Origin: Verrucomicrobiota bacterium
Lineage (GTDB): Bacteria; Verrucomicrobiota; Verrucomicrobiia; Opitutales; UBA953
Direction: 5' to 3'
Assembly (NCBI GenBank): GCA_026397965.1
Contig: JAPLTU010000036.1
Span: 62,001 to 126,000 of the forward strand
Length of the DNA stretch: 64,000 bases
In this document: positions 1 to 64,000 of the stretch, piece after piece
Layout of the letters: the number at the start of each line of letters is the position of its first letter
Position numbering within the stretch: the first letter of the stretch is position 1
The notes under the pieces: model-generated
The model's database searches: none
What the model saw: the letters and a program-made list of their open reading frames with translations, nothing else
What the model was told of the DNA's origin: nothing
Made by a program: the position numbers and the translations under genes

Positions 1-740
1 TTGACGGCTCGCAGGTTGGCTAAGTCGGAAACCGCTTTTGTCGTCGCGTCCGCATCCGCCAGGAAATCGTAGGGGGCTTCGAAGCGCCACTCCGCCAGTT
101 GGTTCCGCCGACCGGAACGAGGTCGGGATTCACTGGTGAGCGAGGTCGTGATTTCGCCTTCTTTATTCCGCAGGCGTACCGAAACGGTGCGGGCCTCAAA
201 GTCCGCTACTTCAAAAATCTTGTCGACGCGGTATGTCTCGGGTTTCGCTTCGATGGCGGCGCTCATGGATTCGCGGAGCGGAATAATCCGTTGGCCGTCT
301 TCAGTTAAAAGAAAAACATTCTTAGTCGACGCCTGCTGCCCGATTTTCACTTCCGTCGTGGTGCCCGTTTCGCTCGTAACTTTAAGCGTCCAGCGAGGCT
401 TGGCTAAGCCGTAGGCTTCGAGCGACGAACCATTGGCCTTAGACTCTGCGGCCAAGAAACTATTTTCCGTCCGACAATCGTGCAACTCATCCAGCAGGCG
501 TTGCACCGCCCAGCTATTCGCCAGCCAATCAAACGGCTCGCTGATATGCCAAAGCGAACTGCGTTTTTCGAGCACCAAGCGGTCGGCTCCCTCGGTTAAA
601 ATGACCTTGGAAGGTGCCGCCGGAAAGAGCACCTGTTGGGTGACGTTGGCCGCCGTATGGCGATAGGTAGCCTTCCAGACCAAGCCGAATGCGACCAGGT
701 TGGCGATGAGAAGAATGAGCGTGGTGCGGGAGAACCGCAT
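1..740 (-). CDS. DUF4340-like membrane-anchored protein (3' end beyond window)
   Basis: Last visible gene of a four-gene ABC exporter operon; the reading frame is open from the ATG at 740 to the window edge, giving about 246 residues. An N-terminal membrane segment lies at about residues 7-23, followed by a soluble region rich in short beta-strands, with GLAKPRWTLKV and KIGQQAS stretches typical of the DUF4340 repeat fold. The gene starts 7 nt after the stop of the GldG-like gene. Proteins of this type usually accompany GldFG-like ABC systems in Gram-negative bacteria; the substrate is unknown. The assignment rests on context and sequence style and the C-terminus cannot be seen. Confidence 0.72.
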   Translation of the reverse strand, partial: MRFSRTTLILLIANLVAFGLVWKATYRHTAANVTQQVLFPAAPSKVILTEGADRLVLEKRSSLWHISEPFDWLANSWAVQRLLDELHDCRTENSFLAAESKANGSSLEAYGLAKPRWTLKVTSETGTTTEVKIGQQASTKNVFLLTEDGQRIIPLRESMSAAIEAKPETYRVDKIFEVADFEARTVSVRLRNKEGEITTSLTSESRPRSGRRNQLAEWRFEAPYDFLADADATTKAVSDLANLRAV

Positions 741-747
741 GTGGTTG

Positions 748-2256
748 TTAACTTCTGCGACGCCAGACGGAAACCGCAAGCCCGAGTGCGAGGATAAGAA
801 GCGGAACGCTGATAAATCGGAGCGCCAGACTCCAGAAGTCAGAGGCGGTCGCATTCACCTGATATTCTCCGACCGAGCGCGAGGGGAGGGATATGGCACG
901 ATCGCGATCGGAGAGCCATGCCGCGCACTGGGTCATGAACGCTCGGTTGCCTCCGCGGTTGAGGCGGGCATTCGCGGCGATATCGGAGGTGCCGACGACC
1001 ACCAGACGACCGCCGGCTCCGCCGACACCCTTGCGGATTCCCGTCGCCCGTTCGGCCGCCGCGGCCAAGCAGACCGGGCCAGGCTGGTCGCGAGCGGGGT
1101 CAAACTTGACGGGGCGACGCGTGAGGTCGGTTTCGCCCCAAGCCGCATCGGAGGAAAAAATCAACTGCCAGACACCCAGGGTGCTGTCGGGCGCGCTCCC
1201 TTCATCGAAGCGAGCGGGGCGGAGTCGAGAGGCGATTAGCGGAAGGTCTTGTTCCTTTAACACCTTGGTCAGCGGATGGTTTTTTTCGTCGAGGCGGCGG
1301 AGCGCGATATCTCCGTCGGTCGTCCGTCGCGAGGGATCGGGCTCCTGTAGTTCGGCGTCCGGGCAGAAGATCGCCCAATCTGTGAGCACGGGGTCGAGGC
1401 CGTGTTCCCGGCCCGGATCCAGCAACGCCAAGACGCGTCCGTTGCGCTCGTATAAGTAAGTACGCAGCCGGCCGCTTTCGGCTGGCGAAAACGGCGTGAG
1501 CGGACCGGGGATCAATACCATCGCGGCATCGCGGGGCACTTCTGCCAAGACGGCAAGGTCGAGGGTTTTGACCTCGAAATTACGGCTGCGGAGAAGGCGT
1601 GAGAATTGGGACATCCCTCGCACCAGCGACGCGTCTTCGACCCCGAGCTCACCATGACCGCGCGTGACATAGCAAATCGCTGGTTTCTCTTCCGTGACCT
1701 CAATGAGCGCCGAGGTGATTAATTCTTCTCCGCGAAAACCGGCGTTCGCAGTTAAAAGTTCGCGGTAATTAATATATTTGGCCCGCGCGCCACAGGTTAA
1801 GATGAGGGCGGTGCCCGCTTCGGGCGGCCCATGCCGAGCCGCAATTTCGGAGAGTAGGGGCGCGTTACGGTCTAGTCCGGCGAGCTCGATACTCAGCCAG
1901 CCCGGTCCTTGTTTACCGGATTCTAAAACGTAAGCGTCCAGCAGTTTTAGCAACTTATTCCTCAGGGCTTGGGCGACTTCGGAGCTGTCGCTCGTGACGA
2001 CGACCGCCTTTACCCATCCCTTGTTTAAGCCTAAGCCGACCGGACTACGACGACCGGCAGAGCGGACGGTTTCGATGGACTCGGGGGCCAGTGAGTGACG
2101 TCGATCGGAGGTGATGTCTTGGCGGAAGCGAAATTCGGGAAGCGAGCCCAAGTAGTTGACGAGTACCGCCAAAGCGATGGCGAGTACCGCCTGCGTCAAG
2201 CGGTTCAGCCGGCGAATCGGACGCACGGCGCTGAAGTCATCGCGGATCGGAGCCAT
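748..2256 (-). CDS. GldG-like ABC exporter auxiliary protein
   Basis: About 502 residues. A membrane segment at roughly residues 18-38 and another at the extreme C-terminus (about 478-497, followed by RRRS) enclose a large periplasmic region. Residues near 195 (ICYVTRGHGE) match the GldG/IFT52-like core of the family called 'ABC-type uncharacterised transport system'. The start at 2256 was chosen because it lies 1 nt after the permease stop; the same frame runs further upstream but that part overlaps the permease gene. It probably works with the ATPase and permease just upstream as the extracytoplasmic part of a transporter. Gld homologues drive gliding in Bacteroidota, but the wider family occurs in non-gliders, so no motility role is claimed. 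Confidence 0.8.
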   Translation of the reverse strand: MAPIRDDFSAVRPIRRLNRLTQAVLAIALAVLVNYLGSLPEFRFRQDITSDRRHSLAPESIETVRSAGRRSPVGLGLNKGWVKAVVVTSDSSEVAQALRNKLLKLLDAYVLESGKQGPGWLSIELAGLDRNAPLLSEIAARHGPPEAGTALILTCGARAKYINYRELLTANAGFRGEELITSALIEVTEEKPAICYVTRGHGELGVEDASLVRGMSQFSRLLRSRNFEVKTLDLAVLAEVPRDAAMVLIPGPLTPFSPAESGRLRTYLYERNGRVLALLDPGREHGLDPVLTDWAIFCPDAELQEPDPSRRTTDGDIALRRLDEKNHPLTKVLKEQDLPLIASRLRPARFDEGSAPDSTLGVWQLIFSSDAAWGETDLTRRPVKFDPARDQPGPVCLAAAAERATGIRKGVGGAGGRLVVVGTSDIAANARLNRGGNRAFMTQCAAWLSDRDRAISLPSRSVGEYQVNATASDFWSLALRFISVPLLILALGLAVSVWRRRS

Positions 2257-2257
2257 C

Positions 2258-3019
2258 TTATTCTTGGTCCTCGATGGCGAGGTTCGCCAATCCCAAGCAT
2301 AGTAAAGTCCCGGTGGCGTAGAGGATGATAGGGCGCGAATCCAGGATTCCGCTCGCGAAATCTTGCAAGTGGGCGAAGGTGCGAAGGTGTGCCGCGGGCT
2401 CTCTGAGCCAACCCAACCACTCCCAGCTTTCGACGGGCAAGGATTCCATCGCGCCGCCCGCCGCGGTGAGCGCCAGTAAGCTGATGAAAGCAAGCAGGGC
2501 CGCCAGGGCGGAACTGCGCGTGACACAGCTGCAAAGGATGCCAACGGAGGCGTGCATCAGGCCGCTGACGGCGACGAAACAAATCCCGCCCCAAAGTATG
2601 GACGGGTCGCTTAGGCGATGGTCGCCCGGCTTACCTAATTGAATTTCCACCAACAAAGGGAAAATCGTGAAGAGCAGCCAGAAGACCATCCACACGACCC
2701 AGACGGAAAGAAATTTTGCCCAGACGACGGCGGTAGGGCTGGCCGGAGTGGTCAGCAGCGCGGCGAGCGTCCCCGACCGACGCTCTTCGGCGAAACTCCG
2801 CATGGTGAGCAGAGGCAGCACGCAGAGCAGCGGTAGCCAAAAAAGCCGGAACGTAGCTTCGACCGGAGTCCAATCTTGCGGCGAACGGCTTGATTCTAGG
2901 ACCGCGAACCAATGGATCGAACCCATAAGCGCGAGAAACAGCGCGCCTGCGGCCCAAGTATTCCAAGAGAGCAGGGCCGACCGAAGTTCGTGGGCGAGTA
3001 GGGTACGAAAGTGTCGCAT
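2258..3019 (-). CDS. ABC transporter permease, GldF/ABC-2 type
   Basis: About 253 residues with six hydrophobic segments, the usual layout of ABC-2 permeases. The conserved RSFAEERRSGTLAALLTTP stretch after the second segment is the coupling-helix signature of GldF/NosY-like permeases. The ATG at 3019 was chosen over an upstream in-frame start (3088) because it sits 4 nt after the ATPase stop. It would form the membrane channel for the ATPase encoded immediately upstream. Confidence 0.86.
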   Translation of the reverse strand: MRHFRTLLAHELRSALLSWNTWAAGALFLALMGSIHWFAVLESSRSPQDWTPVEATFRLFWLPLLCVLPLLTMRSFAEERRSGTLAALLTTPASPTAVVWAKFLSVWVVWMVFWLLFTIFPLLVEIQLGKPGDHRLSDPSILWGGICFVAVSGLMHASVGILCSCVTRSSALAALLAFISLLALTAAGGAMESLPVESWEWLGWLREPAAHLRTFAHLQDFASGILDSRPIILYATGTLLCLGLANLAIEDQE

Positions 3020-3023
3020 GCTA

Positions 3024-4010
3024 TTACGGACGACGATTTTCGGCGGGTGAACGCCGGGTGGCAGCCAAGAAAATATCTTCGAGGCCAAACTTCTCTTCCG
3101 AGATTTCCCGCAGATTTAAACCGCCGGCAATAAGTCCGCTCGCCAGCGTTTCGCGGACGGGCGAGGTCGCTGGTAGAATGACGCGATAACGGGTGACGCC
3201 CTCGTTTTGCGATACCGTCTCCACCAAGGCGGCGGGCTCGAGGCGCTGGCAAGCGAGGGTGAGCTCGCTCATGCTGGCACGGGTGACGACGCTGAAACTT
3301 GATTCGGGCAGAAGTTCGCGACGCAGATCATCCGTGCGTCCTTGGGCGACCAGTCGTCCGCGGTTGATAATCACGACCTTATCGCAGACTTGTTCGACTT
3401 CGTGTAAAATATGACTCGAGATCAAGACGGCCATCTTACCGCGCAAGGAGCGGATCAAATCCCGGATGCCTAAAATCTGATGCGGGTCCAAGCCGATGGT
3501 CGGTTCATCAAGGATGACCACTTTGGGTTCGGAGAGGAGCGCATCGGCAATGCCCACGCGCTGACGGAAGCCTTTGGAAAGTTGCCCGATCAGACGACCG
3601 GCGGCGCGTCGGGCCAAGTCGCAGTCTTCCATCACACGATTGACGCGTTCTGCAACCCGATCATTGGCGACATCTTTGAGGCGTGCCCGGAGCGTGAGGT
3701 ATTCTTCAACCCGGAGGTCTTCCGGCAGTGGGTTATTTTCCGGCATGTACGCCATGTGGCGTTTGGCTCCCACGGGATCAAGGGCGACGGATGCCCCCCA
3801 GATTGCGGCCCGACCTGACGTCCCCGACATCGTGCCGGAAAGGATGCGCATCGTCGTCGACTTGCCGGCCCCGTTTGGACCTAAAAACCCGACGATTTCG
3901 CCGGGAGCGACCGTAAAACTCAAATCTTCGATAGCCGTCAACGAACCGTATTTTTTAGTGAGCCGTTCGGCGACCACGGCAGCTTCAGGTGTCGGCACGT
4001 CTTCGTTCAT
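3024..4010 (-). CDS. ABC transporter ATP-binding protein (GldA-like)
   Basis: 328 residues with all ABC ATPase motifs: Walker A GPNGAGKST at 44-52, signature LSKGFRQR at 144-151, Walker B VVILDEP at 164-170 and switch SSH at 198-200. The C-terminal 100 residues form the extra domain seen in GldA/NatA-type ATPases of ABC-2 exporters. It is the first gene of the operon ATPase-permease-GldG-like-DUF4340, with intergenic gaps of 4, 1 and 7 nt. A 14 bp palindrome lies 51 bp upstream of its start. Confidence 0.9.
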   Translation of the reverse strand: MNEDVPTPEAAVVAERLTKKYGSLTAIEDLSFTVAPGEIVGFLGPNGAGKSTTMRILSGTMSGTSGRAAIWGASVALDPVGAKRHMAYMPENNPLPEDLRVEEYLTLRARLKDVANDRVAERVNRVMEDCDLARRAAGRLIGQLSKGFRQRVGIADALLSEPKVVILDEPTIGLDPHQILGIRDLIRSLRGKMAVLISSHILHEVEQVCDKVVIINRGRLVAQGRTDDLRRELLPESSFSVVTRASMSELTLACQRLEPAALVETVSQNEGVTRYRVILPATSPVRETLASGLIAGGLNLREISEEKFGLEDIFLAATRRSPAENRRP

Positions 4011-4060
4011 GGGGTGGGCACCTGGGGTTCGGGTTTAGGCTCGTTTGTGCTACTTAAACT

Positions 4061-4074
4061 ATCGTTTAAACGAT
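4061..4074. promoter_or_regulatory. Perfect 14 bp palindrome in a divergent promoter region
   Basis: ATCGTTTAAACGAT is a perfect palindrome placed between the divergent ABC exporter operon (start 4010, minus) and the phosphoesterase gene (start 4163, plus). The rest of the 150 bp gap has no gene. An AT-rich palindrome in such a GC-rich gap suggests a dimeric repressor or activator site, but no regulator is adjacent, so this is inference. Confidence 0.4.
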
Positions 4075-4162
4075 TGAAGGGGGAGGGGTCCTTTACAAGC
4101 AGATTTGAAATAAGAACCCTGACCAAGCACCCGAGGAACCATTTGCCTCCGCTTACTGTTTA

Positions 4163-6727
4163 ATGGTTAATCCCCGCACCCCTCCCATGATCTTCTCCCC
4201 ATGTCGCCTCATCTTAGTTCTCGCGGGCATCACCACGTTATTGGTCGCGGAGCCCCAACTCAACTTGCCGACGCGCGCTCCCGGTGAGGATGTCAACAGC
4301 GCCTCCGTGCGAAATCGGCCCGGGCTTTCCGCGAGTGCGAATTTACTATTCAATGGTTGGGGCATTTCACCGGCGGGGACCCATGTGGCCAGCGGCGATA
4401 TGGGATTAAAGATGGTCATCGCTCCGGATAAGGAAGCGGTCCTGACGGTCTGTGCCGGCTATAACAAGGTCGGCATTTCAATCGTCAGCCTCGACGCCAA
4501 GCACGACCCAAAATTTATCCCTTTAAAGGAAACTTTTAATGGTCTGGCGTTTAGCCCAGACGGGAAGAAGTTCTATGTTAGCGGTGGCGATTCGGGCGTC
4601 ATCTACGTCTTCGCTTACCAGCATGGTGAAGCTACGCTGGAACGTGAGGTCAAACCTGATCCGCTGGCCAAGAATATGTTCTTGGCTGGGATCGCCGTGC
4701 ATCCGCGCACCGGCATTATTTATGTCTGCAACGAAGGGAATCACGAAATCTGGCAACTGAAGCCGGAATCGCTCCTGTTGGATAAAACGGTGAGCGTCGG
4801 TCAGCATCCGCATTCTTGTGTGTTCGGCGGCGATGGGATTCACCTTTACGTTAGCAATTGGGGCAGTCGGAGCGTAAGTGCCGTTGACACCAAAAAATTC
4901 CAACGCGTGCGGGATCTTTCCGTTGGCCTGCGTCCTAATGACATGGTCGTTGCGGCAGACGGCCGGCTGTTCGTGGCCTGCTCCGGAGATAATTCCGTCC
5001 ATGTCATCACAACGGGTAAACTGGAGAAGGCGGGCGAGGCAGCTGGGCCGACGCGTCGTCTTTGGGAAGGTAGTCGCGAAGTAATCGCCACTTCTTTGTA
5101 CCCGCAATCTCCGGAAGGAAGCACGCCCTGCGGCGTGGCACTTTCGCCAGATGGCCGGACGCTTTTCGTGGTCAACGCCGACAACAACGCAGTCATGGTC
5201 GTCGATGTCTCCGGCAATCTCACCGAGGAAGCCCAAGACCATGGCGAAAAAATCGCCCTCGTGAATGGGTTCATCCCCACGGGCTGGTACCCGACTTCCG
5301 TCGCCGTCTCGCCCGATAATCAGTTTCTTTTGGTTTCTAACGGGAAAGGGCTGACGTCGCGCGCAAGTTACCCCGCCCTTAGTCCTAAGCCTAACAAATT
5401 GCACAACGGCATTTTATTCGACCATCCGGGAAAAACTTTCGAGGGCTCGGTTTCTTTCATCGCCAAGCCTGATACGAAACAGATGGCGACTTATACTGAG
5501 CAGGTTCGAAAGAACTCACCTTACCATCCCGACCAATATTTCCGGGCTCCGCTGGCCAGCGAGTCGGCGATCCCTGCCAAGGTCGGCGACCCGTGCCCGA
5601 TCAAACACGTCCTCTATATCATCAAGGAAAACCGGACGTACGACCAGGTGATGAGCGATATGACCGATGCGAAAGGAAAGCCAATCGGCAACGGCGACAC
5701 CCGCTTACTGATGTACGGCGAGAAGGTCACGCCGAACCATCACCAATTAGCCCGCGATTACGTCCTCTTCGATAATCTTTATTGTAACAGCGAGGTCAGC
5801 GTCGATGGCCATAGCTGGACGGATGCGGCCATGGCGACGGATTTTAACCAACGCTCTTGGATCATGTCTTACTCGGGCCACGGCAAACTTTTCGGGAATG
5901 ATGAGATGGAGACTCCGGCCAATGGTTACCTCTGGGATCTCTGCCGTCGTCACGGCGTCAGTTATCGCAATTACGGAGAGGGCGCGCAGCGGGTGCCGTC
6001 CGAAAATCGCGGTAACTGGAAAGCCTTAGGCAAGGCCGGACGCGATATGGAGTTGGTGAAGAATTGGATCGGCGACTTGCATGCCGCTGAAAAAAATAAC
6101 GACCTGCCGCAGTTCACCATCATGTCGCTGGGGGAAGATCATACTAAAGGAACTACGCTCGGCGCCAATACTCCTGAAGCATGCGTCGGTAGCAATGACC
6201 TCGCCTTGGGTCGCATCGTCGAAGCCGCCAGTCGTAGTAAATTCTGGAAAGAGATGGCGATTTTCATCATCGAAGATGATACCCAGAACGGCCCTGACCA
6301 TGTCGATGCCCACCGCACCGTTGGTTTTGTCATTAGCCCCTATTGTAAGAGGGGGGTCGTAGACAGTACGCTCTATACCCAGGCAGGGATGATCCGCACG
6401 ATTGAGCTCATCTTGGGTCTGCCTCCGTTGACTCAATACGATGCCGCGGCCACGCCGATGTTTAATGCGTTCCAAAAAACGCCGACGTTGACCGGCTATA
6501 CGCCGCTACTCCCGCAGATTGATTTAGAGGCCACGAACACCAAGAAATCCGCTTTCTGGTTCGAGTCCGGCCAGATGAATTTTGCGGTCTACGATTTGGC
6601 GCCCGAAGATGAACTGAACCGTATTCTTTGGGCACAAGCCCGCCCCGGAGAGGCTTACCCTGCCGCCATCCATCGCGCGATCTTCACGCAACCCGTCCAG
6701 GCGACGCCGAGCCCCTCGGCCCGCTAA
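4163..6727 (+). CDS. Secreted YncE-like beta-propeller / phosphoesterase fusion
   Basis: 854 residues. A signal peptide covers about residues 9-29 (hydrophobic LILVLAGITTLLVA), so the ATG at 4187 is an alternative start. Residues about 90-400 are a YncE-like beta-propeller, with repeated phrases such as FSPDGKKFYV, LSPDGRTLFVV and VSPDNQFLLV. From about residue 480 comes a phosphoesterase/alkaline-phosphatase superfamily domain: YIIKENRTYDQV near 485, a DGHSW motif near 548 and DDTQNGPDHVDAHRT near 700, which carry the usual Asp/His metal ligands. The family is the 'bifunctional YncE/alkaline phosphatase family protein'. It likely acts in the periplasm; the substrate is unknown. Its stop is 1 nt from the end of the convergent TPR gene. 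Confidence 0.85.
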   Translation: MVNPRTPPMIFSPCRLILVLAGITTLLVAEPQLNLPTRAPGEDVNSASVRNRPGLSASANLLFNGWGISPAGTHVASGDMGLKMVIAPDKEAVLTVCAGYNKVGISIVSLDAKHDPKFIPLKETFNGLAFSPDGKKFYVSGGDSGVIYVFAYQHGEATLEREVKPDPLAKNMFLAGIAVHPRTGIIYVCNEGNHEIWQLKPESLLLDKTVSVGQHPHSCVFGGDGIHLYVSNWGSRSVSAVDTKKFQRVRDLSVGLRPNDMVVAADGRLFVACSGDNSVHVITTGKLEKAGEAAGPTRRLWEGSREVIATSLYPQSPEGSTPCGVALSPDGRTLFVVNADNNAVMVVDVSGNLTEEAQDHGEKIALVNGFIPTGWYPTSVAVSPDNQFLLVSNGKGLTSRASYPALSPKPNKLHNGILFDHPGKTFEGSVSFIAKPDTKQMATYTEQVRKNSPYHPDQYFRAPLASESAIPAKVGDPCPIKHVLYIIKENRTYDQVMSDMTDAKGKPIGNGDTRLLMYGEKVTPNHHQLARDYVLFDNLYCNSEVSVDGHSWTDAAMATDFNQRSWIMSYSGHGKLFGNDEMETPANGYLWDLCRRHGVSYRNYGEGAQRVPSENRGNWKALGKAGRDMELVKNWIGDLHAAEKNNDLPQFTIMSLGEDHTKGTTLGANTPEACVGSNDLALGRIVEAASRSKFWKEMAIFIIEDDTQNGPDHVDAHRTVGFVISPYCKRGVVDSTLYTQAGMIRTIELILGLPPLTQYDAAATPMFNAFQKTPTLTGYTPLLPQIDLEATNTKKSAFWFESGQMNFAVYDLAPEDELNRILWAQARPGEAYPAAIHRAIFTQPVQATPSPSAR

Positions 6728-6728
6728 A

Positions 6729-7460
6729 TTACTTGGCGGTCGGGGCTGGGGCGGCTGGGGCGGCGAGCAACGAAGGCTCCGAGCGCACAAGCCAGGTCTT
6801 ATCGCTTTGCCAGACATGGCTCGGGCGTAAGCGTTTGTCCATCAGGTTGAGCCACTTGGAAGCAGCAGCTGTATCGCCCTTGCTCACGGCGATATTCGCA
6901 AGCGTCAGCATGGCGTAGCCGCGTAAGGTTTCAGCGACGGCTGCATTTTCGGCGATGGCCGTGATCGCGGGGATCGCCGTGGCATCCCCTAATTCATGAC
7001 GGACCAAGGCGGCGTATAAGCGAGAGCGGACGGCCAGCGCTTCGACGGCGGGCGCTTTGCCGGCGAGGTCGGCTAGGCGGGCAGCGTCATCATAAGCTTT
7101 AACGGCATCAGCTGATTTGCCGGCTTGTTTGAGTGCGTCGGCGACTTCGACCATGGCAACAGCCGCCAAGGGTTCACCGTTATGTTTGGCGGCAAAGGCT
7201 CGCCGGGCGGTTTCATCCTGACACGCCACATACTCCTGCCCGATCGCTTCTTTTTGGGCTTCGCTCCAGAAATGGAAGGCGAGGAAGGCGAGGATGCCGC
7301 CGATGAGGGCGGTCGAACCGCGGACGATAATACTCTTATTACGCTCCCAGAAAAGCCAGAGGCGGTCCTCGGCGTCGGCGTTGGCAAAGTCTTCATCGAC
7401 AATGACCAAATTACGATCGTCGTCGGCCGGTGGCTGCTTCTTGGAACTGTCGTCAGGCAT
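6729..7460 (-). CDS. TPR-containing single-pass membrane protein (YfgM-like)
   Basis: About 243 residues. A charged cytoplasmic N-terminus is followed by one membrane helix at about 46-64, then an alpha-helical domain with repeated A/L-rich helices in TPR-like register (for example ADALKQAGKSADAVKAYDDA), and an Ala/Pro-rich tail. This is the YfgM/TPR_21 layout; E. coli YfgM assists the SecYEG translocon and periplasmic chaperones, but no such role is proven here. The start at 7460 (MPDDSSKK) is preferred to the longer frame (7511), which adds an unlikely N-terminus. Confidence 0.7.
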   Translation of the reverse strand: MPDDSSKKQPPADDDRNLVIVDEDFANADAEDRLWLFWERNKSIIVRGSTALIGGILAFLAFHFWSEAQKEAIGQEYVACQDETARRAFAAKHNGEPLAAVAMVEVADALKQAGKSADAVKAYDDAARLADLAGKAPAVEALAVRSRLYAALVRHELGDATAIPAITAIAENAAVAETLRGYAMLTLANIAVSKGDTAAASKWLNLMDKRLRPSHVWQSDKTWLVRSEPSLLAAPAAPAPTAK

Positions 7461-7557
7461 GGGGGTCAACCCTTGCCACGGCTGGGATTGTGTCAAGTCA
7501 CGCCTCCCCACGTCCGGGCTTGTCCCCGCCCAGCTGTCCGCAATGATGGGCGGACTT

Positions 7558-9486
7558 ATGAGCGCATCCGCTGCCGTTCTGTCCGTTCTCCAAGCGGCCC
7601 AGGCCCAAAGGAAGATTTCGGCTGATACCTTGGCGAATGCCGCGACTTGGGTCCAGTCTGGGGCCCTGCCTGCGACCGGACTCGCTGCCCTGCAGGACCT
7701 ACTCGCGCAGGAGGCCTGGGCTGAGATCGAGGATCGTTTTTATAAAGGTATCGCTTTCGGGACGGGTGGGATGCGCGGCCGGACCGTGGGTCGGGTTTCG
7801 GCCGCCATTGAGTTAGACGCCCAAGGGCTTCCGGTGCTGTCGGCTGTCGGCTCCGCGTGCCTCAATGATATCAATGTTTTGAGGGCAGTCATGGGATTGT
7901 GGCGGCAGGTGTCCGCGAAGCAGCCTGGTGCTTGGCTCGTCGTCGCTCACGACGTCCGTCATTTTTCCCGTCACTTCGCCGAGCTGATCGCTGGCGCTTG
8001 GGTCGGCCTGGGCGGCGAAGCGTATTTATTCTCGGGCCCCCGCTCCACTCCGCAATTAAGTTTCACCGTCCGTTATCTTCAGGCCCATGCCGGCGTGGTC
8101 ATTACGGCCAGTCATAATCCGGCGCACGATAACGGGTTCAAATGTTGTCTCGCGACGGGCGGACAGGTGGTCGCCCCCGATGATGCGGCCATCGTGGCCG
8201 AGGTCGCCCAGATCACCCTCGCGAATGTGGCTCCGTATTTGGGCAAAAATCTCGCGGCTGTTCAGACGGTCGGCGCCGAAGTCGAGGAGGCCTACTTAAC
8301 CCGTTTGACCGGCATCGTCCTGGATCAGGAGATCGTCGCTCGGCATACGCCGAAGGTTGTTTATACGAATTTGCACGGGACCGGAGATGTCATGGTTATT
8401 CCCGCTTTGCGCCGCCTCGGCATCGACCCTCACGTCGTCGAGGAGCAGCGCGAGCATGATGGCCGTTTCCCGACGGTACCCTCGCCGAACCCCGAAAATG
8501 CTTCGGCTTTTGCGTTAGCTTTGAAACTAGCCGAAGAAGTCGAGGCGGATGTTGTCTTTGCGACCGACCCGGACTCCGACCGCGTCGGGGTGGCCTGCCC
8601 CTTGCCTGCCGGCGGCTATCGCTTACTCAACGGTAATGAGGTGGCGGCCTTGCTTACCGAATTCCGGATTTCCTCGCTCAAGGATGCTTCCATTATCCCT
8701 GCGGCAGGCGCACAGAACGTAGCAGTCGTCAAGTCGCTGGTCACGACCCCGCTGGTTACCGCCATTTGCGCGCGACATGGCGTGCGTTGCGTCGAGACTC
8801 TGGTCGGCTTCAAATGGATCGCCCGCAAGTTGGAGCAATGGTCGAAGCGCTTGGCGGAATCGGCCGGCGTCGCTTCTCTGGCGTTGCCTCTGCGTCGGCG
8901 TGCTCCCTTGGCCTTACGCCATTCGACGTTATTTATCTTAGGCGCTGAAGAAAGCTACGGCTACCTCGCCGATGATGCCGTCCGCGATAAGGATGCCAAT
9001 GCCACCGTGGTCATGCTTTGCGAATTCGCGGCGGTGCTGCGTTCTCGCGGGCGGACAATCTTGGATGCGCTCGATGTCTTGCACCTAAGTCATGGAGCCC
9101 ACCACGAAGATTTATTAAACCTTTCCTTTGAGGGCGCCCAGGGCGCCGCTTGTATCCGCCGGATTGTCGCCTCTTGGCGCGCGAAGCCACCGGCCACCAT
9201 TGACGGTACCAAGGTCGTCAAGGTGACGGATTACGACCGCGACGAGGTGATTGATGCCGAGGGCGAGCGCGTGCCCCCCGAAGAATTTATCTTGGTTGAG
9301 TTGGCCGACGGTCGTCGCATCGCCGTCCGGGCCTCGGGCACCGAGCCTAAGGTAAAATTCTATTCCTTTGCGCGGGCCGACGTCACCGATGCGGACGATT
9401 TGCCGGCGGCCCGCGAACGAGCCCGCAAGTCTACCTTAGCTCTCCGCGCTTGGCTGGAGGCCGACGCTCGTCGTCGCGCCGCTTGA
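7558..9486 (+). CDS. Phosphoglucomutase/phosphomannomutase family protein
   Basis: About 642 residues of the alpha-D-phosphohexomutase superfamily. All four active-site loops are visible: the phosphoserine loop TASHNP near residue 183, the metal loop DPDSDR near 337, the sugar loop EESYGY near 464 and the phosphate loop RASGTEPK near 591. It interconverts hexose 1- and 6-phosphates for glycolysis, storage polysaccharide or cell-wall sugars. Length and spacing fit the long PgcA-like class better than the short ManB/GlmM class. ATG codons at 7543, 7546 and 7558 are all possible starts and none has a Shine-Dalgarno; the longer frame from 7294 overlaps the divergent TPR gene and is rejected. Confidence 0.9.
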   Translation: MSASAAVLSVLQAAQAQRKISADTLANAATWVQSGALPATGLAALQDLLAQEAWAEIEDRFYKGIAFGTGGMRGRTVGRVSAAIELDAQGLPVLSAVGSACLNDINVLRAVMGLWRQVSAKQPGAWLVVAHDVRHFSRHFAELIAGAWVGLGGEAYLFSGPRSTPQLSFTVRYLQAHAGVVITASHNPAHDNGFKCCLATGGQVVAPDDAAIVAEVAQITLANVAPYLGKNLAAVQTVGAEVEEAYLTRLTGIVLDQEIVARHTPKVVYTNLHGTGDVMVIPALRRLGIDPHVVEEQREHDGRFPTVPSPNPENASAFALALKLAEEVEADVVFATDPDSDRVGVACPLPAGGYRLLNGNEVAALLTEFRISSLKDASIIPAAGAQNVAVVKSLVTTPLVTAICARHGVRCVETLVGFKWIARKLEQWSKRLAESAGVASLALPLRRRAPLALRHSTLFILGAEESYGYLADDAVRDKDANATVVMLCEFAAVLRSRGRTILDALDVLHLSHGAHHEDLLNLSFEGAQGAACIRRIVASWRAKPPATIDGTKVVKVTDYDRDEVIDAEGERVPPEEFILVELADGRRIAVRASGTEPKVKFYSFARADVTDADDLPAARERARKSTLALRAWLEADARRRAA

Positions 9487-9490
9487 TTTT

Positions 9491-9718
9491 ATGAAGATCT
9501 TTCACGCGGCGGTTTTATTGCTCGTCGGTTGCGCTGTTCCGCCCGGCGATAAATCTTTCATCGCCGAAAAGACGCCAGCCGCCGCCGCTCTGGCCGGCAG
9601 CCAGCCGGGCGAAGGCACCCTTGAAGATCGCGTGCGCGCGGCGAATCAGAAAAACGACGAACGGCTCCTGAAGGGCGATTGGCGGGCAGCAAAACCTGCC
9701 GTGGGTCCGCAACCGTAG
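9491..9718 (+). CDS. Small putative lipoprotein
   Basis: 75 residues beginning with a lipoprotein signal (MKIFHAAVLLLVGC, lipobox cysteine at 14). The rest is Ala/Gly/Glu-rich and hydrophilic with no recognised domain. It starts 4 nt after the phosphohexomutase stop, so it is probably translated from the same message. Function unknown; it is 3 nt from the end of the convergent amidohydrolase gene. Confidence 0.55.
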   Translation: MKIFHAAVLLLVGCAVPPGDKSFIAEKTPAAAALAGSQPGEGTLEDRVRAANQKNDERLLKGDWRAAKPAVGPQP

Positions 9719-9721
9719 CCG

Positions 9722-10624
9722 TTACTTCGATTTCTTGGGTTTGAGGGGCAACTTGAGGCCCATCTGCGCCTCCATATAAGTTGCGAGCTGCTCGACGAAT
9801 ACCGCCGCGAAGTGCCTGCGGCTGGCGTCCGTGTCACGGACGCCCTTAGAATTGCTTTCGATTTGGAAGCCGGCGAAGTGGGTTTCCGGTGCGGTATGGG
9901 TGCGAGTATTGTAGCCGCCGTTGAAGTAGGGCTCGCCGGGGACGGGTTTGGCGGCGCTCGGCGTGGAGGGGAAACCGGATTTCTCCATCAGCGCACCGAA
10001 ACTCTGCGGTCCATGCAGGAGCGCCGGATAGGCCGCCGGATTTTTCAGCGCAAAGAATTGCATCGTGCCTTTCTTGATGAAGTCCGGCTTACTGAGTTCG
10101 GCGTCCGTCTGGCCAAACTGCGCCCGGTCGTGTCCGTAGCCGAGTTCCAGCCGCGCATCGGCATGTCCGTGCCCATGGAGATCGATATAGAATCCTTTGC
10201 CGTATTGCCCGACGACCGACTTCTGAGCGCTGCGGATGAAACCTTGAAAGTCATTCCAGCTCTGCTCGGTGAGACGATTGCCGGCGGCCCCTTCGACGAT
10301 CTCGCGGTTACAATCGATTTTCTTGCGCGTGACCTGACAGATGATCACGTGGGGATGCTGGCTGGTGCGGGCGACGAGTTCATCATCGATCGCGCGCGCC
10401 AGTTCCAAGGTATTGGTATCAAAGGCGAAGGTGCCTTTCTCTCGGTCAGGCAACTCGTCAGGTTTCTCGCGGCCGCCGTGCGGGGCGGACAGTACAAAGG
10501 GCAGGCTACCGGCGATATATTCGACGTAGTGGTTCCGTCCGTAATAAGTCTTGCCGGGCACATAGGTTTCGTCGGCCTGCGCGGAGATTACGAATAACAG
10601 TAACGCGAGCAGCGCACGAGTCAT
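9722..10624 (-). CDS. Secreted N-formylglutamate amidohydrolase-like protein
   Basis: 300 residues with a signal peptide (residues 1-17). Conserved features of the N-formylglutamate amidohydrolase fold are present in order: APHGG at 47-51, DTNT at 69-72, KKIDCNR at 101-107 and DLHGHGH at 148-154, which together supply the metal-binding Glu/His and Arg residues of this carboxypeptidase-like fold. The signal peptide makes a role in cytoplasmic histidine degradation unlikely; a periplasmic peptidase or amidase role is more plausible. It is the last gene of the rib-nusB-ftsY-aroB run, 38 nt after aroB. Confidence 0.72.
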   Translation of the reverse strand: MTRALLALLLFVISAQADETYVPGKTYYGRNHYVEYIAGSLPFVLSAPHGGREKPDELPDREKGTFAFDTNTLELARAIDDELVARTSQHPHVIICQVTRKKIDCNREIVEGAAGNRLTEQSWNDFQGFIRSAQKSVVGQYGKGFYIDLHGHGHADARLELGYGHDRAQFGQTDAELSKPDFIKKGTMQFFALKNPAAYPALLHGPQSFGALMEKSGFPSTPSAAKPVPGEPYFNGGYNTRTHTAPETHFAGFQIESNSKGVRDTDASRRHFAAVFVEQLATYMEAQMGLKLPLKPKKSK

Positions 10625-10662
10625 AGGGCTTCTTAGATCTTTTGTGGTTTGATGGACTGAGC

Positions 10663-11760
10663 TCAGCGGCTGGCGCCGCCGCGTTCCAGGGCGCGGATGG
10701 CGAGTTCTTCCGGAATGTCATCCGCAGTGCTGGCCGCCCCAATGCCGTCTTGCAGCACGAACCTTAGTTTGCCGCCCCGGACTTTCTTGTCGCGCCGCAT
10801 CGCGGCTAACATCTTGTCAATCGGGAGGGCCGACCGTAGGCGGGTCGGTAATTGATGAGCGCGGATGACGGCCTCGACGGTCTCGGCTTGGGCTGCCGTG
10901 CAGTGTTTCAGATCGGCGGAGAGATTTGCGGCCATGACTAGGCCGATGGCGACGGCTTCCCCGTGTAAGTAGGTGCCATAGCCGGCGGCGGCCTCGACGG
11001 CGTGCCCGAAAGTATGTCCGAGATTCAAGAGTGCACGCCCTCCTTGGGCGCTGGTCTCGCGTTCATCGCCCGCGACCACTGCTGCTTTGATTTCGACGCA
11101 GCGGCGGATGACGCTCGGCAGCAGCGCGTGGTTCCAGCATAGCGGCGCGTTTTGCTCGAGGAGCCCGAAGAGATCGGCATCCGCAAGCAAACCGTGTTTG
11201 ATGACTTCGGCCATGCCGGCGGCGAATTCGCGGGCTGGCAAGGTTGCGAGCAAGTCCGTGTCCGCCCAGACGGCAGTGGGTTGGTGAAAACTTCCGACCA
11301 GGTTTTTCCCGGCAACGAGATTGATCCCCGTTTTACCTCCGACGGAACTATCGACCATCGCCAGCAAGGTCGTCGGGATTTGATAAAAATCTAACCCACG
11401 CAGGTAGGATGCGGCGGCGAAGCCGGCCAAATCTCCGATCACCCCGCCACCAAAAGCAAAGACGACGCCATCTCGGGCGATGCCGTTGCCGGCTAAGAAG
11501 TCCCAGATGCGGCCTAATTCCGCACCAGACTTAGCGGTCTCGCCATCTTGGGCGGTGACCAGTATGGGCATCAATCTGCCGAGCTCTTGCACGAAATCCC
11601 TTTGAGCCGCCGCCACGGCTGGCGAGGTGATTGCCGCGCACTTCTGTCCGGCGTCGACGCGTTGGCGTGCCTTAGCCAAGGCCTCGTGGCGCATGCCTGC
11701 CCCGATTCTCACCGGGTAAGAGCGATTGCCTAATTGAACGGTGACGGTCTCGGCCGGCAT
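10663..11760 (-). CDS. aroB: 3-dehydroquinate synthase
   Basis: 365 residues. Catalyses the second step of the shikimate pathway, converting DAHP to 3-dehydroquinate using NAD and a divalent metal. GGGVIGD (104-110) is the NAD-binding turn and DSSVGGKTG (137-145) the phosphate loop. The zinc ligands are E184, H249 (GHTFGH) and H266. The start at 11760 gives the usual family length; the upstream frame adds 12 unlikely residues. It lies 43 nt downstream of ftsY in a minus-strand operon. Confidence 0.95.
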   Translation of the reverse strand: MPAETVTVQLGNRSYPVRIGAGMRHEALAKARQRVDAGQKCAAITSPAVAAAQRDFVQELGRLMPILVTAQDGETAKSGAELGRIWDFLAGNGIARDGVVFAFGGGVIGDLAGFAAASYLRGLDFYQIPTTLLAMVDSSVGGKTGINLVAGKNLVGSFHQPTAVWADTDLLATLPAREFAAGMAEVIKHGLLADADLFGLLEQNAPLCWNHALLPSVIRRCVEIKAAVVAGDERETSAQGGRALLNLGHTFGHAVEAAAGYGTYLHGEAVAIGLVMAANLSADLKHCTAAQAETVEAVIRAHQLPTRLRSALPIDKMLAAMRRDKKVRGGKLRFVLQDGIGAASTADDIPEELAIRALERGGASR

Positions 11761-11803
11761 GGGTCTGACGGTGACGCTCCTTGGTGCGGCTGGCAAGACA
11801 ACC

Positions 11804-12709
11804 TCACGCGCTCAGGCCCAGCACGGAGCGTGCGTAAGCCTTGGCGTTGAACGGTTGCAGGTCTTCAGGTTTTTCGCCCATACCGATAAAGCAAACGGGC
11901 AGACCAAGCTCTCGGACCACCGCCACCAGTGCGCCGCCTTTGGCCGTGCCATCAAGTTTCGTGACGATCAGGCCAGTAAGCCCCACGGCTTCATGGAAGA
12001 CCTTGGCTTGTTCGATGGAGTTCGCGCCCAGCGAGCCATCGATCACCAGCCATTTTTCGTGCGGCGCTCCGGGGAGTGCTTTCGCGATCACGCGGACGAC
12101 TTTGCGTAACTCTTCTAAGAGGTGGGTTTTGGTGTGGAGGCGGCCAGCGGTATCTAAAATCGCAAAATCAACGCCGCGCGCCGCGGCGGCTTTGACGGTG
12201 TCGAAGGCGACCGCGGCAGGATCGGCTCCGGCGGCGCCACCGACGACTTCGACGTCGAGTCGGGCGGCCCAAGCTGCCAGCTGCTCTCCGGCGGCGGCGC
12301 GGAAAGTGTCGCACGCCCCGAGCAAACTGGTCCGGCCTTGCTGTTGAAAGTGCCAGGACAGTTTGGCGGCAGTCGTGGTCTTGCCGGCCCCATTGACGCC
12401 CAGTAGCATGATGACCGTCGGCTTGGCCGTGTAAGTATGGAGGGTTTTCGCGCTACCCAACGCCTGTTCGATCGCTATGGCGGCGGCTTCGGCGGCGCCG
12501 GCGTGACGGATAGTAGATTCGTTTTTCCAGGCGGCTTGCGCGGCGGCCACGACTTCATTTGTAGTCGTCAGGCCAAAATCCGCGGCGATCAGACGTTCGC
12601 GTAATTGTTCGGTGGTTTGACCGTCGATGGGTCGAGCTAACAGGTTCGCCACCACTTCCGCGGTGCGCCCGAAGCCAGCTTTTAAACGTTCGAAAAATCC
12701 GCCCGCCAT
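11804..12709 (-). CDS. ftsY: Signal recognition particle receptor FtsY
   Basis: 301 residues, essentially the NG domain only, without the long acidic A domain of the E. coli protein. GTPase motifs: P-loop GVNGAGKTT at 104-112, DTFRAAA at 134-140, DTAGR at 186-190 and TKLDGTAKGG at 250-259, the last being diagnostic of the SRP GTPases. It docks ribosome-SRP complexes at SecYEG. The first residues (MAGGFFERLKAGF) form the amphipathic membrane-binding helix. It begins 3 nt after the S10-NusB fusion gene, so the two are very probably translationally linked. Confidence 0.95.
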   Translation of the reverse strand: MAGGFFERLKAGFGRTAEVVANLLARPIDGQTTEQLRERLIAADFGLTTTNEVVAAAQAAWKNESTIRHAGAAEAAAIAIEQALGSAKTLHTYTAKPTVIMLLGVNGAGKTTTAAKLSWHFQQQGRTSLLGACDTFRAAAGEQLAAWAARLDVEVVGGAAGADPAAVAFDTVKAAAARGVDFAILDTAGRLHTKTHLLEELRKVVRVIAKALPGAPHEKWLVIDGSLGANSIEQAKVFHEAVGLTGLIVTKLDGTAKGGALVAVVRELGLPVCFIGMGEKPEDLQPFNAKAYARSVLGLSA

Positions 12710-12712
12710 GGT

Positions 12713-13519
12713 TCAGACTCCTTCGGCTTTGCGCGGATCGCGACCGATTTCTTCCTTATAACTATCCAGGATGCCGTTCACGAAACGTTTGGATTCATCG
12801 GACGAAAACATTTTAGCAATATCGACGGCCTCATTGATGCTGACGACGGGCGGGATATCCGTGCGGCGCATAAGTTCGAACGCGGCCAGGCGCAGGATGG
12901 CTAAATCAACGCGGGCGATCCGGGCAAAAGCCCAGTTCTTAGCATACTTTCCGATGATCTCATCGATGAGGGTCGCCTCGCGGATGACTCCGTGAATCAG
13001 TTCTTCGGCGAAGGAGTAGTATTCCCGAGGCTGTTCGCGTTCCGAGAAAAAGTCGTAAAGGCTCGTGACGAGGTCGCCGTGGCGCTGCACTTCCCAGGAA
13101 TAAAGAAACTGCATGGCGGCGACCCGGCTGTCATGGCGACGGTTGCGCTTCGCCGGGATGGCGGCGGGATCTGGGGCCACGGGCTCGTCCGGCGAGATGA
13201 TGCTAATCTCGATGCCGGCCGGCAGGTTGATGCGCCGCATGACGTCGACGGTCTGCGACGTGGCGTTGATGATTTCGAGATTACGGCGGTGGCCGCGAAT
13301 CTCGTCCTGGCCTACCGCACGATAGACCTCAATCTGCGAGGGCAACGGAAAGGGGCCGGAGATACGGGCGCCGGTGGGCGTCACGCTGGCCACGATTTCT
13401 GAGGCGCATTGATCCGCCATGCGGTAGTCGATGCCCTTGATACGGATACGTATCTTGGCGCGCGCGGCGGGCGAAATAGTCGAGTCGGAGTCCACGTTAG
13501 TTCTGGGCAAAGGGGTCAT
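12713..13519 (-). CDS. nusB: Ribosomal protein S10 (NusE)-like domain fused to NusB
   Basis: 268 residues in one open frame. Residues about 22-109 align with ribosomal protein uS10: KIRIRIKGIDYR, SGPFPLP and TSQTVDVMRRINLPAGIEI match the E. coli positions of RIRIRLKAFDHR, RGPIPLP and TEKTVDALMRLDLAAGVDV. The segment after PLP (residues 61-80), the ribosome-binding loop in S10, is about 10 residues shorter and lacks the usual ISPHVNK core. A Pro/Ala-rich linker (110-128) leads to a complete NusB domain (129-262: SRVAAMQFLYSWEV, RVDLAILRLAAFEL, SINEAVDIAKMF, KRFVNGILD). NusB and S10 form the heterodimer that binds boxA RNA in rRNA antitermination. The ATG at 13519 overlaps ribH by 23 nt; a GTG at 13495 just after the ribH stop keeps the full S10 part. 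Confidence 0.92.
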   Translation of the reverse strand: MTPLPRTNVDSDSTISPAARAKIRIRIKGIDYRMADQCASEIVASVTPTGARISGPFPLPSQIEVYRAVGQDEIRGHRRNLEIINATSQTVDVMRRINLPAGIEISIISPDEPVAPDPAAIPAKRNRRHDSRVAAMQFLYSWEVQRHGDLVTSLYDFFSEREQPREYYSFAEELIHGVIREATLIDEIIGKYAKNWAFARIARVDLAILRLAAFELMRRTDIPPVVSINEAVDIAKMFSSDESKRFVNGILDSYKEEIGRDPRKAEGV

Positions 13520-14033
13520 GGCCGTGGCGTTTATGTCCGTCCGCTTCGGCCTGATCGAGGCGTTCGCCGAGTTCGATCCGATGCGCGGCCATCGTGAGAG
13601 CCGCCAGGGCGAACTCCGTGCCGCGATCGAGGTCGCCTTTACAACGGGCTTCCGCTTGGTCGCGCGTGTTGGTCACCACGATACCGTTGATGACGGGGAC
13701 CTCGGAGCGCAGCGACGCGTCGATGAGGGCTTTGGCGGTGGCGTGGGCGATGATTTCGTGGTGAGGGGTGTCTCCGGCCACGACCACGCCGAGCGCGATG
13801 ATGCAATCATGGTCGCCGGACATCGCCGTCATGTACGCGCAGTAAGGAATCTCGCCCGAGCCGGGGACGCGGATAATTTTAATATTAGCAGCCGGGACGC
13901 CGCCGCCATGTAAGGCCTTGAGGACCCGGGTAAGCAGGGCTTCCACCAGTTCTCCGTTATAGCCGGCGGCGACAATGGCCAGGTGCAGTTCGGCGCCGTC
14001 GACGGCATCAGGAATAGGCTTATCTTGGCTCAT
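13497..14033 (-). CDS. ribH: 6,7-dimethyl-8-ribityllumazine synthase
   Basis: 178 residues. Condenses the butanone phosphate made by RibB with the ribityl-amino-uracil, the penultimate riboflavin step. Family motifs: VPGSGEIP (57-64), GVVVAGDTPHHE (82-93, containing the active-site His) and the GIVVTNTRDQAEAR region (117-130). The start at 14033 (MSQDKPIP) gives a normal length. It sits between ribB(X) and the NusB gene; ribH-nusB adjacency is common in bacteria. Confidence 0.93.
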   Translation of the reverse strand: MSQDKPIPDAVDGAELHLAIVAAGYNGELVEALLTRVLKALHGGGVPAANIKIIRVPGSGEIPYCAYMTAMSGDHDCIIALGVVVAGDTPHHEIIAHATAKALIDASLRSEVPVINGIVVTNTRDQAEARCKGDLDRGTEFALAALTMAAHRIELGERLDQAEADGHKRHGHDPFAQN

Positions 14034-14103
14034 GGTGGAAGAACAGGAGCCCGATGGAGGGGTTTCTTCCCCTGCCTGCAAGCGGAATCACCCAAGGGGC
14101 CTC

Positions 14104-15180
14104 TTAGAAAGGGACTTGTTCGACGATTTCCAGCCCATAACCCCCAAGGCCCACGACCTTGCGTGGGTTATTCGTGATCAGCCGAATCTGTCGAAGTCCG
14201 ATATGCGAAAGAATCTGCGCACCGATGCCGTAGTCACGCGCATCCATTTTACCAAGGCGGACGCCTTCGTTGTCCGCTTGCATCCCGCCAAAGGGTTGGG
14301 TGACGTGAACGATCACACCATACTCCGCTTTGGACACGGCTTCAAAGCTGGCCCCCAATGAGGTGCCCGCGCCGAACTGCTGGCCGCGGAAAAGGTCTCC
14401 CAGGAGATTTTCACGTTGGACGCGAACAAGGGTCGGTCGGTCGTTGGGTTGTCCGCGAATGAAGGCCAAGTGTTGGCGTCCGTCCGGGATGGACCGGTAG
14501 ACCCGGAGCGTGAATTCGCCCCACTGCGACTGGAAGGGGCTCTCGGCGATGAGTTCTACCAACCGTTCGCGACGGTGCCGGAACTCGATGAGTTGGGCGA
14601 TGGAGATCATGTGCAGCCCGAAACGCTGCTTGAGCTCGAGCAATTCAGGCAAGCGAGCCATCGAACCGTCCTCGTTAAGGATTTCGCAAATGACTCCGCT
14701 GGGGTGCAGGCCAGCGAGTGAAGCCAGATCGACGGCCGCTTCGGTATGGCCAGCTCGCTGGAGGACGCCGCCCGGGCGGGCCATCAGCGGGAAAATATGT
14801 CCAGGCTGGACGAGCTGTTCAGGTTTGGACTGCGGATCGGCGAGGATGGAAATCGTCTTCGCCCGGTCATACGCGCTGATACCGGTCGAGATGCCATCGG
14901 CAGCGTCGACCGAAACGGCAAAGGCCGTCCGTTGTGATTCCCGATTCTCCGGCACCATCTGCGAGATACCGAGCCGACGTAGTTGATGTTCGAGCGTGGG
15001 CACACAGATGAGCCCCCGCGCATGCCGAATCATCATATTGATGGTCTCCGGCGTTGCTTTCGAAGCCGCCATCACGAGGTCGCCCTCGTTCTCGCGGTTC
15101 TCGTCGTCCGTCACAATCACGAGCTTACCCGCGGCGATATCCGCAAGGGCTTGCTCGATGGGGTCGAAGGGCTCGGACAT
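14104..15180 (-). CDS. ribB: Dihydroxybutanone-phosphate synthase with degenerate GTP cyclohydrolase II domain (RibBX-like)
   Basis: 358 residues. Residues 1-205 are a complete RibB domain: DDENRENEGDL (25-35), RAGHTEAAVDL (142-152) and GVICEIL (162-168) supply the metal and ribulose-5-phosphate ligands. Residues 206-358 have the RibA fold, with the end LRQIRLITNNPRK and YGLEIVEQVP well kept. The zinc loop that normally reads CLTGD...RCDC is here LLGDLFRGQQFGAG with no cysteine, and the QEGRGIGL catalytic segment is replaced by QPFGGM. The RibA half is therefore probably not a GTP cyclohydrolase. RibB proteins with an inactive RibA-like tail are known as RibBX. The start at 15180 follows a hairpin ending in a T run. 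Confidence 0.9.
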   Translation of the reverse strand: MSEPFDPIEQALADIAAGKLVIVTDDENRENEGDLVMAASKATPETINMMIRHARGLICVPTLEHQLRRLGISQMVPENRESQRTAFAVSVDAADGISTGISAYDRAKTISILADPQSKPEQLVQPGHIFPLMARPGGVLQRAGHTEAAVDLASLAGLHPSGVICEILNEDGSMARLPELLELKQRFGLHMISIAQLIEFRHRRERLVELIAESPFQSQWGEFTLRVYRSIPDGRQHLAFIRGQPNDRPTLVRVQRENLLGDLFRGQQFGAGTSLGASFEAVSKAEYGVIVHVTQPFGGMQADNEGVRLGKMDARDYGIGAQILSHIGLRQIRLITNNPRKVVGLGGYGLEIVEQVPF

Positions 15181-15218
15181 AAAAGGAGGGAGGTTTGAAC
15201 TTGGTCGTTCCCTCCCTC
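15181..15218 (-). terminator. Hairpin plus T run immediately before ribB(X)
   Basis: An 8 bp stem pairs 15186-15193 with 15211-15218 (CCTCCCTC / GAGGGAGG) around a 17 nt loop. Read on the minus strand it is followed by C and four T, then directly by the ribB(X) start codon. It could terminate transcription from the upstream LamG-like gene or act as an attenuator. The large loop makes it weak, and no FMN riboswitch is visible upstream. Confidence 0.4.
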
Positions 15219-15267
15219 GGTGCAAGCGGGGAGATGTCTCCCTTGGCTTAAAAGCGCTGGCTTTGGC

Positions 15268-16029
15268 TTATTTAGCAGCCTTAGCCTTAGCCTTGCCAGT
15301 GGCCTTTCCCTTGGCGGCAGCCGCAGCGCCGGGAGCTGGAGGTTGAGGCGCGACTTTCATGGCTTCGGCGATTTTAGCGCTGGTGGCTTTCCAGTCAGCC
15401 TTGGGTTCGGCTTTGACGCTCCAGATTGAGAAGTTGCGGAAGGTAGCGGATTTTCCACCGCAGGTCAGGCCGGGGTTCGCCTTCTCTAGCTTGAAGAGGT
15501 CGCTGCTGCCGAAGCCTGAGATTTTTCCGTCAATCGTCGCGACCATGGTGTCGCCCAACATCTCCAAGACGATGCTATGCCAGGTGCCGGGTTCGAATTT
15601 TTCCGCTTGGGCGAGAAAGAGGACCGCTTTGTCTGGTCCGTCATGATCGTTGTCGTCGCGTTGGATACGGAGCGCGGTAGGCGAGATGGTGACGCGGGCC
15701 ATATGCTCCTTGAGGGTGTTAATGCTTAGAGAAATGGAGTTGGCCCCATCGAGACGGAACTCGACCGCGACGACGCAGTTTTGGAACTGGGTGGTGATCC
15801 GACTGGCGGCACCGTGATTGTCGGCTGGAATCTGTTCGACGTGCGTCCCGTCTTCGGCGCGATCCCATTTACCTTTCGCGGCCTTCCATTCGGCTGCCTT
15901 CGAGGCTGCGGTGAGCGCGTCGGAAATAAGTTCTTTATCAGGTTGGGCGAATAAGGTCGCGGGTGCCGCAGCGTGCGAAGGGGCGAACAGGGCGCCTAAG
16001 GCGAGGAGGGATAGGAGGGGGAGTCTCAT
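15268..16029 (-). CDS. Secreted LamG/DUF1080-like protein
   Basis: 253 residues with a signal peptide (about 1-20). The centre reads like a concanavalin-type beta-sandwich: VVAVEFRLDG, SLSINTLKEHMARVTIS, WHSIVLEMLGDTMVATIDGKISGF, and FRNFSIWSV at the end of the fold, the layout of DUF1080/LamG domains. The last 30 residues are an Ala/Lys-rich tail (GKATGKAKAKAAK). It could bind or cleave sugars outside the cytoplasm, but no catalytic residues are identifiable. C-rich bases (ctaccc) precede the start at 16029 in place of a Shine-Dalgarno. Confidence 0.6.
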   Translation of the reverse strand: MRLPLLSLLALGALFAPSHAAAPATLFAQPDKELISDALTAASKAAEWKAAKGKWDRAEDGTHVEQIPADNHGAASRITTQFQNCVVAVEFRLDGANSISLSINTLKEHMARVTISPTALRIQRDDNDHDGPDKAVLFLAQAEKFEPGTWHSIVLEMLGDTMVATIDGKISGFGSSDLFKLEKANPGLTCGGKSATFRNFSIWSVKAEPKADWKATSAKIAEAMKVAPQPPAPGAAAAAKGKATGKAKAKAAK

Positions 16030-16083
16030 GGGTAGGTATCTTTATAACAGCAGAAAGGGGAGATAGTTGCCGCCCCAAGGCTT

Positions 16084-18570
16084 TTATTCGTAAGTAAGTT
16101 GTGCGCTGGCCTTGGTGTCGCCGGACGAGACCGTTCGGATCCAATAAGCGTTAAGCCATTCGGGGAAGGCGTGGGTGAGGGCCTGGCCAGGGGCGAGTTT
16201 AAAGCTTTGGTAGGCTGAAAAACGGCCGTCGCCCGCGACGTCGAGCTCGACGGTGATAACGGTTTCCGTGTCGCCCAGATTTTCAAGGACGAGAGTCTTC
16301 TTGTCATATCCCGTCATCAGGTAGGGATCGGAAGGCTTATGGGCTTTGACGTCGTTGTTCTTCCAAGGGCCGCCGTGTCCGCGCGGCTTGCCGAGTTTCC
16401 AGAGGTCGTCTGCGGCGCCGACCCAGACGGCCGCTTTAGCATCGTCGGAGTGGATGACGTGGCGATTACCCTTTGCGGCTTCGAGGTCGATACCGGTGAG
16501 GACGAGAAGTCCGCGATAAGAACAATAATCATGCACGGCCAAGTCGCTGGTCGCGATGGGGCGCAGGCGAATCGCCCCGCCAGCGTTCGCGGCGGGAAGT
16601 TCGTAGAAGGTGCCGTGTGCTTGCAGTAGGTCGCGTTCAGTACACACCTCGCGGGCTTTACGCAGGGCGCTTTGCGCGAGTAGTCCGTCTTGATGGGGGT
16701 TGGCCGAACGTGGGAGCCGCCAACGTACGCCGTTCTCTTCGAAGATCACCGAGGCGTCATCCGTGCTCAAGATACCTGCTGGAATCAGGGTATTTTTTTC
16801 GATAAAGGCGGCTACTTTATCATCGGTCTGCTTCTGGAGTTTCAAGTCAGCGGTAAGTTCATACGCGTCTGACGTGACGGTTTTCTGCGAGGTTACGGAA
16901 GCGTTAAGCAACGAAAGGGTGCGAAGGTTCGCACCGCGCGTGAGGAGAAATCCGCCGCTAAATTTTTGATCCTCCGCAACGCTCAGCCCAGCGAAGAGTT
17001 CGTCGCGCCGCTGGCTCCGGTTATCTTGGGCGGCATATTGAAAGGTCGCCGAAGCTTGGGTGAGGTCGCGATTCGACCTTACCCTGATCCACGCGCCTTT
17101 TTTTTCGGCCGGGATTTCGCACCATTGACCGGCGTCCTTCGCGGCGACGTTGATCTCCCGCCAGGTCGACCATTGGCCGTCGCCGCGCTGATCTACCTCG
17201 AGGGTAAAGGTGGTGGCACCGGTCATATCATGCGCGAGATAGAGCGCCCGCTTGCTGAAGCCCGAAAGCAGGAACGCATCCGAGGCGATATTTGCTTTGA
17301 CTGGCTCATTCACCCAAACGCTGCCGCGTCCGAGCGCGGGTCCGAGGTGGTCTGGCGTGTCGAGCGCCGTGAACCAGAGGTTAGATTGCGATTGGCCGGG
17401 CGCACCGATCGCACCCTTGGCGGGGCGCTTATTAAGAAACTCAGATTTCGCCGTGTCATCGCAGCCGAAGACCAGGCGGTCGTTCCAGCGGGTGAAATCT
17501 CCGATGACCTTGAGGTAGCTTGATCGCGGCGTGATTCCGCTCGAACGCTTGGCCGAAAAGTCCGCCGGAAAATTCCAGAACAGGCCGTGCATCGTCATGA
17601 GCCTACGCCCCGGCTCGCCGATTTCCCGGATGCGCGGCCATTCAGTATTCCAGCCATGGGCCCCGTCATAAGAGTGGCTTGATTTTGGCAAGCGATAGCT
17701 CGTCCACTGGCCGTCTTTCATGACCATCAAGATGAGCGAACGGAAATCCCAGCCGATAGACCAGAGGGGATCTTGATCCGGATGCGCGTTGCCCGTCAGG
17801 CCTCCGGGACCGGTGACTTCGGTGAATTGATTACGGCGGATGAGGGACCAGTTGCCTTCGCCTTTCCAGGAGCCAAGCGCACCGCTGACGATGGTCGGGT
17901 CGGTGAGGGCTAACGGTGATCGCTCGCCATTGTTGGCGAGGATGACCTGTCCTTGCCCGGAGTAGAGGCCCTTGCCGTGGTAGCCCGGAAGCGTGGAGGT
18001 AATGGTCGCCGGGCTGGCTTCGGCGGTCTGGCCAGGCTTGGGCTTATTCATGATCTCCCTAATCAGGCCTTTCACCGCGAGGGTGCGGACGTCGACTTCG
18101 TAAAGTCCATCTTCCATCGTGGCGAAGTAGACCTTATTCGTCGGGTCGGTCAGGTGGCGCGCATTGCCAGTCAATCGGCCAGGCATGAGCTTCGGCGGGA
18201 TGACGCGCACGTTGCGTTGGGCATCGATGAAGTAAGGCCCGATGATGAGCTGCTTGGATTCATCATGGATCATGCGATTCGCCGGCGTGCCTCCCACGCT
18301 TTCGGGGTGAATGATTTGCTGCAGGTCCGGGGTGATTTCGTAAAGCTTGTCGCTCGAGCCGAAAGGGAGGTGCGGACCGTAGGTGATGACCCAGAGCCGA
18401 TCAGCCCAAGGCACGACCGCCCCCGTGCCGCATTCGCCTTCGTTATTAAAGTAAGCGAGTTCCGGATAAATGCCGGACCAGGCTTGCGGAGCAGCCCTCG
18501 CTGGGAAAAAAGTCGACGAGCACACGGCCAGTGAACCAAGCAGGAGTCGGCCAGCGAACGGGGTCATCAA
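16084..18570 (-). CDS. Large secreted protein of unknown function, probably beta-propeller
   Basis: 828 residues with a signal peptide (about 1-26, ending PARAAPQ). I do not recognise a family. Short repeated beta-rich phrases (ADRLWVITYGP, DKLYEITPDLQQI, NKVYFATMEDGLYEVD, WNDRLVFGCDDT) suggest a propeller in the first half. The second half repeats a module ending in phrases such as KRALYLAHDMTGATTFTLEVD and KKTLVLENLGDTETVITVELD, so at least one domain occurs twice (about residues 420-520 and 700-828). It is preceded by the ComEC gene and followed by the LamG-like secreted protein on the same strand. A polymer- or surface-binding role is only a guess. Confidence 0.65.
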   Translation of the reverse strand: MMTPFAGRLLLGSLAVCSSTFFPARAAPQAWSGIYPELAYFNNEGECGTGAVVPWADRLWVITYGPHLPFGSSDKLYEITPDLQQIIHPESVGGTPANRMIHDESKQLIIGPYFIDAQRNVRVIPPKLMPGRLTGNARHLTDPTNKVYFATMEDGLYEVDVRTLAVKGLIREIMNKPKPGQTAEASPATITSTLPGYHGKGLYSGQGQVILANNGERSPLALTDPTIVSGALGSWKGEGNWSLIRRNQFTEVTGPGGLTGNAHPDQDPLWSIGWDFRSLILMVMKDGQWTSYRLPKSSHSYDGAHGWNTEWPRIREIGEPGRRLMTMHGLFWNFPADFSAKRSSGITPRSSYLKVIGDFTRWNDRLVFGCDDTAKSEFLNKRPAKGAIGAPGQSQSNLWFTALDTPDHLGPALGRGSVWVNEPVKANIASDAFLLSGFSKRALYLAHDMTGATTFTLEVDQRGDGQWSTWREINVAAKDAGQWCEIPAEKKGAWIRVRSNRDLTQASATFQYAAQDNRSQRRDELFAGLSVAEDQKFSGGFLLTRGANLRTLSLLNASVTSQKTVTSDAYELTADLKLQKQTDDKVAAFIEKNTLIPAGILSTDDASVIFEENGVRWRLPRSANPHQDGLLAQSALRKAREVCTERDLLQAHGTFYELPAANAGGAIRLRPIATSDLAVHDYCSYRGLLVLTGIDLEAAKGNRHVIHSDDAKAAVWVGAADDLWKLGKPRGHGGPWKNNDVKAHKPSDPYLMTGYDKKTLVLENLGDTETVITVELDVAGDGRFSAYQSFKLAPGQALTHAFPEWLNAYWIRTVSSGDTKASAQLTYE

Positions 18571-18615
18571 AGCACTTTTGGTCTCCGCCGCCCTTGGGCA
18601 ATTATTTTTTCCGTC

Positions 18616-20238
18616 TTATATCAGAGTTATGAGAAGCCAGCCGCCCAAGATTAGCGCAGGGATACCGAGCAAGCGGCGGATGCTGGTGGCTTCGGCTTGG
18701 AGGAGGAAGCAGCCGCTAAGCATCAGCGCGCCGACGGGTCCGAGCCAGCTATGAACGATGGGATAATTTGCATTCACGCCAGGAATCTTGGCCGCATAGG
18801 CCGCGAGCAAGGTCATGCCTTCGAGGCCAAGCGCGGCGAGTCCATTGATCCAGCGGGCCAAGGGAAGCAGGAATTCAAAGGGACTGCAGGCCGCCGAGGC
18901 CATCCCGAGGACCAAGGGGATTTCCGAGAGCGGCACCAAGAAAAGATTCACGAGGATGCCTCCCCAGCTCGCGGAACCAAAGTAAGCTAAGGTCAGCGGC
19001 GTGCCTGCGATCGTCGCGGCGCTTGAAATACAGAGTCCGCTGAAGATGAATCCACGAATTTTCCAGCCGACTCGTTGTCGCCAGGTTTGCGCCGAGCGCG
19101 GCGTGAAGGCTGCAATTTTTGTTGGCCCGCCGCAGATCTTCGCGGCCGGCCCTCCCGCCGTGATGAGTGCGAGCACGGCCACGTAACTCAGTTGGAAACC
19201 CGGGTCCGAGCAAGCTTCGGGGCTCAGGATCAAGGTCACCGCGCAGGCGAGCGCGAGAGATTGTAAAGCGGGGGTGGCACGTTCGCTGGTTTGACCACCC
19301 CAAATGAACGCCGCCATGATCCACGCTCGCACCGAGGAAGGCGACGCTCCCGTGATTTGCACATAGAGCCAAAGGAGAAGCAGGATCGCGACGCCGGTCG
19401 GAATTTCCGGTAATCGCAAGCGCCGGGCGCACCATAATAAGGCGGCGGCCATGCCGGCGATGTGCAGCCCGCTGATCGCAAAAAGATGCAGCGTCCCCGT
19501 CGTCGCAAAGGCAGCCTTGGCGTCGTCGGGCAACAAAGCGGTCCGCCCCAGCATCGTCGCCGCCAACAAAGCCCCGCCGTCGGTGTCGACCCAAGGTAAC
19601 TGGCGAAGCCAGTCCTCGAGCCGCTCTTGTTCTTGTTGGCACCAAAGACTGAACGCTGATGGTTTTTCCAAAACCCCGAGATTATGTCCGCCCCTTAATC
19701 TTAAAGTGGCACCTTGAGAGGCGACCCATGCGTCATAACCCTTGGGGTGTTCGTCTAATCCGGCAAGATGCCCGGAGATTTTCAATTCACTTCCTGCGGC
19801 TGGAGTGGGTCCGTTGACGGATAGTGCGATCCGCCTCCGGAAATAGGGGCCATCTCGATCGGTGATCATACCTAAGCCCGTCCAACCGCGCCCATCGCGT
19901 CGGGCACTCGCCCGCTCGATACTCACCGAAAGCTCTTCGTAGTTTCGATGCGGTCTGATGGCCGATTGCGGGGGCAGCTTCACCTGATGCCAGGCAGCAC
20001 CCAGGGCGATGCCGGTGGCGATGAGGCAGAAACTGCTGAGCTTGGTCAGCCGTGCGCCGAGCCAGGCACCCGTCAAGGTGCCGATGGAGATGATCCACCA
20101 CCACACGGCATTCACTCCCCAGGTGGCATCGATGGCGCAGCCTAATAAAAGGGGGAGCGCTAGCCATAGGGCAGGGGCGTGCCCAAACCGGCTACGGCTT
20201 AGGGTTGGGTCTTGATCCAGGGTATCGGGCCTTGCCAT
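18616..20238 (-). CDS. comEC: ComEC/Rec2-type DNA-uptake channel, short form
   Basis: 540 residues. Hydrophobic N-terminal helices, then a DUF4131-like OB-fold region (about 90-180), then the Competence domain with GTLHLFAISGLHIAGM near residue 245-260 and many membrane helices. ComEC transports single-stranded DNA across the inner membrane during transformation. The C-terminal metallo-beta-lactamase nuclease domain of full-length ComEC (700-800 residues) is absent, as in other short forms. The ATG overlaps the end of folK by 40 nt, so translation coupling with the fol genes is likely. No other competence gene is in view. Confidence 0.8.
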   Translation of the reverse strand: MARPDTLDQDPTLSRSRFGHAPALWLALPLLLGCAIDATWGVNAVWWWIISIGTLTGAWLGARLTKLSSFCLIATGIALGAAWHQVKLPPQSAIRPHRNYEELSVSIERASARRDGRGWTGLGMITDRDGPYFRRRIALSVNGPTPAAGSELKISGHLAGLDEHPKGYDAWVASQGATLRLRGGHNLGVLEKPSAFSLWCQQEQERLEDWLRQLPWVDTDGGALLAATMLGRTALLPDDAKAAFATTGTLHLFAISGLHIAGMAAALLWCARRLRLPEIPTGVAILLLLWLYVQITGASPSSVRAWIMAAFIWGGQTSERATPALQSLALACAVTLILSPEACSDPGFQLSYVAVLALITAGGPAAKICGGPTKIAAFTPRSAQTWRQRVGWKIRGFIFSGLCISSAATIAGTPLTLAYFGSASWGGILVNLFLVPLSEIPLVLGMASAACSPFEFLLPLARWINGLAALGLEGMTLLAAYAAKIPGVNANYPIVHSWLGPVGALMLSGCFLLQAEATSIRRLLGIPALILGGWLLITLI

Positions 20239-20738
20239 ACGCGGAGGCCTGCGCCTCCGATGGTCAAGGCGTCGACTTCAGCCTTAAGCGAAATCCAACC
20301 CCGATGATTGGCGAGTGTCGGCTCCTGAAGGAGTTGCCTTAGGGGAATCACCACGAAGCCCCGCTCTTTCCACCTAGGATGCGGGAGCGTCAGTTCGGGG
20401 GATTCGTGTTCGCCCGCCTCATCAAAAAGTAGGTCGATATCGATGACCCGGGGGCCATTTTTGTTTTCCGTCCGAACCCGCCCCAGCGCCTCTTCAATCG
20501 CCAAAGTTGCTTTAAGTAAATCACCAGCATTTAAATCGCAAGTAATTGCTATACAGCAGTTTAAGAAATTACCTTGGTCCTTAAATCCGACCGGGTCAGT
20601 GTCGATCACATTGGAACAGGCTACAACTTCGGTTCCCGGGATGAGGTTTAGCGCCGCCATAGCGTTGGCGATGTTTTGCGGCCGCTCACCGAGATTGCTA
20701 CCCAAGCCCAGGATTAACTGGCGGCCTTTTGGGCTCAC
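20199..20738 (-). CDS. folK: HPPK, 2-amino-4-hydroxy-6-hydroxymethyldihydropteridine pyrophosphokinase
   Basis: 179 residues. Transfers pyrophosphate from ATP to hydroxymethyl-dihydropterin in folate synthesis. Motifs: GLGSNLG at the N-terminus, DPVGFKDQGNFLN (pterin binding), PRVIDIDLLFD (magnesium-binding aspartates) and LPHPRWKERGFVVIPL. It overlaps the folB stop by 4 nt, so folB and folK are translated together. Confidence 0.94.
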   Translation of the reverse strand: MSPKGRQLILGLGSNLGERPQNIANAMAALNLIPGTEVVACSNVIDTDPVGFKDQGNFLNCCIAITCDLNAGDLLKATLAIEEALGRVRTENKNGPRVIDIDLLFDEAGEHESPELTLPHPRWKERGFVVIPLRQLLQEPTLANHRGWISLKAEVDALTIGGAGLRVWQGPIPWIKTQP

Positions 20739-21157
20739 ACTCTTTCGCGACGTATTTTAACCGAAATCGCGTCAAACTCTGCCGCTACTGGCGCAAAAGG
20801 CTTCGATACCTCGACCGTGACAGCTTTAGTTACGGGGAAAGTGCCCAAAATACGGGCAGCGATTTGCTGGGCTAAGGTCTCGATTAAATAGACGGGCTTG
20901 CCGGTTAGTTGGCCCTCAACGGTGCGAATGACTTCGGCATAATTCACGGTCAGCTTGAGGTCATCAGCGGCGGCCGCCGGCCGGGTATCGATTTCCAGGT
21001 CAACGGAGACCGTAAACCGTTGCCCGAGACGCTTTTCTTCGGGCAGGGCGCCATGGTGCCCGTACGACTTGATGCCTGCTATCCTGATGATGTCCACGCC
21101 CCGATGAAGGACGGGTCGGTCCGCCCCTGCAAGCGCCTTCCCGTGGGGGTTCTGCAT
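20735..21157 (-). CDS. folB: Dihydroneopterin aldolase
   Basis: Up to 140 residues. Retro-aldol cleavage of dihydroneopterin, the step before FolK. The core [19 protein letters not shown] and the [10 protein letters not shown]...[10 protein letters not shown] region are typical, and the C-terminus [11 protein letters not shown]...[10 protein letters not shown] is the family's last strand pair. The real start may be the GTG at 21097 (residue 21), which removes an unusual N-terminal extension. It is divergent from carB. Confidence 0.9.
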
Positions 21158-21216
21158 TTGTTAGAAGTCCCCACTTGACCACCCTTCCAACGGTGGCTGA
21201 CAGTCCGCGGAATACT

Positions 21217-24459
<3,243 letters not shown>

Positions 24460-24481
24460 GTCGTCTACATCACCCCTTCCC

Positions 24482-25231
24482 ATGAAATACTCCGTCCTCG
24501 CCGCGTTGGCTGTCGCCGTCGCTTCTCTTAACGCCGCTGATGAAGCCAAGCCCGTCGCGGCTGCCGCTCCGGCCGCCGAGCCAGCCCCTTCTCCCAAACC
24601 CATCGTGAAAGATCTCACCCCTGAACAACAGAAACAGGCTTTCTACCTGCAAGGATTCTTCCTCGCCGGCCAGACGCCTCTCCCCCAAATCGCCACGCAG
24701 CTCGAATTGAACGACGAAGAGCTCGACCAGATTTTGGCCGGCATCCGTGCCTCCGTAAAGGGCGAGCAGCTCAAGTTCAAGCCCGATGAGATTATCGCCG
24801 GCGCTGAAAAAATGTTCGCCGAGCGCGTAAGCGCCAAGTCCGGCAAGTGGGTCAAGCAAAACGAAGACTTCCTCGCCAAGGTCGATACTGATAAGGATAT
24901 CATCAAGACGGCCTCCGGCCTGCGTTATAAGATTCTCGTTCCTGGCACCGACCCTAAGCCCGTCGCCACCAACACCGTCAAATGCCGCTACACGGGTAAG
25001 CTGATCGACGGTAAGGTTTTCGACTCCACCACGACTCGCAATAACGAGCCTACCGAATTCCCTCTGAATGGCGTGATTCCTGCTTGGACCGAAGCCGTCC
25101 AGAAAATCGGCAAAGGTGGCAAGATTCTCCTTTTTGCTCCTGCAGCCATCGCCTACGGCGACCAAGGCCAAGGGCCTATCCCCGGCAAGTCGGTCCTCGA
25201 ATTCGAGGTCGAGCTGGTTGATTTCAAATAA
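24482..25231 (+). CDS. FKBP-type peptidyl-prolyl isomerase, exported (Mip/FkpA-like)
   Basis: 249 residues. Signal peptide (1-18), an Ala/Pro-rich spacer, an alpha-helical dimerisation region (about 50-125) and an FKBP domain (about 140-249) with CRYTGKLIDGKVFDST, IPAWTEAVQKI, the FAPAAIAYGDQGQGPIPG loop and final LEFEVELVDF. It catalyses cis-trans isomerisation of proline peptide bonds in periplasmic or outer-membrane proteins. The gene begins 22 nt after carB and is followed by a strong terminator. Confidence 0.92.
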   Translation: MKYSVLAALAVAVASLNAADEAKPVAAAAPAAEPAPSPKPIVKDLTPEQQKQAFYLQGFFLAGQTPLPQIATQLELNDEELDQILAGIRASVKGEQLKFKPDEIIAGAEKMFAERVSAKSGKWVKQNEDFLAKVDTDKDIIKTASGLRYKILVPGTDPKPVATNTVKCRYTGKLIDGKVFDSTTTRNNEPTEFPLNGVIPAWTEAVQKIGKGGKILLFAPAAIAYGDQGQGPIPGKSVLEFEVELVDFK

Positions 25232-25253
25232 GCCTAATTCATAGGCTTCTGAC

Positions 25254-25284
25254 GCGGCGCACCTCTGGTGCGCCGCTTTGTTTT
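25254..25284 (+). terminator. Intrinsic terminator after the FKBP gene
   Basis: A perfect 10 bp stem (GCGGCGCACC / GGTGCGCCGC, 25254-25263 with 25267-25276) with a TCT loop is followed by TTTGTTTT. It separates carB-FKBP from the efflux operon. Confidence 0.85.
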
Positions 25285-25327
25285 GCGGAGGGAACAAATC
25301 CTGTTATCTAAGGTACTTACCCTATCC

Positions 25328-26908
25328 ATGCGTCCTCTGTTGCCAGTGGCTTTCCTTGCCGCGGCCTCCCTTTTAGGGGCCGACTTAGGGCCGTCCGTGA
25401 ATCCAGGGCAGGGGCTGGCGGTACCCTCGGACCGTGCCCTTTTACTTAACGAAGCCATCGATCGCGCTTTGGTCAATAACCTCGGTCTTTCGGTTACCCG
25501 CCTGGATGCGCTTAAATCCGGCGATGGGATCGATCTTGCCGAGGCTGGCTTCGATACCGTCTTCGCTTGGAGGAATGCCACCGGCGGCTCTTTGAGTTCC
25601 GCTGAACGGGCCGCCGGGAATCCCGTCACGCATGCTTATGATTCAGACTTAACCCTTACTCGTAAGTTTACCTGGGGAGGCACCTTGAGCCTGGGTGCTG
25701 GGATGGCCAGAGGCTGGAGCGATAGCGCGCCGGCCCGGTCGGCTTCAAACTTCGATTTCAATTCCAGCGTCACTTACACCCAGCCTCTACTTCGTAACGG
25801 CTGGCAAGCGGTGAACCTGACTTCGCTGATTTCCGCGCGTCAAACCGCCGTCCGCAGTCGGTTGGCGCTCCGGGCCGCCGCCTTAGACCTCATCCGTGAT
25901 ACCGAAGTCGTCTACTGGAATTTAGCCGGCGCCCGCTCGCTCGTCGCTTTACGCGAGACAAGTTTCCGTTCAGCCGAAACGCTTTTGGCGCAAATCAAAG
26001 CCAAGCGTCAATTGGGCGACGCCACGGTCTTGGAAGAATTACAAGCGGAAGCCGATGTTTCGACGCAGAAGGTCGCCGTGCTTAACGCCCGTCAGTTGGT
26101 TGATAGTTCGGAGATGAGTTTACGCCGGTTCTTAGGTCGCGGCGCCGCCGATAATATCGAGCAAGCACTGGTCGTCCAACCTCTGACCGCCGAACAGATT
26201 TCCAGTCCGCCGGAGTTCCGTCCTTGGATCAAGACGGTTTCCGATTTCGATTTCGATACCGCAATCCAACTCTCGAACGTCAATCAAGCGGATGCCGTCC
26301 TCGCGCAAGCGCAACAGAACGATAAGCCGTCGCTGGATCTGATCATTGGCGGCACGAATTCTTATTATGGCCTAGCGGGTTCGCCGGGTTCGGCGGCTTC
26401 CTTTGATGGCTTTCAACGTCGGCCGGGTTGGAGTAATTCCGCCGCCTTGACGCTAAGTTTTCCGCTGGGCTTCCGGGAGTCTGAGGCCACCTTGCGCTCC
26501 GCCTCCCGTTCTCGACGTCAGGCGGAATTGCGCTTGGCCGACGTCCGACAGAATCTGGTTTTTAACGCCCGGGCCACTTGGCGAGATCTGGAAGCAGCCC
26601 GGGCACGCGTCACGGCTGCGACCTCGGCTCTGGATTTGCAGCGCCAAGCTTACGAGGGCGAACGGGCCCGGTACGAAGCGGGGCAATCAAACGTGCTCCT
26701 TGTTTTGCAGGCACAGGCGGCCTTGGATGCGGCTCAGGTCAATTGGGTCCAATCCCAGCTTGATACGCGTTCGGCTTCCGCCCGCGTGGCCCGCCTCGAT
26801 GGGTCGATTCTCCCCCGCCACGGCTTCACGATGGATGTCGTCGAAGCGAAGGTGGGCTCCGCCGCCGGCCTCAATGACACGCTGCCACCCTTGCCCGATA
26901 TTCCATGA
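25328..26908 (+). CDS. TolC-family outer-membrane efflux protein
   Basis: 526 residues with a signal peptide (1-18). Two homologous halves of long amphipathic helices and barrel strands are seen; typical phrases are LDLIRDTEVVYWNL near residue 200, LLAQIKAKRQLGDAT near 220 and YEGERARYEAGQSNVLLVLQ near 440. TolC trimers form the outer-membrane duct of tripartite pumps. The start at 25328 follows a C-rich tract; the longer frame overlaps the terminator. It overlaps the adaptor gene by 4 nt, heading a four-gene MacAB-TolC-like operon. Confidence 0.9.
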   Translation: MRPLLPVAFLAAASLLGADLGPSVNPGQGLAVPSDRALLLNEAIDRALVNNLGLSVTRLDALKSGDGIDLAEAGFDTVFAWRNATGGSLSSAERAAGNPVTHAYDSDLTLTRKFTWGGTLSLGAGMARGWSDSAPARSASNFDFNSSVTYTQPLLRNGWQAVNLTSLISARQTAVRSRLALRAAALDLIRDTEVVYWNLAGARSLVALRETSFRSAETLLAQIKAKRQLGDATVLEELQAEADVSTQKVAVLNARQLVDSSEMSLRRFLGRGAADNIEQALVVQPLTAEQISSPPEFRPWIKTVSDFDFDTAIQLSNVNQADAVLAQAQQNDKPSLDLIIGGTNSYYGLAGSPGSAASFDGFQRRPGWSNSAALTLSFPLGFRESEATLRSASRSRRQAELRLADVRQNLVFNARATWRDLEAARARVTAATSALDLQRQAYEGERARYEAGQSNVLLVLQAQAALDAAQVNWVQSQLDTRSASARVARLDGSILPRHGFTMDVVEAKVGSAAGLNDTLPPLPDIP

Positions 26909-28020
26909 AGTCTAAAAAAATCATCATCACCCTCGCCATCGTAGCGCTTGCTGCGGGTGTTTGGTACTTGTGGCCGGCCAAGGCGCATAAGACCCATCGG
27001 AAAGGCGTGAACACGCCGGCGACAACGGTCGTGGCGACGAACCCGCTCGAGGCCATCGTCACGGTGCGTGATATTGAAGAGACGGTCGATGCGGCTGGGT
27101 TTGTGCGCTCCGTGATTTACAGCGACATCAAGGCCGAGGTAAGCGGTAAGGTTGAGCGTATCTTGGTCAAAGACGGTCAACTGGTCAAAAAGGGCGATGT
27201 CTTGGTCGAGCTCGATCCGACGCTGGTCAAGGCCGATGAAGATGAGGCGCGCCGTAACGTGCAATTGCAGGGCTTTAATCTCGAGAAAGCGACGCGTGAC
27301 CTGAAGCGCGTGGACGTACTCCGGACCAAGGGTTTTGTTTCCGATCGTGAGGCGCTGGACGCCAAGACGGCTTTCGAAGTCATCAAACTGCAGTTGGAGA
27401 TCGCGCAATCGCGCTTGGACAAGGCTTCCGAGAATCTCCGCAAGACGATCCTGACGGCGCCCCATGATGGCATGATTTCCGAATCGAATAATCTGGTGGT
27501 CGGCGTGGTGGTAATTGGTGCGCAATCCATCAACAGCGGCACGTTGCTCATGCGGGTTTCGGATACCAGCATCTTGCGCGTGGACGTGAATCTGAATGAA
27601 TTCGCCGCGACGCGAGTCGAATTAGGTCGCGAGGCGACCATCACTTTCGACTCGATTCCGAGCCTGACCAGAAAGGGCAAAATCACTTTTATGGCTCCAT
27701 TCGGTACGGCGGACGCCAAGGTTCCGGACTTACGGATTTTTCCTTCGCAGGTCGCCTTTTCGGCCGGAGATGGCGTGCGCCCCGGCATCAGCGCTAACGT
27801 CTCGGTCTTGGTCGCCCGGGAGAAAAAATGCGTCTCCGTGCCGGTGTCGGGGATTTTCGTCGAAGGCAACGAACGGATTATTTATGTTAAGGACGAAAAC
27901 GGCGAATGGGATCGGCGCGTCGTCCAGCTTGGCCTGAGCGATGCGGGTTGGACGCAGGTGAAGAAGGGCGTCGCGCCCGGCGAAACCCTCAGTCTCGTCC
28001 GCCCCGCCCCGCCTCGTTGA
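26905..28020 (+). CDS. Periplasmic adaptor protein of a MacAB-type efflux system (HlyD/MacA family)
   Basis: 371 residues. One N-terminal membrane anchor (about 6-23), a biotinyl-lipoyl half motif (SGKVERILVKDGQLVKKGD, about 79-97), an alpha-hairpin (about 110-180), the second lipoyl half (LTAPHDGMISE) and beta-barrel and membrane-proximal domains to the end. It would bridge the ABC permease and the TolC protein. It overlaps the TolC gene by 4 nt and the ATPase gene starts 3 nt after it. Confidence 0.9.
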   Translation: MKSKKIIITLAIVALAAGVWYLWPAKAHKTHRKGVNTPATTVVATNPLEAIVTVRDIEETVDAAGFVRSVIYSDIKAEVSGKVERILVKDGQLVKKGDVLVELDPTLVKADEDEARRNVQLQGFNLEKATRDLKRVDVLRTKGFVSDREALDAKTAFEVIKLQLEIAQSRLDKASENLRKTILTAPHDGMISESNNLVVGVVVIGAQSINSGTLLMRVSDTSILRVDVNLNEFAATRVELGREATITFDSIPSLTRKGKITFMAPFGTADAKVPDLRIFPSQVAFSAGDGVRPGISANVSVLVAREKKCVSVPVSGIFVEGNERIIYVKDENGEWDRRVVQLGLSDAGWTQVKKGVAPGETLSLVRPAPPR

Positions 28021-28023
28021 GCG

Positions 28024-28710
28024 ATGTCAGCGCTTATCGCCATACGCGGGTTACGTAAGATCTACCAAATGGGAGATGAGAACGTCCATGCCTTGGCGGG
28101 CGTGCATTTGGATTTCAATAAAGGAGAGTTCGTAGCGATTCTCGGGCCTTCGGGTTCCGGCAAGTCGACGCTCATGCATATTTTAGGATTCATGGACACT
28201 CCTACGGAAGGCAGTATCGTCTTCGAAGGCCAGGAAGTCTCGGGACTGAGCGCCGATCGGCGGGCTTGGTATCGTTCCAATCGCGTCGGGTTCGTTTTTC
28301 AGTCGTTCAATCTGCTGCCTCGTCTGACGGTGTTGGAGAATGTGGCGTTGCCTTTGCTTTATCGGGAAGATTCCAAGCCAGAGGCCAATGAGGCGGCGGC
28401 CAAGATAGCTTTGGAGCGCGTGGGGATGTCGCATCGCCTCGACCACCGGCCGTCGCAGCTTTCCGGCGGCGAGCGGCAACGTGTGGCCAGCGCGCGGGCC
28501 ATCGTCGGCGCCCCGGCCATCATTTTCGCCGACGAGCCTACCGGCAACTTGGACGTCAAGAACATTAGTCGTATTCTCGAGCTGTTGGCCTCGTTGATTA
28601 AAGAGGGCATCACCGTCGTGCTGGTCACGCACGATTTGGCCGTCGCTGACCACGCCCACCGCATTATTTCGATGCGCGAGGGCGCCGTCCATGAGGATCG
28701 TCAACGATGA
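28024..28710 (+). CDS. ABC transporter ATP-binding protein (MacB/LolD type)
   Basis: 228 residues. Walker A GPSGSGKST near 41, the Q-loop FVFQSFNLLPRLT typical of the MacB/LolD/FtsE family, signature LSGGERQRVA near 141, Walker B IIFADEPTGNLD near 162 and H-loop VTHD. It powers the FtsX-like permease encoded next, with which it overlaps by 4 nt. In E. coli MacB these two parts are one polypeptide; here they are separate genes. Confidence 0.93.
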   Translation: MSALIAIRGLRKIYQMGDENVHALAGVHLDFNKGEFVAILGPSGSGKSTLMHILGFMDTPTEGSIVFEGQEVSGLSADRRAWYRSNRVGFVFQSFNLLPRLTVLENVALPLLYREDSKPEANEAAAKIALERVGMSHRLDHRPSQLSGGERQRVASARAIVGAPAIIFADEPTGNLDVKNISRILELLASLIKEGITVVLVTHDLAVADHAHRIISMREGAVHEDRQR

Positions 28711-29993
28711 GAATCTTCGAACGCCTGCGGCCTGCAGTGATCAATGGTTTGCGCGAATTACAGGCCAACAAGGTCCGCTCACTGCTTTCGATGTCGGGCA
28801 TCATCTTGGGCGTCGCTTCATTGGTCGCGATGGTGACGGTGGTGCAGGGGATGGTCGGCAACTTCCGCCAATTCGTCGATGCGATGGGCGGCATCGAAAA
28901 AATCACGGTGGACAAGCAGCCCTTGCCCAAGGAGCAAGAGCACCAGGCGGAGCTTTCCGAGGGAGTAACCATGCGGGACGTCGACCAGATTCGTTCGACC
29001 ATTCCGCTGATTCAAAATATTTCACCTGAGGTGCGGGTGGGTTACGAAAAACTTTCGGTCGAGGGTCGCGAATACAGCACTTACGTCACGGGCTGTACGG
29101 CGGATTACCTGCCGGTGGCCAAACGTTGGATCGACCCCGGCGAAGGGCGGTTCGTGAGCGACTTGGATATCTTACATAAGTCCGATGTGGTTATCTTAGG
29201 TTCGGCGGTGGTGACGGAATTATTCCAACCTAACGAAGATCCCCTGGGCAAGGTGATCAAGATGCGCGGGCGCCGTTTCACCGTCGTGGGGATTATGAAT
29301 AATATCGAAGGCTCCGGGATGCAGGTGCGCTCGGCGAACTCCAAGAGTTCCGGCGGGATGTGGCGCTGGCGCAATAGCGGCGCCTATATTCCCGTCACGA
29401 CCGCGATGGCCAAATTTACGGGCAACGATCGATTGAGTGCGCTGGGGCTGCGCGTGGCCTCTGGAGATGATTTAAATAATGCGGTGGAGCAAGTAGAGCG
29501 CACGCTCTCGACGACCCACCACGGCCTGAAGGATTTTTCGATCAATACCAACGAGCAGACGTTGGAAGACTTCCGGAAGACCGAGGTGGCCTTCAAACTT
29601 TCGCTGGGCGGTGTCGCCGGCATCTCGCTCTTCGTCGGCGGTATCGGGATCATGAACGTAATGCTGGCCTCGATTAACGAGCGCATCCGCGAGATCGGGG
29701 TGCGCAAGGCCGTGGGCGCGCGCGGATCCGACCTCTTCCTGCAGTTCCTCTCCGAAGCTGCGGTGATCTCCGTCGTCGGCGGGATCATCGGCATCGGGGT
29801 CTCGATGGGGGTGGTCGCGCTGATGAATTTTATCCTAACCCAGGCATTACCCTCTGGGATGATCGCCAAATTCGATATCATCATCATGCTCCAAGGCTTG
29901 GCCTTCTCGGTCGTCATCGGCTTGGTGGCTGGGGTCTATCCAGCTTTGCGTGCGGCTAAACTCGACCCAATCGAAGCTTTACGTCACGAATAA
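28707..29993 (+). CDS. ABC transporter permease, MacB/FtsX type
   Basis: 428 residues. N-terminal helix about 35-56, a large periplasmic MacB_PCD domain (about 60-285), then three C-terminal helices with the FtsX signature NVMLASINERIREIGVRKAVGAR after the second. Mechanotransmitting permeases of this type drive export of drugs, lipopeptides or toxins through a TolC duct. It completes the outer-membrane/adaptor/ATPase/permease operon; the substrate cannot be inferred. Confidence 0.92.
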   Translation: MRIFERLRPAVINGLRELQANKVRSLLSMSGIILGVASLVAMVTVVQGMVGNFRQFVDAMGGIEKITVDKQPLPKEQEHQAELSEGVTMRDVDQIRSTIPLIQNISPEVRVGYEKLSVEGREYSTYVTGCTADYLPVAKRWIDPGEGRFVSDLDILHKSDVVILGSAVVTELFQPNEDPLGKVIKMRGRRFTVVGIMNNIEGSGMQVRSANSKSSGGMWRWRNSGAYIPVTTAMAKFTGNDRLSALGLRVASGDDLNNAVEQVERTLSTTHHGLKDFSINTNEQTLEDFRKTEVAFKLSLGGVAGISLFVGGIGIMNVMLASINERIREIGVRKAVGARGSDLFLQFLSEAAVISVVGGIIGIGVSMGVVALMNFILTQALPSGMIAKFDIIIMLQGLAFSVVIGLVAGVYPALRAAKLDPIEALRHE

Positions 29994-30002
29994 TTTACCC
30001 CC

Positions 30003-30860
30003 ATGAAATCGACGCTCCTCGCCAGTCTCCTGTTTGTCACGCTCGCCGCCGAACCGCTTGCCCCTGTGGCCGTCTGGGAGGGCGTTCCGCCCGCCGAAAC
30101 CTTGAAGCCAAAGCCTGGCTCCGACCCTAAGGGTACGGTCAATCCGAAGACTTTGGGTCGCACCGATGTCTTTACGCCGGAGTTCGTGCCCTGGCCGGCC
30201 GCGAAGCCGAACTCCCCAATCGTCATTATTTGTCCGGGCGGCGGTTATGGCGGACTCGCCGAACAGCACGAGGGTGTCACGGTCGCCGAAAGGCTCAACG
30301 CTCTCGGTTGCGCCGCCGTGGTGCTTAAATACCGTGTGCCACGTCGCGACCCGGAGAAGCCTTGGATCGTGCCGGTGATGGATGCGCGCAAAACGGTCGA
30401 GATCGTCCGCGCTCGCGCCGCCGAGTGGAATGGCAACCCGGCCAAGGTCGGTATCCTTGGGTTTTCCGCGGGTGGCAACTTGGCCGCCCGCGTCGCCTAC
30501 TCGCCCGCCGAAGAGGGCTCGGCTCGGCCTAATTTCGCCGTCTTAGTTTACCCCGCCTATCTCTTCGTCAAGGATGAGCCTGCGAGTACCTTGCGCGAGG
30601 GTCTTGATGGCGTGATTCCGACGCCAGGTTCCGGCAAACCGGTGCCAGCATTCTTTGCTCACAGTGCGGATGATAAATACCCCGCCGAAGGCTCAATGGC
30701 TTTGGCGGCTAAACTAAAATCGCTGGGCGGTACGGCCGAGGTCCACGTCTGGGCTAAGGGTGGCCATGGTTGGGGAGCCACCGATCGCTGCGAGGCCGCC
30801 AAACGCTGGACGGATCTGCTCGGCGTCTGGATGAAGGAAGTCAGCATCCTCACCCCCTGA
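30003..30860 (+). CDS. Secreted alpha/beta-hydrolase (acetyl-esterase/xylanase-like)
   Basis: 285 residues with a signal peptide (about 1-15). Nucleophile elbow GFSAGG (about 156-161), oxyanion loop ICPGGGYGGLA near 80, catalytic Asp in HSADDKYP and His in GGHGWG near the C-terminus. This pattern fits the acetyl-xylan-esterase/BD-FAE group that deacetylates polysaccharides. It starts 9 nt after the permease gene but is probably functionally separate. The start is preceded by tttaccccc and no Shine-Dalgarno. It ends just before a bidirectional terminator. Confidence 0.8.
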   Translation: MKSTLLASLLFVTLAAEPLAPVAVWEGVPPAETLKPKPGSDPKGTVNPKTLGRTDVFTPEFVPWPAAKPNSPIVIICPGGGYGGLAEQHEGVTVAERLNALGCAAVVLKYRVPRRDPEKPWIVPVMDARKTVEIVRARAAEWNGNPAKVGILGFSAGGNLAARVAYSPAEEGSARPNFAVLVYPAYLFVKDEPASTLREGLDGVIPTPGSGKPVPAFFAHSADDKYPAEGSMALAAKLKSLGGTAEVHVWAKGGHGWGATDRCEAAKRWTDLLGVWMKEVSILTP

Positions 30861-30881
30861 GCCGGCGGAAAAGTTGCCAAT

Positions 30882-30911
30882 AAAAAAGCCGCCCGAAGGG
30901 GCGGCTTTTTT
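30882..30911. terminator. Bidirectional intrinsic terminator
   Basis: A 7 bp GC stem (GCCGCCC / GGGCGGC, 30888-30894 with 30899-30905) with a GAAG loop is flanked by six A on one side and six T on the other, so it works in both directions. It lies between the convergent esterase and outer-membrane barrel genes. Confidence 0.9.
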
Positions 30912-30928
30912 GTGAAGCAGAAGTTCGC

Positions 30929-31447
30929 TTAGAACTTGAAGCGCAGGCCAGCCACATATTCCCAGCTGGAGATGCTGTCTTTATGGGTGCCGCTGAGGTC
31001 GACAATCGTGACGTTGGTCATCGAGGTGCTTCGAACCATGAGCAGAACGTCAGAGATTTCCGAGAGCGTGAAGCGCATGCCTGCAAAGGCGTTCATGGTC
31101 AGGGCATTCTTGTCGGTGCCGGGGTCGCCACCTGAAAGCCAGGTGTTGCCTAAGCCAGCCCCGATGAAGGGATGGATGCCGCCCGCGCCATTGAGTTCGT
31201 AGGTGAGATCAATCATGGCCGAGTAAGCTTTGATATTTACGGCGGTAAAAGAATCTTCGAGTTTCTTGGAGGTAAGATTCAAGCCGAGGTGGAAGTTGTC
31301 GCTGAGTTGGGAGCCGATGCCGAGGCCGACAAAGCTGTTGGAGCTATAGCCGGAAGGGCTGGCAGCACCGAGTTGGACGTCGAGGGTGAGGGCTTGGGAG
31401 GCGGCGGCCATTAAAGGCAGCACGGCGAGGTAGCGGAGGGATTTCAT
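30929..31447 (-). CDS. Small outer-membrane beta-barrel protein
   Basis: 172 residues with a signal peptide (about 1-19). The mature part is built of alternating strands (VGLGIGSQLS, FHLGLNLTSKK, SAMIDLTYEL, IHPFIGAGLGNTWL, NAFAGMRFTL) and ends in an aromatic residue (AGLRFKF), the outer-membrane insertion signal. About eight strands would fit an OmpW/OmpA-barrel-like protein. Function unknown. The minus-strand start is preceded by the C-rich tract cccccct. Confidence 0.75.
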   Translation of the reverse strand: MKSLRYLAVLPLMAAASQALTLDVQLGAASPSGYSSNSFVGLGIGSQLSDNFHLGLNLTSKKLEDSFTAVNIKAYSAMIDLTYELNGAGGIHPFIGAGLGNTWLSGGDPGTDKNALTMNAFAGMRFTLSEISDVLLMVRSTSMTNVTIVDLSGTHKDSISSWEYVAGLRFKF

Positions 31448-31503
31448 AGGGGGGAGTCGTTAGATTGAAGTCTGGGTGTTTGTTGTAAAGGCAGAAGGGC
31501 GGC

Positions 31504-32115
31504 TTACTTGGTCTTCTCGACCTTGGCTTCGCCAACCACTTCCACGCTAGTGACTTCAATACGTTGGGTCGGGGTCGAGACTTCTGCTCCTTCGTGGGTG
31601 GCGACGCAGGGAATGTTAGCGATTTTCTCCAGGACGTCTTCGCCGGAGATGACTTTGCCGAAGGCGGTATATTTATTATTCAAAAACGACGCGTTACCGT
31701 GACAAATGAAGAATTGGCTCCCCGCGCTATCTGGCTCGGCCGACCGGGCCATGGAGAGGACGCCCTTGGTGTGCGAACGGTTATTAAACTCGGCTTTGAT
31801 TTGGTACCCAGGGCTGCCGGTGCCGGGCTGGCCTTTGCCGCCGGGTTTGGTGTTCGGGCAACCGCCCTGGATCATAAAGCCTTTGATGATGCGGTGGAAG
31901 GCGGTCTTATCGTAAAATCCTTCGCGAGAGAGCTTCAGGAAGTTGTCGACGGTGCGCGGGGCGACTTCGGGCCAGAATTCGACAGTCATGTCGCCGGCCG
32001 TGGTGTGGATGATCGCGCGTGGGGCGGTGGATTCGTTCATGGTTTTGGAGGAAGGGGAGCCGCCGCAGGCCGTCAAGGTCAGGGCGCAGAGGGCCAGCAG
32101 GCTTTGGAGTTTCAT
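31504..32115 (-). CDS. Lipoprotein cyclophilin-type peptidyl-prolyl isomerase
   Basis: About 203 residues. The N-terminus is a lipoprotein signal (lipobox LTAC with the cysteine near 17). The rest is a cyclophilin domain with FHRIIKGFMIQGG, GTGSPGYQIKAEF, GVLSMARS, SGSQFFICHGN-like AGSQFFICHG and FGKVISGEDVLEKI. It isomerises prolyl bonds, likely in the periplasm. The inner ATG at 32115 is preferred because it gives a normal lipoprotein signal; 32127 is possible. Divergent from thiS. Confidence 0.9.
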   Translation of the reverse strand: MKLQSLLALCALTLTACGGSPSSKTMNESTAPRAIIHTTAGDMTVEFWPEVAPRTVDNFLKLSREGFYDKTAFHRIIKGFMIQGGCPNTKPGGKGQPGTGSPGYQIKAEFNNRSHTKGVLSMARSAEPDSAGSQFFICHGNASFLNNKYTAFGKVISGEDVLEKIANIPCVATHEGAEVSTPTQRIEVTSVEVVGEAKVEKTK

Positions 32116-32202
32116 GCCGTTAGCCAAGCCCGCCCGCCTTTGTCCGCAACCTCAAACCTCCGCTTGCCACCCTGCCCGTGGGCTTACAGGGTCAAGTTTC
32201 AC

Positions 32203-32403
32203 ATGCGCGTCACCGTTAATGATGAAGCCCGGGATACCGCCGCCCCTACGCTGGCCGCTCTTTTAGAGGAGCTCGGGGTCGCCCATGAGCCCGCCGTGGC
32301 CGCCGCCGTCGACGGCGAAGTCATCCCACGGTCCCGCTGGTCCGCCCAAGTGCTCATGAATGGCACCTCCATTCTCGTCATCCGTGCCGCCCAAGGCGGC
32401 TAA
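32203..32403 (+). CDS. thiS: ThiS sulfur-carrier protein
   Basis: 66 residues. A small ubiquitin-like protein ending in the required Gly-Gly (AAQGG), which is adenylated and thiocarboxylated to supply sulfur for the thiazole of thiamine. N-terminus MRVTVNDEARD and the LLEELGV / AVAAAVDGEVIPRSRW region match the family. The same frame is open far upstream, but that part is antisense to the cyclophilin gene; the ATG at 32203 gives the correct size. First gene of the thi run; no TPP riboswitch is seen in the 87 bp gap. Confidence 0.93.
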   Translation: MRVTVNDEARDTAAPTLAALLEELGVAHEPAVAAAVDGEVIPRSRWSAQVLMNGTSILVIRAAQGG

Positions 32404-32408
32404 TTTCT

Positions 32409-33086
32409 ATGCTAAAATTCATCAAAGAGCTTTTCGTCCCTTCGCCGGAAGCCCCCGCCCCCGACAGTTTGGTTCTTTTTACGCCCAACGACGGCAGTTG
32501 GAATGTGAAGCAGGTCCGCCAACTTTTCGACGCCGGTGTCGGTCGTCTGCACGTCCAATATCGTCGCGACTGGCAGCTAAAGGATTACGAAGCTTTCCTC
32601 AAGAACATCCCCGAGGCATTTTGGCCCCGCATCGTCCTGGAAGATCAACCCGAATTGGTTTTGTCCTGTAAATTGGGCGGCCTGCAAATCCACCCGACCG
32701 AGCGCGTGCCTCGTCACTGGCCCAAGCACGGCGTCTTGAGCGCCAAGTGTCATTCTTACGACGAGCTTCTCGCGGTCGATAAATCCTGTCGCTACGTTTT
32801 CCTCACGCCTATCTTCGAATCCGTTTCCAAGAAGGATCATCGTCCTCGCCGCACGGTCCGCGAGTACGCCGTGATCCTCGAGCGCTGGAAATCCGAAGGC
32901 GGTTGCCCGGCTTATGCTTTGGGCGGTATCACGCCTGAGAATATTGCCGAGGTGCGTGAGATGGGTTTCGACGGTGCCGCATTCATCGGTTCGGTCTGGA
33001 AGGAAAAAGACCCCGTCCGCGCGTTCCTCGATCTGGAGCGTGCCTGGTCAGGTCGCGACGCCCGCAAGCTCAAGCGGAAGTATTAA
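32409..33086 (+). CDS. TenI/ThiE-like barrel protein
   Basis: 225 residues. The TMP-synthase/TenI fold is suggested by LGGLQIHP (like the GVHLG strand), VFLTPIFESVSKKDH (phosphate-binding loop, compare GPxxxTxTK) and ALGGITPENIAEVREMGFDGAAFIGSVW at the C-terminus. The pyrophosphate-binding QLRxK motif is replaced by VQYRRDWQLKDY, so it is more likely a TenI-type thiazole tautomerase than a thiamine-phosphate synthase. It starts 5 nt after thiS and ends 6 nt before the true thiE. Confidence 0.78.
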   Translation: MLKFIKELFVPSPEAPAPDSLVLFTPNDGSWNVKQVRQLFDAGVGRLHVQYRRDWQLKDYEAFLKNIPEAFWPRIVLEDQPELVLSCKLGGLQIHPTERVPRHWPKHGVLSAKCHSYDELLAVDKSCRYVFLTPIFESVSKKDHRPRRTVREYAVILERWKSEGGCPAYALGGITPENIAEVREMGFDGAAFIGSVWKEKDPVRAFLDLERAWSGRDARKLKRKY

Positions 33087-33092
33087 GCCATC

Positions 33093-33707
33093 GTGTATCC
33101 GCGCCTGCAGTTTTTGACTCTGGATGCGGCCCCGCTGAGCCATCACGCCCAAGCCTTGGCCGCCCTGCAGGGCGGTGCGCGTTGGATTCAGCTCCGAGCC
33201 AAAGGGTTGCCTGAATCCGAATGGACGGAGCTTGCCCGATCCGTCGTCGAGCTCTGCCGCGATTTCGATGCGACCTGCATCATCAATGATTCGCCGCGCG
33301 TTGCCCTGTTATCTGGCGCCCATGGCGTCCATCTCGGCGCCGAAGACATGTCCCCCGCCGATGCCCGTGCGCTCTTGGGAGAGCATGCCATCATCGGCGC
33401 GACGCTCAATTCTTTGGCCGATATATCCCGCATCGAAGGCGTGGTTTTGAATTATGTCGGCCTCGGTCCATATCGCACCACGACGAGTAAGCAAAAGCTC
33501 GCCCCGGTCCATTCTCCGGAAAGTTTACGCAGTCTGATCGCCGCGCTCCCTGGTTTGCCCGCCTATGTGATCGGCGGCGTGACGACGGCCGATGTCGCCG
33601 CTATCCGCCAATGGGGTGCCCATGGTATTGCGGTCAGTGGTGCCATCGCCCTGGCAGCCGATCCGTCCGCCGCCACCTCGGCCTTGCTTAAAGCCACGTC
33701 GGCTTAG
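33093..33707 (+). CDS. thiE: Thiamine-phosphate synthase
   Basis: 204 residues, GTG start at 33093. Joins the thiazole and pyrimidine moieties to make thiamine phosphate. Motifs: WIQLRAKGL (pyrophosphate), [32 protein letters not shown] and [12 protein letters not shown]...GIAVSGAI. These are better kept than in the preceding TenI-like gene, so this is the likely synthase. Part of the thiS-tenI-thiE-thiG run. Confidence 0.9.
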
Positions 33708-33762
33708 GTTTCTGATGCGAGGGCTGGACAATTCAAGGCAGTCTTGGATTGTCAAAACTCCG

Positions 33763-34530
33763 ATGGCCCAACTCCGCATCGCCGACCGCACTTTCAGTTC
33801 CCGTCTCTTTACCGGTACGGGGAAGTATGCCTCGGCGGCGCAATTGCGCGCGGTGCTCGACGCCTGTGGCGCCGAGGTGGTGACGATGGCCATCAAGCGC
33901 GTGCGGTTCGACTCCAAGGATGACGGCATTCTGTCGGCGCTCGATCCGAAGAAGCATCTCATCCTGCCCAATACTTCCGGCGTGCGCACGGCCAAGGAAG
34001 CGATCTTCGCTGCCGAGCTCGCCCGCGAAGCGCTCGGCACTTCCTGGCTGAAGCTCGAGATCCACCCGGACCCGAAGTATCTCATGCCCGACCCGGTTGA
34101 GACTTTGGAAGCCTGCCGCGAGTTGGTGAAGAAGGGTTTCACGGTCCTGCCCTATATTCACGCCGACCCGGTCTTGGCGAAACGCCTCGAAGAAGTGGGC
34201 GCCGCGGCCGTCATGCCCCTCGGTGCTCCCATCGGTTCTAATCGCGGCCTGCTCTCGCGAGATTTTCTGCGCATCATCATCGAGCAGGCCCGCGTGCCGG
34301 TCATCGTCGACGCTGGCCTGGGCGCTCCTTCGCACGCTGCCGAAGCCCTTGAAATGGGCGCGGATGCCGTCTTGGTGAATACGGCGATCGCTTCCTCCGG
34401 CGACCCGATCGCGATGGCGCAGGCGTTCCGTCTGGCCGTCGAAGCTGGCCGCTTAGCTCGCGAAGCGGGCTTGGGCGCTGGCTCCGATCAGGCTCATCCC
34501 ACTTCGCCCCTGACGGGCTTTCTCGATTAA
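33763..34530 (+). CDS. thiG: Thiazole synthase
   Basis: About 255 residues. Uses ThiS thiocarboxylate, deoxyxylulose phosphate and an imine to form the thiazole ring. [12 protein letters not shown] near the N-terminus, [18 protein letters not shown] (with the Schiff-base lysine), [14 protein letters not shown] and [31 protein letters not shown] are canonical. The start at 33763 matches the family; longer frames overlap thiE. The gene supplying the glycine-imine (thiO or thiH) is not in the window. Confidence 0.95.
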
Positions 34531-34533
34531 GCG

Positions 34534-35289
34534 ATGGCGGCGAAGCCAGGCAGAATGCGGGCCGACGAGTTGTTGTTGAAACTCGGCCTCGCGCCTTCGC
34601 GCTCCGTCGCCCAAGCCCTGATTCTTGGCGGCAAAGTGCGCTCCGGTCCGGACAGCGTTGTCAATAAGGCCTCCCAATCATTTCCCGAAGACGCTTTGCT
34701 CACCGTCGATCAGCCACCGCGGTTCGTTTCACGCGGCGGCGAGAAACTCGAAGGGGCGCTCGATCATTTCAAGATTCCCGTCGAAGGCTTGCACGGTCTC
34801 GACGTCGGCGCGTCGACCGGCGGCTTCACGGATTGTCTGCTGCAGCGCGGAGTCGTGAGCATGACGTGCGTCGACGTCGGTACTGCCCAGCTCCATTCGA
34901 AGCTGCGCAATGACCCGCGCATCAAGAACCTCGAGAAGTTCAACGCGCGTGAGATCAACACCATCGAGCTGCCGCACCGGACCTACGGCATTGTGGTCAT
35001 GGATCTCTCGTTCATCTCTTTGAGGCTGGTGCTGCCGGCCGCTTGGCAGCGGGTAGGGCAGGGCGGTCATCTCGTGGCGCTCATCAAACCGCAGTTCGAG
35101 GCGACGCGGGCCGAGGCCGACAAGGCGCAGGGAATCATCAAGGACCCAGTCATCCATGCCCGCGTGGTCGATGGCCTGACCGCCGCCGCCCAAGGCCTCC
35201 CGGGGGCACAGGTGTTGGGGGTCATTCCTTCCCCAATCGAGGGCGGTGATGGTAATCGCGAGTTCCTGATCGCTGTCAAAAGGGCCTAA
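34534..35289 (+). CDS. tlyA: TlyA-family rRNA 2'-O-methyltransferase
   Basis: 251 residues. An S4 RNA-binding domain (about 1-65, [22 protein letters not shown]) precedes an FtsJ-like methyltransferase domain with SAM motif [18 protein letters not shown] and [14 protein letters not shown]. TlyA proteins methylate cytidines in 16S and/or 23S rRNA; the length fits the family. It starts 4 nt after thiG. Confidence 0.92.
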
Positions 35290-35451
35290 AAAGGGCTATA
35301 GGCTGGGCTGGGGCCTGGTTGTTTTGGAAAAGAGCTAAATTTTGTTTATTTAGGTCTATTCTGCCCCAACCCCTGCCCCCATCCCTGGCGCCTCTGGCGC
35401 CCCCCATTTCTGCTTGCCCTCAGCCCTCCGTCCCTTACTTCCAATCCTCCC

Positions 35452-35646
35452 ATGACCACCGAAGGTAAGCTCAAGCGCTCCCGCAACCCCCTCGATTTCG
35501 ATTTCACCGAACCCGAGGCTTTGTCCCGTTACGTCACCGAGACGGGCAAAATCCTGTCCCGCAAGCTGAACGGCCTCACCGCCCGCCAGCAGCGTCATAT
35601 TGCCAAGGCCGTTAAGCGCGCCCGCAATATGATCACGATGAAGTAA
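35452..35646 (+). CDS. rpsR: Short ribosomal protein bS18
   Basis: 64 residues. The core LDFDFTEPEALSRYVTETGK, SRKLNGLTARQQRHIAKAV and KRARNM matches bS18, which binds bS6 on the small-subunit platform. It is shorter at the N-terminus than the usual 70-80 residues. Unusually it stands alone, with no rpsF, ssb or rplI neighbours, between a 160 bp gap and its own terminator. It may be the only copy or a paralogue of a copy in the usual rpsF-rpsR-rplI operon. Start preceded by aatcctccc. Confidence 0.9.
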   Translation: MTTEGKLKRSRNPLDFDFTEPEALSRYVTETGKILSRKLNGLTARQQRHIAKAVKRARNMITMK

Positions 35647-35668
35647 GGAGTCGGTATCCGACTTTCCG

Positions 35669-35696
35669 GGCCGCCTTTTCAGGCGGCCTTTTTGTT
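35669..35696 (+). terminator. Intrinsic terminator after bS18
   Basis: An 8 bp stem (GGCCGCCT / AGGCGGCC, 35669-35676 with 35681-35688) with a TTTC loop is followed by TTTTTGTT, isolating the bS18 gene as a single transcription unit. Confidence 0.9.
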
Positions 35697-35710
35697 GTCC
35701 GCCTAGGAGG

Positions 35711-36766
35711 TTGCCCCTGAGGGTTCTTCAAAGTAAATCAAGCGAGACAACTTTCTCCCCGACGTCTATTCCCGTCACCACCGCATTGGACTCAGCTCTC
35801 CCCAGTTTCTTAACTTCCGCCCCCGCCGATCTCGCGCTCGCGGCGGCTTTGTTGCGAGAGGGAGAATGCGTCGCGCTGCCCACCGAGACGGTTTACGGGT
35901 TGGCCGCCGATGCGTTGAACGAAAAAGCACTCGCTCAGATTTTTACCATCAAGGGCCGCCCGCTACTGGATCCGCTCATCGTCCATGTCCTCGACCTCGC
36001 TGCCCTCGCCGAAGTCGCCGAGCCCGATGTGCGTCTGGCCAAGATCTCCCATCTCTGGCCCGGCCCTTTGACGGTCGTGCTGCGTCGTAAGCCGTGCGTT
36101 CCTGACCTCGTGACAGCGGGCAAAGCTACCGTGGCCATTCGCTTGCCCGCTCATCCGCTTTTTCGCGAAGTCCTGCGTTTGACGGGCCGCCCCTTGGCCG
36201 CCCCGAGCGCGAATCCGTTTGGCTATGTCAGCCCGACCCAAGCCTCACATGTCCGCGACTCGCTGGCGGAACGCTGCCCTTGGATCGTCGATGGCGGCGA
36301 TTGCGAGCACGGTCTTGAATCCACGATCCTTGACCTTTCCCCGCCCGGTCGCGCCCGCTTGCTACGCCCTGGCCCGATTACAATCGAGGTCTTGCGTACC
36401 TTGCTGGGCGATGTCGAGGTGGTGACGCGGACGGCCTCGCCTCAGGTCGCCCAAGACGCACCGGGTATGCTGGAGCGGCATTATAGCCCCGCCACGAGGG
36501 TCGTGCTCTTTGCCGCAGGCACTATGCCCGAGGTCGAAGACGATGCTGCCGTGGTCTTTATCAAGCGTCGACCAACTTCGCCTCTCGGCGCAGAGGTTTT
36601 TAATTTTTCCGAAACCGGTTCAGTCGCCGAAGCCGCGCATCACCTCTTCGCGCTTCTCCGTCAATTGGACCAACGTCACTACAAGTCGATTCACGTCGAG
36701 CTCGCCGAGGCCGTTGGCCTAGGCTTGGCTTACAACGACCGGTTGACCCGTGCCGCCGCCCGCTGA
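35711..36766 (+). CDS. L-threonylcarbamoyladenylate synthase (Sua5 family)
   Basis: Up to 351 residues. Makes the activated threonylcarbamoyl group for the t6A37 tRNA modification. YrdC domain (about 40-240): ALPTETVYGLAADA, KGRPLLDPLIVHV, WPGPLTVVLRR and SANPFGYVSPTQASHV; a Sua5 C-terminal domain follows (to 351; GMLERHYSPATRVVLF), so this is the long two-domain form. No ATG exists at the N-terminus. A TTG at 35711 and a CTG at 35717 are candidates; AGGAGG at 35705-35710 is ideally spaced (6 nt) for the CTG, one of the few good Shine-Dalgarno sites here. Confidence 0.9.
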   Translation: MPLRVLQSKSSETTFSPTSIPVTTALDSALPSFLTSAPADLALAAALLREGECVALPTETVYGLAADALNEKALAQIFTIKGRPLLDPLIVHVLDLAALAEVAEPDVRLAKISHLWPGPLTVVLRRKPCVPDLVTAGKATVAIRLPAHPLFREVLRLTGRPLAAPSANPFGYVSPTQASHVRDSLAERCPWIVDGGDCEHGLESTILDLSPPGRARLLRPGPITIEVLRTLLGDVEVVTRTASPQVAQDAPGMLERHYSPATRVVLFAAGTMPEVEDDAAVVFIKRRPTSPLGAEVFNFSETGSVAEAAHHLFALLRQLDQRHYKSIHVELAEAVGLGLAYNDRLTRAAAR

Positions 36767-37611
36767 TGCAAAACTTGCTCGATACGCTGAAGAAGGCCTC
36801 GGAATTTCTGGCCCGCAAGGGCTTGGAAAAATCGCGCGTCGAGGCCGAACATGTCTTCGCCGCCGGACTCGGGCTCAAGCGACTCGATCTCTACCTGCAG
36901 TTCGAAAGGCTGTTGACGGACGTCGAAGTCGAAAAGCTTCGTGCTCTCATCGTGCGCCGTGGCAATCGCGAACCGCTCCAGCACATCGTCGGTCAGGTGG
37001 AATTCCGCGACTTGGTCCTAAAGTCGGATAAGCGCGCCCTGATTCCGCGACCAGAGACGGAAGAGCTGGTCGATCATGCCTTGGAATTATTTTCCGCCGA
37101 GCAGGCCGTGCGCGTACTCGACCTGGGTACGGGTTCCGGCGCGATCGCCTTGGCGCTCGCATCAGAGCGGGCGCACTGGAAGGTCGACGCCGTCGATCGT
37201 TCGACCGAAGCCTTGGCCCTCGCGCGCGAAAATGCGGTCCGCTGCGGTTTGGTCGAACGCGTCAATTTTGCCGAGTCCGATTGGTTTGCCGCCGTCACCG
37301 ATGCGTATGACCTCATCATTTCAAACCCGCCTTATCTGACCGAAGCCGAAGTGGCGGTCGCCGAACCTGAGGTGCGCGAGTTTGATCCGAAATCTGCCTT
37401 GGTCGCCGCCGAGGATGGGCTCGCTGATTTGCGAAAAATCTTGGAAGGCGCCGCGAAGCATTTGCGACCGGGCGGTTGGGTACTCTGCGAAACCGGCATC
37501 GACCAGCATCTGGCTTTGGCCGAACTCTCGGCGAAACTCGGTTACGTGGAAGCCGCTGGTTTGCCTGACATGAGCGGCCGGGCGCGCTTTTGGAAGGCAA
37601 AGAAAGCATAG
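36766..37611 (+). CDS. prmC: Release-factor glutamine methyltransferase
   Basis: 281 residues. Methylates the glutamine of the GGQ motif in release factors. Helical N-terminal domain (1-75), linker RALIPRPETEELV, SAM motif VLDLGTGSGAIALALA and catalytic NPPY at 187-190. Start and stop codons of prmC and the Sua5 gene overlap by 1 nt (TGATG), so they are co-translated. Confidence 0.94.
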   Translation: MQNLLDTLKKASEFLARKGLEKSRVEAEHVFAAGLGLKRLDLYLQFERLLTDVEVEKLRALIVRRGNREPLQHIVGQVEFRDLVLKSDKRALIPRPETEELVDHALELFSAEQAVRVLDLGTGSGAIALALASERAHWKVDAVDRSTEALALARENAVRCGLVERVNFAESDWFAAVTDAYDLIISNPPYLTEAEVAVAEPEVREFDPKSALVAAEDGLADLRKILEGAAKHLRPGGWVLCETGIDQHLALAELSAKLGYVEAAGLPDMSGRARFWKAKKA

Positions 37612-37649
37612 GTACGGCGGAGCGTTTCGTTCGACTTTGTCTTGGGGTG

Positions 37650-37670
37650 GGTCGTCACTGCGTGCCGACC
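37650..37670. repeat. Degenerate REP-like hairpin
   Basis: GGTCG and CGACC arms enclose a smaller CAC/GTG stem with a TGC loop. The loop and outer shape match the stems of the GTAGGG repeats found further right, so this may be a decayed single copy between prmC and proS. Confidence 0.35.
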
Positions 37671-37728
37671 TAGCTCGAACCAAGAACCCGTCTTGCCCTT
37701 CCGCGTCCTTTGCCTCTTTACTGACCTT

Positions 37729-39258
37729 ATGTCCCAGCAGCCCGCCGCCAAACCGAAGACCGCCATCTCTCCTACTCGCCAAGAGGATTACCCAGAGTGG
37801 TATTTGCAGGTGATCAAAGCGGCCGACCTCGCCGAAAATAGCCCCGTCCGCGGTTGCATGGTGATCAAGCCTTGGGGTTATGCGCTTTGGGAAAACATCC
37901 AGCGCGACCTGGATACGATGTTCAAGGAGACGGGCCACGTGAACGCCTATTTCCCGCTTTTTATTCCGGTAAGTTACATCCAGAAGGAAGCCGCTCACGT
38001 CGAAGGTTTTGCCAAGGAGTGCGCCGTGGTCACGCATTCGCGTCTCGAGATGGGTCCCGATGGCAAACTCGTCCCCGCGGGCGAACTCGAAGAGCCGCTC
38101 ATTGTCCGTCCGACTTCCGAAACCATCATCGGCGAAACTTATTCGAAGTGGGTGCAGTCCTACCGCGATCTCCCGATTCTCATCAACCAATGGGCCAACG
38201 TCGTCCGCTGGGAAATGCGCACGCGCCTTTTCCTTCGTACCGCCGAGTTCCTCTGGCAAGAGGGCCACACGGTCCACGCCACCGAAGCCGAAGCCGTCGA
38301 AGAGACGCATAAGATGCTCCGTGTCTACGCAGATTTCGCCGAGAACTATATGGCGATGCCTGTGATCATGGGCCGCAAGACCGAGGGCGAACGCTTCCCC
38401 GGCGCCGTCGATACGCTCTGCATCGAATCGATGATGCAGGATCGCAAGGCGCTACAGGCCGGCACCTCGCATTACCTCGGGCAGAATTTCGCGAAGTCAT
38501 GCAATATCCGCTTCCAGGATGAGACTGGCGTGATGCAGCTCGCGCACACGACTTCTTGGGGCGTTTCCACGCGCCTCATCGGCGGCATGATTATGACGCA
38601 CTCGGATGACGATGGTTTCATCGCGCCGCCTCGCCTGGCTCCGCAGCATGTGGTGATCATTCCGATTTATAAGGACGACGCCACCAAGGCCGACATCCTC
38701 GCCTATTGTCAGTCGTTGCAGAAGGAACTCACCGCTCAGCGTTTCCACGACCGCAAGCTGGTCGTCACGATTGATAATCGTGATATGCGCGGCGGAGATA
38801 AGGTCTGGGGCTGGATCAAAAAAGGCGTGCCTATCCGCGTCGAAGTCGGTCCGCGCGACCTCGCTTCCAACGCGGTCTTTGCTGCTCGCCGTGATACGGG
38901 TGAAAAAGCCGGCGTCCCTCGCGCCGACTTCGTGGCGACGATCATCGATCGTCTGCAGTCGATCCAAGATAACTTGCTGGCCCGGGCGAAAGCCCATCGC
39001 GCCGAACATACCCGTGAAATTAATTCTTGGGAGGAATTGAAAGCTTACTTCACGCCTAAGAATACCGAGAAAGCCGAAATGCACGGTGGTTTCGCGATGT
39101 GCCACTGGAATGGCTCCAAAGAAGTTGAAAAACGCCTCAAGGATGAGCTTAAGGTTACAATCCGTTGCATCCCGCTCGACGCCAAGGAAGAGCCCGGCAA
39201 ATGCGTCGTCACTGGCGAGCCCAGCGCTCGTCGCGTGGTGATGGCAAAGGCTTACTGA
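37729..39258 (+). CDS. proS: Proline--tRNA ligase, eukaryote/archaeal type
   Basis: 509 residues, class II aminoacyl-tRNA synthetase without the insertion/editing domain of bacterial-type ProRS (about 570 residues). The SPVRGCMVIKPWGYALWENI start, RPTSETIIGETYSKW, the motif 2 stretch RWEMRTRLFLRTAEFLWQEGHT-region and the HTTSWGVSTRLIGGMIMTHSDD motif 3 area are characteristic. The C-terminal zinc-like domain of archaeal type enzymes follows. The start at 37729 (MSQQPAAK) is preferred to 37642. Confidence 0.93.
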   Translation: MSQQPAAKPKTAISPTRQEDYPEWYLQVIKAADLAENSPVRGCMVIKPWGYALWENIQRDLDTMFKETGHVNAYFPLFIPVSYIQKEAAHVEGFAKECAVVTHSRLEMGPDGKLVPAGELEEPLIVRPTSETIIGETYSKWVQSYRDLPILINQWANVVRWEMRTRLFLRTAEFLWQEGHTVHATEAEAVEETHKMLRVYADFAENYMAMPVIMGRKTEGERFPGAVDTLCIESMMQDRKALQAGTSHYLGQNFAKSCNIRFQDETGVMQLAHTTSWGVSTRLIGGMIMTHSDDDGFIAPPRLAPQHVVIIPIYKDDATKADILAYCQSLQKELTAQRFHDRKLVVTIDNRDMRGGDKVWGWIKKGVPIRVEVGPRDLASNAVFAARRDTGEKAGVPRADFVATIIDRLQSIQDNLLARAKAHRAEHTREINSWEELKAYFTPKNTEKAEMHGGFAMCHWNGSKEVEKRLKDELKVTIRCIPLDAKEEPGKCVVTGEPSARRVVMAKAY

Positions 39259-39449
39259 TCGACGGTGTGAGGTTGGGATGCGATGACATCGCATCCGCTG
39301 TCTTTTGATAGGGGCAGCACCGCGTGCTGCCCAAGTTGCCATCTTCTGCCTTGGGTAGGGACATCTCTCCGAAGCGTCCGGGTATTTAGTATCTATTTCG
39401 CCCCATGTCCCCGTGCCCCCGTGTCACCTCGAAGGCTTTGCCTTCGCAG

Positions 39450-39476
39450 GTAGGGGCAGCACCGCGTGCTGCCCTA
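39450..39476. repeat. Single-hairpin GTAGGG REP
   Basis: Begins GTAGGG and forms a perfect 9 bp stem, GGGCAGCAC (39454-39462) with GTGCTGCCC (39466-39474), around a CGC loop. A near-identical unit occurs at 51011-51037, and variants with paired changes (GGACAGCAC/GTGCTGTCC) at 41057-41081 and 50862-50887. Confidence 0.75.
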
Positions 39477-39627
39477 GTTGCCTCGGGTAGGGACGCGCCC
39501 TACCGTCAGGTCGCATAAAAACGAGATGGGTGACAGGTGACGGCCCCTAGGAAATCAGCCCCTCGGGCGTCGGCATTTCGGCCATCAGCAATCAGGATCC
39601 TGCGGCCAGCTCCCGAGCTGCCTCCCT

Positions 39628-39652
39628 CCGGCCAACTGGCCAACTAATCAAC
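39628..39652. repeat. Octamer array (ACTGRYCA-type)
   Basis: Short run of 8 bp units (CTGGCCAA, CTAATCAA) following CCGGCCAA. Same unit family as in regions B, D and E. Confidence 0.6.
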
Positions 39653-39760
39653 GAGTGACGCATCTTTCTGATCAACCGAGCCTCTGTTCATCTGGCTTTT
39701 CCTCCCTTGCCTGCTGGTCAACTTGTCAACGGGCCTCTAACTTGCCTCCCTGTCGCCCTC

Positions 39761-39793
39761 CGGCCAACTGGCCCACGGGTCAACGGGTCAACT
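39761..39793. repeat. Octamer array (ACTGRYCA-type)
   Basis: Four 8 bp-spaced units: GGCCAACT, GGCCCACG, GGTCAACG, GGTCAACT. It ends 8 bp before the xseA stop. Confidence 0.6.
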
Positions 39794-39800
39794 CGCATTC

Positions 39801-40985
39801 CTAATTTCCCGTCACGCCAGCCTCACCGTCGTTAAATTTAAGACGCAGCTTACGGCCACTGCTCACACTCTTGCTCGAGGAGATGACGGCGCCGTCGGCG
39901 TCGCGGACGATGGCATAGCCGCGCGAAAGGACAGATTCGAAGCCCGCTGATTGCAGCCGCTTACCCAGTTGATTCAGGCGTTCGCGCGTGACGCCAAGTC
40001 TGGCCTTGGGCGAGAGGCGATGCAATTCGCTACCCAGTTCGGAGAGATGATGTTTATGGTCCGCGATGACTTCTTGCGCCGCCCCATCCAGGCGTTCGTT
40101 GAGCAGGTCCAGATCCTGATAGAGCGATTGCAATTTTGCCTTGGGCGAATGTTGCGCCAATTCGGCCGCCAATAATTTCAGTTTCTCGCGTAATTTTGTC
40201 TGACCTGAAGCAATAAGTTCGGCCGCCGCCGTCGGGGTTTCGGCCCGCTTGTCAGCCACGAAGTCGCATAGGGTAAAATCGGTCTGGTGTCCGACGGCCG
40301 AAATCACCGGCGCTTTGCTGGCCCGGACGGCCCGGACGAGCGCTTCATCGTTGAAGCCCCAAAGATCTTCCATCGAACCTCCGCCTCGGCCGACGACGAT
40401 GAGATCGATGCCGGGGATTGCATTGGCTTCTTTAAGCCCGTTGATTACCGAGCCAGGACAGGTGTCGCCTTGGACGCGGGCAGGTACCAACCACGCGGTG
40501 CCGTTCCACCCGCGCGTCTTCAACACTTCGATGAAATCGTGCCAGACCGCTCCGCTCTCCGAGGTGACGAACGCCACGACTTTCGGAAAGTCGGGCAGGG
40601 GGCGCTTCAATTCATCTTCAAAAAGGCCTTCGGCTTTGAGCCGGGCTTGGAGTTCCTTGAACTTCTGGAATAAGTCGCCTTCGCCGGCTGGCTTCAGGGA
40701 GTCGACGATCAGCGAAAGTTTTCCGCTCGGAGCATAGACATCGGCCTTGGCTTTCATCACGACTTGGACGCCGTCACCGAGGGGGAATTTAACCCAACGG
40801 GCCTGATAGCTCAGCAGCACGCAGGCCAACGTCGCACCGGCATCTTTGATCGAAAAGTAATGGTGGCCCGATGCGTAATGTTTGTAGCCAGAAATTTCAC
40901 CCACGACTTCGACCGTGCCGATGCGGTTCAACGTCCCCTTTAGGATATCAGATAATTCGCTGACCGTTAAGGGCGCCGAGGACAT
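39801..40985 (-). CDS. xseA: Exodeoxyribonuclease VII large subunit
   Basis: 394 residues. OB-fold DNA-binding domain (about 1-100, TVEVVGEISGYKHYASGHHYFSIKD-region), catalytic domain (about 115-310) with VTSESGAVWHDFIE, VVGRGGGSMEDLW and SAVGHQTDFTLCDFVADKRAETPTAAAEL-region, then the coiled-coil that forms the multimeric lid. The ATG at 40985 gives the normal N-terminus; the open frame continues to 41219 but runs into repeat region B. The small subunit gene xseB is not adjacent. Confidence 0.93.
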   Translation of the reverse strand: MSSAPLTVSELSDILKGTLNRIGTVEVVGEISGYKHYASGHHYFSIKDAGATLACVLLSYQARWVKFPLGDGVQVVMKAKADVYAPSGKLSLIVDSLKPAGEGDLFQKFKELQARLKAEGLFEDELKRPLPDFPKVVAFVTSESGAVWHDFIEVLKTRGWNGTAWLVPARVQGDTCPGSVINGLKEANAIPGIDLIVVGRGGGSMEDLWGFNDEALVRAVRASKAPVISAVGHQTDFTLCDFVADKRAETPTAAAELIASGQTKLREKLKLLAAELAQHSPKAKLQSLYQDLDLLNERLDGAAQEVIADHKHHLSELGSELHRLSPKARLGVTRERLNQLGKRLQSAGFESVLSRGYAIVRDADGAVISSSKSVSSGRKLRLKFNDGEAGVTGN

Positions 40986-41145
40986 GTCGGCAGATTCGGG
41001 GATTAGCGCCTCGAGGGCAAGAGGTCTCGGGGGTGGGGCAGCATTGTTTGACTCGGGTAGGGACAGCACCACGTGCTGTCCTCTGCATCTGTTTCGCCCC
41101 ATGTCCCCATGTCCCCGTGTCACCTCGAAGGCTTTGCCTTCGCTG

Positions 41146-41261
41146 GTAGGGGCGCGACTGCGTCGCGTCCGTTCGCAGCGCATGGGTCGTTGAGTCGGGT
41201 CAAACTTGTCGGAGTTCATTATATCGGTCCGCCCACGGACGCCACGCAGTGGCGCCCCTAC
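41146..41261 (+). repeat. 116 bp inverted REP pair (BIME-like), copy 1
   Basis: Bounded by GTAGGGGCGC and GCGCCCCTAC. The left arm contains stem CGCGAC-TGC-GTCGCG, the right arm CGCCAC-TGC-GTGGCG. The arms are inverted repeats that differ only where each arm's own stem keeps pairing. The centre is about 55 bp of unique sequence. Three other copies are at 42730-42842, 45342-45457 (reversed) and 51149-51264. Confidence 0.85.
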
Positions 41262-41331
41262 CAGCTACCTCCCATGCCAACTGGCCCACCGGTCAACTGT
41301 TCAACTAACGCTGCCTCTTGTGTATCTCCCT

Positions 41332-41371
41332 CCGGCCACTGGCCAACTGGCCAACCGATCAACTGTTCAAC
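41332..41371. repeat. Octamer array (ACTGRYCA-type)
   Basis: Five units in 8 bp register: ACTGGCCA, ACTGGCCA, ACCGATCA, ACTGTTCA, AC. The inner hexamer TGGCCA is a palindrome. Confidence 0.7.
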
Positions 41372-41440
41372 TTGCCTCCCCGCATCCCTTGCCTGCGGGT
41401 CAACTTGTCAACCGGCCAGCTAGTTATCGAGTTATCGCCT

Positions 41441-41481
41441 CCGGCCAACTGGCCCACTGATCAACCGATCAACTGGTCAAC
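41441..41481. repeat. Octamer array (ACTGRYCA-type)
   Basis: Units ACTGGCCC, ACTGATCA, ACCGATCA, ACTGGTCA, AC in strict 8 bp register, ending in the shared word TAACGCTGCCTCTT. Confidence 0.7.
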
Positions 41482-41563
41482 TAACGCTGCCTCTTACCTC
41501 GCGGCTTTTACGCCGCACCTACCTCTGCCTCGACTCAGTCCGCTTTCTCCTTTCACTGCGCCC

Positions 41564-42427
41564 ATGAAGATTGCATTCGTCGGCACCGGGGTGATGGGTA
41601 AGAGCATGGTCGCGAACCTGCTTAAGGCGGGCCATGAGGTCACGGTCTACACCCGTACCAAGGCCAAGGCCGATGATCTTTTCGCGCTCGGCGCCAAGTG
41701 GGCTGCCTCGCCGGCCGAAGCGGTTATGGGTGTCGATGCAGCGATTTCGATGGTGGGTTACCCCAATGACGTCGAAGAGGTTTGGCGCGGTCCGCAGGGC
41801 TTCATGACTGCGGCCCCTAAGGGTTGCGTGCTGATCGATATGACGACTTCAAGCCCGGCGCTCGCTCGTTCGCTCGCCACCGAAGCTTCGGCGAAAGGCT
41901 TCGGTCCGCTCGATGCTCCAGTTTCGGGCGGCGATCGCGGCGCGCGCGAGGGCACCCTGACCATCATGGTCGGCGGCGCGCCGAAGGATTACGATTTCGC
42001 CCAGCCGTTATTTGCGGCGATGGGTAAGACTATCGTGCTCCAAGGGGGCCCTGGAACCGGCCAGCTGTGTAAGCTCGCCAATCAAATCGGTATCGCTTCC
42101 GGCATGATCGCGATGTCCGAGGCGCTCGCCTTCGCTCACGCCACAGGACTCAACCTCGAGACCACGCTCCGTTCGATTTCCGGTGGCGGTGCTTCCAGTT
42201 GGGCGTTACTCAATCTCGCCCCCCGCGTGCTCAAGGGCGATTTCGCTCCAGGCTTCTACGTGAAGCATTTCGTGAAGGATATCGGCCTGTCGCTCGACGT
42301 CTGTCGCGAGCAGGGTATCAAATTGCCGGGACTCGAACTCGCCGCAAAACTGTACGGTGAAGTCGTGACTGCGGGCGAAGGCGATTCCGGTACGCAGGCC
42401 CTCGCCCGGAGATATTTTCAGATTTAA
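41564..42427 (+). CDS. NAD(P)-dependent beta-hydroxyacid dehydrogenase (3-hydroxyisobutyrate / tartronate semialdehyde reductase type)
   Basis: 287 residues. N-terminal Rossmann fold with GTGVMGKSMVANLLKAGHEV, substrate-binding DAPVSGGDRGAREGTLTIMVGG near 120, catalytic lysine region GQLCKLANQI near 168 and helical C-terminal domain with KDIGLSLD. The substrate class (3-hydroxyisobutyrate, glycerate/tartronate semialdehyde or succinic semialdehyde) cannot be fixed. The ATG at 41564 follows the repeat region and a ctgcgccc tract; upstream in-frame sequence is repeat DNA. Confidence 0.9.
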   Translation: MKIAFVGTGVMGKSMVANLLKAGHEVTVYTRTKAKADDLFALGAKWAASPAEAVMGVDAAISMVGYPNDVEEVWRGPQGFMTAAPKGCVLIDMTTSSPALARSLATEASAKGFGPLDAPVSGGDRGAREGTLTIMVGGAPKDYDFAQPLFAAMGKTIVLQGGPGTGQLCKLANQIGIASGMIAMSEALAFAHATGLNLETTLRSISGGGASSWALLNLAPRVLKGDFAPGFYVKHFVKDIGLSLDVCREQGIKLPGLELAAKLYGEVVTAGEGDSGTQALARRYFQI

Positions 42428-42582
42428 GAGTCAGGGGTACGACGGCGCGCTGCCGCTTTTTTAAGTGAAAGGCAGAGCCTTGCCCCTACCTGGGTTCGCC
42501 CTGAGGCGAACGAACTATAAATACCTTCGGCCAATTATCCGGCCTCTGACTACCATCCGCTGCTTTGTCTCTTTGACTTGTG

Positions 42583-42635
42583 GTAGGGCTGACCGCCTCG
42601 GTCAGCCGCGGTTGAGCGAGGGCGCTCAACCCTAC
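42583..42635. repeat. Two-hairpin REP unit
   Basis: GTAGGG and CCCTAC ends enclose stem GGCTGACC-GCCTC-style GGTCAGCC and stem GGTTGAGC ... GCTCAACC back to back. Related units with altered but still paired stems are at about 45473-45527 and 51047-51101. Confidence 0.75.
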
Positions 42636-42729
42636 CCGATACGCCACCCGTTACCCTGACCCGCGAACCTAAAAAATATCCCCGCTCATCAACCGGTCAT
42701 CGGTACCTCTTGGTGACTTTGTTTTCTAG

Positions 42730-42842
42730 GTAGGGGCGCGACTGCGTCGCGTCCGTTCGCAGGGCGATCATTGATGAGTGGGCAAACTGTCAGAGCCAAT
42801 GACTTCTGTCCGCCTACGGACGCCACGCAGTGGCGCCCCTAC
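42730..42842 (+). repeat. Inverted REP pair (BIME-like), copy 2, 113 bp
   Basis: Same two arms as copy 1 (CGCGAC/GTCGCG and CGCCAC/GTGGCG stems) but the central 50 bp has diverged strongly, showing that the arms are the conserved part. Confidence 0.82.
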
Positions 42843-42997
42843 CTCGAGACAAGGGATAGGGGCAGGTTTCGATACCTAGGTGTAGACACAGTCGCAGGAA
42901 ATTTCCTGAACCCGTACCTGAGCCTGGATCCCGATCGCTGAGACCTGGGATCTGAGACTGCATGCAGCGAGGACAGCACGGGGTGCTATCCCACCCT

Positions 42998-44437
42998 TCA
43001 CGCCGTCGGCTTTTCAATCGCCGGTACGGCGCGTAACTGGACGCTGTCGATGACCTGAGGTCCGAGAATGACGTTGGTGACAATGACCAGGACCTGTCCG
43101 GGCACGCAGAGGCCTTCATCGCGCATCCGAATCAAAGCCATGGTGATATTATCTTCGGCCTTGGGGCTGAACTTGACCAGAAAAGAGGAGACGCCCCAGA
43201 GCAGCGACATTTTGCGATGGACGTGTTCTTCTTCGCCAAAAGCGTAAATTGGACAACCTGCTGCCCGGAGCGAGGAAAGCGTCCGGGGGACGTCGCCATT
43301 GCGCGTAAAGGCGATGATGCCAGTATTACCCAAGTCTTGGGCGAGTCCGGCGGCCGCTCGCAATAATTTTACCTTCGGCGTTTCGTTCGGCTGTTCGAGG
43401 GAAAGTTTCCGGGCTAATTCATTTTCCGTCGTGCTCGCAATCCGGGCCATGACTTCGACGCAGCGAATCGGGTGCTTGCCCGTCGTCGTTTCGCCCGAGA
43501 GCATGACGGAGTCCGCCATCTCCAGGACGGCATTGGAGACGTCGGTGACTTCGGCCCGCGTGGGCACGGGGTTTTGGATCATCGATTCCAGCATATGCGT
43601 CGCGACGATGACGGGTTTGCGGCAAGCGATGGCCATGGCGACGGCTTTGCGCTGGATGAGCGGTAAGGTCTCGTAAGGGATTTCAATACCGAGGTCGCCC
43701 CGTGCCACCATGAGCGCGTCGGTGGCGTTGAGGATCGAGCCCAAGTGCTCGATGGCCGACTGGTCTTCGATCTTCGAAATGATATGGGCTTTGGAATGGT
43801 GCTCTAAAAGCACGCGACGCAAGGTGTCGACGTCCGCAGCTTCGCGTACGAAAGATAAGGCGTAAAAATCGACGCCCACTTCGCAACCGACGGCGATGTC
43901 GGCCCGGTCTTTTTCGGTGAGGGCAGGGAGGTCGACCTTGACCCCGGGGAGATTGATATGCCGGCGGCTGCCGAGCGGGCCGGGCTGTTCGACTTTGCAG
44001 CGCAGCCGATCGACGCGTTGTTCGAGGACGCGGAGCTGAATCAGGCCGTTGTCCACGAGGACGATGCCGCCCACCGGTACGGCGGAGATCATCTTTGGGT
44101 AGTTGGTGGCAATCACCAGAATGTCGCCTTCAGGCTTGGCCGCATCTGAGCCCGTGACATCAACGGTTTGCCCCGTGCTGAGTTGGACGGATTCGGTGCG
44201 GGCCCCGGTGCGGATCTCCGGGCCTTTGATATCCATCATGACCGCTAAGTCCTTCTTCATCTTGCGGCTGACCTTGCGGACGCGCTCGACGGTCTTGCGT
44301 ACCCATTCGTGGTCGGCGTGTGCCATGTTCAACCGCACGACGTCGGCTCCGGCCGTGATGATGGCCTCAAGCTGAGCTTCGGATTCGGTCGCGGGGCCGA
44401 TAGTAAAGGTGATGCGCGTATGACGGAATGACTTCAC
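42998..44437 (-). CDS. pyk: Pyruvate kinase
   Basis: 479 residues, GTG start. Converts phosphoenolpyruvate and ADP to pyruvate and ATP. TRITFTIGPATES, DIKGPEIRTG, SKIEDQSAIEHL, ARGDLGIEIPYE, TRAEVTDVSNAV and MLSGETTTGKHP are canonical; the C-terminal domain is normal length. The usual RLNFSHG appears as RLNMAHAD, a mild deviation in the first barrel strand. It lies about 100 bp downstream of trmB on the same strand. Confidence 0.94.
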   Translation of the reverse strand: MKSFRHTRITFTIGPATESEAQLEAIITAGADVVRLNMAHADHEWVRKTVERVRKVSRKMKKDLAVMMDIKGPEIRTGARTESVQLSTGQTVDVTGSDAAKPEGDILVIATNYPKMISAVPVGGIVLVDNGLIQLRVLEQRVDRLRCKVEQPGPLGSRRHINLPGVKVDLPALTEKDRADIAVGCEVGVDFYALSFVREAADVDTLRRVLLEHHSKAHIISKIEDQSAIEHLGSILNATDALMVARGDLGIEIPYETLPLIQRKAVAMAIACRKPVIVATHMLESMIQNPVPTRAEVTDVSNAVLEMADSVMLSGETTTGKHPIRCVEVMARIASTTENELARKLSLEQPNETPKVKLLRAAAGLAQDLGNTGIIAFTRNGDVPRTLSSLRAAGCPIYAFGEEEHVHRKMSLLWGVSSFLVKFSPKAEDNITMALIRMRDEGLCVPGQVLVIVTNVILGPQVIDSVQLRAVPAIEKPTA

Positions 44438-44539
44438 GGCTTATATGAGTAGGATTGAAAATCGGCAAGGCAAGGGAAAGCATTAGACGCAGTTAACCCC
44501 TGTAAGTGAACTACTTAACGAGTGGCTAATTGACGAAAC

Positions 44540-45148
44540 TCAGCCTGTACGTACGGCGATGATGTCGCGTTTCAGTTTAGTACGCTCTTCAAAAAAAGTC
44601 ATTTGCTCGAACGGCCAAACTGCTTCCGCGATGATTTTCCAATGCGGATCGGCCGAGAGGAGCTCCTGCGTCCAGGCATGATAATCAGCGTGGTCGGTGC
44701 GGAAGTGTAGGCGCGTTCCCGGCAAAGCGTGCCGAGCCAAAAGGCCAAGATTTTCCGGTGAAATGAAGCGATGTTTGTGGTGTTTCTTTTTCGGCCACGG
44801 ATCGGGATAGAGGATGAAAATCTTACCTAAAGTATATCCGGTCGGCAGGGCTTCGAGAAATTCCGTCGCTTCTGCTTTCAGGAAAGCGATATTGGCGATC
44901 TTGCCTAGTGACTGTTTGCGCAGCGATTTTTCCACCCGTAAGGTGATGAGGTCGATTCCCAGGCAAAACTCCTCAGGGTGCTTGGCCGCATAGGCCGCCA
45001 GCCAATGCCCGTGCCCACACCCGAGCTCGAAAGTGAAAGTAGCCTTTCCGGTTAGCAAGGGGGCGACGGTCGAGCGTAATTGGTCGATCGAGGCCTGACG
45101 ACGCGCGTCGGCCCATTCTTTACCCATGACTTTGGTATGCTCTGGCAT
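44540..45148 (-). CDS. trmB: tRNA (guanine-N7-)-methyltransferase
   Basis: 202 residues. Forms m7G46 in tRNA. SAM motif FELGCGHGHWLAAYA, the GIDLITLRVEKSLRK helix and the diagnostic YPDPWPKKKHHKHR motif are present, followed by HFRTDHADY. Its start abuts repeat region D. Confidence 0.94.
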   Translation of the reverse strand: MPEHTKVMGKEWADARRQASIDQLRSTVAPLLTGKATFTFELGCGHGHWLAAYAAKHPEEFCLGIDLITLRVEKSLRKQSLGKIANIAFLKAEATEFLEALPTGYTLGKIFILYPDPWPKKKHHKHRFISPENLGLLARHALPGTRLHFRTDHADYHAWTQELLSADPHWKIIAEAVWPFEQMTFFEERTKLKRDIIAVRTG

Positions 45149-45224
45149 CTAAAAGAGGAATCAGAAGATAAAGAAGGTCGGGAGGCAAGTTAGAGGCTCG
45201 GAGGATCAGAAAGAGGCGTCACTC

Positions 45225-45257
45225 GTTGATTAGTTGATCGGTGGGCCAGTTGGCCGG
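45225..45257. repeat. Octamer array, reverse orientation
   Basis: Units GTTGATTA, GTTGATCG, GTGGGCCA, GTTGGCCG in 8 bp register, the reverse complement of the ACTGRYCA family. Confidence 0.7.
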
Positions 45258-45273
45258 AGAGATGCAGAGGCAA

Positions 45274-45325
45274 GTTGAACAGTTGATCGGTTGGCCAGTT
45301 GACCAGTGGACCCGTGGGTCAGTTG
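45274..45325. repeat. Octamer array, reverse orientation
   Basis: Longest run seen: GTTGAACA, GTTGATCG, GTTGGCCA, GTTGACCA, GTGGACCC, GTGGGTCA, GTTG, over six consecutive octamers. Confidence 0.75.
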
Positions 45326-45341
45326 GAATGGGAGACAGCAG

Positions 45342-45457
45342 GTAGGGGCGCCACTGCGTGGCGTCCGTGGGCGGCCCGATCTAATGAGCTCTGACAAGCT
45401 TGACCCGACTCATCGACCCTTGCGTTGCGAACGGACGCGACGCAGTCGCGCCCCTAC
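45342..45457 (-). repeat. 116 bp inverted REP pair (BIME-like), copy 3, reversed
   Basis: Reverse complement of copies 1 and 4, with a central region almost identical to copy 4. The left arm here carries CGCCAC/GTGGCG and the right arm CGCGAC/GTCGCG. Confidence 0.85.
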
Positions 45458-45625
45458 CTGGAAGGCAATAAGGGTGGGTTGAGCACCCTTGCTCAACCGC
45501 GGCTGACTGGGGGCGGTCAGCCCCTACCTCAATAACCTCCCCCTGTCCCTGGCGACACCGTCCAGCCGGCGTTGCGAATAACTCCGCCTTCCCTCCGTTG
45601 GCCCCTTGGCTTCTCCTGTCGGTCT

Positions 45626-46066
45626 ATGGCCAAGGTAGATATCGATTTAGTGCAACGCGTACTCAAAGAAAACGGCGTCGACGTGCGAGTCGCCGCTGCG
45701 ATCCTCAATCAGATCCGCGAAGCCGCCGCCGAAGACGCCGTCGAACGGGAGAAGCCCGCCAAAAAGCAATTCATGGTTCTGGTCAGCGAGCCGGAAGAGG
45801 GTCTGCCTAAGGACCTAACGGGTTGGGTGGTGCAATTATTGGAAGATGACGATCCCCGCGAAGTCGCCGCCAAGATCGCCGAGACGGCCACGGGTTTTAA
45901 TAGTTCACCCAAAGGTCAGCGCCTCCCGCTCACTTCGTTCGGCGACGCTTGTCAGAGTTTACCGACCAAGCTTTTAAAAGAACGCGATGTTTGGATCAAG
46001 ACGCGTGAGCCGGTTCGTGTATTAGCGGTAAAGAATACGTTGGGTCGTCGGCGTAATGCGGATTAA
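45626..46066 (+). CDS. Hypothetical protein, 146 residues
   Basis: No family recognised. The N-terminus (about 1-40, VDIDLVQRVLKENGVDVRVAAAILNQIREAAAE) looks like a short helical bundle; the remainder mixes strands and helices (KKQFMVLVSEPE, GWVVQLLEDDDPREVAAKIAETATGF) and ends with basic residues (LGRRRNAD). No signal peptide or membrane segment, so cytoplasmic. Codon use resembles neighbours. It stands alone between repeat region D and the desaturase gene. The ATG at 45626 is chosen because upstream frame overlaps pyrimidine-rich non-coding DNA. Confidence 0.65.
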   Translation: MAKVDIDLVQRVLKENGVDVRVAAAILNQIREAAAEDAVEREKPAKKQFMVLVSEPEEGLPKDLTGWVVQLLEDDDPREVAAKIAETATGFNSSPKGQRLPLTSFGDACQSLPTKLLKERDVWIKTREPVRVLAVKNTLGRRRNAD

Positions 46067-46215
46067 AAAAGCAAGTTAAGCGCGGCGATTTTTTGAAAAA
46101 CTCATTTTAATAGGGTTTTTCATCTTGTTCGACGTCGATTAGTTGCGCTTAAGCGGCCTTTTCCACGGATGATTTGCACTCGCCACGGCACTCAGCGGAC
46201 TCAAACTCCGCTGCT

Positions 46216-47403
46216 ATGAAGTTCAAAAACTTCCCTATCTATCGCATCGAGTGGGTCACTTCCATTTTCCTCATCGGGACGGCGCTGCTCTCCCTGACCG
46301 TCGTACCTTGGTTCCTCTGGACGCAGTATCACCTACCCGCCGAGGCCGTTAATAAGGTGCACGGCTGGGGCTTTGTCTGGGCGCTGTTCATCTTCTACTA
46401 TTACGCCACGGGCTTCGGGATCACCTTGGGCTACCACCGTCTTTTCTCTCACCTTTCCTTTAAGGCCAAATGGCCGGTCAAGCTGTTCGTGCTGCTCTTT
46501 GGCGCCGCTTCCTTCGAGAATTCGGCCCATGATTGGTGCGCCGACCACCGTATCCATCATAAGCATGTGGACGAAGATGAAGACCCGTACGATATCTCCA
46601 AAGGCTTCTTTTACGCCCATATCGGCTGGCTCTTGTTCCGCTTAAAGCCGAAGTCGCCCGTCAATAATGTCAAGGATCTCGAAGCGGATCCCCTGGTGAT
46701 GTGGCAACACCGCTACGTGCAATGGATCGGTGCTTTCGTCGGCTTCGTGATGCCCGCCTTCTTGGGCTACACGTTCGCCATCCTCAATGGCTACACTAAT
46801 CCCGGCATGACCGCGCTGGCCGCCTTCCTTATCGCCGGTCTGCTCCGTACGGTCATCGTCCAGCAAGGCACTTTCTGCATCAACTCGCTCTGCCACATGA
46901 TCGGTCGTCAGCCTTACTCGACCTCCCATAGCGCCCGTGACAGCGGCGCCGTCGCGCTGCTTACGTTTGGGGAAGGCTACCATAATTATCACCACGAGTT
47001 CCAGCACGACTACCGTAACGGCGTCAAAGCTTGGCAGTTCGACCCGACGAAGTGGATTATCTGGACGCTCTCCTGGCTCGGTCTCACCGAAGATCTTCGT
47101 CGCGTACCCGATTCGCGCATTATGGCCGCCGAGTTAAAGGAAAAAAGTCTCACGCTCGGTCGTGACATTGATTCTTTGGCCGCTCGCCTCGATGCCCGTA
47201 CGCGCGAGCTGAAAGCCAAGACGATTGCCTCAGCGCATGAGCTCGCTAAGGAATTAGGCGCCCGGGCCGAATCTTTGAAAGAAGCCGCCGCTACCAAGGC
47301 CGAAGTCGGCCACGAAACTTTATCCGAACTGCGCGGCTTGTTGAATCAGGCTGCGAGCTACCTCGAAACTTTGCGTCGGGCTGACGCCGGTTCCGCCGCC
47401 TAA
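46216..47403 (+). CDS. Acyl-CoA/acyl-lipid desaturase with C-terminal helical extension
   Basis: 395 residues. Membrane-bound di-iron desaturase: hydrophobic helices at about 12-33 and 50-70, histidine boxes HRLFSH (74-79), HRIHHKH (111-117) and HNYHH (about 256-260). It introduces a double bond, probably delta-9, into fatty acyl chains. After the catalytic part, residues about 300-390 form a long charged amphipathic helix (SLAARLDARTRELKAKTI, KELGARAESLKEA) not found in the second desaturase of this window; it might be a membrane-surface or dimerisation helix. Confidence 0.9.
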   Translation: MKFKNFPIYRIEWVTSIFLIGTALLSLTVVPWFLWTQYHLPAEAVNKVHGWGFVWALFIFYYYATGFGITLGYHRLFSHLSFKAKWPVKLFVLLFGAASFENSAHDWCADHRIHHKHVDEDEDPYDISKGFFYAHIGWLLFRLKPKSPVNNVKDLEADPLVMWQHRYVQWIGAFVGFVMPAFLGYTFAILNGYTNPGMTALAAFLIAGLLRTVIVQQGTFCINSLCHMIGRQPYSTSHSARDSGAVALLTFGEGYHNYHHEFQHDYRNGVKAWQFDPTKWIIWTLSWLGLTEDLRRVPDSRIMAAELKEKSLTLGRDIDSLAARLDARTRELKAKTIASAHELAKELGARAESLKEAAATKAEVGHETLSELRGLLNQAASYLETLRRADAGSAA

Positions 47404-47413
47404 GTAGTTCCGT

Positions 47414-47875
47414 TTACTTGCGGAGTTTCTGCACCAGCTCGAGAACTTGCTTTTCGATCTGGGGCAGGGCGTCGTCGGGGTGCGCGCAGTCGATGTCGTG
47501 CACCGACCAATAATCGATTTTATCCGCCCACTCGGGGTGAGATTCCAACATCATGGCATAGTGCTCGTCGCGTTTCAGGGCGATGGTGCGGTGGGCGCGC
47601 TCCAAGTCGCGGCGTCGAAGTTGGGTCGGGGCCTCCCCCGTCAGGTGCATCGGGATGCCCAATTCACCCATCCGGCGTTGGGTATCGCGCGAGATCAGGG
47701 TGGGCTCATCGGCAACCAGGGACGTGAGTAAGCCGCGGGAAAAAGCCCGATGGGGCAGGTCCAACTTGGTGGCATGCCAGTTGAAAAAGGCCTCCGCATG
47801 TCGGCTCCGATAGAAATTGCCGGTGCAGACGAATAGGGTCAGCAGGCCAGAATCTGCGCTTGTGCGTTGGGTCAT
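47414..47875 (-). CDS. Low-molecular-weight protein tyrosine phosphatase-like protein
   Basis: 153 residues. The phosphate-binding loop CTGNFYRS (C17 to R23, CX5R) lies near the N-terminus as in LMW-PTP and arsenate reductases. The C-terminal general acid appears within DYWSVHDID. A segment RTIALKRDEHYAMM matches the family's central helix. Substrate unknown: phosphotyrosine, phosphoarginine or arsenate are possible. Confidence 0.72.
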   Translation of the reverse strand: MTQRTSADSGLLTLFVCTGNFYRSRHAEAFFNWHATKLDLPHRAFSRGLLTSLVADEPTLISRDTQRRMGELGIPMHLTGEAPTQLRRRDLERAHRTIALKRDEHYAMMLESHPEWADKIDYWSVHDIDCAHPDDALPQIEKQVLELVQKLRK

Positions 47876-47910
47876 GCTCGGTAGAGTTCCCCTAACCTAA
47901 CTCCACCGCC

Positions 47911-48159
47911 ATGGTACGCAATCTGTTCGTTCTCTCCCTCCTCTCCTTCTCTGTCGTCGGTTGCATGGGTCCTAAAAAAGGACCAAGCGCAGTCTCTGAC
48001 GGTGGCATCGACAATAGTATTGTCCCGACCGGCGGCCTCTCCCCGGTGACCTCGGTGGCGACCCCCGCTCCGGCCGCCGCTCCGACCGCCAAGAAGACCT
48101 CTTCGACCCCGGCTAAGTCCAAGGGCAAGTTACCCATCAATAACGCCGGGAACAAGTAA
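47911..48159 (+). CDS. Small putative lipoprotein
   Basis: 82 residues. Lipoprotein signal ending VVGC (cysteine 18), then a low-complexity Ser/Pro/Ala/Lys-rich tail (PAPAAAPTAKKTSSTPAKSK). No domain recognised. Divergent from the LMW-PTP-like gene with a 35 bp gap; stop codon 9 bp from the convergent epimerase gene. Confidence 0.6.
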   Translation: MVRNLFVLSLLSFSVVGCMGPKKGPSAVSDGGIDNSIVPTGGLSPVTSVATPAPAAAPTAKKTSSTPAKSKGKLPINNAGNK

Positions 48160-48168
48160 GGTCTCGCC

Positions 48169-49098
48169 TTACATTAAAGACACCTCGGTGACGAAGGTGT
48201 CGACCTGACCGGGCTCCGCAAAACGGAGTCCATTTTTATGCTCCGGGCTGTTCGGTGGCCCCATCCAAGGTTCGACGCAATAGAACGGCGCTTCCGGATC
48301 AGGCGTCCATGTCACAACCGCCGCCCAACTTCCTGGGATCGGTTCTTCGCCAACTTTGACGGTGATGTCTTCTTCGCCCGACTTTGGCCCGAAGGTGAGG
48401 GTGGCGGATTTTAAGTTCGTGAAGATGCAGTCCGAGAGGTGCGGGTTGTCGAAGCCGATTTCCGTCGCGCCTTTGAACTCGCCGAAGGGCACGAGTTTGC
48501 CATCCGCCGCATGGCGCCACTGTTTCTTGGACGGGATTTTGATGACGTAATCCCGCCGGCTCAGCCCCGGGTGCCAAGGGAGCGTGAAATAAAAATGATG
48601 TCCCGCACACCAGGGTAATGGTTGGGTATCCCGGTTCTCGAATTCAAAGGTGATGCGCAGGAAGAGTTCGAGAAAGTCGAAGCGGATCCGGAAGTCATAA
48701 AGGAACGGGTAGCACGCCCGGCCACGTTCGTCTGGGACCATGCGCAAGACCGCGTGTTTAGGGCCCGATTCGGTGATCTCGAAAGCCGAGTCCCGCGCAA
48801 AACCGTGCTGCGGCATGGGACGCTTGACGCCATCCGCCGCCTTCCAGGCCAACTTCTCGCCGTCCGCATAATTTCTTCCCATGAACGGAAAGAGGATCGG
48901 GTTACCGCCGCGGACGGCGCCAATCTTGTCGAGCGCCATCGGCGCACCTTCCGGCCAATGCAGTACTTCGCGGTGCCCCGAGGGGACGTCGAGTTTCCAG
49001 CGCAGCAGGCGCGCACCCCGCGTCAGGCAAGTCTCATAAGTCGAAGCCCCGATACGCCAGCGTTCCATGGGTACGCCATTCTCTTCAAAGGTCTGCAT
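48169..49098 (-). CDS. Aldose 1-epimerase family protein
   Basis: 309 residues, galactose-mutarotase-like beta-sandwich. RGGNPILFPFMGR, PQHGFARDSAFEI (first His) and WCAGHHFYFTLPW (second His) hold the catalytic and sugar-binding residues; YCVEPWMGPPNS near the C-terminus is typical of the GalM/YeaD-like group. It interconverts alpha and beta sugar anomers. No sugar operon surrounds it. Confidence 0.85.
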   Translation of the reverse strand: MQTFEENGVPMERWRIGASTYETCLTRGARLLRWKLDVPSGHREVLHWPEGAPMALDKIGAVRGGNPILFPFMGRNYADGEKLAWKAADGVKRPMPQHGFARDSAFEITESGPKHAVLRMVPDERGRACYPFLYDFRIRFDFLELFLRITFEFENRDTQPLPWCAGHHFYFTLPWHPGLSRRDYVIKIPSKKQWRHAADGKLVPFGEFKGATEIGFDNPHLSDCIFTNLKSATLTFGPKSGEEDITVKVGEEPIPGSWAAVVTWTPDPEAPFYCVEPWMGPPNSPEHKNGLRFAEPGQVDTFVTEVSLM

Positions 49099-49140
49099 GC
49101 GTTCAGCAAACCTCGCCGTGGCTCGGTGGCAAACGCGTAC

Positions 49141-49953
49141 TTACGGGCGCGGTGGCCGCGGCCAAAACGCCGACACCCGTCGCTGGTAGTCGACGTAGGC
49201 ATCACCCTTCGACGCAACCAATTGCCGTTCGGTCAAGGCCACGCCGGTGACGCGCGTGAGCAGGTGATACATGATGAGCGCGCAGACCAACCCGGGGATA
49301 CCGCGGTAGGTGGCATTGTAACTCATGAGGACAAAGCCGACCCACACTAGCCATTCACCAAAGTAATTCGGGTGCCGGCTCCAGGCCCAGAGGCCGCGTT
49401 CACAAACCTTTCCTTTCTGGGTGACGTCCTTCTTAAAGTCGGCGAGCTGCGCGTCCGCCATGCCTTCGATGACGAGTGCCAAGGCGACAATGACCAGCCC
49501 GATCCAGTGGATGGGGCCGATGGGGCTCGGCGCACCATAGGGACTCGAGGAGAGCAATGGCAGGCAGAGCAGGGCGAGCGCCAAGGCTTGGAGGAAATAA
49601 AAATACGCCATCTGCCAAGGCATCCGCGCCCCAGCTTCGGCCCGCATCTGGAGATAACGCCCGTCTTCCTTATCCAGATGGCCCAGGACGCGTACCGCCA
49701 AGTGCGTGCCGAGCCGCAGGCTCCACACCATCGTCGCCAAGCTCATGAGCAGGCCCTGTCCGCCCAGCGGCTTGTCGTAAAAATGCACGTAAAGCAGTTT
49801 CAGCCCGACCAACGCAAAGCCGTAAGACCAGGCGACATCCACGATTGACCAGTTATCAAGTTTGCGAGCGATCAACCAGCAGAGGAAGAAATAACCGCAA
49901 GCCGCCATCAAGAGTGCTAAGAAGTCGAAGCCGAGATCGAAGAGCGGTGTCAT
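49141..49953 (-). CDS. DUF1295 / steroid 5-alpha-reductase-like membrane protein
   Basis: 270 residues with about six membrane helices. The C-terminal signature GLWAWSRHPNYFGEWLVWVGF is that of DUF1295 proteins, relatives of isoprenylcysteine methyltransferases and steroid 5-alpha-reductases. In other bacteria DUF1295 genes often sit beside Cfa-type methyltransferases and DUF1365 genes, as here. It overlaps the DUF2062 gene by 4 nt. Confidence 0.85.
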   Translation of the reverse strand: MTPLFDLGFDFLALLMAACGYFFLCWLIARKLDNWSIVDVAWSYGFALVGLKLLYVHFYDKPLGGQGLLMSLATMVWSLRLGTHLAVRVLGHLDKEDGRYLQMRAEAGARMPWQMAYFYFLQALALALLCLPLLSSSPYGAPSPIGPIHWIGLVIVALALVIEGMADAQLADFKKDVTQKGKVCERGLWAWSRHPNYFGEWLVWVGFVLMSYNATYRGIPGLVCALIMYHLLTRVTGVALTERQLVASKGDAYVDYQRRVSAFWPRPPRP

Positions 49954-50426
49954 GCGGGATTTTTATTCATAAGGCGGCGGAAGGTCCAGCGTAGGAGGAA
50001 ATTAAGTATCCACGCGGCCGCCGGCACGACAAGCAACCACCCGATGATGCCGTGAACGTAGGCCATCCAGAACTTTTCCATGAAATCCCCGAATGAGCGG
50101 TTGAACTCATCGATGATGGCCTGCGGGGTGAGGTGGAGGTGCTGCGACCCGGTCACGGTCTCGCCGAGTCGTACGAACGGTACGATGAGCAGGAATTGAA
50201 TCGGGTAGCTGACGTGATTGATGATCTGCATCACGACGTGGTTGAGTCGAAAGAGCCGTCCGGCGATGATACATCCGACGGTAGTCGTCCCAATAATGGG
50301 GTTGATGGCGATGGCTAAGCTGACGGACACTGCGGCCGCCACGCTTTCCGGCGTGGCGCCTTGGCGTAATTCCGCCAGCAGCGGATCACGTACTTTGCGG
50401 CGAAGCCAATCAGAGACGCGTCCCAT
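49950..50426 (-). CDS. DUF2062 membrane protein
   Basis: About 158 residues. The centre AAAVSVSLAIAINPIIGTTTVGCIIAGRLFRLNHVV-region and QIINHVSYPIQFLLIVPFVRLGE are DUF2062 hallmarks, with two to three membrane segments. Function unknown. The ATG at 50426 overlaps the DUF1475 gene by 17 nt; an upstream ATG at 50462 is also possible. Confidence 0.78.
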   Translation of the reverse strand: MGRVSDWLRRKVRDPLLAELRQGATPESVAAAVSVSLAIAINPIIGTTTVGCIIAGRLFRLNHVVMQIINHVSYPIQFLLIVPFVRLGETVTGSQHLHLTPQAIIDEFNRSFGDFMEKFWMAYVHGIIGWLLVVPAAAWILNFLLRWTFRRLMNKNPA

Positions 50427-50811
50427 CCGATAAGGCCTTACGCGCGAAGAAGATTTTGCCAATGGTAGTCTCGCCTTTTGCCGTAAAGAGACAAATCAGG
50501 GCATAAGCAGCGATGGCAAAATTCCCGAGGGTCATGACGGCTACGAACCAAAGAATGCGGGGGACGACGTTAGGTTCGCGCCAAGCGACGTATAGCCAGA
50601 AGGCCATGAAGCCGAAATAGGCGTCGAACATCGTGGCCAGGCCCCACGGCTCGCTGCACACGGTGACGTATCCGCCCAAGACGTTCAGGCCCTTGCCAGC
50701 ATAGGCGGGGAGCGACGACGTCGAAGGCGCCACGCACGCATGCCACGACACCCAAGTCATGGCGATTAACACTAAGATGAAGTAAGCGATTAGACTTCGG
50801 CGTAGGTTCAT
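50410..50811 (-). CDS. DUF1475-like membrane protein
   Basis: 133 residues, three or four membrane helices. EPWGLATMFDAYFGFMAFWLYVAWRE followed by RILWFVAVMTLGNFAIAAYALICL is the DUF1475 pattern. Its function is unknown. It heads the DUF1475-DUF2062-DUF1295 run and is separated from the Cfa/DUF1365 pair by repeat region E. Confidence 0.7.
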   Translation of the reverse strand: MNLRRSLIAYFILVLIAMTWVSWHACVAPSTSSLPAYAGKGLNVLGGYVTVCSEPWGLATMFDAYFGFMAFWLYVAWREPNVVPRILWFVAVMTLGNFAIAAYALICLFTAKGETTIGKIFFARKALSDGTRL

Positions 50812-51148
50812 GGCCGTAATTTAAGGGTTAATTACCAAAAAGCAAATCCCCGGCTCTCTAGGTAGGGAGAGCACCACGTGCTGTCCTAGTTGCGTCTTCT
50901 GCCTCGGATAGGGACATCTCTCCGACGCGTCCTTGTATCTGGTATCTGTCTCGCCCCATGCCCCCTTGCCCCCATGCCCCCGTGTCACCTCGAAGGCTTT
51001 GCCTTCGCTGGTAGGGGCAGCACCGCGTGCTGCCCTAGTTGCCTCGGGTAGGGTTGTGCACCCTCGCTCAACCGCGACTGACCGGAGGCGGTCAGCCCAC
51101 CCTCATCCCCCAACCAATCACCCGGCTCACGTTCTCCCTTGGCCTCGG

Positions 51149-51264
51149 GTAGGGGCGCGACTGCGTCGCGTCCGTTCGCAACGCAAGGGTCGATGAGTCG
51201 GGTCAAGCTTGTCCGAGCCCATTATATCGGTCCGCCCACGGACGCCACGCAGTGGCGCCCCTAC
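51149..51264 (+). repeat. 116 bp inverted REP pair (BIME-like), copy 4
   Basis: Same structure as copy 1, with arms identical in sequence and only a handful of central differences. The similarity continues through the octamer array to 51428. Confidence 0.85.
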
Positions 51265-51334
51265 CAGCTACCTCCCATGCCCACTGGCCCACGGGTCAAC
51301 TGTTCAACTAACGCTGCCTCTTGTGTATCTCCCT

Positions 51335-51374
51335 CCGGCCACTGGCCAACTGGCCAACCGATCAACTGTTCAAC
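51335..51374. repeat. Octamer array (ACTGRYCA-type)
   Basis: Identical to the array at 41332-41371: ACTGGCCA, ACTGGCCA, ACCGATCA, ACTGTTCA, AC. Confidence 0.7.
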
Positions 51375-51507
51375 TTGCCTCCCCGCATCCCTTGCCTGCT
51401 GGTCAACTTGTCAACCGGCCAGCTAGTTGTTCCCTTCTCTCACTTTTGCACGCGGCTCCGCCGCAGTTGCACCTTTGCACTGTCTTCCCTGATCCCTTCG
51501 CCTCCCT

Positions 51508-51547
51508 CCGGCCAACTGGCCACTGGCCCACCAATCAACTAATCAAC
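51508..51547. repeat. Octamer array (ACTGRYCA-type), imperfect register
   Basis: CCGGCCAACTGGCCACTGG then CCCACCAATCAACTAATCAAC; the register slips by two bases in the middle (a lost AC). Confidence 0.6.
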
Positions 51548-51593
51548 TAACACCGCCTCTTACCTCCTCCCTCGCGGCGCTTCCGCCGCGCGC

Positions 51594-52805
51594 TTACGCC
51601 GCGCGATTCGGCCGCACATACACGGCCTGGACGACACCGATGTTCCGGTGCTCGAAAGCCGCCTGACAATAACGGAAATATAAACGCCACTTCCGGATGA
51701 AGCGTTCATCAAACCCCATGCCGCGCACCTGGTCCAGTTTACTCTCGAAGGCGTTGCACCACGCATCGAGCGTACGCGCGTAATCAGTTCCAAATTCTTC
51801 GAGGCGCTCCAATTGGAAGCCGCTTTTCTGGGTCATGAGGTCGCCGACCCGGTTAATCGACAGGAGTAAAGACCCCGGGAAGATATGTTTCTGGATGAAG
51901 TCCACGCCGTCGCGGAATTGCGCATAACGGCTGTCCGGGCACGTGATGTATTGAAAGGCGGCGATGCCGTCAGGCTTAAGCAATCGCCCAATCGACTCGC
52001 AGAAAGCCGGCAGGTATTTATGACCGAGGGCTTCCATCATCTCGATGGAGACGCACTTATCATAGTTTCCCTGATGGTCCCGGAAATCTTCCAGCTTCAC
52101 GGTGATGCGGTCCGACAGTCCCGCGGCCTGGATACGTTCGACGGCGAGGTCGTGCTGCGCTTTGGAAATCGTCAAGGAGGTGACGCGGCAACCATACTTC
52201 TTCACGGCGTGCAGGGCCCAGCCGCCCCAGCCGGTCCCGATCTCGATGACGTGGTCCGTCGGCTTGAGCTGGAGGAACTGGCATAGGGCTTCGTTCTTGT
52301 TCGTCTGCGCCTGCTCGAGCGAAGCTGCGCCTTCCCAGCGAGCCGATGAATACATCATCGACGGATCCAGGAAGAGGCGGAAGAAATCGTTGGAGACGTC
52401 GTAGTGTTCGGAAATATTTCGCCGCACGGTCTTCTTGTCGTTCGGCCGCAACAGGTGGCCGATGCGGTCCGCGATTCGGAATAAGCCCACGCCGACGGCC
52501 TTGCTTGCCGAGCCCGACATGCCCGGGGTCTGGTCGATGTTTTCGATAAAGAAGCCGATGACAGCGTTGAGATCTGGCGAATCCCATTCGCCTTCCATGT
52601 AGCCTTCGGTCAGGCCGATGTCCGCCGCGAGCATGATGCGCCGGAAGGCGTTGTCGTCCGCGACCTCCAGGCGGGCGCCGCCTTGGGCACGCGGATCTCC
52701 GAGCACGAGTTCGGTGCCCTCGGGCAGGCGGAGCATGAGCCGGCCGCGCTTGAGCTTGGCCAATTCGTTCAAGACGAGTCGTCGGGCGAGAGTTGGTTTA
52801 GTCAT
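51594..52805 (-). CDS. Cyclopropane-fatty-acyl-phospholipid synthase family methyltransferase
   Basis: 403 residues. N-terminal lipid-binding region, then a SAM methyltransferase domain with SEHYDVSNDFFRLFLDPSMMYSSA, VIEIGTGWGGWALHA (motif I), SIEMMEALGHKYLP and FIQKHIFPG, all Cfa-family hallmarks. Such enzymes methylate acyl-chain double bonds to make cyclopropane, methyl-branched or furan-precursor fatty acids. The partner genes (DUF1365, FAD oxidoreductase) are those of the 10-methylstearate and furan fatty acid gene sets, so the product may not be a simple cyclopropane. It overlaps the DUF1365 gene by 8 nt. Confidence 0.92.
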   Translation of the reverse strand: MTKPTLARRLVLNELAKLKRGRLMLRLPEGTELVLGDPRAQGGARLEVADDNAFRRIMLAADIGLTEGYMEGEWDSPDLNAVIGFFIENIDQTPGMSGSASKAVGVGLFRIADRIGHLLRPNDKKTVRRNISEHYDVSNDFFRLFLDPSMMYSSARWEGAASLEQAQTNKNEALCQFLQLKPTDHVIEIGTGWGGWALHAVKKYGCRVTSLTISKAQHDLAVERIQAAGLSDRITVKLEDFRDHQGNYDKCVSIEMMEALGHKYLPAFCESIGRLLKPDGIAAFQYITCPDSRYAQFRDGVDFIQKHIFPGSLLLSINRVGDLMTQKSGFQLERLEEFGTDYARTLDAWCNAFESKLDQVRGMGFDERFIRKWRLYFRYCQAAFEHRNIGVVQAVYVRPNRAA

Positions 52806-53649
52806 GTCGGCCAGAAAGTTCGGAGGTGGGGTTGCGCAGGTTGCGTTGCCAGGGAATATCGGCCCCCTTCCGCCGGAACGGAAGTTTTTTTACCAACCCC
52901 AGCCAAGCGGCGTGCAGGTGGATAAGGGTGATAACTTTTAAGATCAGCAAGGGCATCTTGGCCGTCAGCCACAGCAACCGCCCGTCCGTCAGTGGTACCT
53001 GTCGGCCCGTCCAAGCGCTCATCAGGGTCTTCTGTCCGCCTTCATAATGGTCGACGGTCATGGCGAGGCGTTCGTCCGGCAGTCGGAGCGTGAATTCGAA
53101 TTCGGTATCGAGCGCGGAAAAAGGCGAGACGTAGAAACGTTTCGGGGTACGGAGCTGTAGGTAGGTTTCGCCGGCGTTATCTTGTCTAAGGCAATCGCGA
53201 CCAAGGAACCAGGCTTTGCGCTCCCCGAAGGTATTATGCACCTCCGCGATGCCGCTGAGGAGCTTGCCCTCGCAGCTGATCAGATAAAACACGACGGGGT
53301 TATAAGATTTACCAAACGCCCGCGGCATCGCGACGAGCTGCACTTTGGCGTCTGGGGGGATGGGTTCGCCTTGCGCGCGACAGAAGGCCCGTACGCGCGC
53401 CGCCAATCTGTCGCCCGGTTTGCCGAAATCTTGGGGCGTGGCTTCGGGTTGAAACATCTCCGCCGCGGGCAAGAAATCCTGATCCCGAAATTGATAAGGG
53501 TACCCCGGCCCGCCGAGGAGAAGCCGGCCGCGGCCCAGGCGATCCCATTCTTCGAGGTCGACGGCGAAGGCGAACGCTCCGTGCGTGAAATGATGTTGCT
53601 TCGGCCAAAGCCGGGCATGCATCACCGCCGCATCATAAAGTCGGGCCAT
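52798..53649 (-). CDS. DUF1365 protein
   Basis: 283 residues. ARLYDAAVMHARLWPKQHHFTHGAF at the start (with the HxxxHxF pattern), FGKSYNPVVFYLISCEGKLLSGIAEVHNTFGE and the C-terminal ITLIHLHAAWLGLVKKLPF are typical of DUF1365, almost always found with Cfa-type methyltransferases and FAD oxidoreductases. Biochemical role unknown. It probably forms one transcription unit with the Cfa gene. Confidence 0.88.
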   Translation of the reverse strand: MARLYDAAVMHARLWPKQHHFTHGAFAFAVDLEEWDRLGRGRLLLGGPGYPYQFRDQDFLPAAEMFQPEATPQDFGKPGDRLAARVRAFCRAQGEPIPPDAKVQLVAMPRAFGKSYNPVVFYLISCEGKLLSGIAEVHNTFGERKAWFLGRDCLRQDNAGETYLQLRTPKRFYVSPFSALDTEFEFTLRLPDERLAMTVDHYEGGQKTLMSAWTGRQVPLTDGRLLWLTAKMPLLILKVITLIHLHAAWLGLVKKLPFRRKGADIPWQRNLRNPTSELSGRHD

Positions 53650-53693
53650 CTTCCCCGCAGAGTGAAAGGAAAGAGACCCAGTGCAAGGTTCCC

Positions 53694-55052
53694 TTGGCTA
53701 TCGCCCCTCGGGCACTTGCCAATTCTGGGCCGTTGGGCATAAGAAGTCGGGTGGTCTTATTAAGTTCAGCGAATGATACGGCCGGGCCCTTGGCCTTGGT
53801 TTCCTTCGTCTTTTTATTGTTCTCTCTACATTTCGAACGGAAACGCCGCCTGCTTGACGATACCCCGGTTAGCAAGGCTCTCGGGGTCTTCATCGGCGAA
53901 GTCGAACTTGAAGGGGTCAGTCACCTGGAAAAGCCCCTGACCGGTTACCTTTCTCGCTTGCCCTGCATCATGTACGAATGGTCCATCTCCGAGCATTGGG
54001 AGCGCGAGGAAGAGGAAGAGTATGTCGATGATAAAGGCCAGCGGAAGACTCGCATGGTGACGCGTTACGGCTGGGACGTCATCGCCAGTGGCGGCAAGCG
54101 CAGTGGTTTTTACCTGCGCGACGAAACCGGTTATGTTTGGGTCAATCCGGAGGGTGCGAAGATCGAAATGAACAGTCTCTTTAACGAGGAATTCACCCGC
54201 GGCGATAAGTTCTACTATGCGCGCGGCTTTCCCGATGCCGTCGAAGGCTCGACGGGTGAACGGAGTTTCCATGAGGAGGGTATCGCGGTGGGTACGCAGC
54301 TCTTCGTCCGTGGCCGCGCCAGCGAACGCCCCGATATCGTCGCCGCGCAGATCAAGCAGGAAGATAAGGCCGAGATTTTCATCATCACGCCGCGCACCGA
54401 AAAGGAATTAAGCGCTGGCGGGGGCGCCGCCTTTGTCTCGTGCGGCGTGCTGGGCGGCTTTTGTGCCTTTGCCACCGTCGCCGGCGCTGGCTTTATCAAC
54501 GGACACTCGGCCAGCCAAGCTTCCATTGTTTTCTGCCTAATTTTACCGGTGGCGATCTATATGGGTGTGTTCGCCGTCGGCTGGACCTGGATGGTCTTCA
54601 ACAGTCTGGTCGGTGTCCGGCAACGGGTCTATCAGGCTTATTCTCTCGTCGATGTGCAACTCAAGCGTCGCGCCGAACTAATCCCTCGTCTGGCCGCTTG
54701 TCTGGAGGGCTATCGTCAACACGAAGCCATCGTACTAGAGGCGATCGCACGTTTACGTGCCCAAGCCGGCTCTGGTAATATCGAGGCGATGACGCCGATG
54801 CTGCTCGCGGTCAGCGAACGCTACCCCGAACTCAAAGCGATGGAATCCTTCAGCTCCCTGAATACGCACCTGATCGAGACCGAACAGCGCATCATGCTCG
54901 CCCGTAATTATTATAATAGCTGCGTGACGTTCTATAATACGCGTCTGCAGCGTATTCCGGACCGGTATGTGGCCGGTATCGTGAAGATGCAGCCAGCTGA
55001 ACTTTTCCAGGCCGCGGGCTTTGAGCGCGTGGCCCCTGCTTTGAAGTTCTAA
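53694..55052 (+). CDS. GIDE-domain / LemA fusion membrane protein
   Basis: 452 residues if the TTG at 53694 is used; a GTG at 53751 is an alternative. A first membrane segment (about 31-47) is followed by a region at about 70-235 resembling the GIDE (BAM) domain of MUL1/MAPL-like ubiquitin ligases (GYLSRLPCIMYEWSISE, SGFYLRDETGYVWVNPEGA, AVGTQLFVRGRA). Two more membrane segments (245-268, 277-303) lead into a LemA domain (about 298-445) with VFNSLVGVRQRVYQAYSLVDVQLKRRAELIPRL-type sequence. LemA proteins are helical membrane-associated proteins of unclear function, sometimes linked to envelope stress. It lies on the plus strand inside a minus-strand lipid cluster. Confidence 0.78.
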   Translation: MAIAPRALANSGPLGIRSRVVLLSSANDTAGPLALVSFVFLLFSLHFERKRRLLDDTPVSKALGVFIGEVELEGVSHLEKPLTGYLSRLPCIMYEWSISEHWEREEEEEYVDDKGQRKTRMVTRYGWDVIASGGKRSGFYLRDETGYVWVNPEGAKIEMNSLFNEEFTRGDKFYYARGFPDAVEGSTGERSFHEEGIAVGTQLFVRGRASERPDIVAAQIKQEDKAEIFIITPRTEKELSAGGGAAFVSCGVLGGFCAFATVAGAGFINGHSASQASIVFCLILPVAIYMGVFAVGWTWMVFNSLVGVRQRVYQAYSLVDVQLKRRAELIPRLAACLEGYRQHEAIVLEAIARLRAQAGSGNIEAMTPMLLAVSERYPELKAMESFSSLNTHLIETEQRIMLARNYYNSCVTFYNTRLQRIPDRYVAGIVKMQPAELFQAAGFERVAPALKF

Positions 55053-56330
55053 TCAGGCCGCCCATGCGTCGCGGCCGAGCAGCTGCGTGCAGAGTCGATG
55101 CGCCGACCAGATGCCGTCTTCATGGAAGCCATAGCGCTGCCATGCGCCGGTGAAGTGCACCCGGGAACCGACACGTTCGTTAAGCGTTGCCATCTCCGAC
55201 TGGGCGGCGACCGCTTCCAAAGAGAAGAGCGGGTGTTCGACGGGGATGGTGCGGATAATCTTGGCGGGGTCGACTTGCTCGGGGTGATTGATCGTGACCA
55301 CGAAATCCCCTTTGTCCGTCAGGCCTTGCAAGGAATTCATCCAGTAGTGCGTCGAGGTCGCCAGGCCGCCATCCTTGGCCCAGGTCCGATAGTTCCACGA
55401 TGAGCGGGCCTTCACGGTCTTGGGCAAGGGGCCCATGTCGGTGTGCACGACGGCCACGTTCTGGTTATAGGAAAAGGCCCCCAGCAGTCGGCGCTCTTCG
55501 GCGTCGGCGTCCGGCAATAGGCCCAAGGTGAGGTCCGCATGCGTGGCCAAGATGACACGGTCAAAACGCTCTTCGCCCGCGGCGGTGGCGACCATGACTT
55601 TTTCACCGTCGCGACGTACGGCGGTGACGCCTTGGCCGAAACGGAAATCGCCCGGATATTTTTGCAGCAAGGCTGCGACGTAAGTCCGTGAGCCGCCCTC
55701 CAAGGTGAGCCACTGATGCTGGGTATCCAGCCCGAGGAAGCCGTGGTTGTAAAAGAAACGCATCAGCGCGGCGGCGGGGAAGCCGAGCATCTTCTCCGCG
55801 GGCGTCGACCATACGGCCGCCGACATGGGAATGAGGTAGAGGTTCAGGAAATCTTCCCCGAGATTTTTCTGCGCACACCAGTCGCGCAACGAAGTCGTCT
55901 CCGCCGCCGGCGTTTGCCATTCGGTCTTCGCCAAGGTGTTGAATTTATTAATCTGCAGGAGGAGTTTCCAGAAGCGCAGGCTGAAGAGATTCTTCCGTTG
56001 AGCGAACAGGTGGTTGAACGAAGAGCCGCACCACTCGAGTCCGCTCGGGTCGTGGCGTACCGCGAATGACATGGTAGTGGGTTTGATCCGGACGCCGAGC
56101 TCCTTGAAAAGGCGACAAAGGTGAGGGTAGGTGACTTCGTTGAAGACCATGAACCCGGTGTCCATCGGCAGCAGCCGCCCGGTGCCCGGCTCGCTAACGT
56201 CGATGGTGTGGGCATGGCCCCCGGGCCGCCGATCTTCGTCGAAGAGCACGACGTCGTGGTGCCCCGACAGGAAGCGGACGCAACCTAGGCCGCTGATACC
56301 GGAGCCGATGATGGCGATGCGTTCACGCAC
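55053..56330 (-). CDS. FAD-dependent amine-oxidase-type oxidoreductase
   Basis: 425 residues from a GTG at 56330, giving an 8 nt overlap with the desaturase stop; an ATG at 56372 adds 14 basic residues. Dinucleotide motif IAIIGSGISGLGCVRFL at the N-terminus, FDEDRRPGGHAHTID, FMVFNEVTYPHL and the C-terminal VHFTGAWQRYGFHEDGIWSAHR are typical of the FAD oxidoreductases that accompany Cfa/DUF1365 genes. It may reduce or desaturate a modified acyl chain. Confidence 0.88.
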   Translation of the reverse strand: MRERIAIIGSGISGLGCVRFLSGHHDVVLFDEDRRPGGHAHTIDVSEPGTGRLLPMDTGFMVFNEVTYPHLCRLFKELGVRIKPTTMSFAVRHDPSGLEWCGSSFNHLFAQRKNLFSLRFWKLLLQINKFNTLAKTEWQTPAAETTSLRDWCAQKNLGEDFLNLYLIPMSAAVWSTPAEKMLGFPAAALMRFFYNHGFLGLDTQHQWLTLEGGSRTYVAALLQKYPGDFRFGQGVTAVRRDGEKVMVATAAGEERFDRVILATHADLTLGLLPDADAEERRLLGAFSYNQNVAVVHTDMGPLPKTVKARSSWNYRTWAKDGGLATSTHYWMNSLQGLTDKGDFVVTINHPEQVDPAKIIRTIPVEHPLFSLEAVAAQSEMATLNERVGSRVHFTGAWQRYGFHEDGIWSAHRLCTQLLGRDAWAA

Positions 56331-57303
56331 GTTGCGCTTCGGCTTCGGCCTTGGTGCGCTCCGCTTCCTCATACACGGAATCCGGCACTCCTTTGAGTCC
56401 CCAGATTAGCCCGGTCCACGACATGACCTTAAGCCCGTAGTAAGTCGGATCAAACTCCCACCAATAGAAGCCCTGCTTGGTCGTAGCCTGGTAACGGTGG
56501 TGATTATTATGCCAGCCTTCACCCAGGGTGATCAGCGTGAGAATCAATGAATTGCGCGATTCGTCTCCGGTGGTCTTGAAGCGCTTAGAACCAAAAACGT
56601 GCGCGAGCGAGTTGATACAACCGGTGCCATGGAAAAGCACGACGGTCGAGATGATGCCCCAGATGAGTAATTGCGCCCCGGAGGTGGCGTAGCCTTGGGC
56701 AGCCAGCAACGCACCGATGCCATACAGGCTTAAGCCGGAAAGAATCGGGATTAGGGTGTCGTAGCGGTTCAGGAAGACGAGTTCCGGATATTTCGCAAGA
56801 TCGGCGATCCTGGAATAATCTGTCGGAAAGTTCTTCTTGCTCGTAATCCAGCCGATGTGCGACCACCAGAAGCCGTCCACGACCGGCGAATGCTTATCTT
56901 CTTCTTCGTCGGAATGTTTGTGGTGGTGGCGATGGGTGTAGGCCCACCAGAGCGCGCCGCGCTGGACCGCCATGGCCGTCCAGAGCGCCATGATGAATTG
57001 GAACGCCCGTGAAGTGGAGTAGGTCTTATGCGAAAAATAGCGGTGCAGAAAGCCGGTGATGGCAAACATCCGGAAAAAATATAGGCCGACTGCGGTCCAG
57101 ACTGCGATGGGGCTAGTACCGACCCAAATGACGCCGAAGCAAGCGAGATGTAAGATGACGAAGGGGATGCAGCGCGGCCAGTCGACCTGCTTCGGGCTGG
57201 CCCGCAGGGTGTCAGCTCCTTCCGGAATATAATCAGCATCAAACCAGCGGATTAGGGAGCGGAATAATCCGTTCTTCGGCTCATGGGTCGGGGCGACGGG
57301 CAT
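56323..57303 (-). CDS. Acyl-CoA desaturase (delta-9 type)
   Basis: 326 residues. Hydrophobic helices at about 45-62, 66-82, 100-112 and 205-225, with histidine boxes HRYFSH (87-92), HRHHHKH (124-130) and HNNHH (265-269). It would supply the cis double bond that a Cfa-type methyltransferase modifies. First gene of the lipid cluster; its start is divergent from the ECF sigma gene with 124 bp between them. Unlike the desaturase at 46216 it has no long helical tail. Confidence 0.92.
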   Translation of the reverse strand: MPVAPTHEPKNGLFRSLIRWFDADYIPEGADTLRASPKQVDWPRCIPFVILHLACFGVIWVGTSPIAVWTAVGLYFFRMFAITGFLHRYFSHKTYSTSRAFQFIMALWTAMAVQRGALWWAYTHRHHHKHSDEEEDKHSPVVDGFWWSHIGWITSKKNFPTDYSRIADLAKYPELVFLNRYDTLIPILSGLSLYGIGALLAAQGYATSGAQLLIWGIISTVVLFHGTGCINSLAHVFGSKRFKTTGDESRNSLILTLITLGEGWHNNHHRYQATTKQGFYWWEFDPTYYGLKVMSWTGLIWGLKGVPDSVYEEAERTKAEAEAQRA

Positions 57304-57345
57304 ATAAAGGGCAGTTAGGGGGCACTTTTCCTGTTCGCAACTGCT

Positions 57346-57373
57346 TTGACGCTTTTGTCTTTGGTCTTAAAAT
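57346..57373 (+). promoter_or_regulatory. Sigma-70-like promoter upstream of the ECF sigma gene
   Basis: TTGACG (57346-57351), a 16 bp spacer and TAAAAT (57368-57373). Transcription would start near 57380, giving a leader of about 48 nt for the sigma gene. Confidence 0.55.
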
Positions 57374-57387
57374 AGGGGCTAAAGGGT

Positions 57388-57422
57388 AGACAAACGCTCC
57401 GCCCCTCGACGCTCTCCTATTA
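57388..57422 (+). promoter_or_regulatory. Candidate ECF sigma promoter, copy 1
   Basis: Begins ANACAAA (57388-57394) and ends ACGCTCTCCTATTA (57409-57422). The same two words with the same 14 bp spacing recur at 58347-58381 before the PDZ gene. The arrangement (two short conserved boxes at fixed distance, one before the sigma gene itself) is that of an autoregulated ECF promoter. Confidence 0.45.
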
Positions 57423-57427
57423 TCCTG

Positions 57428-57931
57428 ATGTCCGATGCCCACTCCGAGCAAGATTGGCGGGCCTGGTTTGCCGAACACGGCGCCCGGCTCCGGCTCGTCG
57501 CGCGGCAGTGGACCCGTGGCGAAGCCGATGCCGATGATGTCGTTCAGGAGGCATTTGTACGTTTTTGGAAACATCAACGTCACTTACCCGGCAATCCGAA
57601 CGCCCTAGTGATCACTTCCATCCGCCGCGCCGCCCTCGACCTTTTACGACGTTCCGACCGGCGGATGGTTCGCGAACGCGCCGTGGCCGCCGATGCCGAG
57701 GTCGCCGAGTGGTTCGAGCCCGAAGCCGATCCGCGGTTGCAGGCGCTCGCGAATTCCTTGCCTTCCCTGCCCGCCGAACAACGCGAGGTGGTCGTCTTAA
57801 AAATCTGGGGCGACCTGACTTTTGATCAAATTGGCGAACAGCTGGAAATTTCCCCCAACACCGCCGCTTCGCGCTGGCGCTACGCCATGGAGGCTCTGCG
57901 CAAACTCATCACCGTCCGAACTTATGAATGA
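57428..57931 (+). CDS. ECF-type RNA polymerase sigma factor
   Basis: 167 residues. Region 2 (about 10-75) has DADDVVQEAFVRFWKH, the core-binding helix; region 4 (about 115-160) has LPAEQREVVVLKIWGDLTFDQIGEQLEISPNTAASRWRYAMEALR-type helix-turn-helix. Length fits ECF factors. The following gene overlaps by 8 nt and encodes a single-pass membrane protein, the usual place for an anti-sigma factor. Expression may use both the sigma-70-like and the ECF-like promoters upstream. Confidence 0.92.
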   Translation: MSDAHSEQDWRAWFAEHGARLRLVARQWTRGEADADDVVQEAFVRFWKHQRHLPGNPNALVITSIRRAALDLLRRSDRRMVRERAVAADAEVAEWFEPEADPRLQALANSLPSLPAEQREVVVLKIWGDLTFDQIGEQLEISPNTAASRWRYAMEALRKLITVRTYE

Positions 57932-58343
57932 ATCCGATTCCGAACTAGAAAACGCGCTGGCCAGTCTGCGCCCGCGCCCGCCTGGCCCCGCCCTGGTGCA
58001 AGGCATCGCGCGCGAGCTCGACGCCCCGTCCGCCCGTCGTGGCGTCGTCATCGCCTGGACGTCGGGGCTCGCCGCCTTGGCCGCCGCCGGTGCCGCCGCC
58101 TTTCTCATGTTAGCCACCGGTCGTGTGCCCCAAGGCCCGTCCTACGAACTCGTTCGCGCCGAGCAATCGCCCGCGGCCATGCAACTCCTGTCGCCGGTGC
58201 AATTGCAAGACGGCTCCTTCGCCCGCCCCGTGCGCGTGCATTGGGAAAATACCACGCGCTGGGAAGACCCGCGCACGCATACCCAGCTGATCAACTATCG
58301 CCCCAATGAGCACTTCGCGCTACTGCCCTTGGAGACCTATTAA
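57924..58343 (+). CDS. Single-pass membrane protein, possible anti-sigma factor
   Basis: 139 residues. A cytoplasmic N-terminus of about 40 residues (NESDSELENALASLRPRPPGPALVQGIARELDA), one membrane helix (about 44-62, WTSGLAALAAAGAAAFLML) and a periplasmic part. The zinc-binding HxxxCxxC motif of ZAS anti-sigma factors is absent. Translational coupling to the sigma gene supports an anti-sigma role, but this is inference. The longer frame from 57822 overlaps the sigma gene and is rejected. Confidence 0.65.
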   Translation: MNESDSELENALASLRPRPPGPALVQGIARELDAPSARRGVVIAWTSGLAALAAAGAAAFLMLATGRVPQGPSYELVRAEQSPAAMQLLSPVQLQDGSFARPVRVHWENTTRWEDPRTHTQLINYRPNEHFALLPLETY

Positions 58344-58346
58344 TTA

Positions 58347-58381
58347 TAAACAAATCTCCCGTCGACCTACGCTCTTCTATT
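58347..58381 (+). promoter_or_regulatory. Candidate ECF sigma promoter, copy 2
   Basis: AAACAAA (58347-58353) and ACGCTCTTCTATTA (58368-58381), matching copy 1 without gaps; the right box is identical at 13 of 14 positions. It lies 30 bp upstream of the PDZ protein start. Confidence 0.45.
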
Positions 58382-58411
58382 AAACCCACCTCCGCCGCTG
58401 AAATTTTAGCC

Positions 58412-59446
58412 ATGAACTCCCTGCGCCAGATTCCCCTCCATATGCTCTTCCTCGCCGGCTTGGTCGCGCCGCTAGCGGCTCAAGAAAAGAAGTCCGATAA
58501 ATCCGCCCCGTCGGCCGTCGATGCCAGCTCCTCCGGTGTCGCCTACGCCGGCCTTAATGTCGGCGCGCTTTCCGATCAGGCCCGCGCCAGTTTGCCCCAC
58601 GCAGTACCAGCTGGCTTGGGTGTCCTCGTTGGTTTCGTCGATCCGGCCGGACCAGCCGTCAATCTCCTCGAAGAAGGCGACGTGCTTACGCGGCTTAACG
58701 ACCAAGTCTTGGTGAACAATGAACAGTTCCGTGCGTTAATCCAAATGCGCAAACCCGGCGAGGTCGTAAAGCTTACGCTCGTCCGCGGCGAAGAAATGAA
58801 AGTGGTGTCCTTGAAGCTTGGCGAGCGTCGGGTGCTGAAACCAACCGAACCTTCTCTCCGCGCCGGTACGGCTCGCAGCCGCACTAAGCTGAACGACCAA
58901 GGCTCCGAGTTGGTCGAGCCCAACGGCACGGTGACCGAAATCGGTCCCGGTAGCGTGGTAATCATTGGCCCAAATCACGGCCTGCCGCCCGAGGTCTTGA
59001 AACGCCTCGAAGAGATGCGCTCCCGCGGGTTGATGCTCCCCGGTAACGCTTTCGCACCCAGTGCTTCCCCGGCCGCCGCCGATGACATCGCCCCACCGGC
59101 TTCTGCCGGTGCCCAACGCTCGATGGCGAAATCTTTTTCGTTCAACTTCGGCTCCGGGGTGACTTCCTCTTCCAGTTCCATCGCGACGGACGCCCAAGGC
59201 TCCGTTTCCTTGGAAGAAAAAAACGGCAAAAAACACGCCCTCATCAAGGACGCTAACGGACAAGTTGTTTTTGACGGCGAGGTGACCACCGAAGCGCAAC
59301 GGGCGGCGATGCCCGAAGAGGCGCGTCGGCGGCTCAAACTCGTTGACGGCACTTTTTCAGTCCCAGGTTTATCTTCGCCCCCCGCCGCCGAAGAAGCCGC
59401 CCCGGTGAAACCGAAGAAAAAACTCAACCCCAAGGAGGGCGCTTAA
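58412..59446 (+). CDS. Exported PDZ-domain protein
   Basis: 344 residues with a signal peptide (about 1-23). A PDZ domain lies at about 44-137 (YAGLNVGALSD, VLVGFVDPAGPAVN, LLEEGDVLTRLNDQVL, VKLTLVRGEEMKVVSL). No protease domain is present, unlike DegS/DegP. The rest is low complexity with an acidic/Ser patch and a C-terminal repeat-free region rich in Lys/Pro. Placed third in the sigma - membrane protein - PDZ set, it may sense misfolded envelope proteins or target a protease. A strong terminator follows. Confidence 0.82.
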   Translation: MNSLRQIPLHMLFLAGLVAPLAAQEKKSDKSAPSAVDASSSGVAYAGLNVGALSDQARASLPHAVPAGLGVLVGFVDPAGPAVNLLEEGDVLTRLNDQVLVNNEQFRALIQMRKPGEVVKLTLVRGEEMKVVSLKLGERRVLKPTEPSLRAGTARSRTKLNDQGSELVEPNGTVTEIGPGSVVIIGPNHGLPPEVLKRLEEMRSRGLMLPGNAFAPSASPAAADDIAPPASAGAQRSMAKSFSFNFGSGVTSSSSSIATDAQGSVSLEEKNGKKHALIKDANGQVVFDGEVTTEAQRAAMPEEARRRLKLVDGTFSVPGLSSPPAAEEAAPVKPKKKLNPKEGA

Positions 59447-59480
59447 ATTTAGTGTTAGGTTTGGTGTTAGGTTATGCAAC

Positions 59481-59512
59481 GAAGGCCTCCCGAGTGGGAG
59501 GCCTTCTTCTTG
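59481..59512 (+). terminator. Intrinsic terminator after the PDZ gene
   Basis: A perfect 11 bp stem (GAAGGCCTCCC / GGGAGGCCTTC, 59481-59491 with 59496-59506), loop GAGT, then TTCTTGT. The convergent YHYH gene ends 10 bp beyond. Confidence 0.85.
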
Positions 59513-59521
59513 TCCGGCGGA

Positions 59522-60508
59522 TTATTTCGGCGCGCCTTCGGGCGGTGGCCCTTTCTTACCGTTCTTGCCGCCCTTCGCGCCCGGGCCGCCCTGGCCCCCG
59601 AGGTTGGAGTGCGGATCCATGGCCTGCTTGCTGAACGAGGGGTCGGCCGTACCCTTATGCTTGCGCGGGATGAACGGATATTCCTCCGTCATCACGTAAT
59701 AGTAGGTGCCCTTCGGGAATTCTGGGGTGACGCCGCTGCGCCCGCCGAACTCGTCGAGGTCGCCAGAGCCGGCGACGTATTCGAAGTCGAGGCCGAACGA
59801 GCCGTCGGGATTACCCGTGGGGGTTTCTTTGCCATCTCCGCCGCGATCGGCGGTCTTGAGGCGGTAGCTGCTCTTCATCTTCTTCAGCTCGCTCTGGGGG
59901 GCTTCTGGTTTCGCGTACGCGTAGATCGCGTAGACTGGGAAGCCGTCCGCCGCCCAACCGACGTGGGTCATCTTCTTTTCGCCCCCAGACAGACGTTCGA
60001 TAAGTAGGGTGGGGAGTCCGTGATAATGGTAGGCGCCGTTGGGTTGGACGTGGCCGTGGTTCTGGTCGAGGCCGAGGCCGACCTTGATCTTCGGCGTGGT
60101 GCCCATCTCGGTATTACTCATCAGGGCCTCGTAGTGCCACGGGTTGCTGCGATCGCCCTCGTTATAGACTTCAGCGGTGCCCGGGTCGAAGACGATGCCG
60201 TTCAGGGCGACGCCCCAGGCGGACATCATCCGGCCGCCGGCGCCTTCGCGTAACGCGGGGCGGACTGGCACCTCGAGCCGATACTTCTGCTCGGAGATGG
60301 CGTTGGGGTTGCCGCGGTTTGGGAAGGTCGCGACCTTGTGGTCCGGGATACCGTTCGACTCGATGACCCGCTTGTCTCCCTTGACGGTGATGGTGACCTT
60401 GTTCTGGCCGGGCGGCTTGGCATCAGCTTCCTTGAGGGGCGGGCCCTTGGGGGTGTCGGCGGCCACCAGTGCGGCCGTGGCGAAGAGGAGGTAGTGGGTT
60501 GGATTCAT
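59522..60508 (-). CDS. Secreted YHYH-domain protein
   Basis: 328 residues with a signal peptide (about 1-17). Contains the AYHYHGLPTLLI motif that names the YHYH family, preceded by LDQNHGHVQPNG and followed by DGFPVYAIYAY, plus GTYYYVMTEEYPFIPR near the end. The C-terminal 45 residues are Gly/Lys/Pro-rich. The conserved histidines suggest metal binding; the function is not known. YHYH proteins are frequent in Planctomycetes/Verrucomicrobia-type genomes. The start follows the C-rich tract accctcct. Confidence 0.85.
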   Translation of the reverse strand: MNPTHYLLFATAALVAADTPKGPPLKEADAKPPGQNKVTITVKGDKRVIESNGIPDHKVATFPNRGNPNAISEQKYRLEVPVRPALREGAGGRMMSAWGVALNGIVFDPGTAEVYNEGDRSNPWHYEALMSNTEMGTTPKIKVGLGLDQNHGHVQPNGAYHYHGLPTLLIERLSGGEKKMTHVGWAADGFPVYAIYAYAKPEAPQSELKKMKSSYRLKTADRGGDGKETPTGNPDGSFGLDFEYVAGSGDLDEFGGRSGVTPEFPKGTYYYVMTEEYPFIPRKHKGTADPSFSKQAMDPHSNLGGQGGPGAKGGKNGKKGPPPEGAPK

Positions 60509-60606
60509 AGGAGGGTGGGGTAAAGGATACCAGATTTCGGCTTAAGTGAAGGTTAAGACCGACCGAAGGGTTGGCTTTTGGCGAAAAATGTTTTCTCTCT
60601 GGCCCC

Positions 60607-61089
60607 ATGGCTTCCACCACCGAAATTCTTTCCCGCTGCGTCGCCGGCATGAATGCCCTCGCCGGCATTTTTCTCTTGGTCGGCTACTTCCGCATCAAGG
60701 CGGGTGATCGGGCCGGGCACGGCAAAGCCATGGGGCTGGCCGTCGTGACCTCCGCCCTGTTCCTGGTCCTTTACCTGGCCTCCAAGGTCCACCTCTGGCT
60801 GGCCTTGCACCGGACGAATATCATCTACCGGGCCGACGTCGGCCTGACTTGGGATAAGCTACTTTATTATATCATCCTTATTCCGCACGTGCTGCTGGCC
60901 ATCGTGGTGACGCCTTTCGTCATCCGGGCGGTGCTGCTCGCCCGCCAACAACGTTTCGAGGAACACAAGCGGCTGACGCGCTGGGTCTTCCCGGTCTGGC
61001 TTTACGTCTCGGTCACGGGCGTTCTCGTCTGGGCTTTCATGGAGTTCAGCGGCTCGCTTGCCGCGGCCGCGCTTCTGGCGCCGAAGTGA
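60607..61089 (+). CDS. DUF420 membrane protein
   Basis: 160 residues with four membrane helices (about 9-26, 42-60, 78-102 and 128-150). HGKAMGLAVVTSALFLVLYLASKVHL and LLYYIILIPHVLLAIVVTPFVIRAV match DUF420, found near cytochrome-oxidase genes in other bacteria; none is adjacent here. The start at 60607 follows ctggcccc. Confidence 0.8.
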   Translation: MASTTEILSRCVAGMNALAGIFLLVGYFRIKAGDRAGHGKAMGLAVVTSALFLVLYLASKVHLWLALHRTNIIYRADVGLTWDKLLYYIILIPHVLLAIVVTPFVIRAVLLARQQRFEEHKRLTRWVFPVWLYVSVTGVLVWAFMEFSGSLAAAALLAPK

Positions 61090-61158
61090 CCCTCGCCGCC
61101 CTCGGGCATTTTCCCCTCGCCCCGCTGGACCTTTCTTCTTTCACTGCGTTCACTGAAT

Positions 61159-61524
61159 ATGGAAAGCGAGTCTCCCAGCCGTAGTCCGCAAACGGAAAAA
61201 CTTTTCCTCTGGGCCTCTTTTATTCTGTTTTGCACGGTGCTCGCTTTTACGGCTTCAACTTACGGTGATGACACCGCGCGGCTCGAAGCCATCCGCGCCA
61301 CGGAACGACAGAAGGAACAGGTTTACATGACCCTCGAACGGACGCGCGAGCAGACCGATCGTTATATTAATCGCTTTGGCTCCGATCAGGAATTTGTCCG
61401 CGACCAAGCCCGCGAACGCATGGGCGTGGCCGAGCCAGGCGAGATCGTCATCCGTCTGGATGGTTCCGCGGCCACGACGGTCCCGCGTGCTCCGGCCCGC
61501 CCGACCGCCGCTCCCGCCCGCTAA
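61159..61524 (+). CDS. Septum-formation initiator family protein (FtsB/DivIC-like)
   Basis: 121 residues. A short cytoplasmic N-terminus, one membrane helix (about 14-33), a coiled coil (about 40-80, RLEAIRATERQKEQVYMTLERTREQTDRY-type) and the family's end motif ARERMGVAEPGEIVIRL. FtsB/DivIC proteins join FtsL and FtsQ in the divisome. An Ala/Pro-rich tail follows. It is 45 nt upstream of argH. Confidence 0.82.
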   Translation: MESESPSRSPQTEKLFLWASFILFCTVLAFTASTYGDDTARLEAIRATERQKEQVYMTLERTREQTDRYINRFGSDQEFVRDQARERMGVAEPGEIVIRLDGSAATTVPRAPARPTAAPAR

Positions 61525-61569
61525 GCGTCCTTGCTTGCCTGTCGGGCTAAGCCGCGACATTCCTAGGTC

Positions 61570-62976
61570 ATGTCCGCACGGAAGAAGGCACAAGTCACTT
61601 GGGGCGGCCGGTTCAACGCCGGTCCCGCCGAATTGATGCTGCAGTTTGGCGAGTCGGTCTCGTTTGATCATCGGCTTTGGGCCCAAGATATCCGCGGCTC
61701 TCAAGCCCACGCGACGATGTTAGCCAAGGTCGGTATCCTCACCGCCAAGGAACGGGATGCGATCCTCCGCGGCCTCACGGCCATCGGACAAGAAATCGCC
61801 GCCGGTAAATTTAAATGGAGCCGGGAATTGGAAGACGTTCACATGAACATCGAAAGCGCCCTCACTACCCGCGTGCCCGCCGCCGCCAAATTACATACGG
61901 CTCGGTCCCGGAACGACCAAGTCGCGACCGATGTCCGGCTTTGGATCAAAGACCAATGCGCTGTCATCGACGCCGGTCTAGTCGCTTTGCTGCAGGCTCT
62001 CGTTAAATTAGCCGCTGCCAATCAGGACGTGCTCGTCCCTGGCTACACGCATTTGCAACGCGCCCAACCGGTTTCGGTCGCACACCATCTCCTGGCTTAT
62101 GTCGAAATGTTCAGCCGGGATCGGAAGCGGGTCGCCGCCGCCGCAGATTCGGCCAACTGGTGCCCGCTGGGCTCCGGCGCCATCGCCGGCACGACGCTTC
62201 CAATCCATCGGGCGACGACCGCCAAGCTGCTCGGTTTCGTCGACGCGAAGGGTAAACCGCGGGTAACCACTAATTCGATGGACGCCGTCGCCGATCGCGA
62301 CCCAGCCACGGAGTTCTGTTTCGCCGCCGCGCTCTGCGGCATCCACCTCTCGCGTCTCGCCGAGGATATGATTCTCTGGTCTTCCGCCGAATTCGGCTTC
62401 GCCCGGATGCCCGACGAATTTTCCACGGGCTCCTCGTTGATGCCGCAGAAACGGAATCCCGATTCGATGGAGCTCCTCCGGGGCAAGGCCGCCCGTTTCC
62501 AAGCTTCGCTGACGCATCTGCTCACGCTCACGAAAGGGCTGCCGCTGACTTATAATCGCGATCTACAGGATGATAAGCCGCCGCTTTTCGACGCCGCAGA
62601 TCAGTGGCAGTTGGCGCTCGCCGTCACGACGGCCACGATGTCGGGAGTCACGTTCAACAAGGCTCGCTGCCTCGCCGCCGCCTCCGACCCCGCCTTGCTC
62701 GCCACCGATCTGGCAGATTGGTTGGTCGTGAAGGGTATGCCTTTCCGGCAAGCCCACCATGCGGTCGGCCGTCTGGTCGCCGTCGCGGAAAAATTAAATA
62801 AGCCGCTCGATAAGCTTTCGGATGCCGAAGCCCAATCCGCTGATGCCGCTTTTACCAAAGGCTGGCAGGGCGTCTTCAATTTGCAGCGCGCTTTCGCCGC
62901 CCGGGAAAACGAGGGCATGCCCGGTCCGAAATCGGTCGCGCGTGAAATCGCCCGGTGGCAAAAGTCTCTGCGCTAA
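61570..62976 (+). CDS. argH: Argininosuccinate lyase
   Basis: 468 residues, normal length. Cleaves argininosuccinate to arginine and fumarate. [36 protein letters not shown], the [12 protein letters not shown] signature (288-299) and [14 protein letters not shown] are all present. carB, in the same pathway branch, is elsewhere in the window; no other arg gene is adjacent. Confidence 0.96.
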
Positions 62977-63084
62977 GCGCCCGGCGGCGGAGCAAACGCC
63001 CGACACCGTTCATTAACGGGCGCTATTAAAAGTCAGGGCTAACCTTCGCTTGTCACTTTGGTGATGCGGGCGTAGGGCTAAGTC

Positions 63085-64000
63085 ATGCCCCTTACCAATC
63101 TCACCCGTTTGGTCGCTCTGGCGTCCATCTTCGTTTCCGCCTTGTCCGCCGAGGAAGCGCCGAAGCGGGTCGGGATCATCGGTCTCGACACGTCCCACGT
63201 CGTGGCCTTCACGACGGTGTTGAACAAGGGCCCGAAGAATGCCGCCGATGCCGCCAAATTTTCCGGCTTTCGTGTGACCGCCGCCTTCGCTCAAGGCAGC
63301 AAGGACATCCCGGAGAGCACGAGCCGCGTTCCGGAATACACCGAAAAGCTCAAGGGCATGGGCGTCGAGATCGTCGATTCGATTGAGAAGCTTTGCGCGC
63401 AGGTCGACTTCGTGATGCTCGAGTCCAATGACGGCCGCGTGCACCTGGAACAGATCCTGCCGGTTTTCAAAGCCGGCAAGACGGTGTTCATCGATAAGCC
63501 CATCGGCGGCTCGCTGGCCGATGTCATTCGCATTCAGGAAGCCGCCAAGAAGGCCGGCGTGGTCTATTTCTGCTCCTCGTCCCTCCGCTTCGCCGCGAGT
63601 ACTCAGGCGGTCGCCCAAGGCTCCATTGGTAAGGTCAAGACGGCGTACACCACCAGCCCGGCCAGCCTCGAGTCGCATCACCCTGACCTTTATTGGTACG
63701 GTGTGCACGGTTGCGAAAGTCTCTACGCTGTCATGGGCACGGGTTGTATTTCCTTGAAGCGCGACAAGTCCTCCGCGGGTATGATCCAAGTCACCGGCAA
63801 CTGGGGCGACGGCCGCGTCGGCATCTATCGCGAAGCCGATCGCAAAGCCAAGGGCGGTCCTTACGGCGGCAAGGCCATCGGCGAAAAAGGTGAAGCCGCG
63901 GTCGGCGCCTTTGATGGTTATGAGGTCTTGCTCGCCGCGGTCTTGCAGATGTTCCGCACGGGCCAAGCCCAAGTTTCTGCCGAGGAGACCCTCGAACTTT
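63085..64000 (+). CDS. Exported Gfo/Idh/MocA-family protein (3' end beyond window)
   Basis: 305 residues are visible. A signal-like N-terminus (LTRLVALASIFVSALSAEE) precedes a Rossmann domain (VGIIGLDTSHVVAFTTVL, where the usual GxGxxG is altered to GLDTSHV) and FVMLESNDGRVHLEQILPVFKAGKTVFIDKPIGGSLAD, the family's lysine-containing strand. Members oxidise or reduce sugars and inositols; exported forms are common in Planctomycetes and Verrucomicrobia. The C-terminus is cut by the window. Confidence 0.88.
   Translation, partial: MPLTNLTRLVALASIFVSALSAEEAPKRVGIIGLDTSHVVAFTTVLNKGPKNAADAAKFSGFRVTAAFAQGSKDIPESTSRVPEYTEKLKGMGVEIVDSIEKLCAQVDFVMLESNDGRVHLEQILPVFKAGKTVFIDKPIGGSLADVIRIQEAAKKAGVVYFCSSSLRFAASTQAVAQGSIGKVKTAYTTSPASLESHHPDLYWYGVHGCESLYAVMGTGCISLKRDKSSAGMIQVTGNWGDGRVGIYREADRKAKGGPYGGKAIGEKGEAAVGAFDGYEVLLAAVLQMFRTGQAQVSAEETLEL

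Follow-up and report, generated by a model that had tools for sequence, protein, structure and literature searches.

The four repeat pairs found in the window, i.e., the whole stretch of 64,000 nucleotides analysed here from a freshwater Opitutae bacterium, are best explained as REPINs: inverted GTAG-tagged REP hairpins separated by a linker of about 62 bp, non-autonomous, and copied via single-stranded DNA by a RAYT transposase of the HUH/Y1 type, a reading to which we assign a probability of about 0.93. They represent a new family, in a freshwater Opitutae genus, of a known type of element. Characterised TnpA_REP proteins recognise single-stranded REP DNA, use the GTAG tetranucleotide and cleave at CT or CA beside the hairpin (PMC8266576). 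By analogy, once the region is exposed as single strands, the RAYT would work on the GTAG strand of each arm, would recognise GTAG together with each arm hairpin as single-stranded DNA, and would cleave and re-join it, the doublet being the presumed unit copied (cf. PMC3116915). The present genome probably inherited its copies and then lost the cognate RAYT, unless the assembly missed it.

Anatomy and distribution of the doublets

The first-pass annotation, which had described the four copies as inverted REP pairs, was right about their identity and exact about all four positions, including that of the reversed copy; the REPs are GTAG-tagged and arranged as REPINs (Table 1). Each arm is 26 bp long (one arm being GTAGGGGCGCGACTGCGTCGCGTCCG and the other, on the opposite strand, GTAGGGGCGCCACTGCGTGGCGTCCG) and reads from its outer end GTAG-GGGCGCGAC-TGC-GTCGCGTCC, where TGC is a 3-nt loop. 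Within the 9-bp stem, positions 7 and 23 form a G.T pair when the GTAG strand is read and hence A.C on the opposite strand. As had been noticed, the two arms are inverted repeats of each other except for two bases: the only differences between the arm types are at arm positions 11 and 19, two bases that form a pair within the stem, C and G in the second type replacing the G and C of the first. A G precedes GTAG in 59 of 60 ends, so that the conserved end is really GGTAGGGG. The linker is also conserved and its centre is common to most doublets; copy 2, as annotated, keeps its arms intact, and its centre is the most diverged of the four. All four copies are situated between Pfam-supported genes, copy 1 lying between xseA and a hydroxyisobutyrate dehydrogenase gene; the genome-wide screen of locations used mechanical ORFs only. 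Degenerate intergenic repeats (CAACTGGCCAACTGGTCAACTGTTCAACT) adjoin REPs at window positions 39620-39800, 41280-41400, 45180-45330 and 51270-51560.

Table 1. REPINs, their arms and REPs of other classes in the window
Feature	Position	Strand	Remarks
Single REP, third class (GTAGGGGCAGCACC)	39450..39477	+	RAYT of the class in own genome, C66:9475-9903
Single REP, fourth class (GTAGGGACAGCACC)	41057..41084	+	RAYTs of the class in sister genomes
REPIN copy 1	41146..41261	+	116 bp; left arm G/C type, right arm C/G type
Copy 1 REP arm	41146..41171	+	GTAG + 9-bp stem + 3-nt loop
Copy 1 REP arm	41236..41261	-	C/G type
REPIN, second class (GTAGGGCTGACC / GTAGGGTTGAGC)	42583..42635	.	Truncated RAYT of the class in own genome, C54:16831
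REPIN copy 2	42730..42842	+	113 bp; diverged linker
Copy 2 REP arm	42730..42755	+	G/C type
Copy 2 REP arm	42817..42842	-	C/G type
REPIN copy 3 (reversed)	45342..45457	-	116 bp
Copy 3 REP arm	45342..45367	+	C/G type
Copy 3 REP arm	45432..45457	-	G/C type
Single REP, third class	51011..51038	+	
REPIN copy 4	51149..51264	+	116 bp
Copy 4 REP arm	51149..51174	+	G/C type
Copy 4 REP arm	51239..51264	-	C/G type

The assembly from which the window derives (2.18 Mb, 96.5% complete) holds 74 matches to the arm with at most 3 mismatches and none to the reversed control pattern; the arm matches are therefore not due to chance. Besides solo arms, 30 inverted doublets of 109-122 bp were assembled from sequence fetched from this genome, i.e., inverted REPs at fixed spacing and in many copies, each REP made of GTAG and a palindrome, as is characteristic of REPINs. 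The arm is carried by 18 of 24 other members of the same genus and by none of 13 genomes of other genera in the order (0/13), and its confinement to the genus holds for that sample of 24 members and 13 other genera. Among the matches listed, nearly all named records bearing the arm are from Opitutae or Verrucomicrobia, many of them lake MAGs by name, and a few record titles carry other names. The phage records searched gave no match to the repeats.

RAYT transposases and REP classes of the genus

A cognate transposase was located by searching the fetched loci with the short RAYT proteins of the genus. In the sister genome G009 (PowLak16_MAG4, locus L130), a RAYT gene at 453-896, encoding 147 aa, has the same doublet on either side (280-394 and 897-1011). 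The same doublet-RAYT-doublet arrangement occurs in G022, the RAYT of which is 78% identical to that of G009, so that a RAYT flanked by its own REPs is found in both genomes; in G057, a broken RAYT has the same doublet on one side and another REP class on the other. The HUH motif (H70 and H72) and Tyr123, the catalytic residues expected of a RAYT, are unchanged in all of the nine RAYTs compared within the genus, and the G009 protein aligns with the solved TnpA_REP structure 4er8 (E 5e-7). Its sole family match is NCBIfam REP_Tyr_transpos (NF047646; E 1.6e-19), at 70.2 bits below a cut-off of 80, and it also scores under the Pfam Y1_Tnp cut-off. The NCBIfam cut-off governs how a protein is named and is not itself a property of its biology; the catalytic residues and the REP flanks are both present. 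The locus itself (L130:1-1140) is a REPIN array in which an 80-bp leader of the RAYT gene is duplicated between doublets and one doublet directly follows a copy of the RAYT gene start.

No RAYT of the four-copy class was found in the window's own assembly, the RAYTs of which belong to two other classes only, and the window copies are thus orphans there. Within the genus, RAYTs of the four-copy class were seen in only 3 of 55 genomes and the repeats in many more. Most of these genomes are fragmented MAGs, and RAYT genes lying between repeats are likely to drop from bins. In one genome with contig names of long-read style (G020, 85% complete), 28 arms were counted and the RAYT search gave nothing at E 1e-10. 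Two Pfam Y1_Tnp matches in the own assembly were considered as partners and rejected: a long one on contig C64, which has unrelated terminal repeats of its own, and a short one on C54, which belongs to another REP class. The longer gene (C64:475-1419, L031/L049; 314 aa) is flanked by inverted repeats with TAGGGTCAGACCGCTTCCGA that are unrelated to the GTAG REPs, and resembles the TIRYTs, i.e., TIR-flanked relatives of RAYTs (PMC3733652).

Each RAYT clade in the genus is flanked by its own REP class, in which the foot GTAGGG is invariant and the stem varies from class to class. When 14 class labels, read by eye and with the broken RAYT of G057 kept as its own label, are placed on a maximum-likelihood tree of 36 RAYTs, they need 13 changes, which is the minimum, against 27.4 for shuffled labels. 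Agreement between RAYT clade and REP class has also been reported for pseudomonads and stenotrophomonads (PMC3686654). REPs of other classes lie in the window as well (Table 1).

Several observations concern the sites that these classes occupy. A REPIN of the four-copy class at C47:2888-3002 of the own genome has at the same intergenic site in G041 (L330, ~4463-4720) a GTAGGGCTGACC/GTAGGGTTGAGC REPIN, and both begin at an identical CAATGGGTAGGG foot, as if classes replaced one another at fixed docking sites. At ~1909-1935 of L312 in G009, orthologous to window position 41146, lies a chimeric REP arm (GTAGGGGCGCGACTGCGTGCTGCCC), the first half of which is that of the four-copy class and the second half that of the GCAGCACC class; at this site the own genome has copy 1 beside a flank of the kind that stands before the GCAGCACC class at other places. 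Finally, a motif of the approximate form TGYMTYGRG stands directly before GTAG, outside the repeat proper, in REPs of all classes (e.g., TGCCTTGG, TGCATCGG and GTCTCGAG) and is possibly a shared target or docking sequence.

Turnover at orthologous sites

The sites of the window copies were compared with the orthologous sites of three relatives (G041, G009 and G024) that are ~92-95% identical over the region. G041 has copies 1 and 3 and lacks copies 2 and 4, whereas G009 and G024 both have copies 2 and 3 and lack copy 1. At the site of copy 4, the G041 sequence reads through except for nine terminal bases (GCCCCTACC), and in G009 and G024 the position of copy 4 falls inside a larger missing stretch. 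Other doublets of the own genome are likewise absent from, or replaced in, G041, and between species of ~93% identity the turnover of intergenic regions is wholesale. The copies are polymorphic at orthologous sites and so move or turn over; what is observed is turnover, with no clean single insertion or excision among the orthologous sites compared. The empty sites of copies 2 and 4 in G041 were considered as excision scars and rejected, as the deletion takes 9-15 bp outside the element and, for copy 4, a 3-bp microhomology explains the site equally well; these empty sites may be ordinary deletions. Target-site duplications were not found (observed mean 0.6 versus 0.82 for shuffled sequence), as expected for HUH transposases. 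A C|T cleavage site on the upstream side of GTAG, known from other RAYT systems, was also sought; the search returned only a diffuse excess at -6/-5, which belongs to a longer motif of the flank. Between C54:18842-20356 and L386 of G041, one REPIN has flanks that are 99.6% identical on both sides, other flanks being mostly ~88-96% identical, which is a case of either recent interspecies exchange or MAG cross-contamination.

Part of this picture would suit inert debris that has multiplied through nothing but segmental duplication and inter-repeat recombination and has long been without transposition. Besides the wholesale intergenic turnover and the lack of a cognate RAYT in the own assembly, copies 1 and 4 have 161 of 164 bp of right flank in common and copy 3 has part of the same flank, so that these copies are not independent of one another. 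Such an origin is nevertheless improbable, given that most of the 30 doublets of the own genome lie in unrelated flanks and that sister species retain intact RAYTs with nearly identical doublets.

Hairpin conservation, heterotypic arms and related systems

The first-pass annotation had taken the paired base differences in the window as covariation pointing to selection on hairpins in DNA or RNA. In the four copies the G/C versus C/G difference is a single state inherited by all, i.e., one event and not four, and selection on the hairpins is supported by evidence from outside the window instead. Among 60 distinct GTAGGG 26-mers lying within 220 bp of a RAYT and collected with no pairing filter, 5.9 of 7 inner pairs are formed on average, against 3.8 ± 0.15 (maximum 4.3 in 500) when the 3′ halves are re-dealt, a contrast that is inflated by kinship among the sequences, although most stem positions differ between classes. 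Compensated stem changes are also found in the four-copy family itself, where C-G becomes T-A at pair 8-22 and G.T becomes A-T or G-C at pair 7-23, as read in partner arms that did not serve as search seeds. Unpaired changes at the same positions, which had been named as evidence against the idea, do exist in a small minority of arms genome-wide (GG, CC or CA at 11-19) and so partly count against it. Mispairs on the GTAG strand are G.T in 13 cases and A.C in 4, small numbers that favour the GTAG strand as the folded one. More generally, what looks like covariation between arms within one element family can go back to a single inherited event and needs a cross-family test.

Compensated stems, the tolerance of G.U on one strand and the mRNA-stability role proposed for REPs of other bacteria (PMC3733652) would also fit a structured RNA, or an element of transcript ends such as a terminator, a stabiliser of mRNA or a processing site, in which RNA hairpins are selected. 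The repeats match no Rfam family, no T-run terminator signal follows the hairpins (mean 1.6 T in 8), and the stem class tracks the RAYT clade, not the neighbouring genes. As to gene ends, the copies lie between divergent, tandem and convergent genes with no marked bias, as judged from a crude ORF screen. An RNA element is therefore very unlikely; the lack of an Rfam match and of T-runs, together with a single-stranded DNA transposase set between the same doublets in sister genomes, points to the DNA hairpin among the two possibilities first proposed. A MITE with terminal inverted repeats on which a DDE transposase acts, which inverted ends, a conserved length of ~115 bp and many copies might suggest, can be set aside almost entirely, since target-site duplications were not found, each end forms a hairpin of its own on a GTAG foot, and the gene lying between two such elements is a Y1/HUH RAYT.

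The doublets are predominantly heterotypic. Counting unique doublets in which both arms are of the G/C or C/G type, 70 of 84 are mixed; a second census found 9 homotypic pairs among 75 class-A doublets, against 37.5 ± 4.2 upon random re-pairing (0 of 2000 shuffles as low), and over all classes 258 of 269 doublets carry two different stems, counts that overstate independence, as copies descend from one another. At least 8 classes are each heterotypic with both stems compensated, and a few (GATGCGAT) are homotypic. The arm types are also found swapped relative to the linker (41 versus 10), and the mixed state hence survives exchange or inversion. In DNA folding, the long hairpin reaches -36.1 kcal/mol with mixed arms and -46.0 in a hypothetical symmetric version, a cost of ~10, whereas the two-hairpin form stays at -20.4 kcal/mol with mixed arms, the long form still being the minimum. 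The paired differences thus keep the hairpin of each arm and weaken arm-to-arm pairing; folding and census together identify the arm-local hairpins as the conserved feature and show heterotypy to shift the balance without reversing it. We suggest, tentatively and with the odds somewhat against it, that heterotypic arms are selected for, the element thereby avoiding one long hairpin and forming two that the RAYT can read. The long hairpin would be open to cruciform or SbcCD-type cleavage and would be unreadable to the RAYT. Heterodimers have been noted before and were said to have no obvious explanation (PMC3733652); if true, such selection would account for their excess.

Among known systems, the REPINs and RAYTs of Pseudomonas fluorescens SBW25 (PMC3116915) are alike in their inverted REP doublets of ~70-110 bp with conserved ends and a linker of set length, in the RAYT near the same REPs and in the compensatory changes noted. 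Those doublets are symmetric hairpins, whereas the arms described here usually differ, their stems are separately compensated and the host is of a different phylum. GTAG-tagged REP families, including that of Opitutus terrae in the same phylum (PMC3733652), share the terminal GTAG, a short stem with its loop, dimers arranged head-to-head, heterodimers whose stems differ and several classes per genome; the linker of the O. terrae dimers named there is 1-2 bp, in contrast to the conserved ~62 bp found here. Group 3 TnpA_REP of Stenotrophomonas maltophilia (PMC8266576) is alike in REP anatomy only, with a short stem (8 bp, against 9 bp in the present family), a 3-nt loop and a GTAG foot, and likewise has a short RAYT; the stem of the present family has one G.T wobble. 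The BIMEs of E. coli likewise combine two non-identical REPs (y and z) in inverted orientation, but the AA-GC bulge that is required in REPs of E. coli (PMC8266576) is absent from the Opitutae stems.

These elements add a REPIN-RAYT family in a little-studied phylum, where more than 10 stem classes co-exist in one genus, each tied to a RAYT clade. They constitute a natural data set on the co-evolution of a single-stranded DNA transposase with its hairpin and on the preference for heterodimers.
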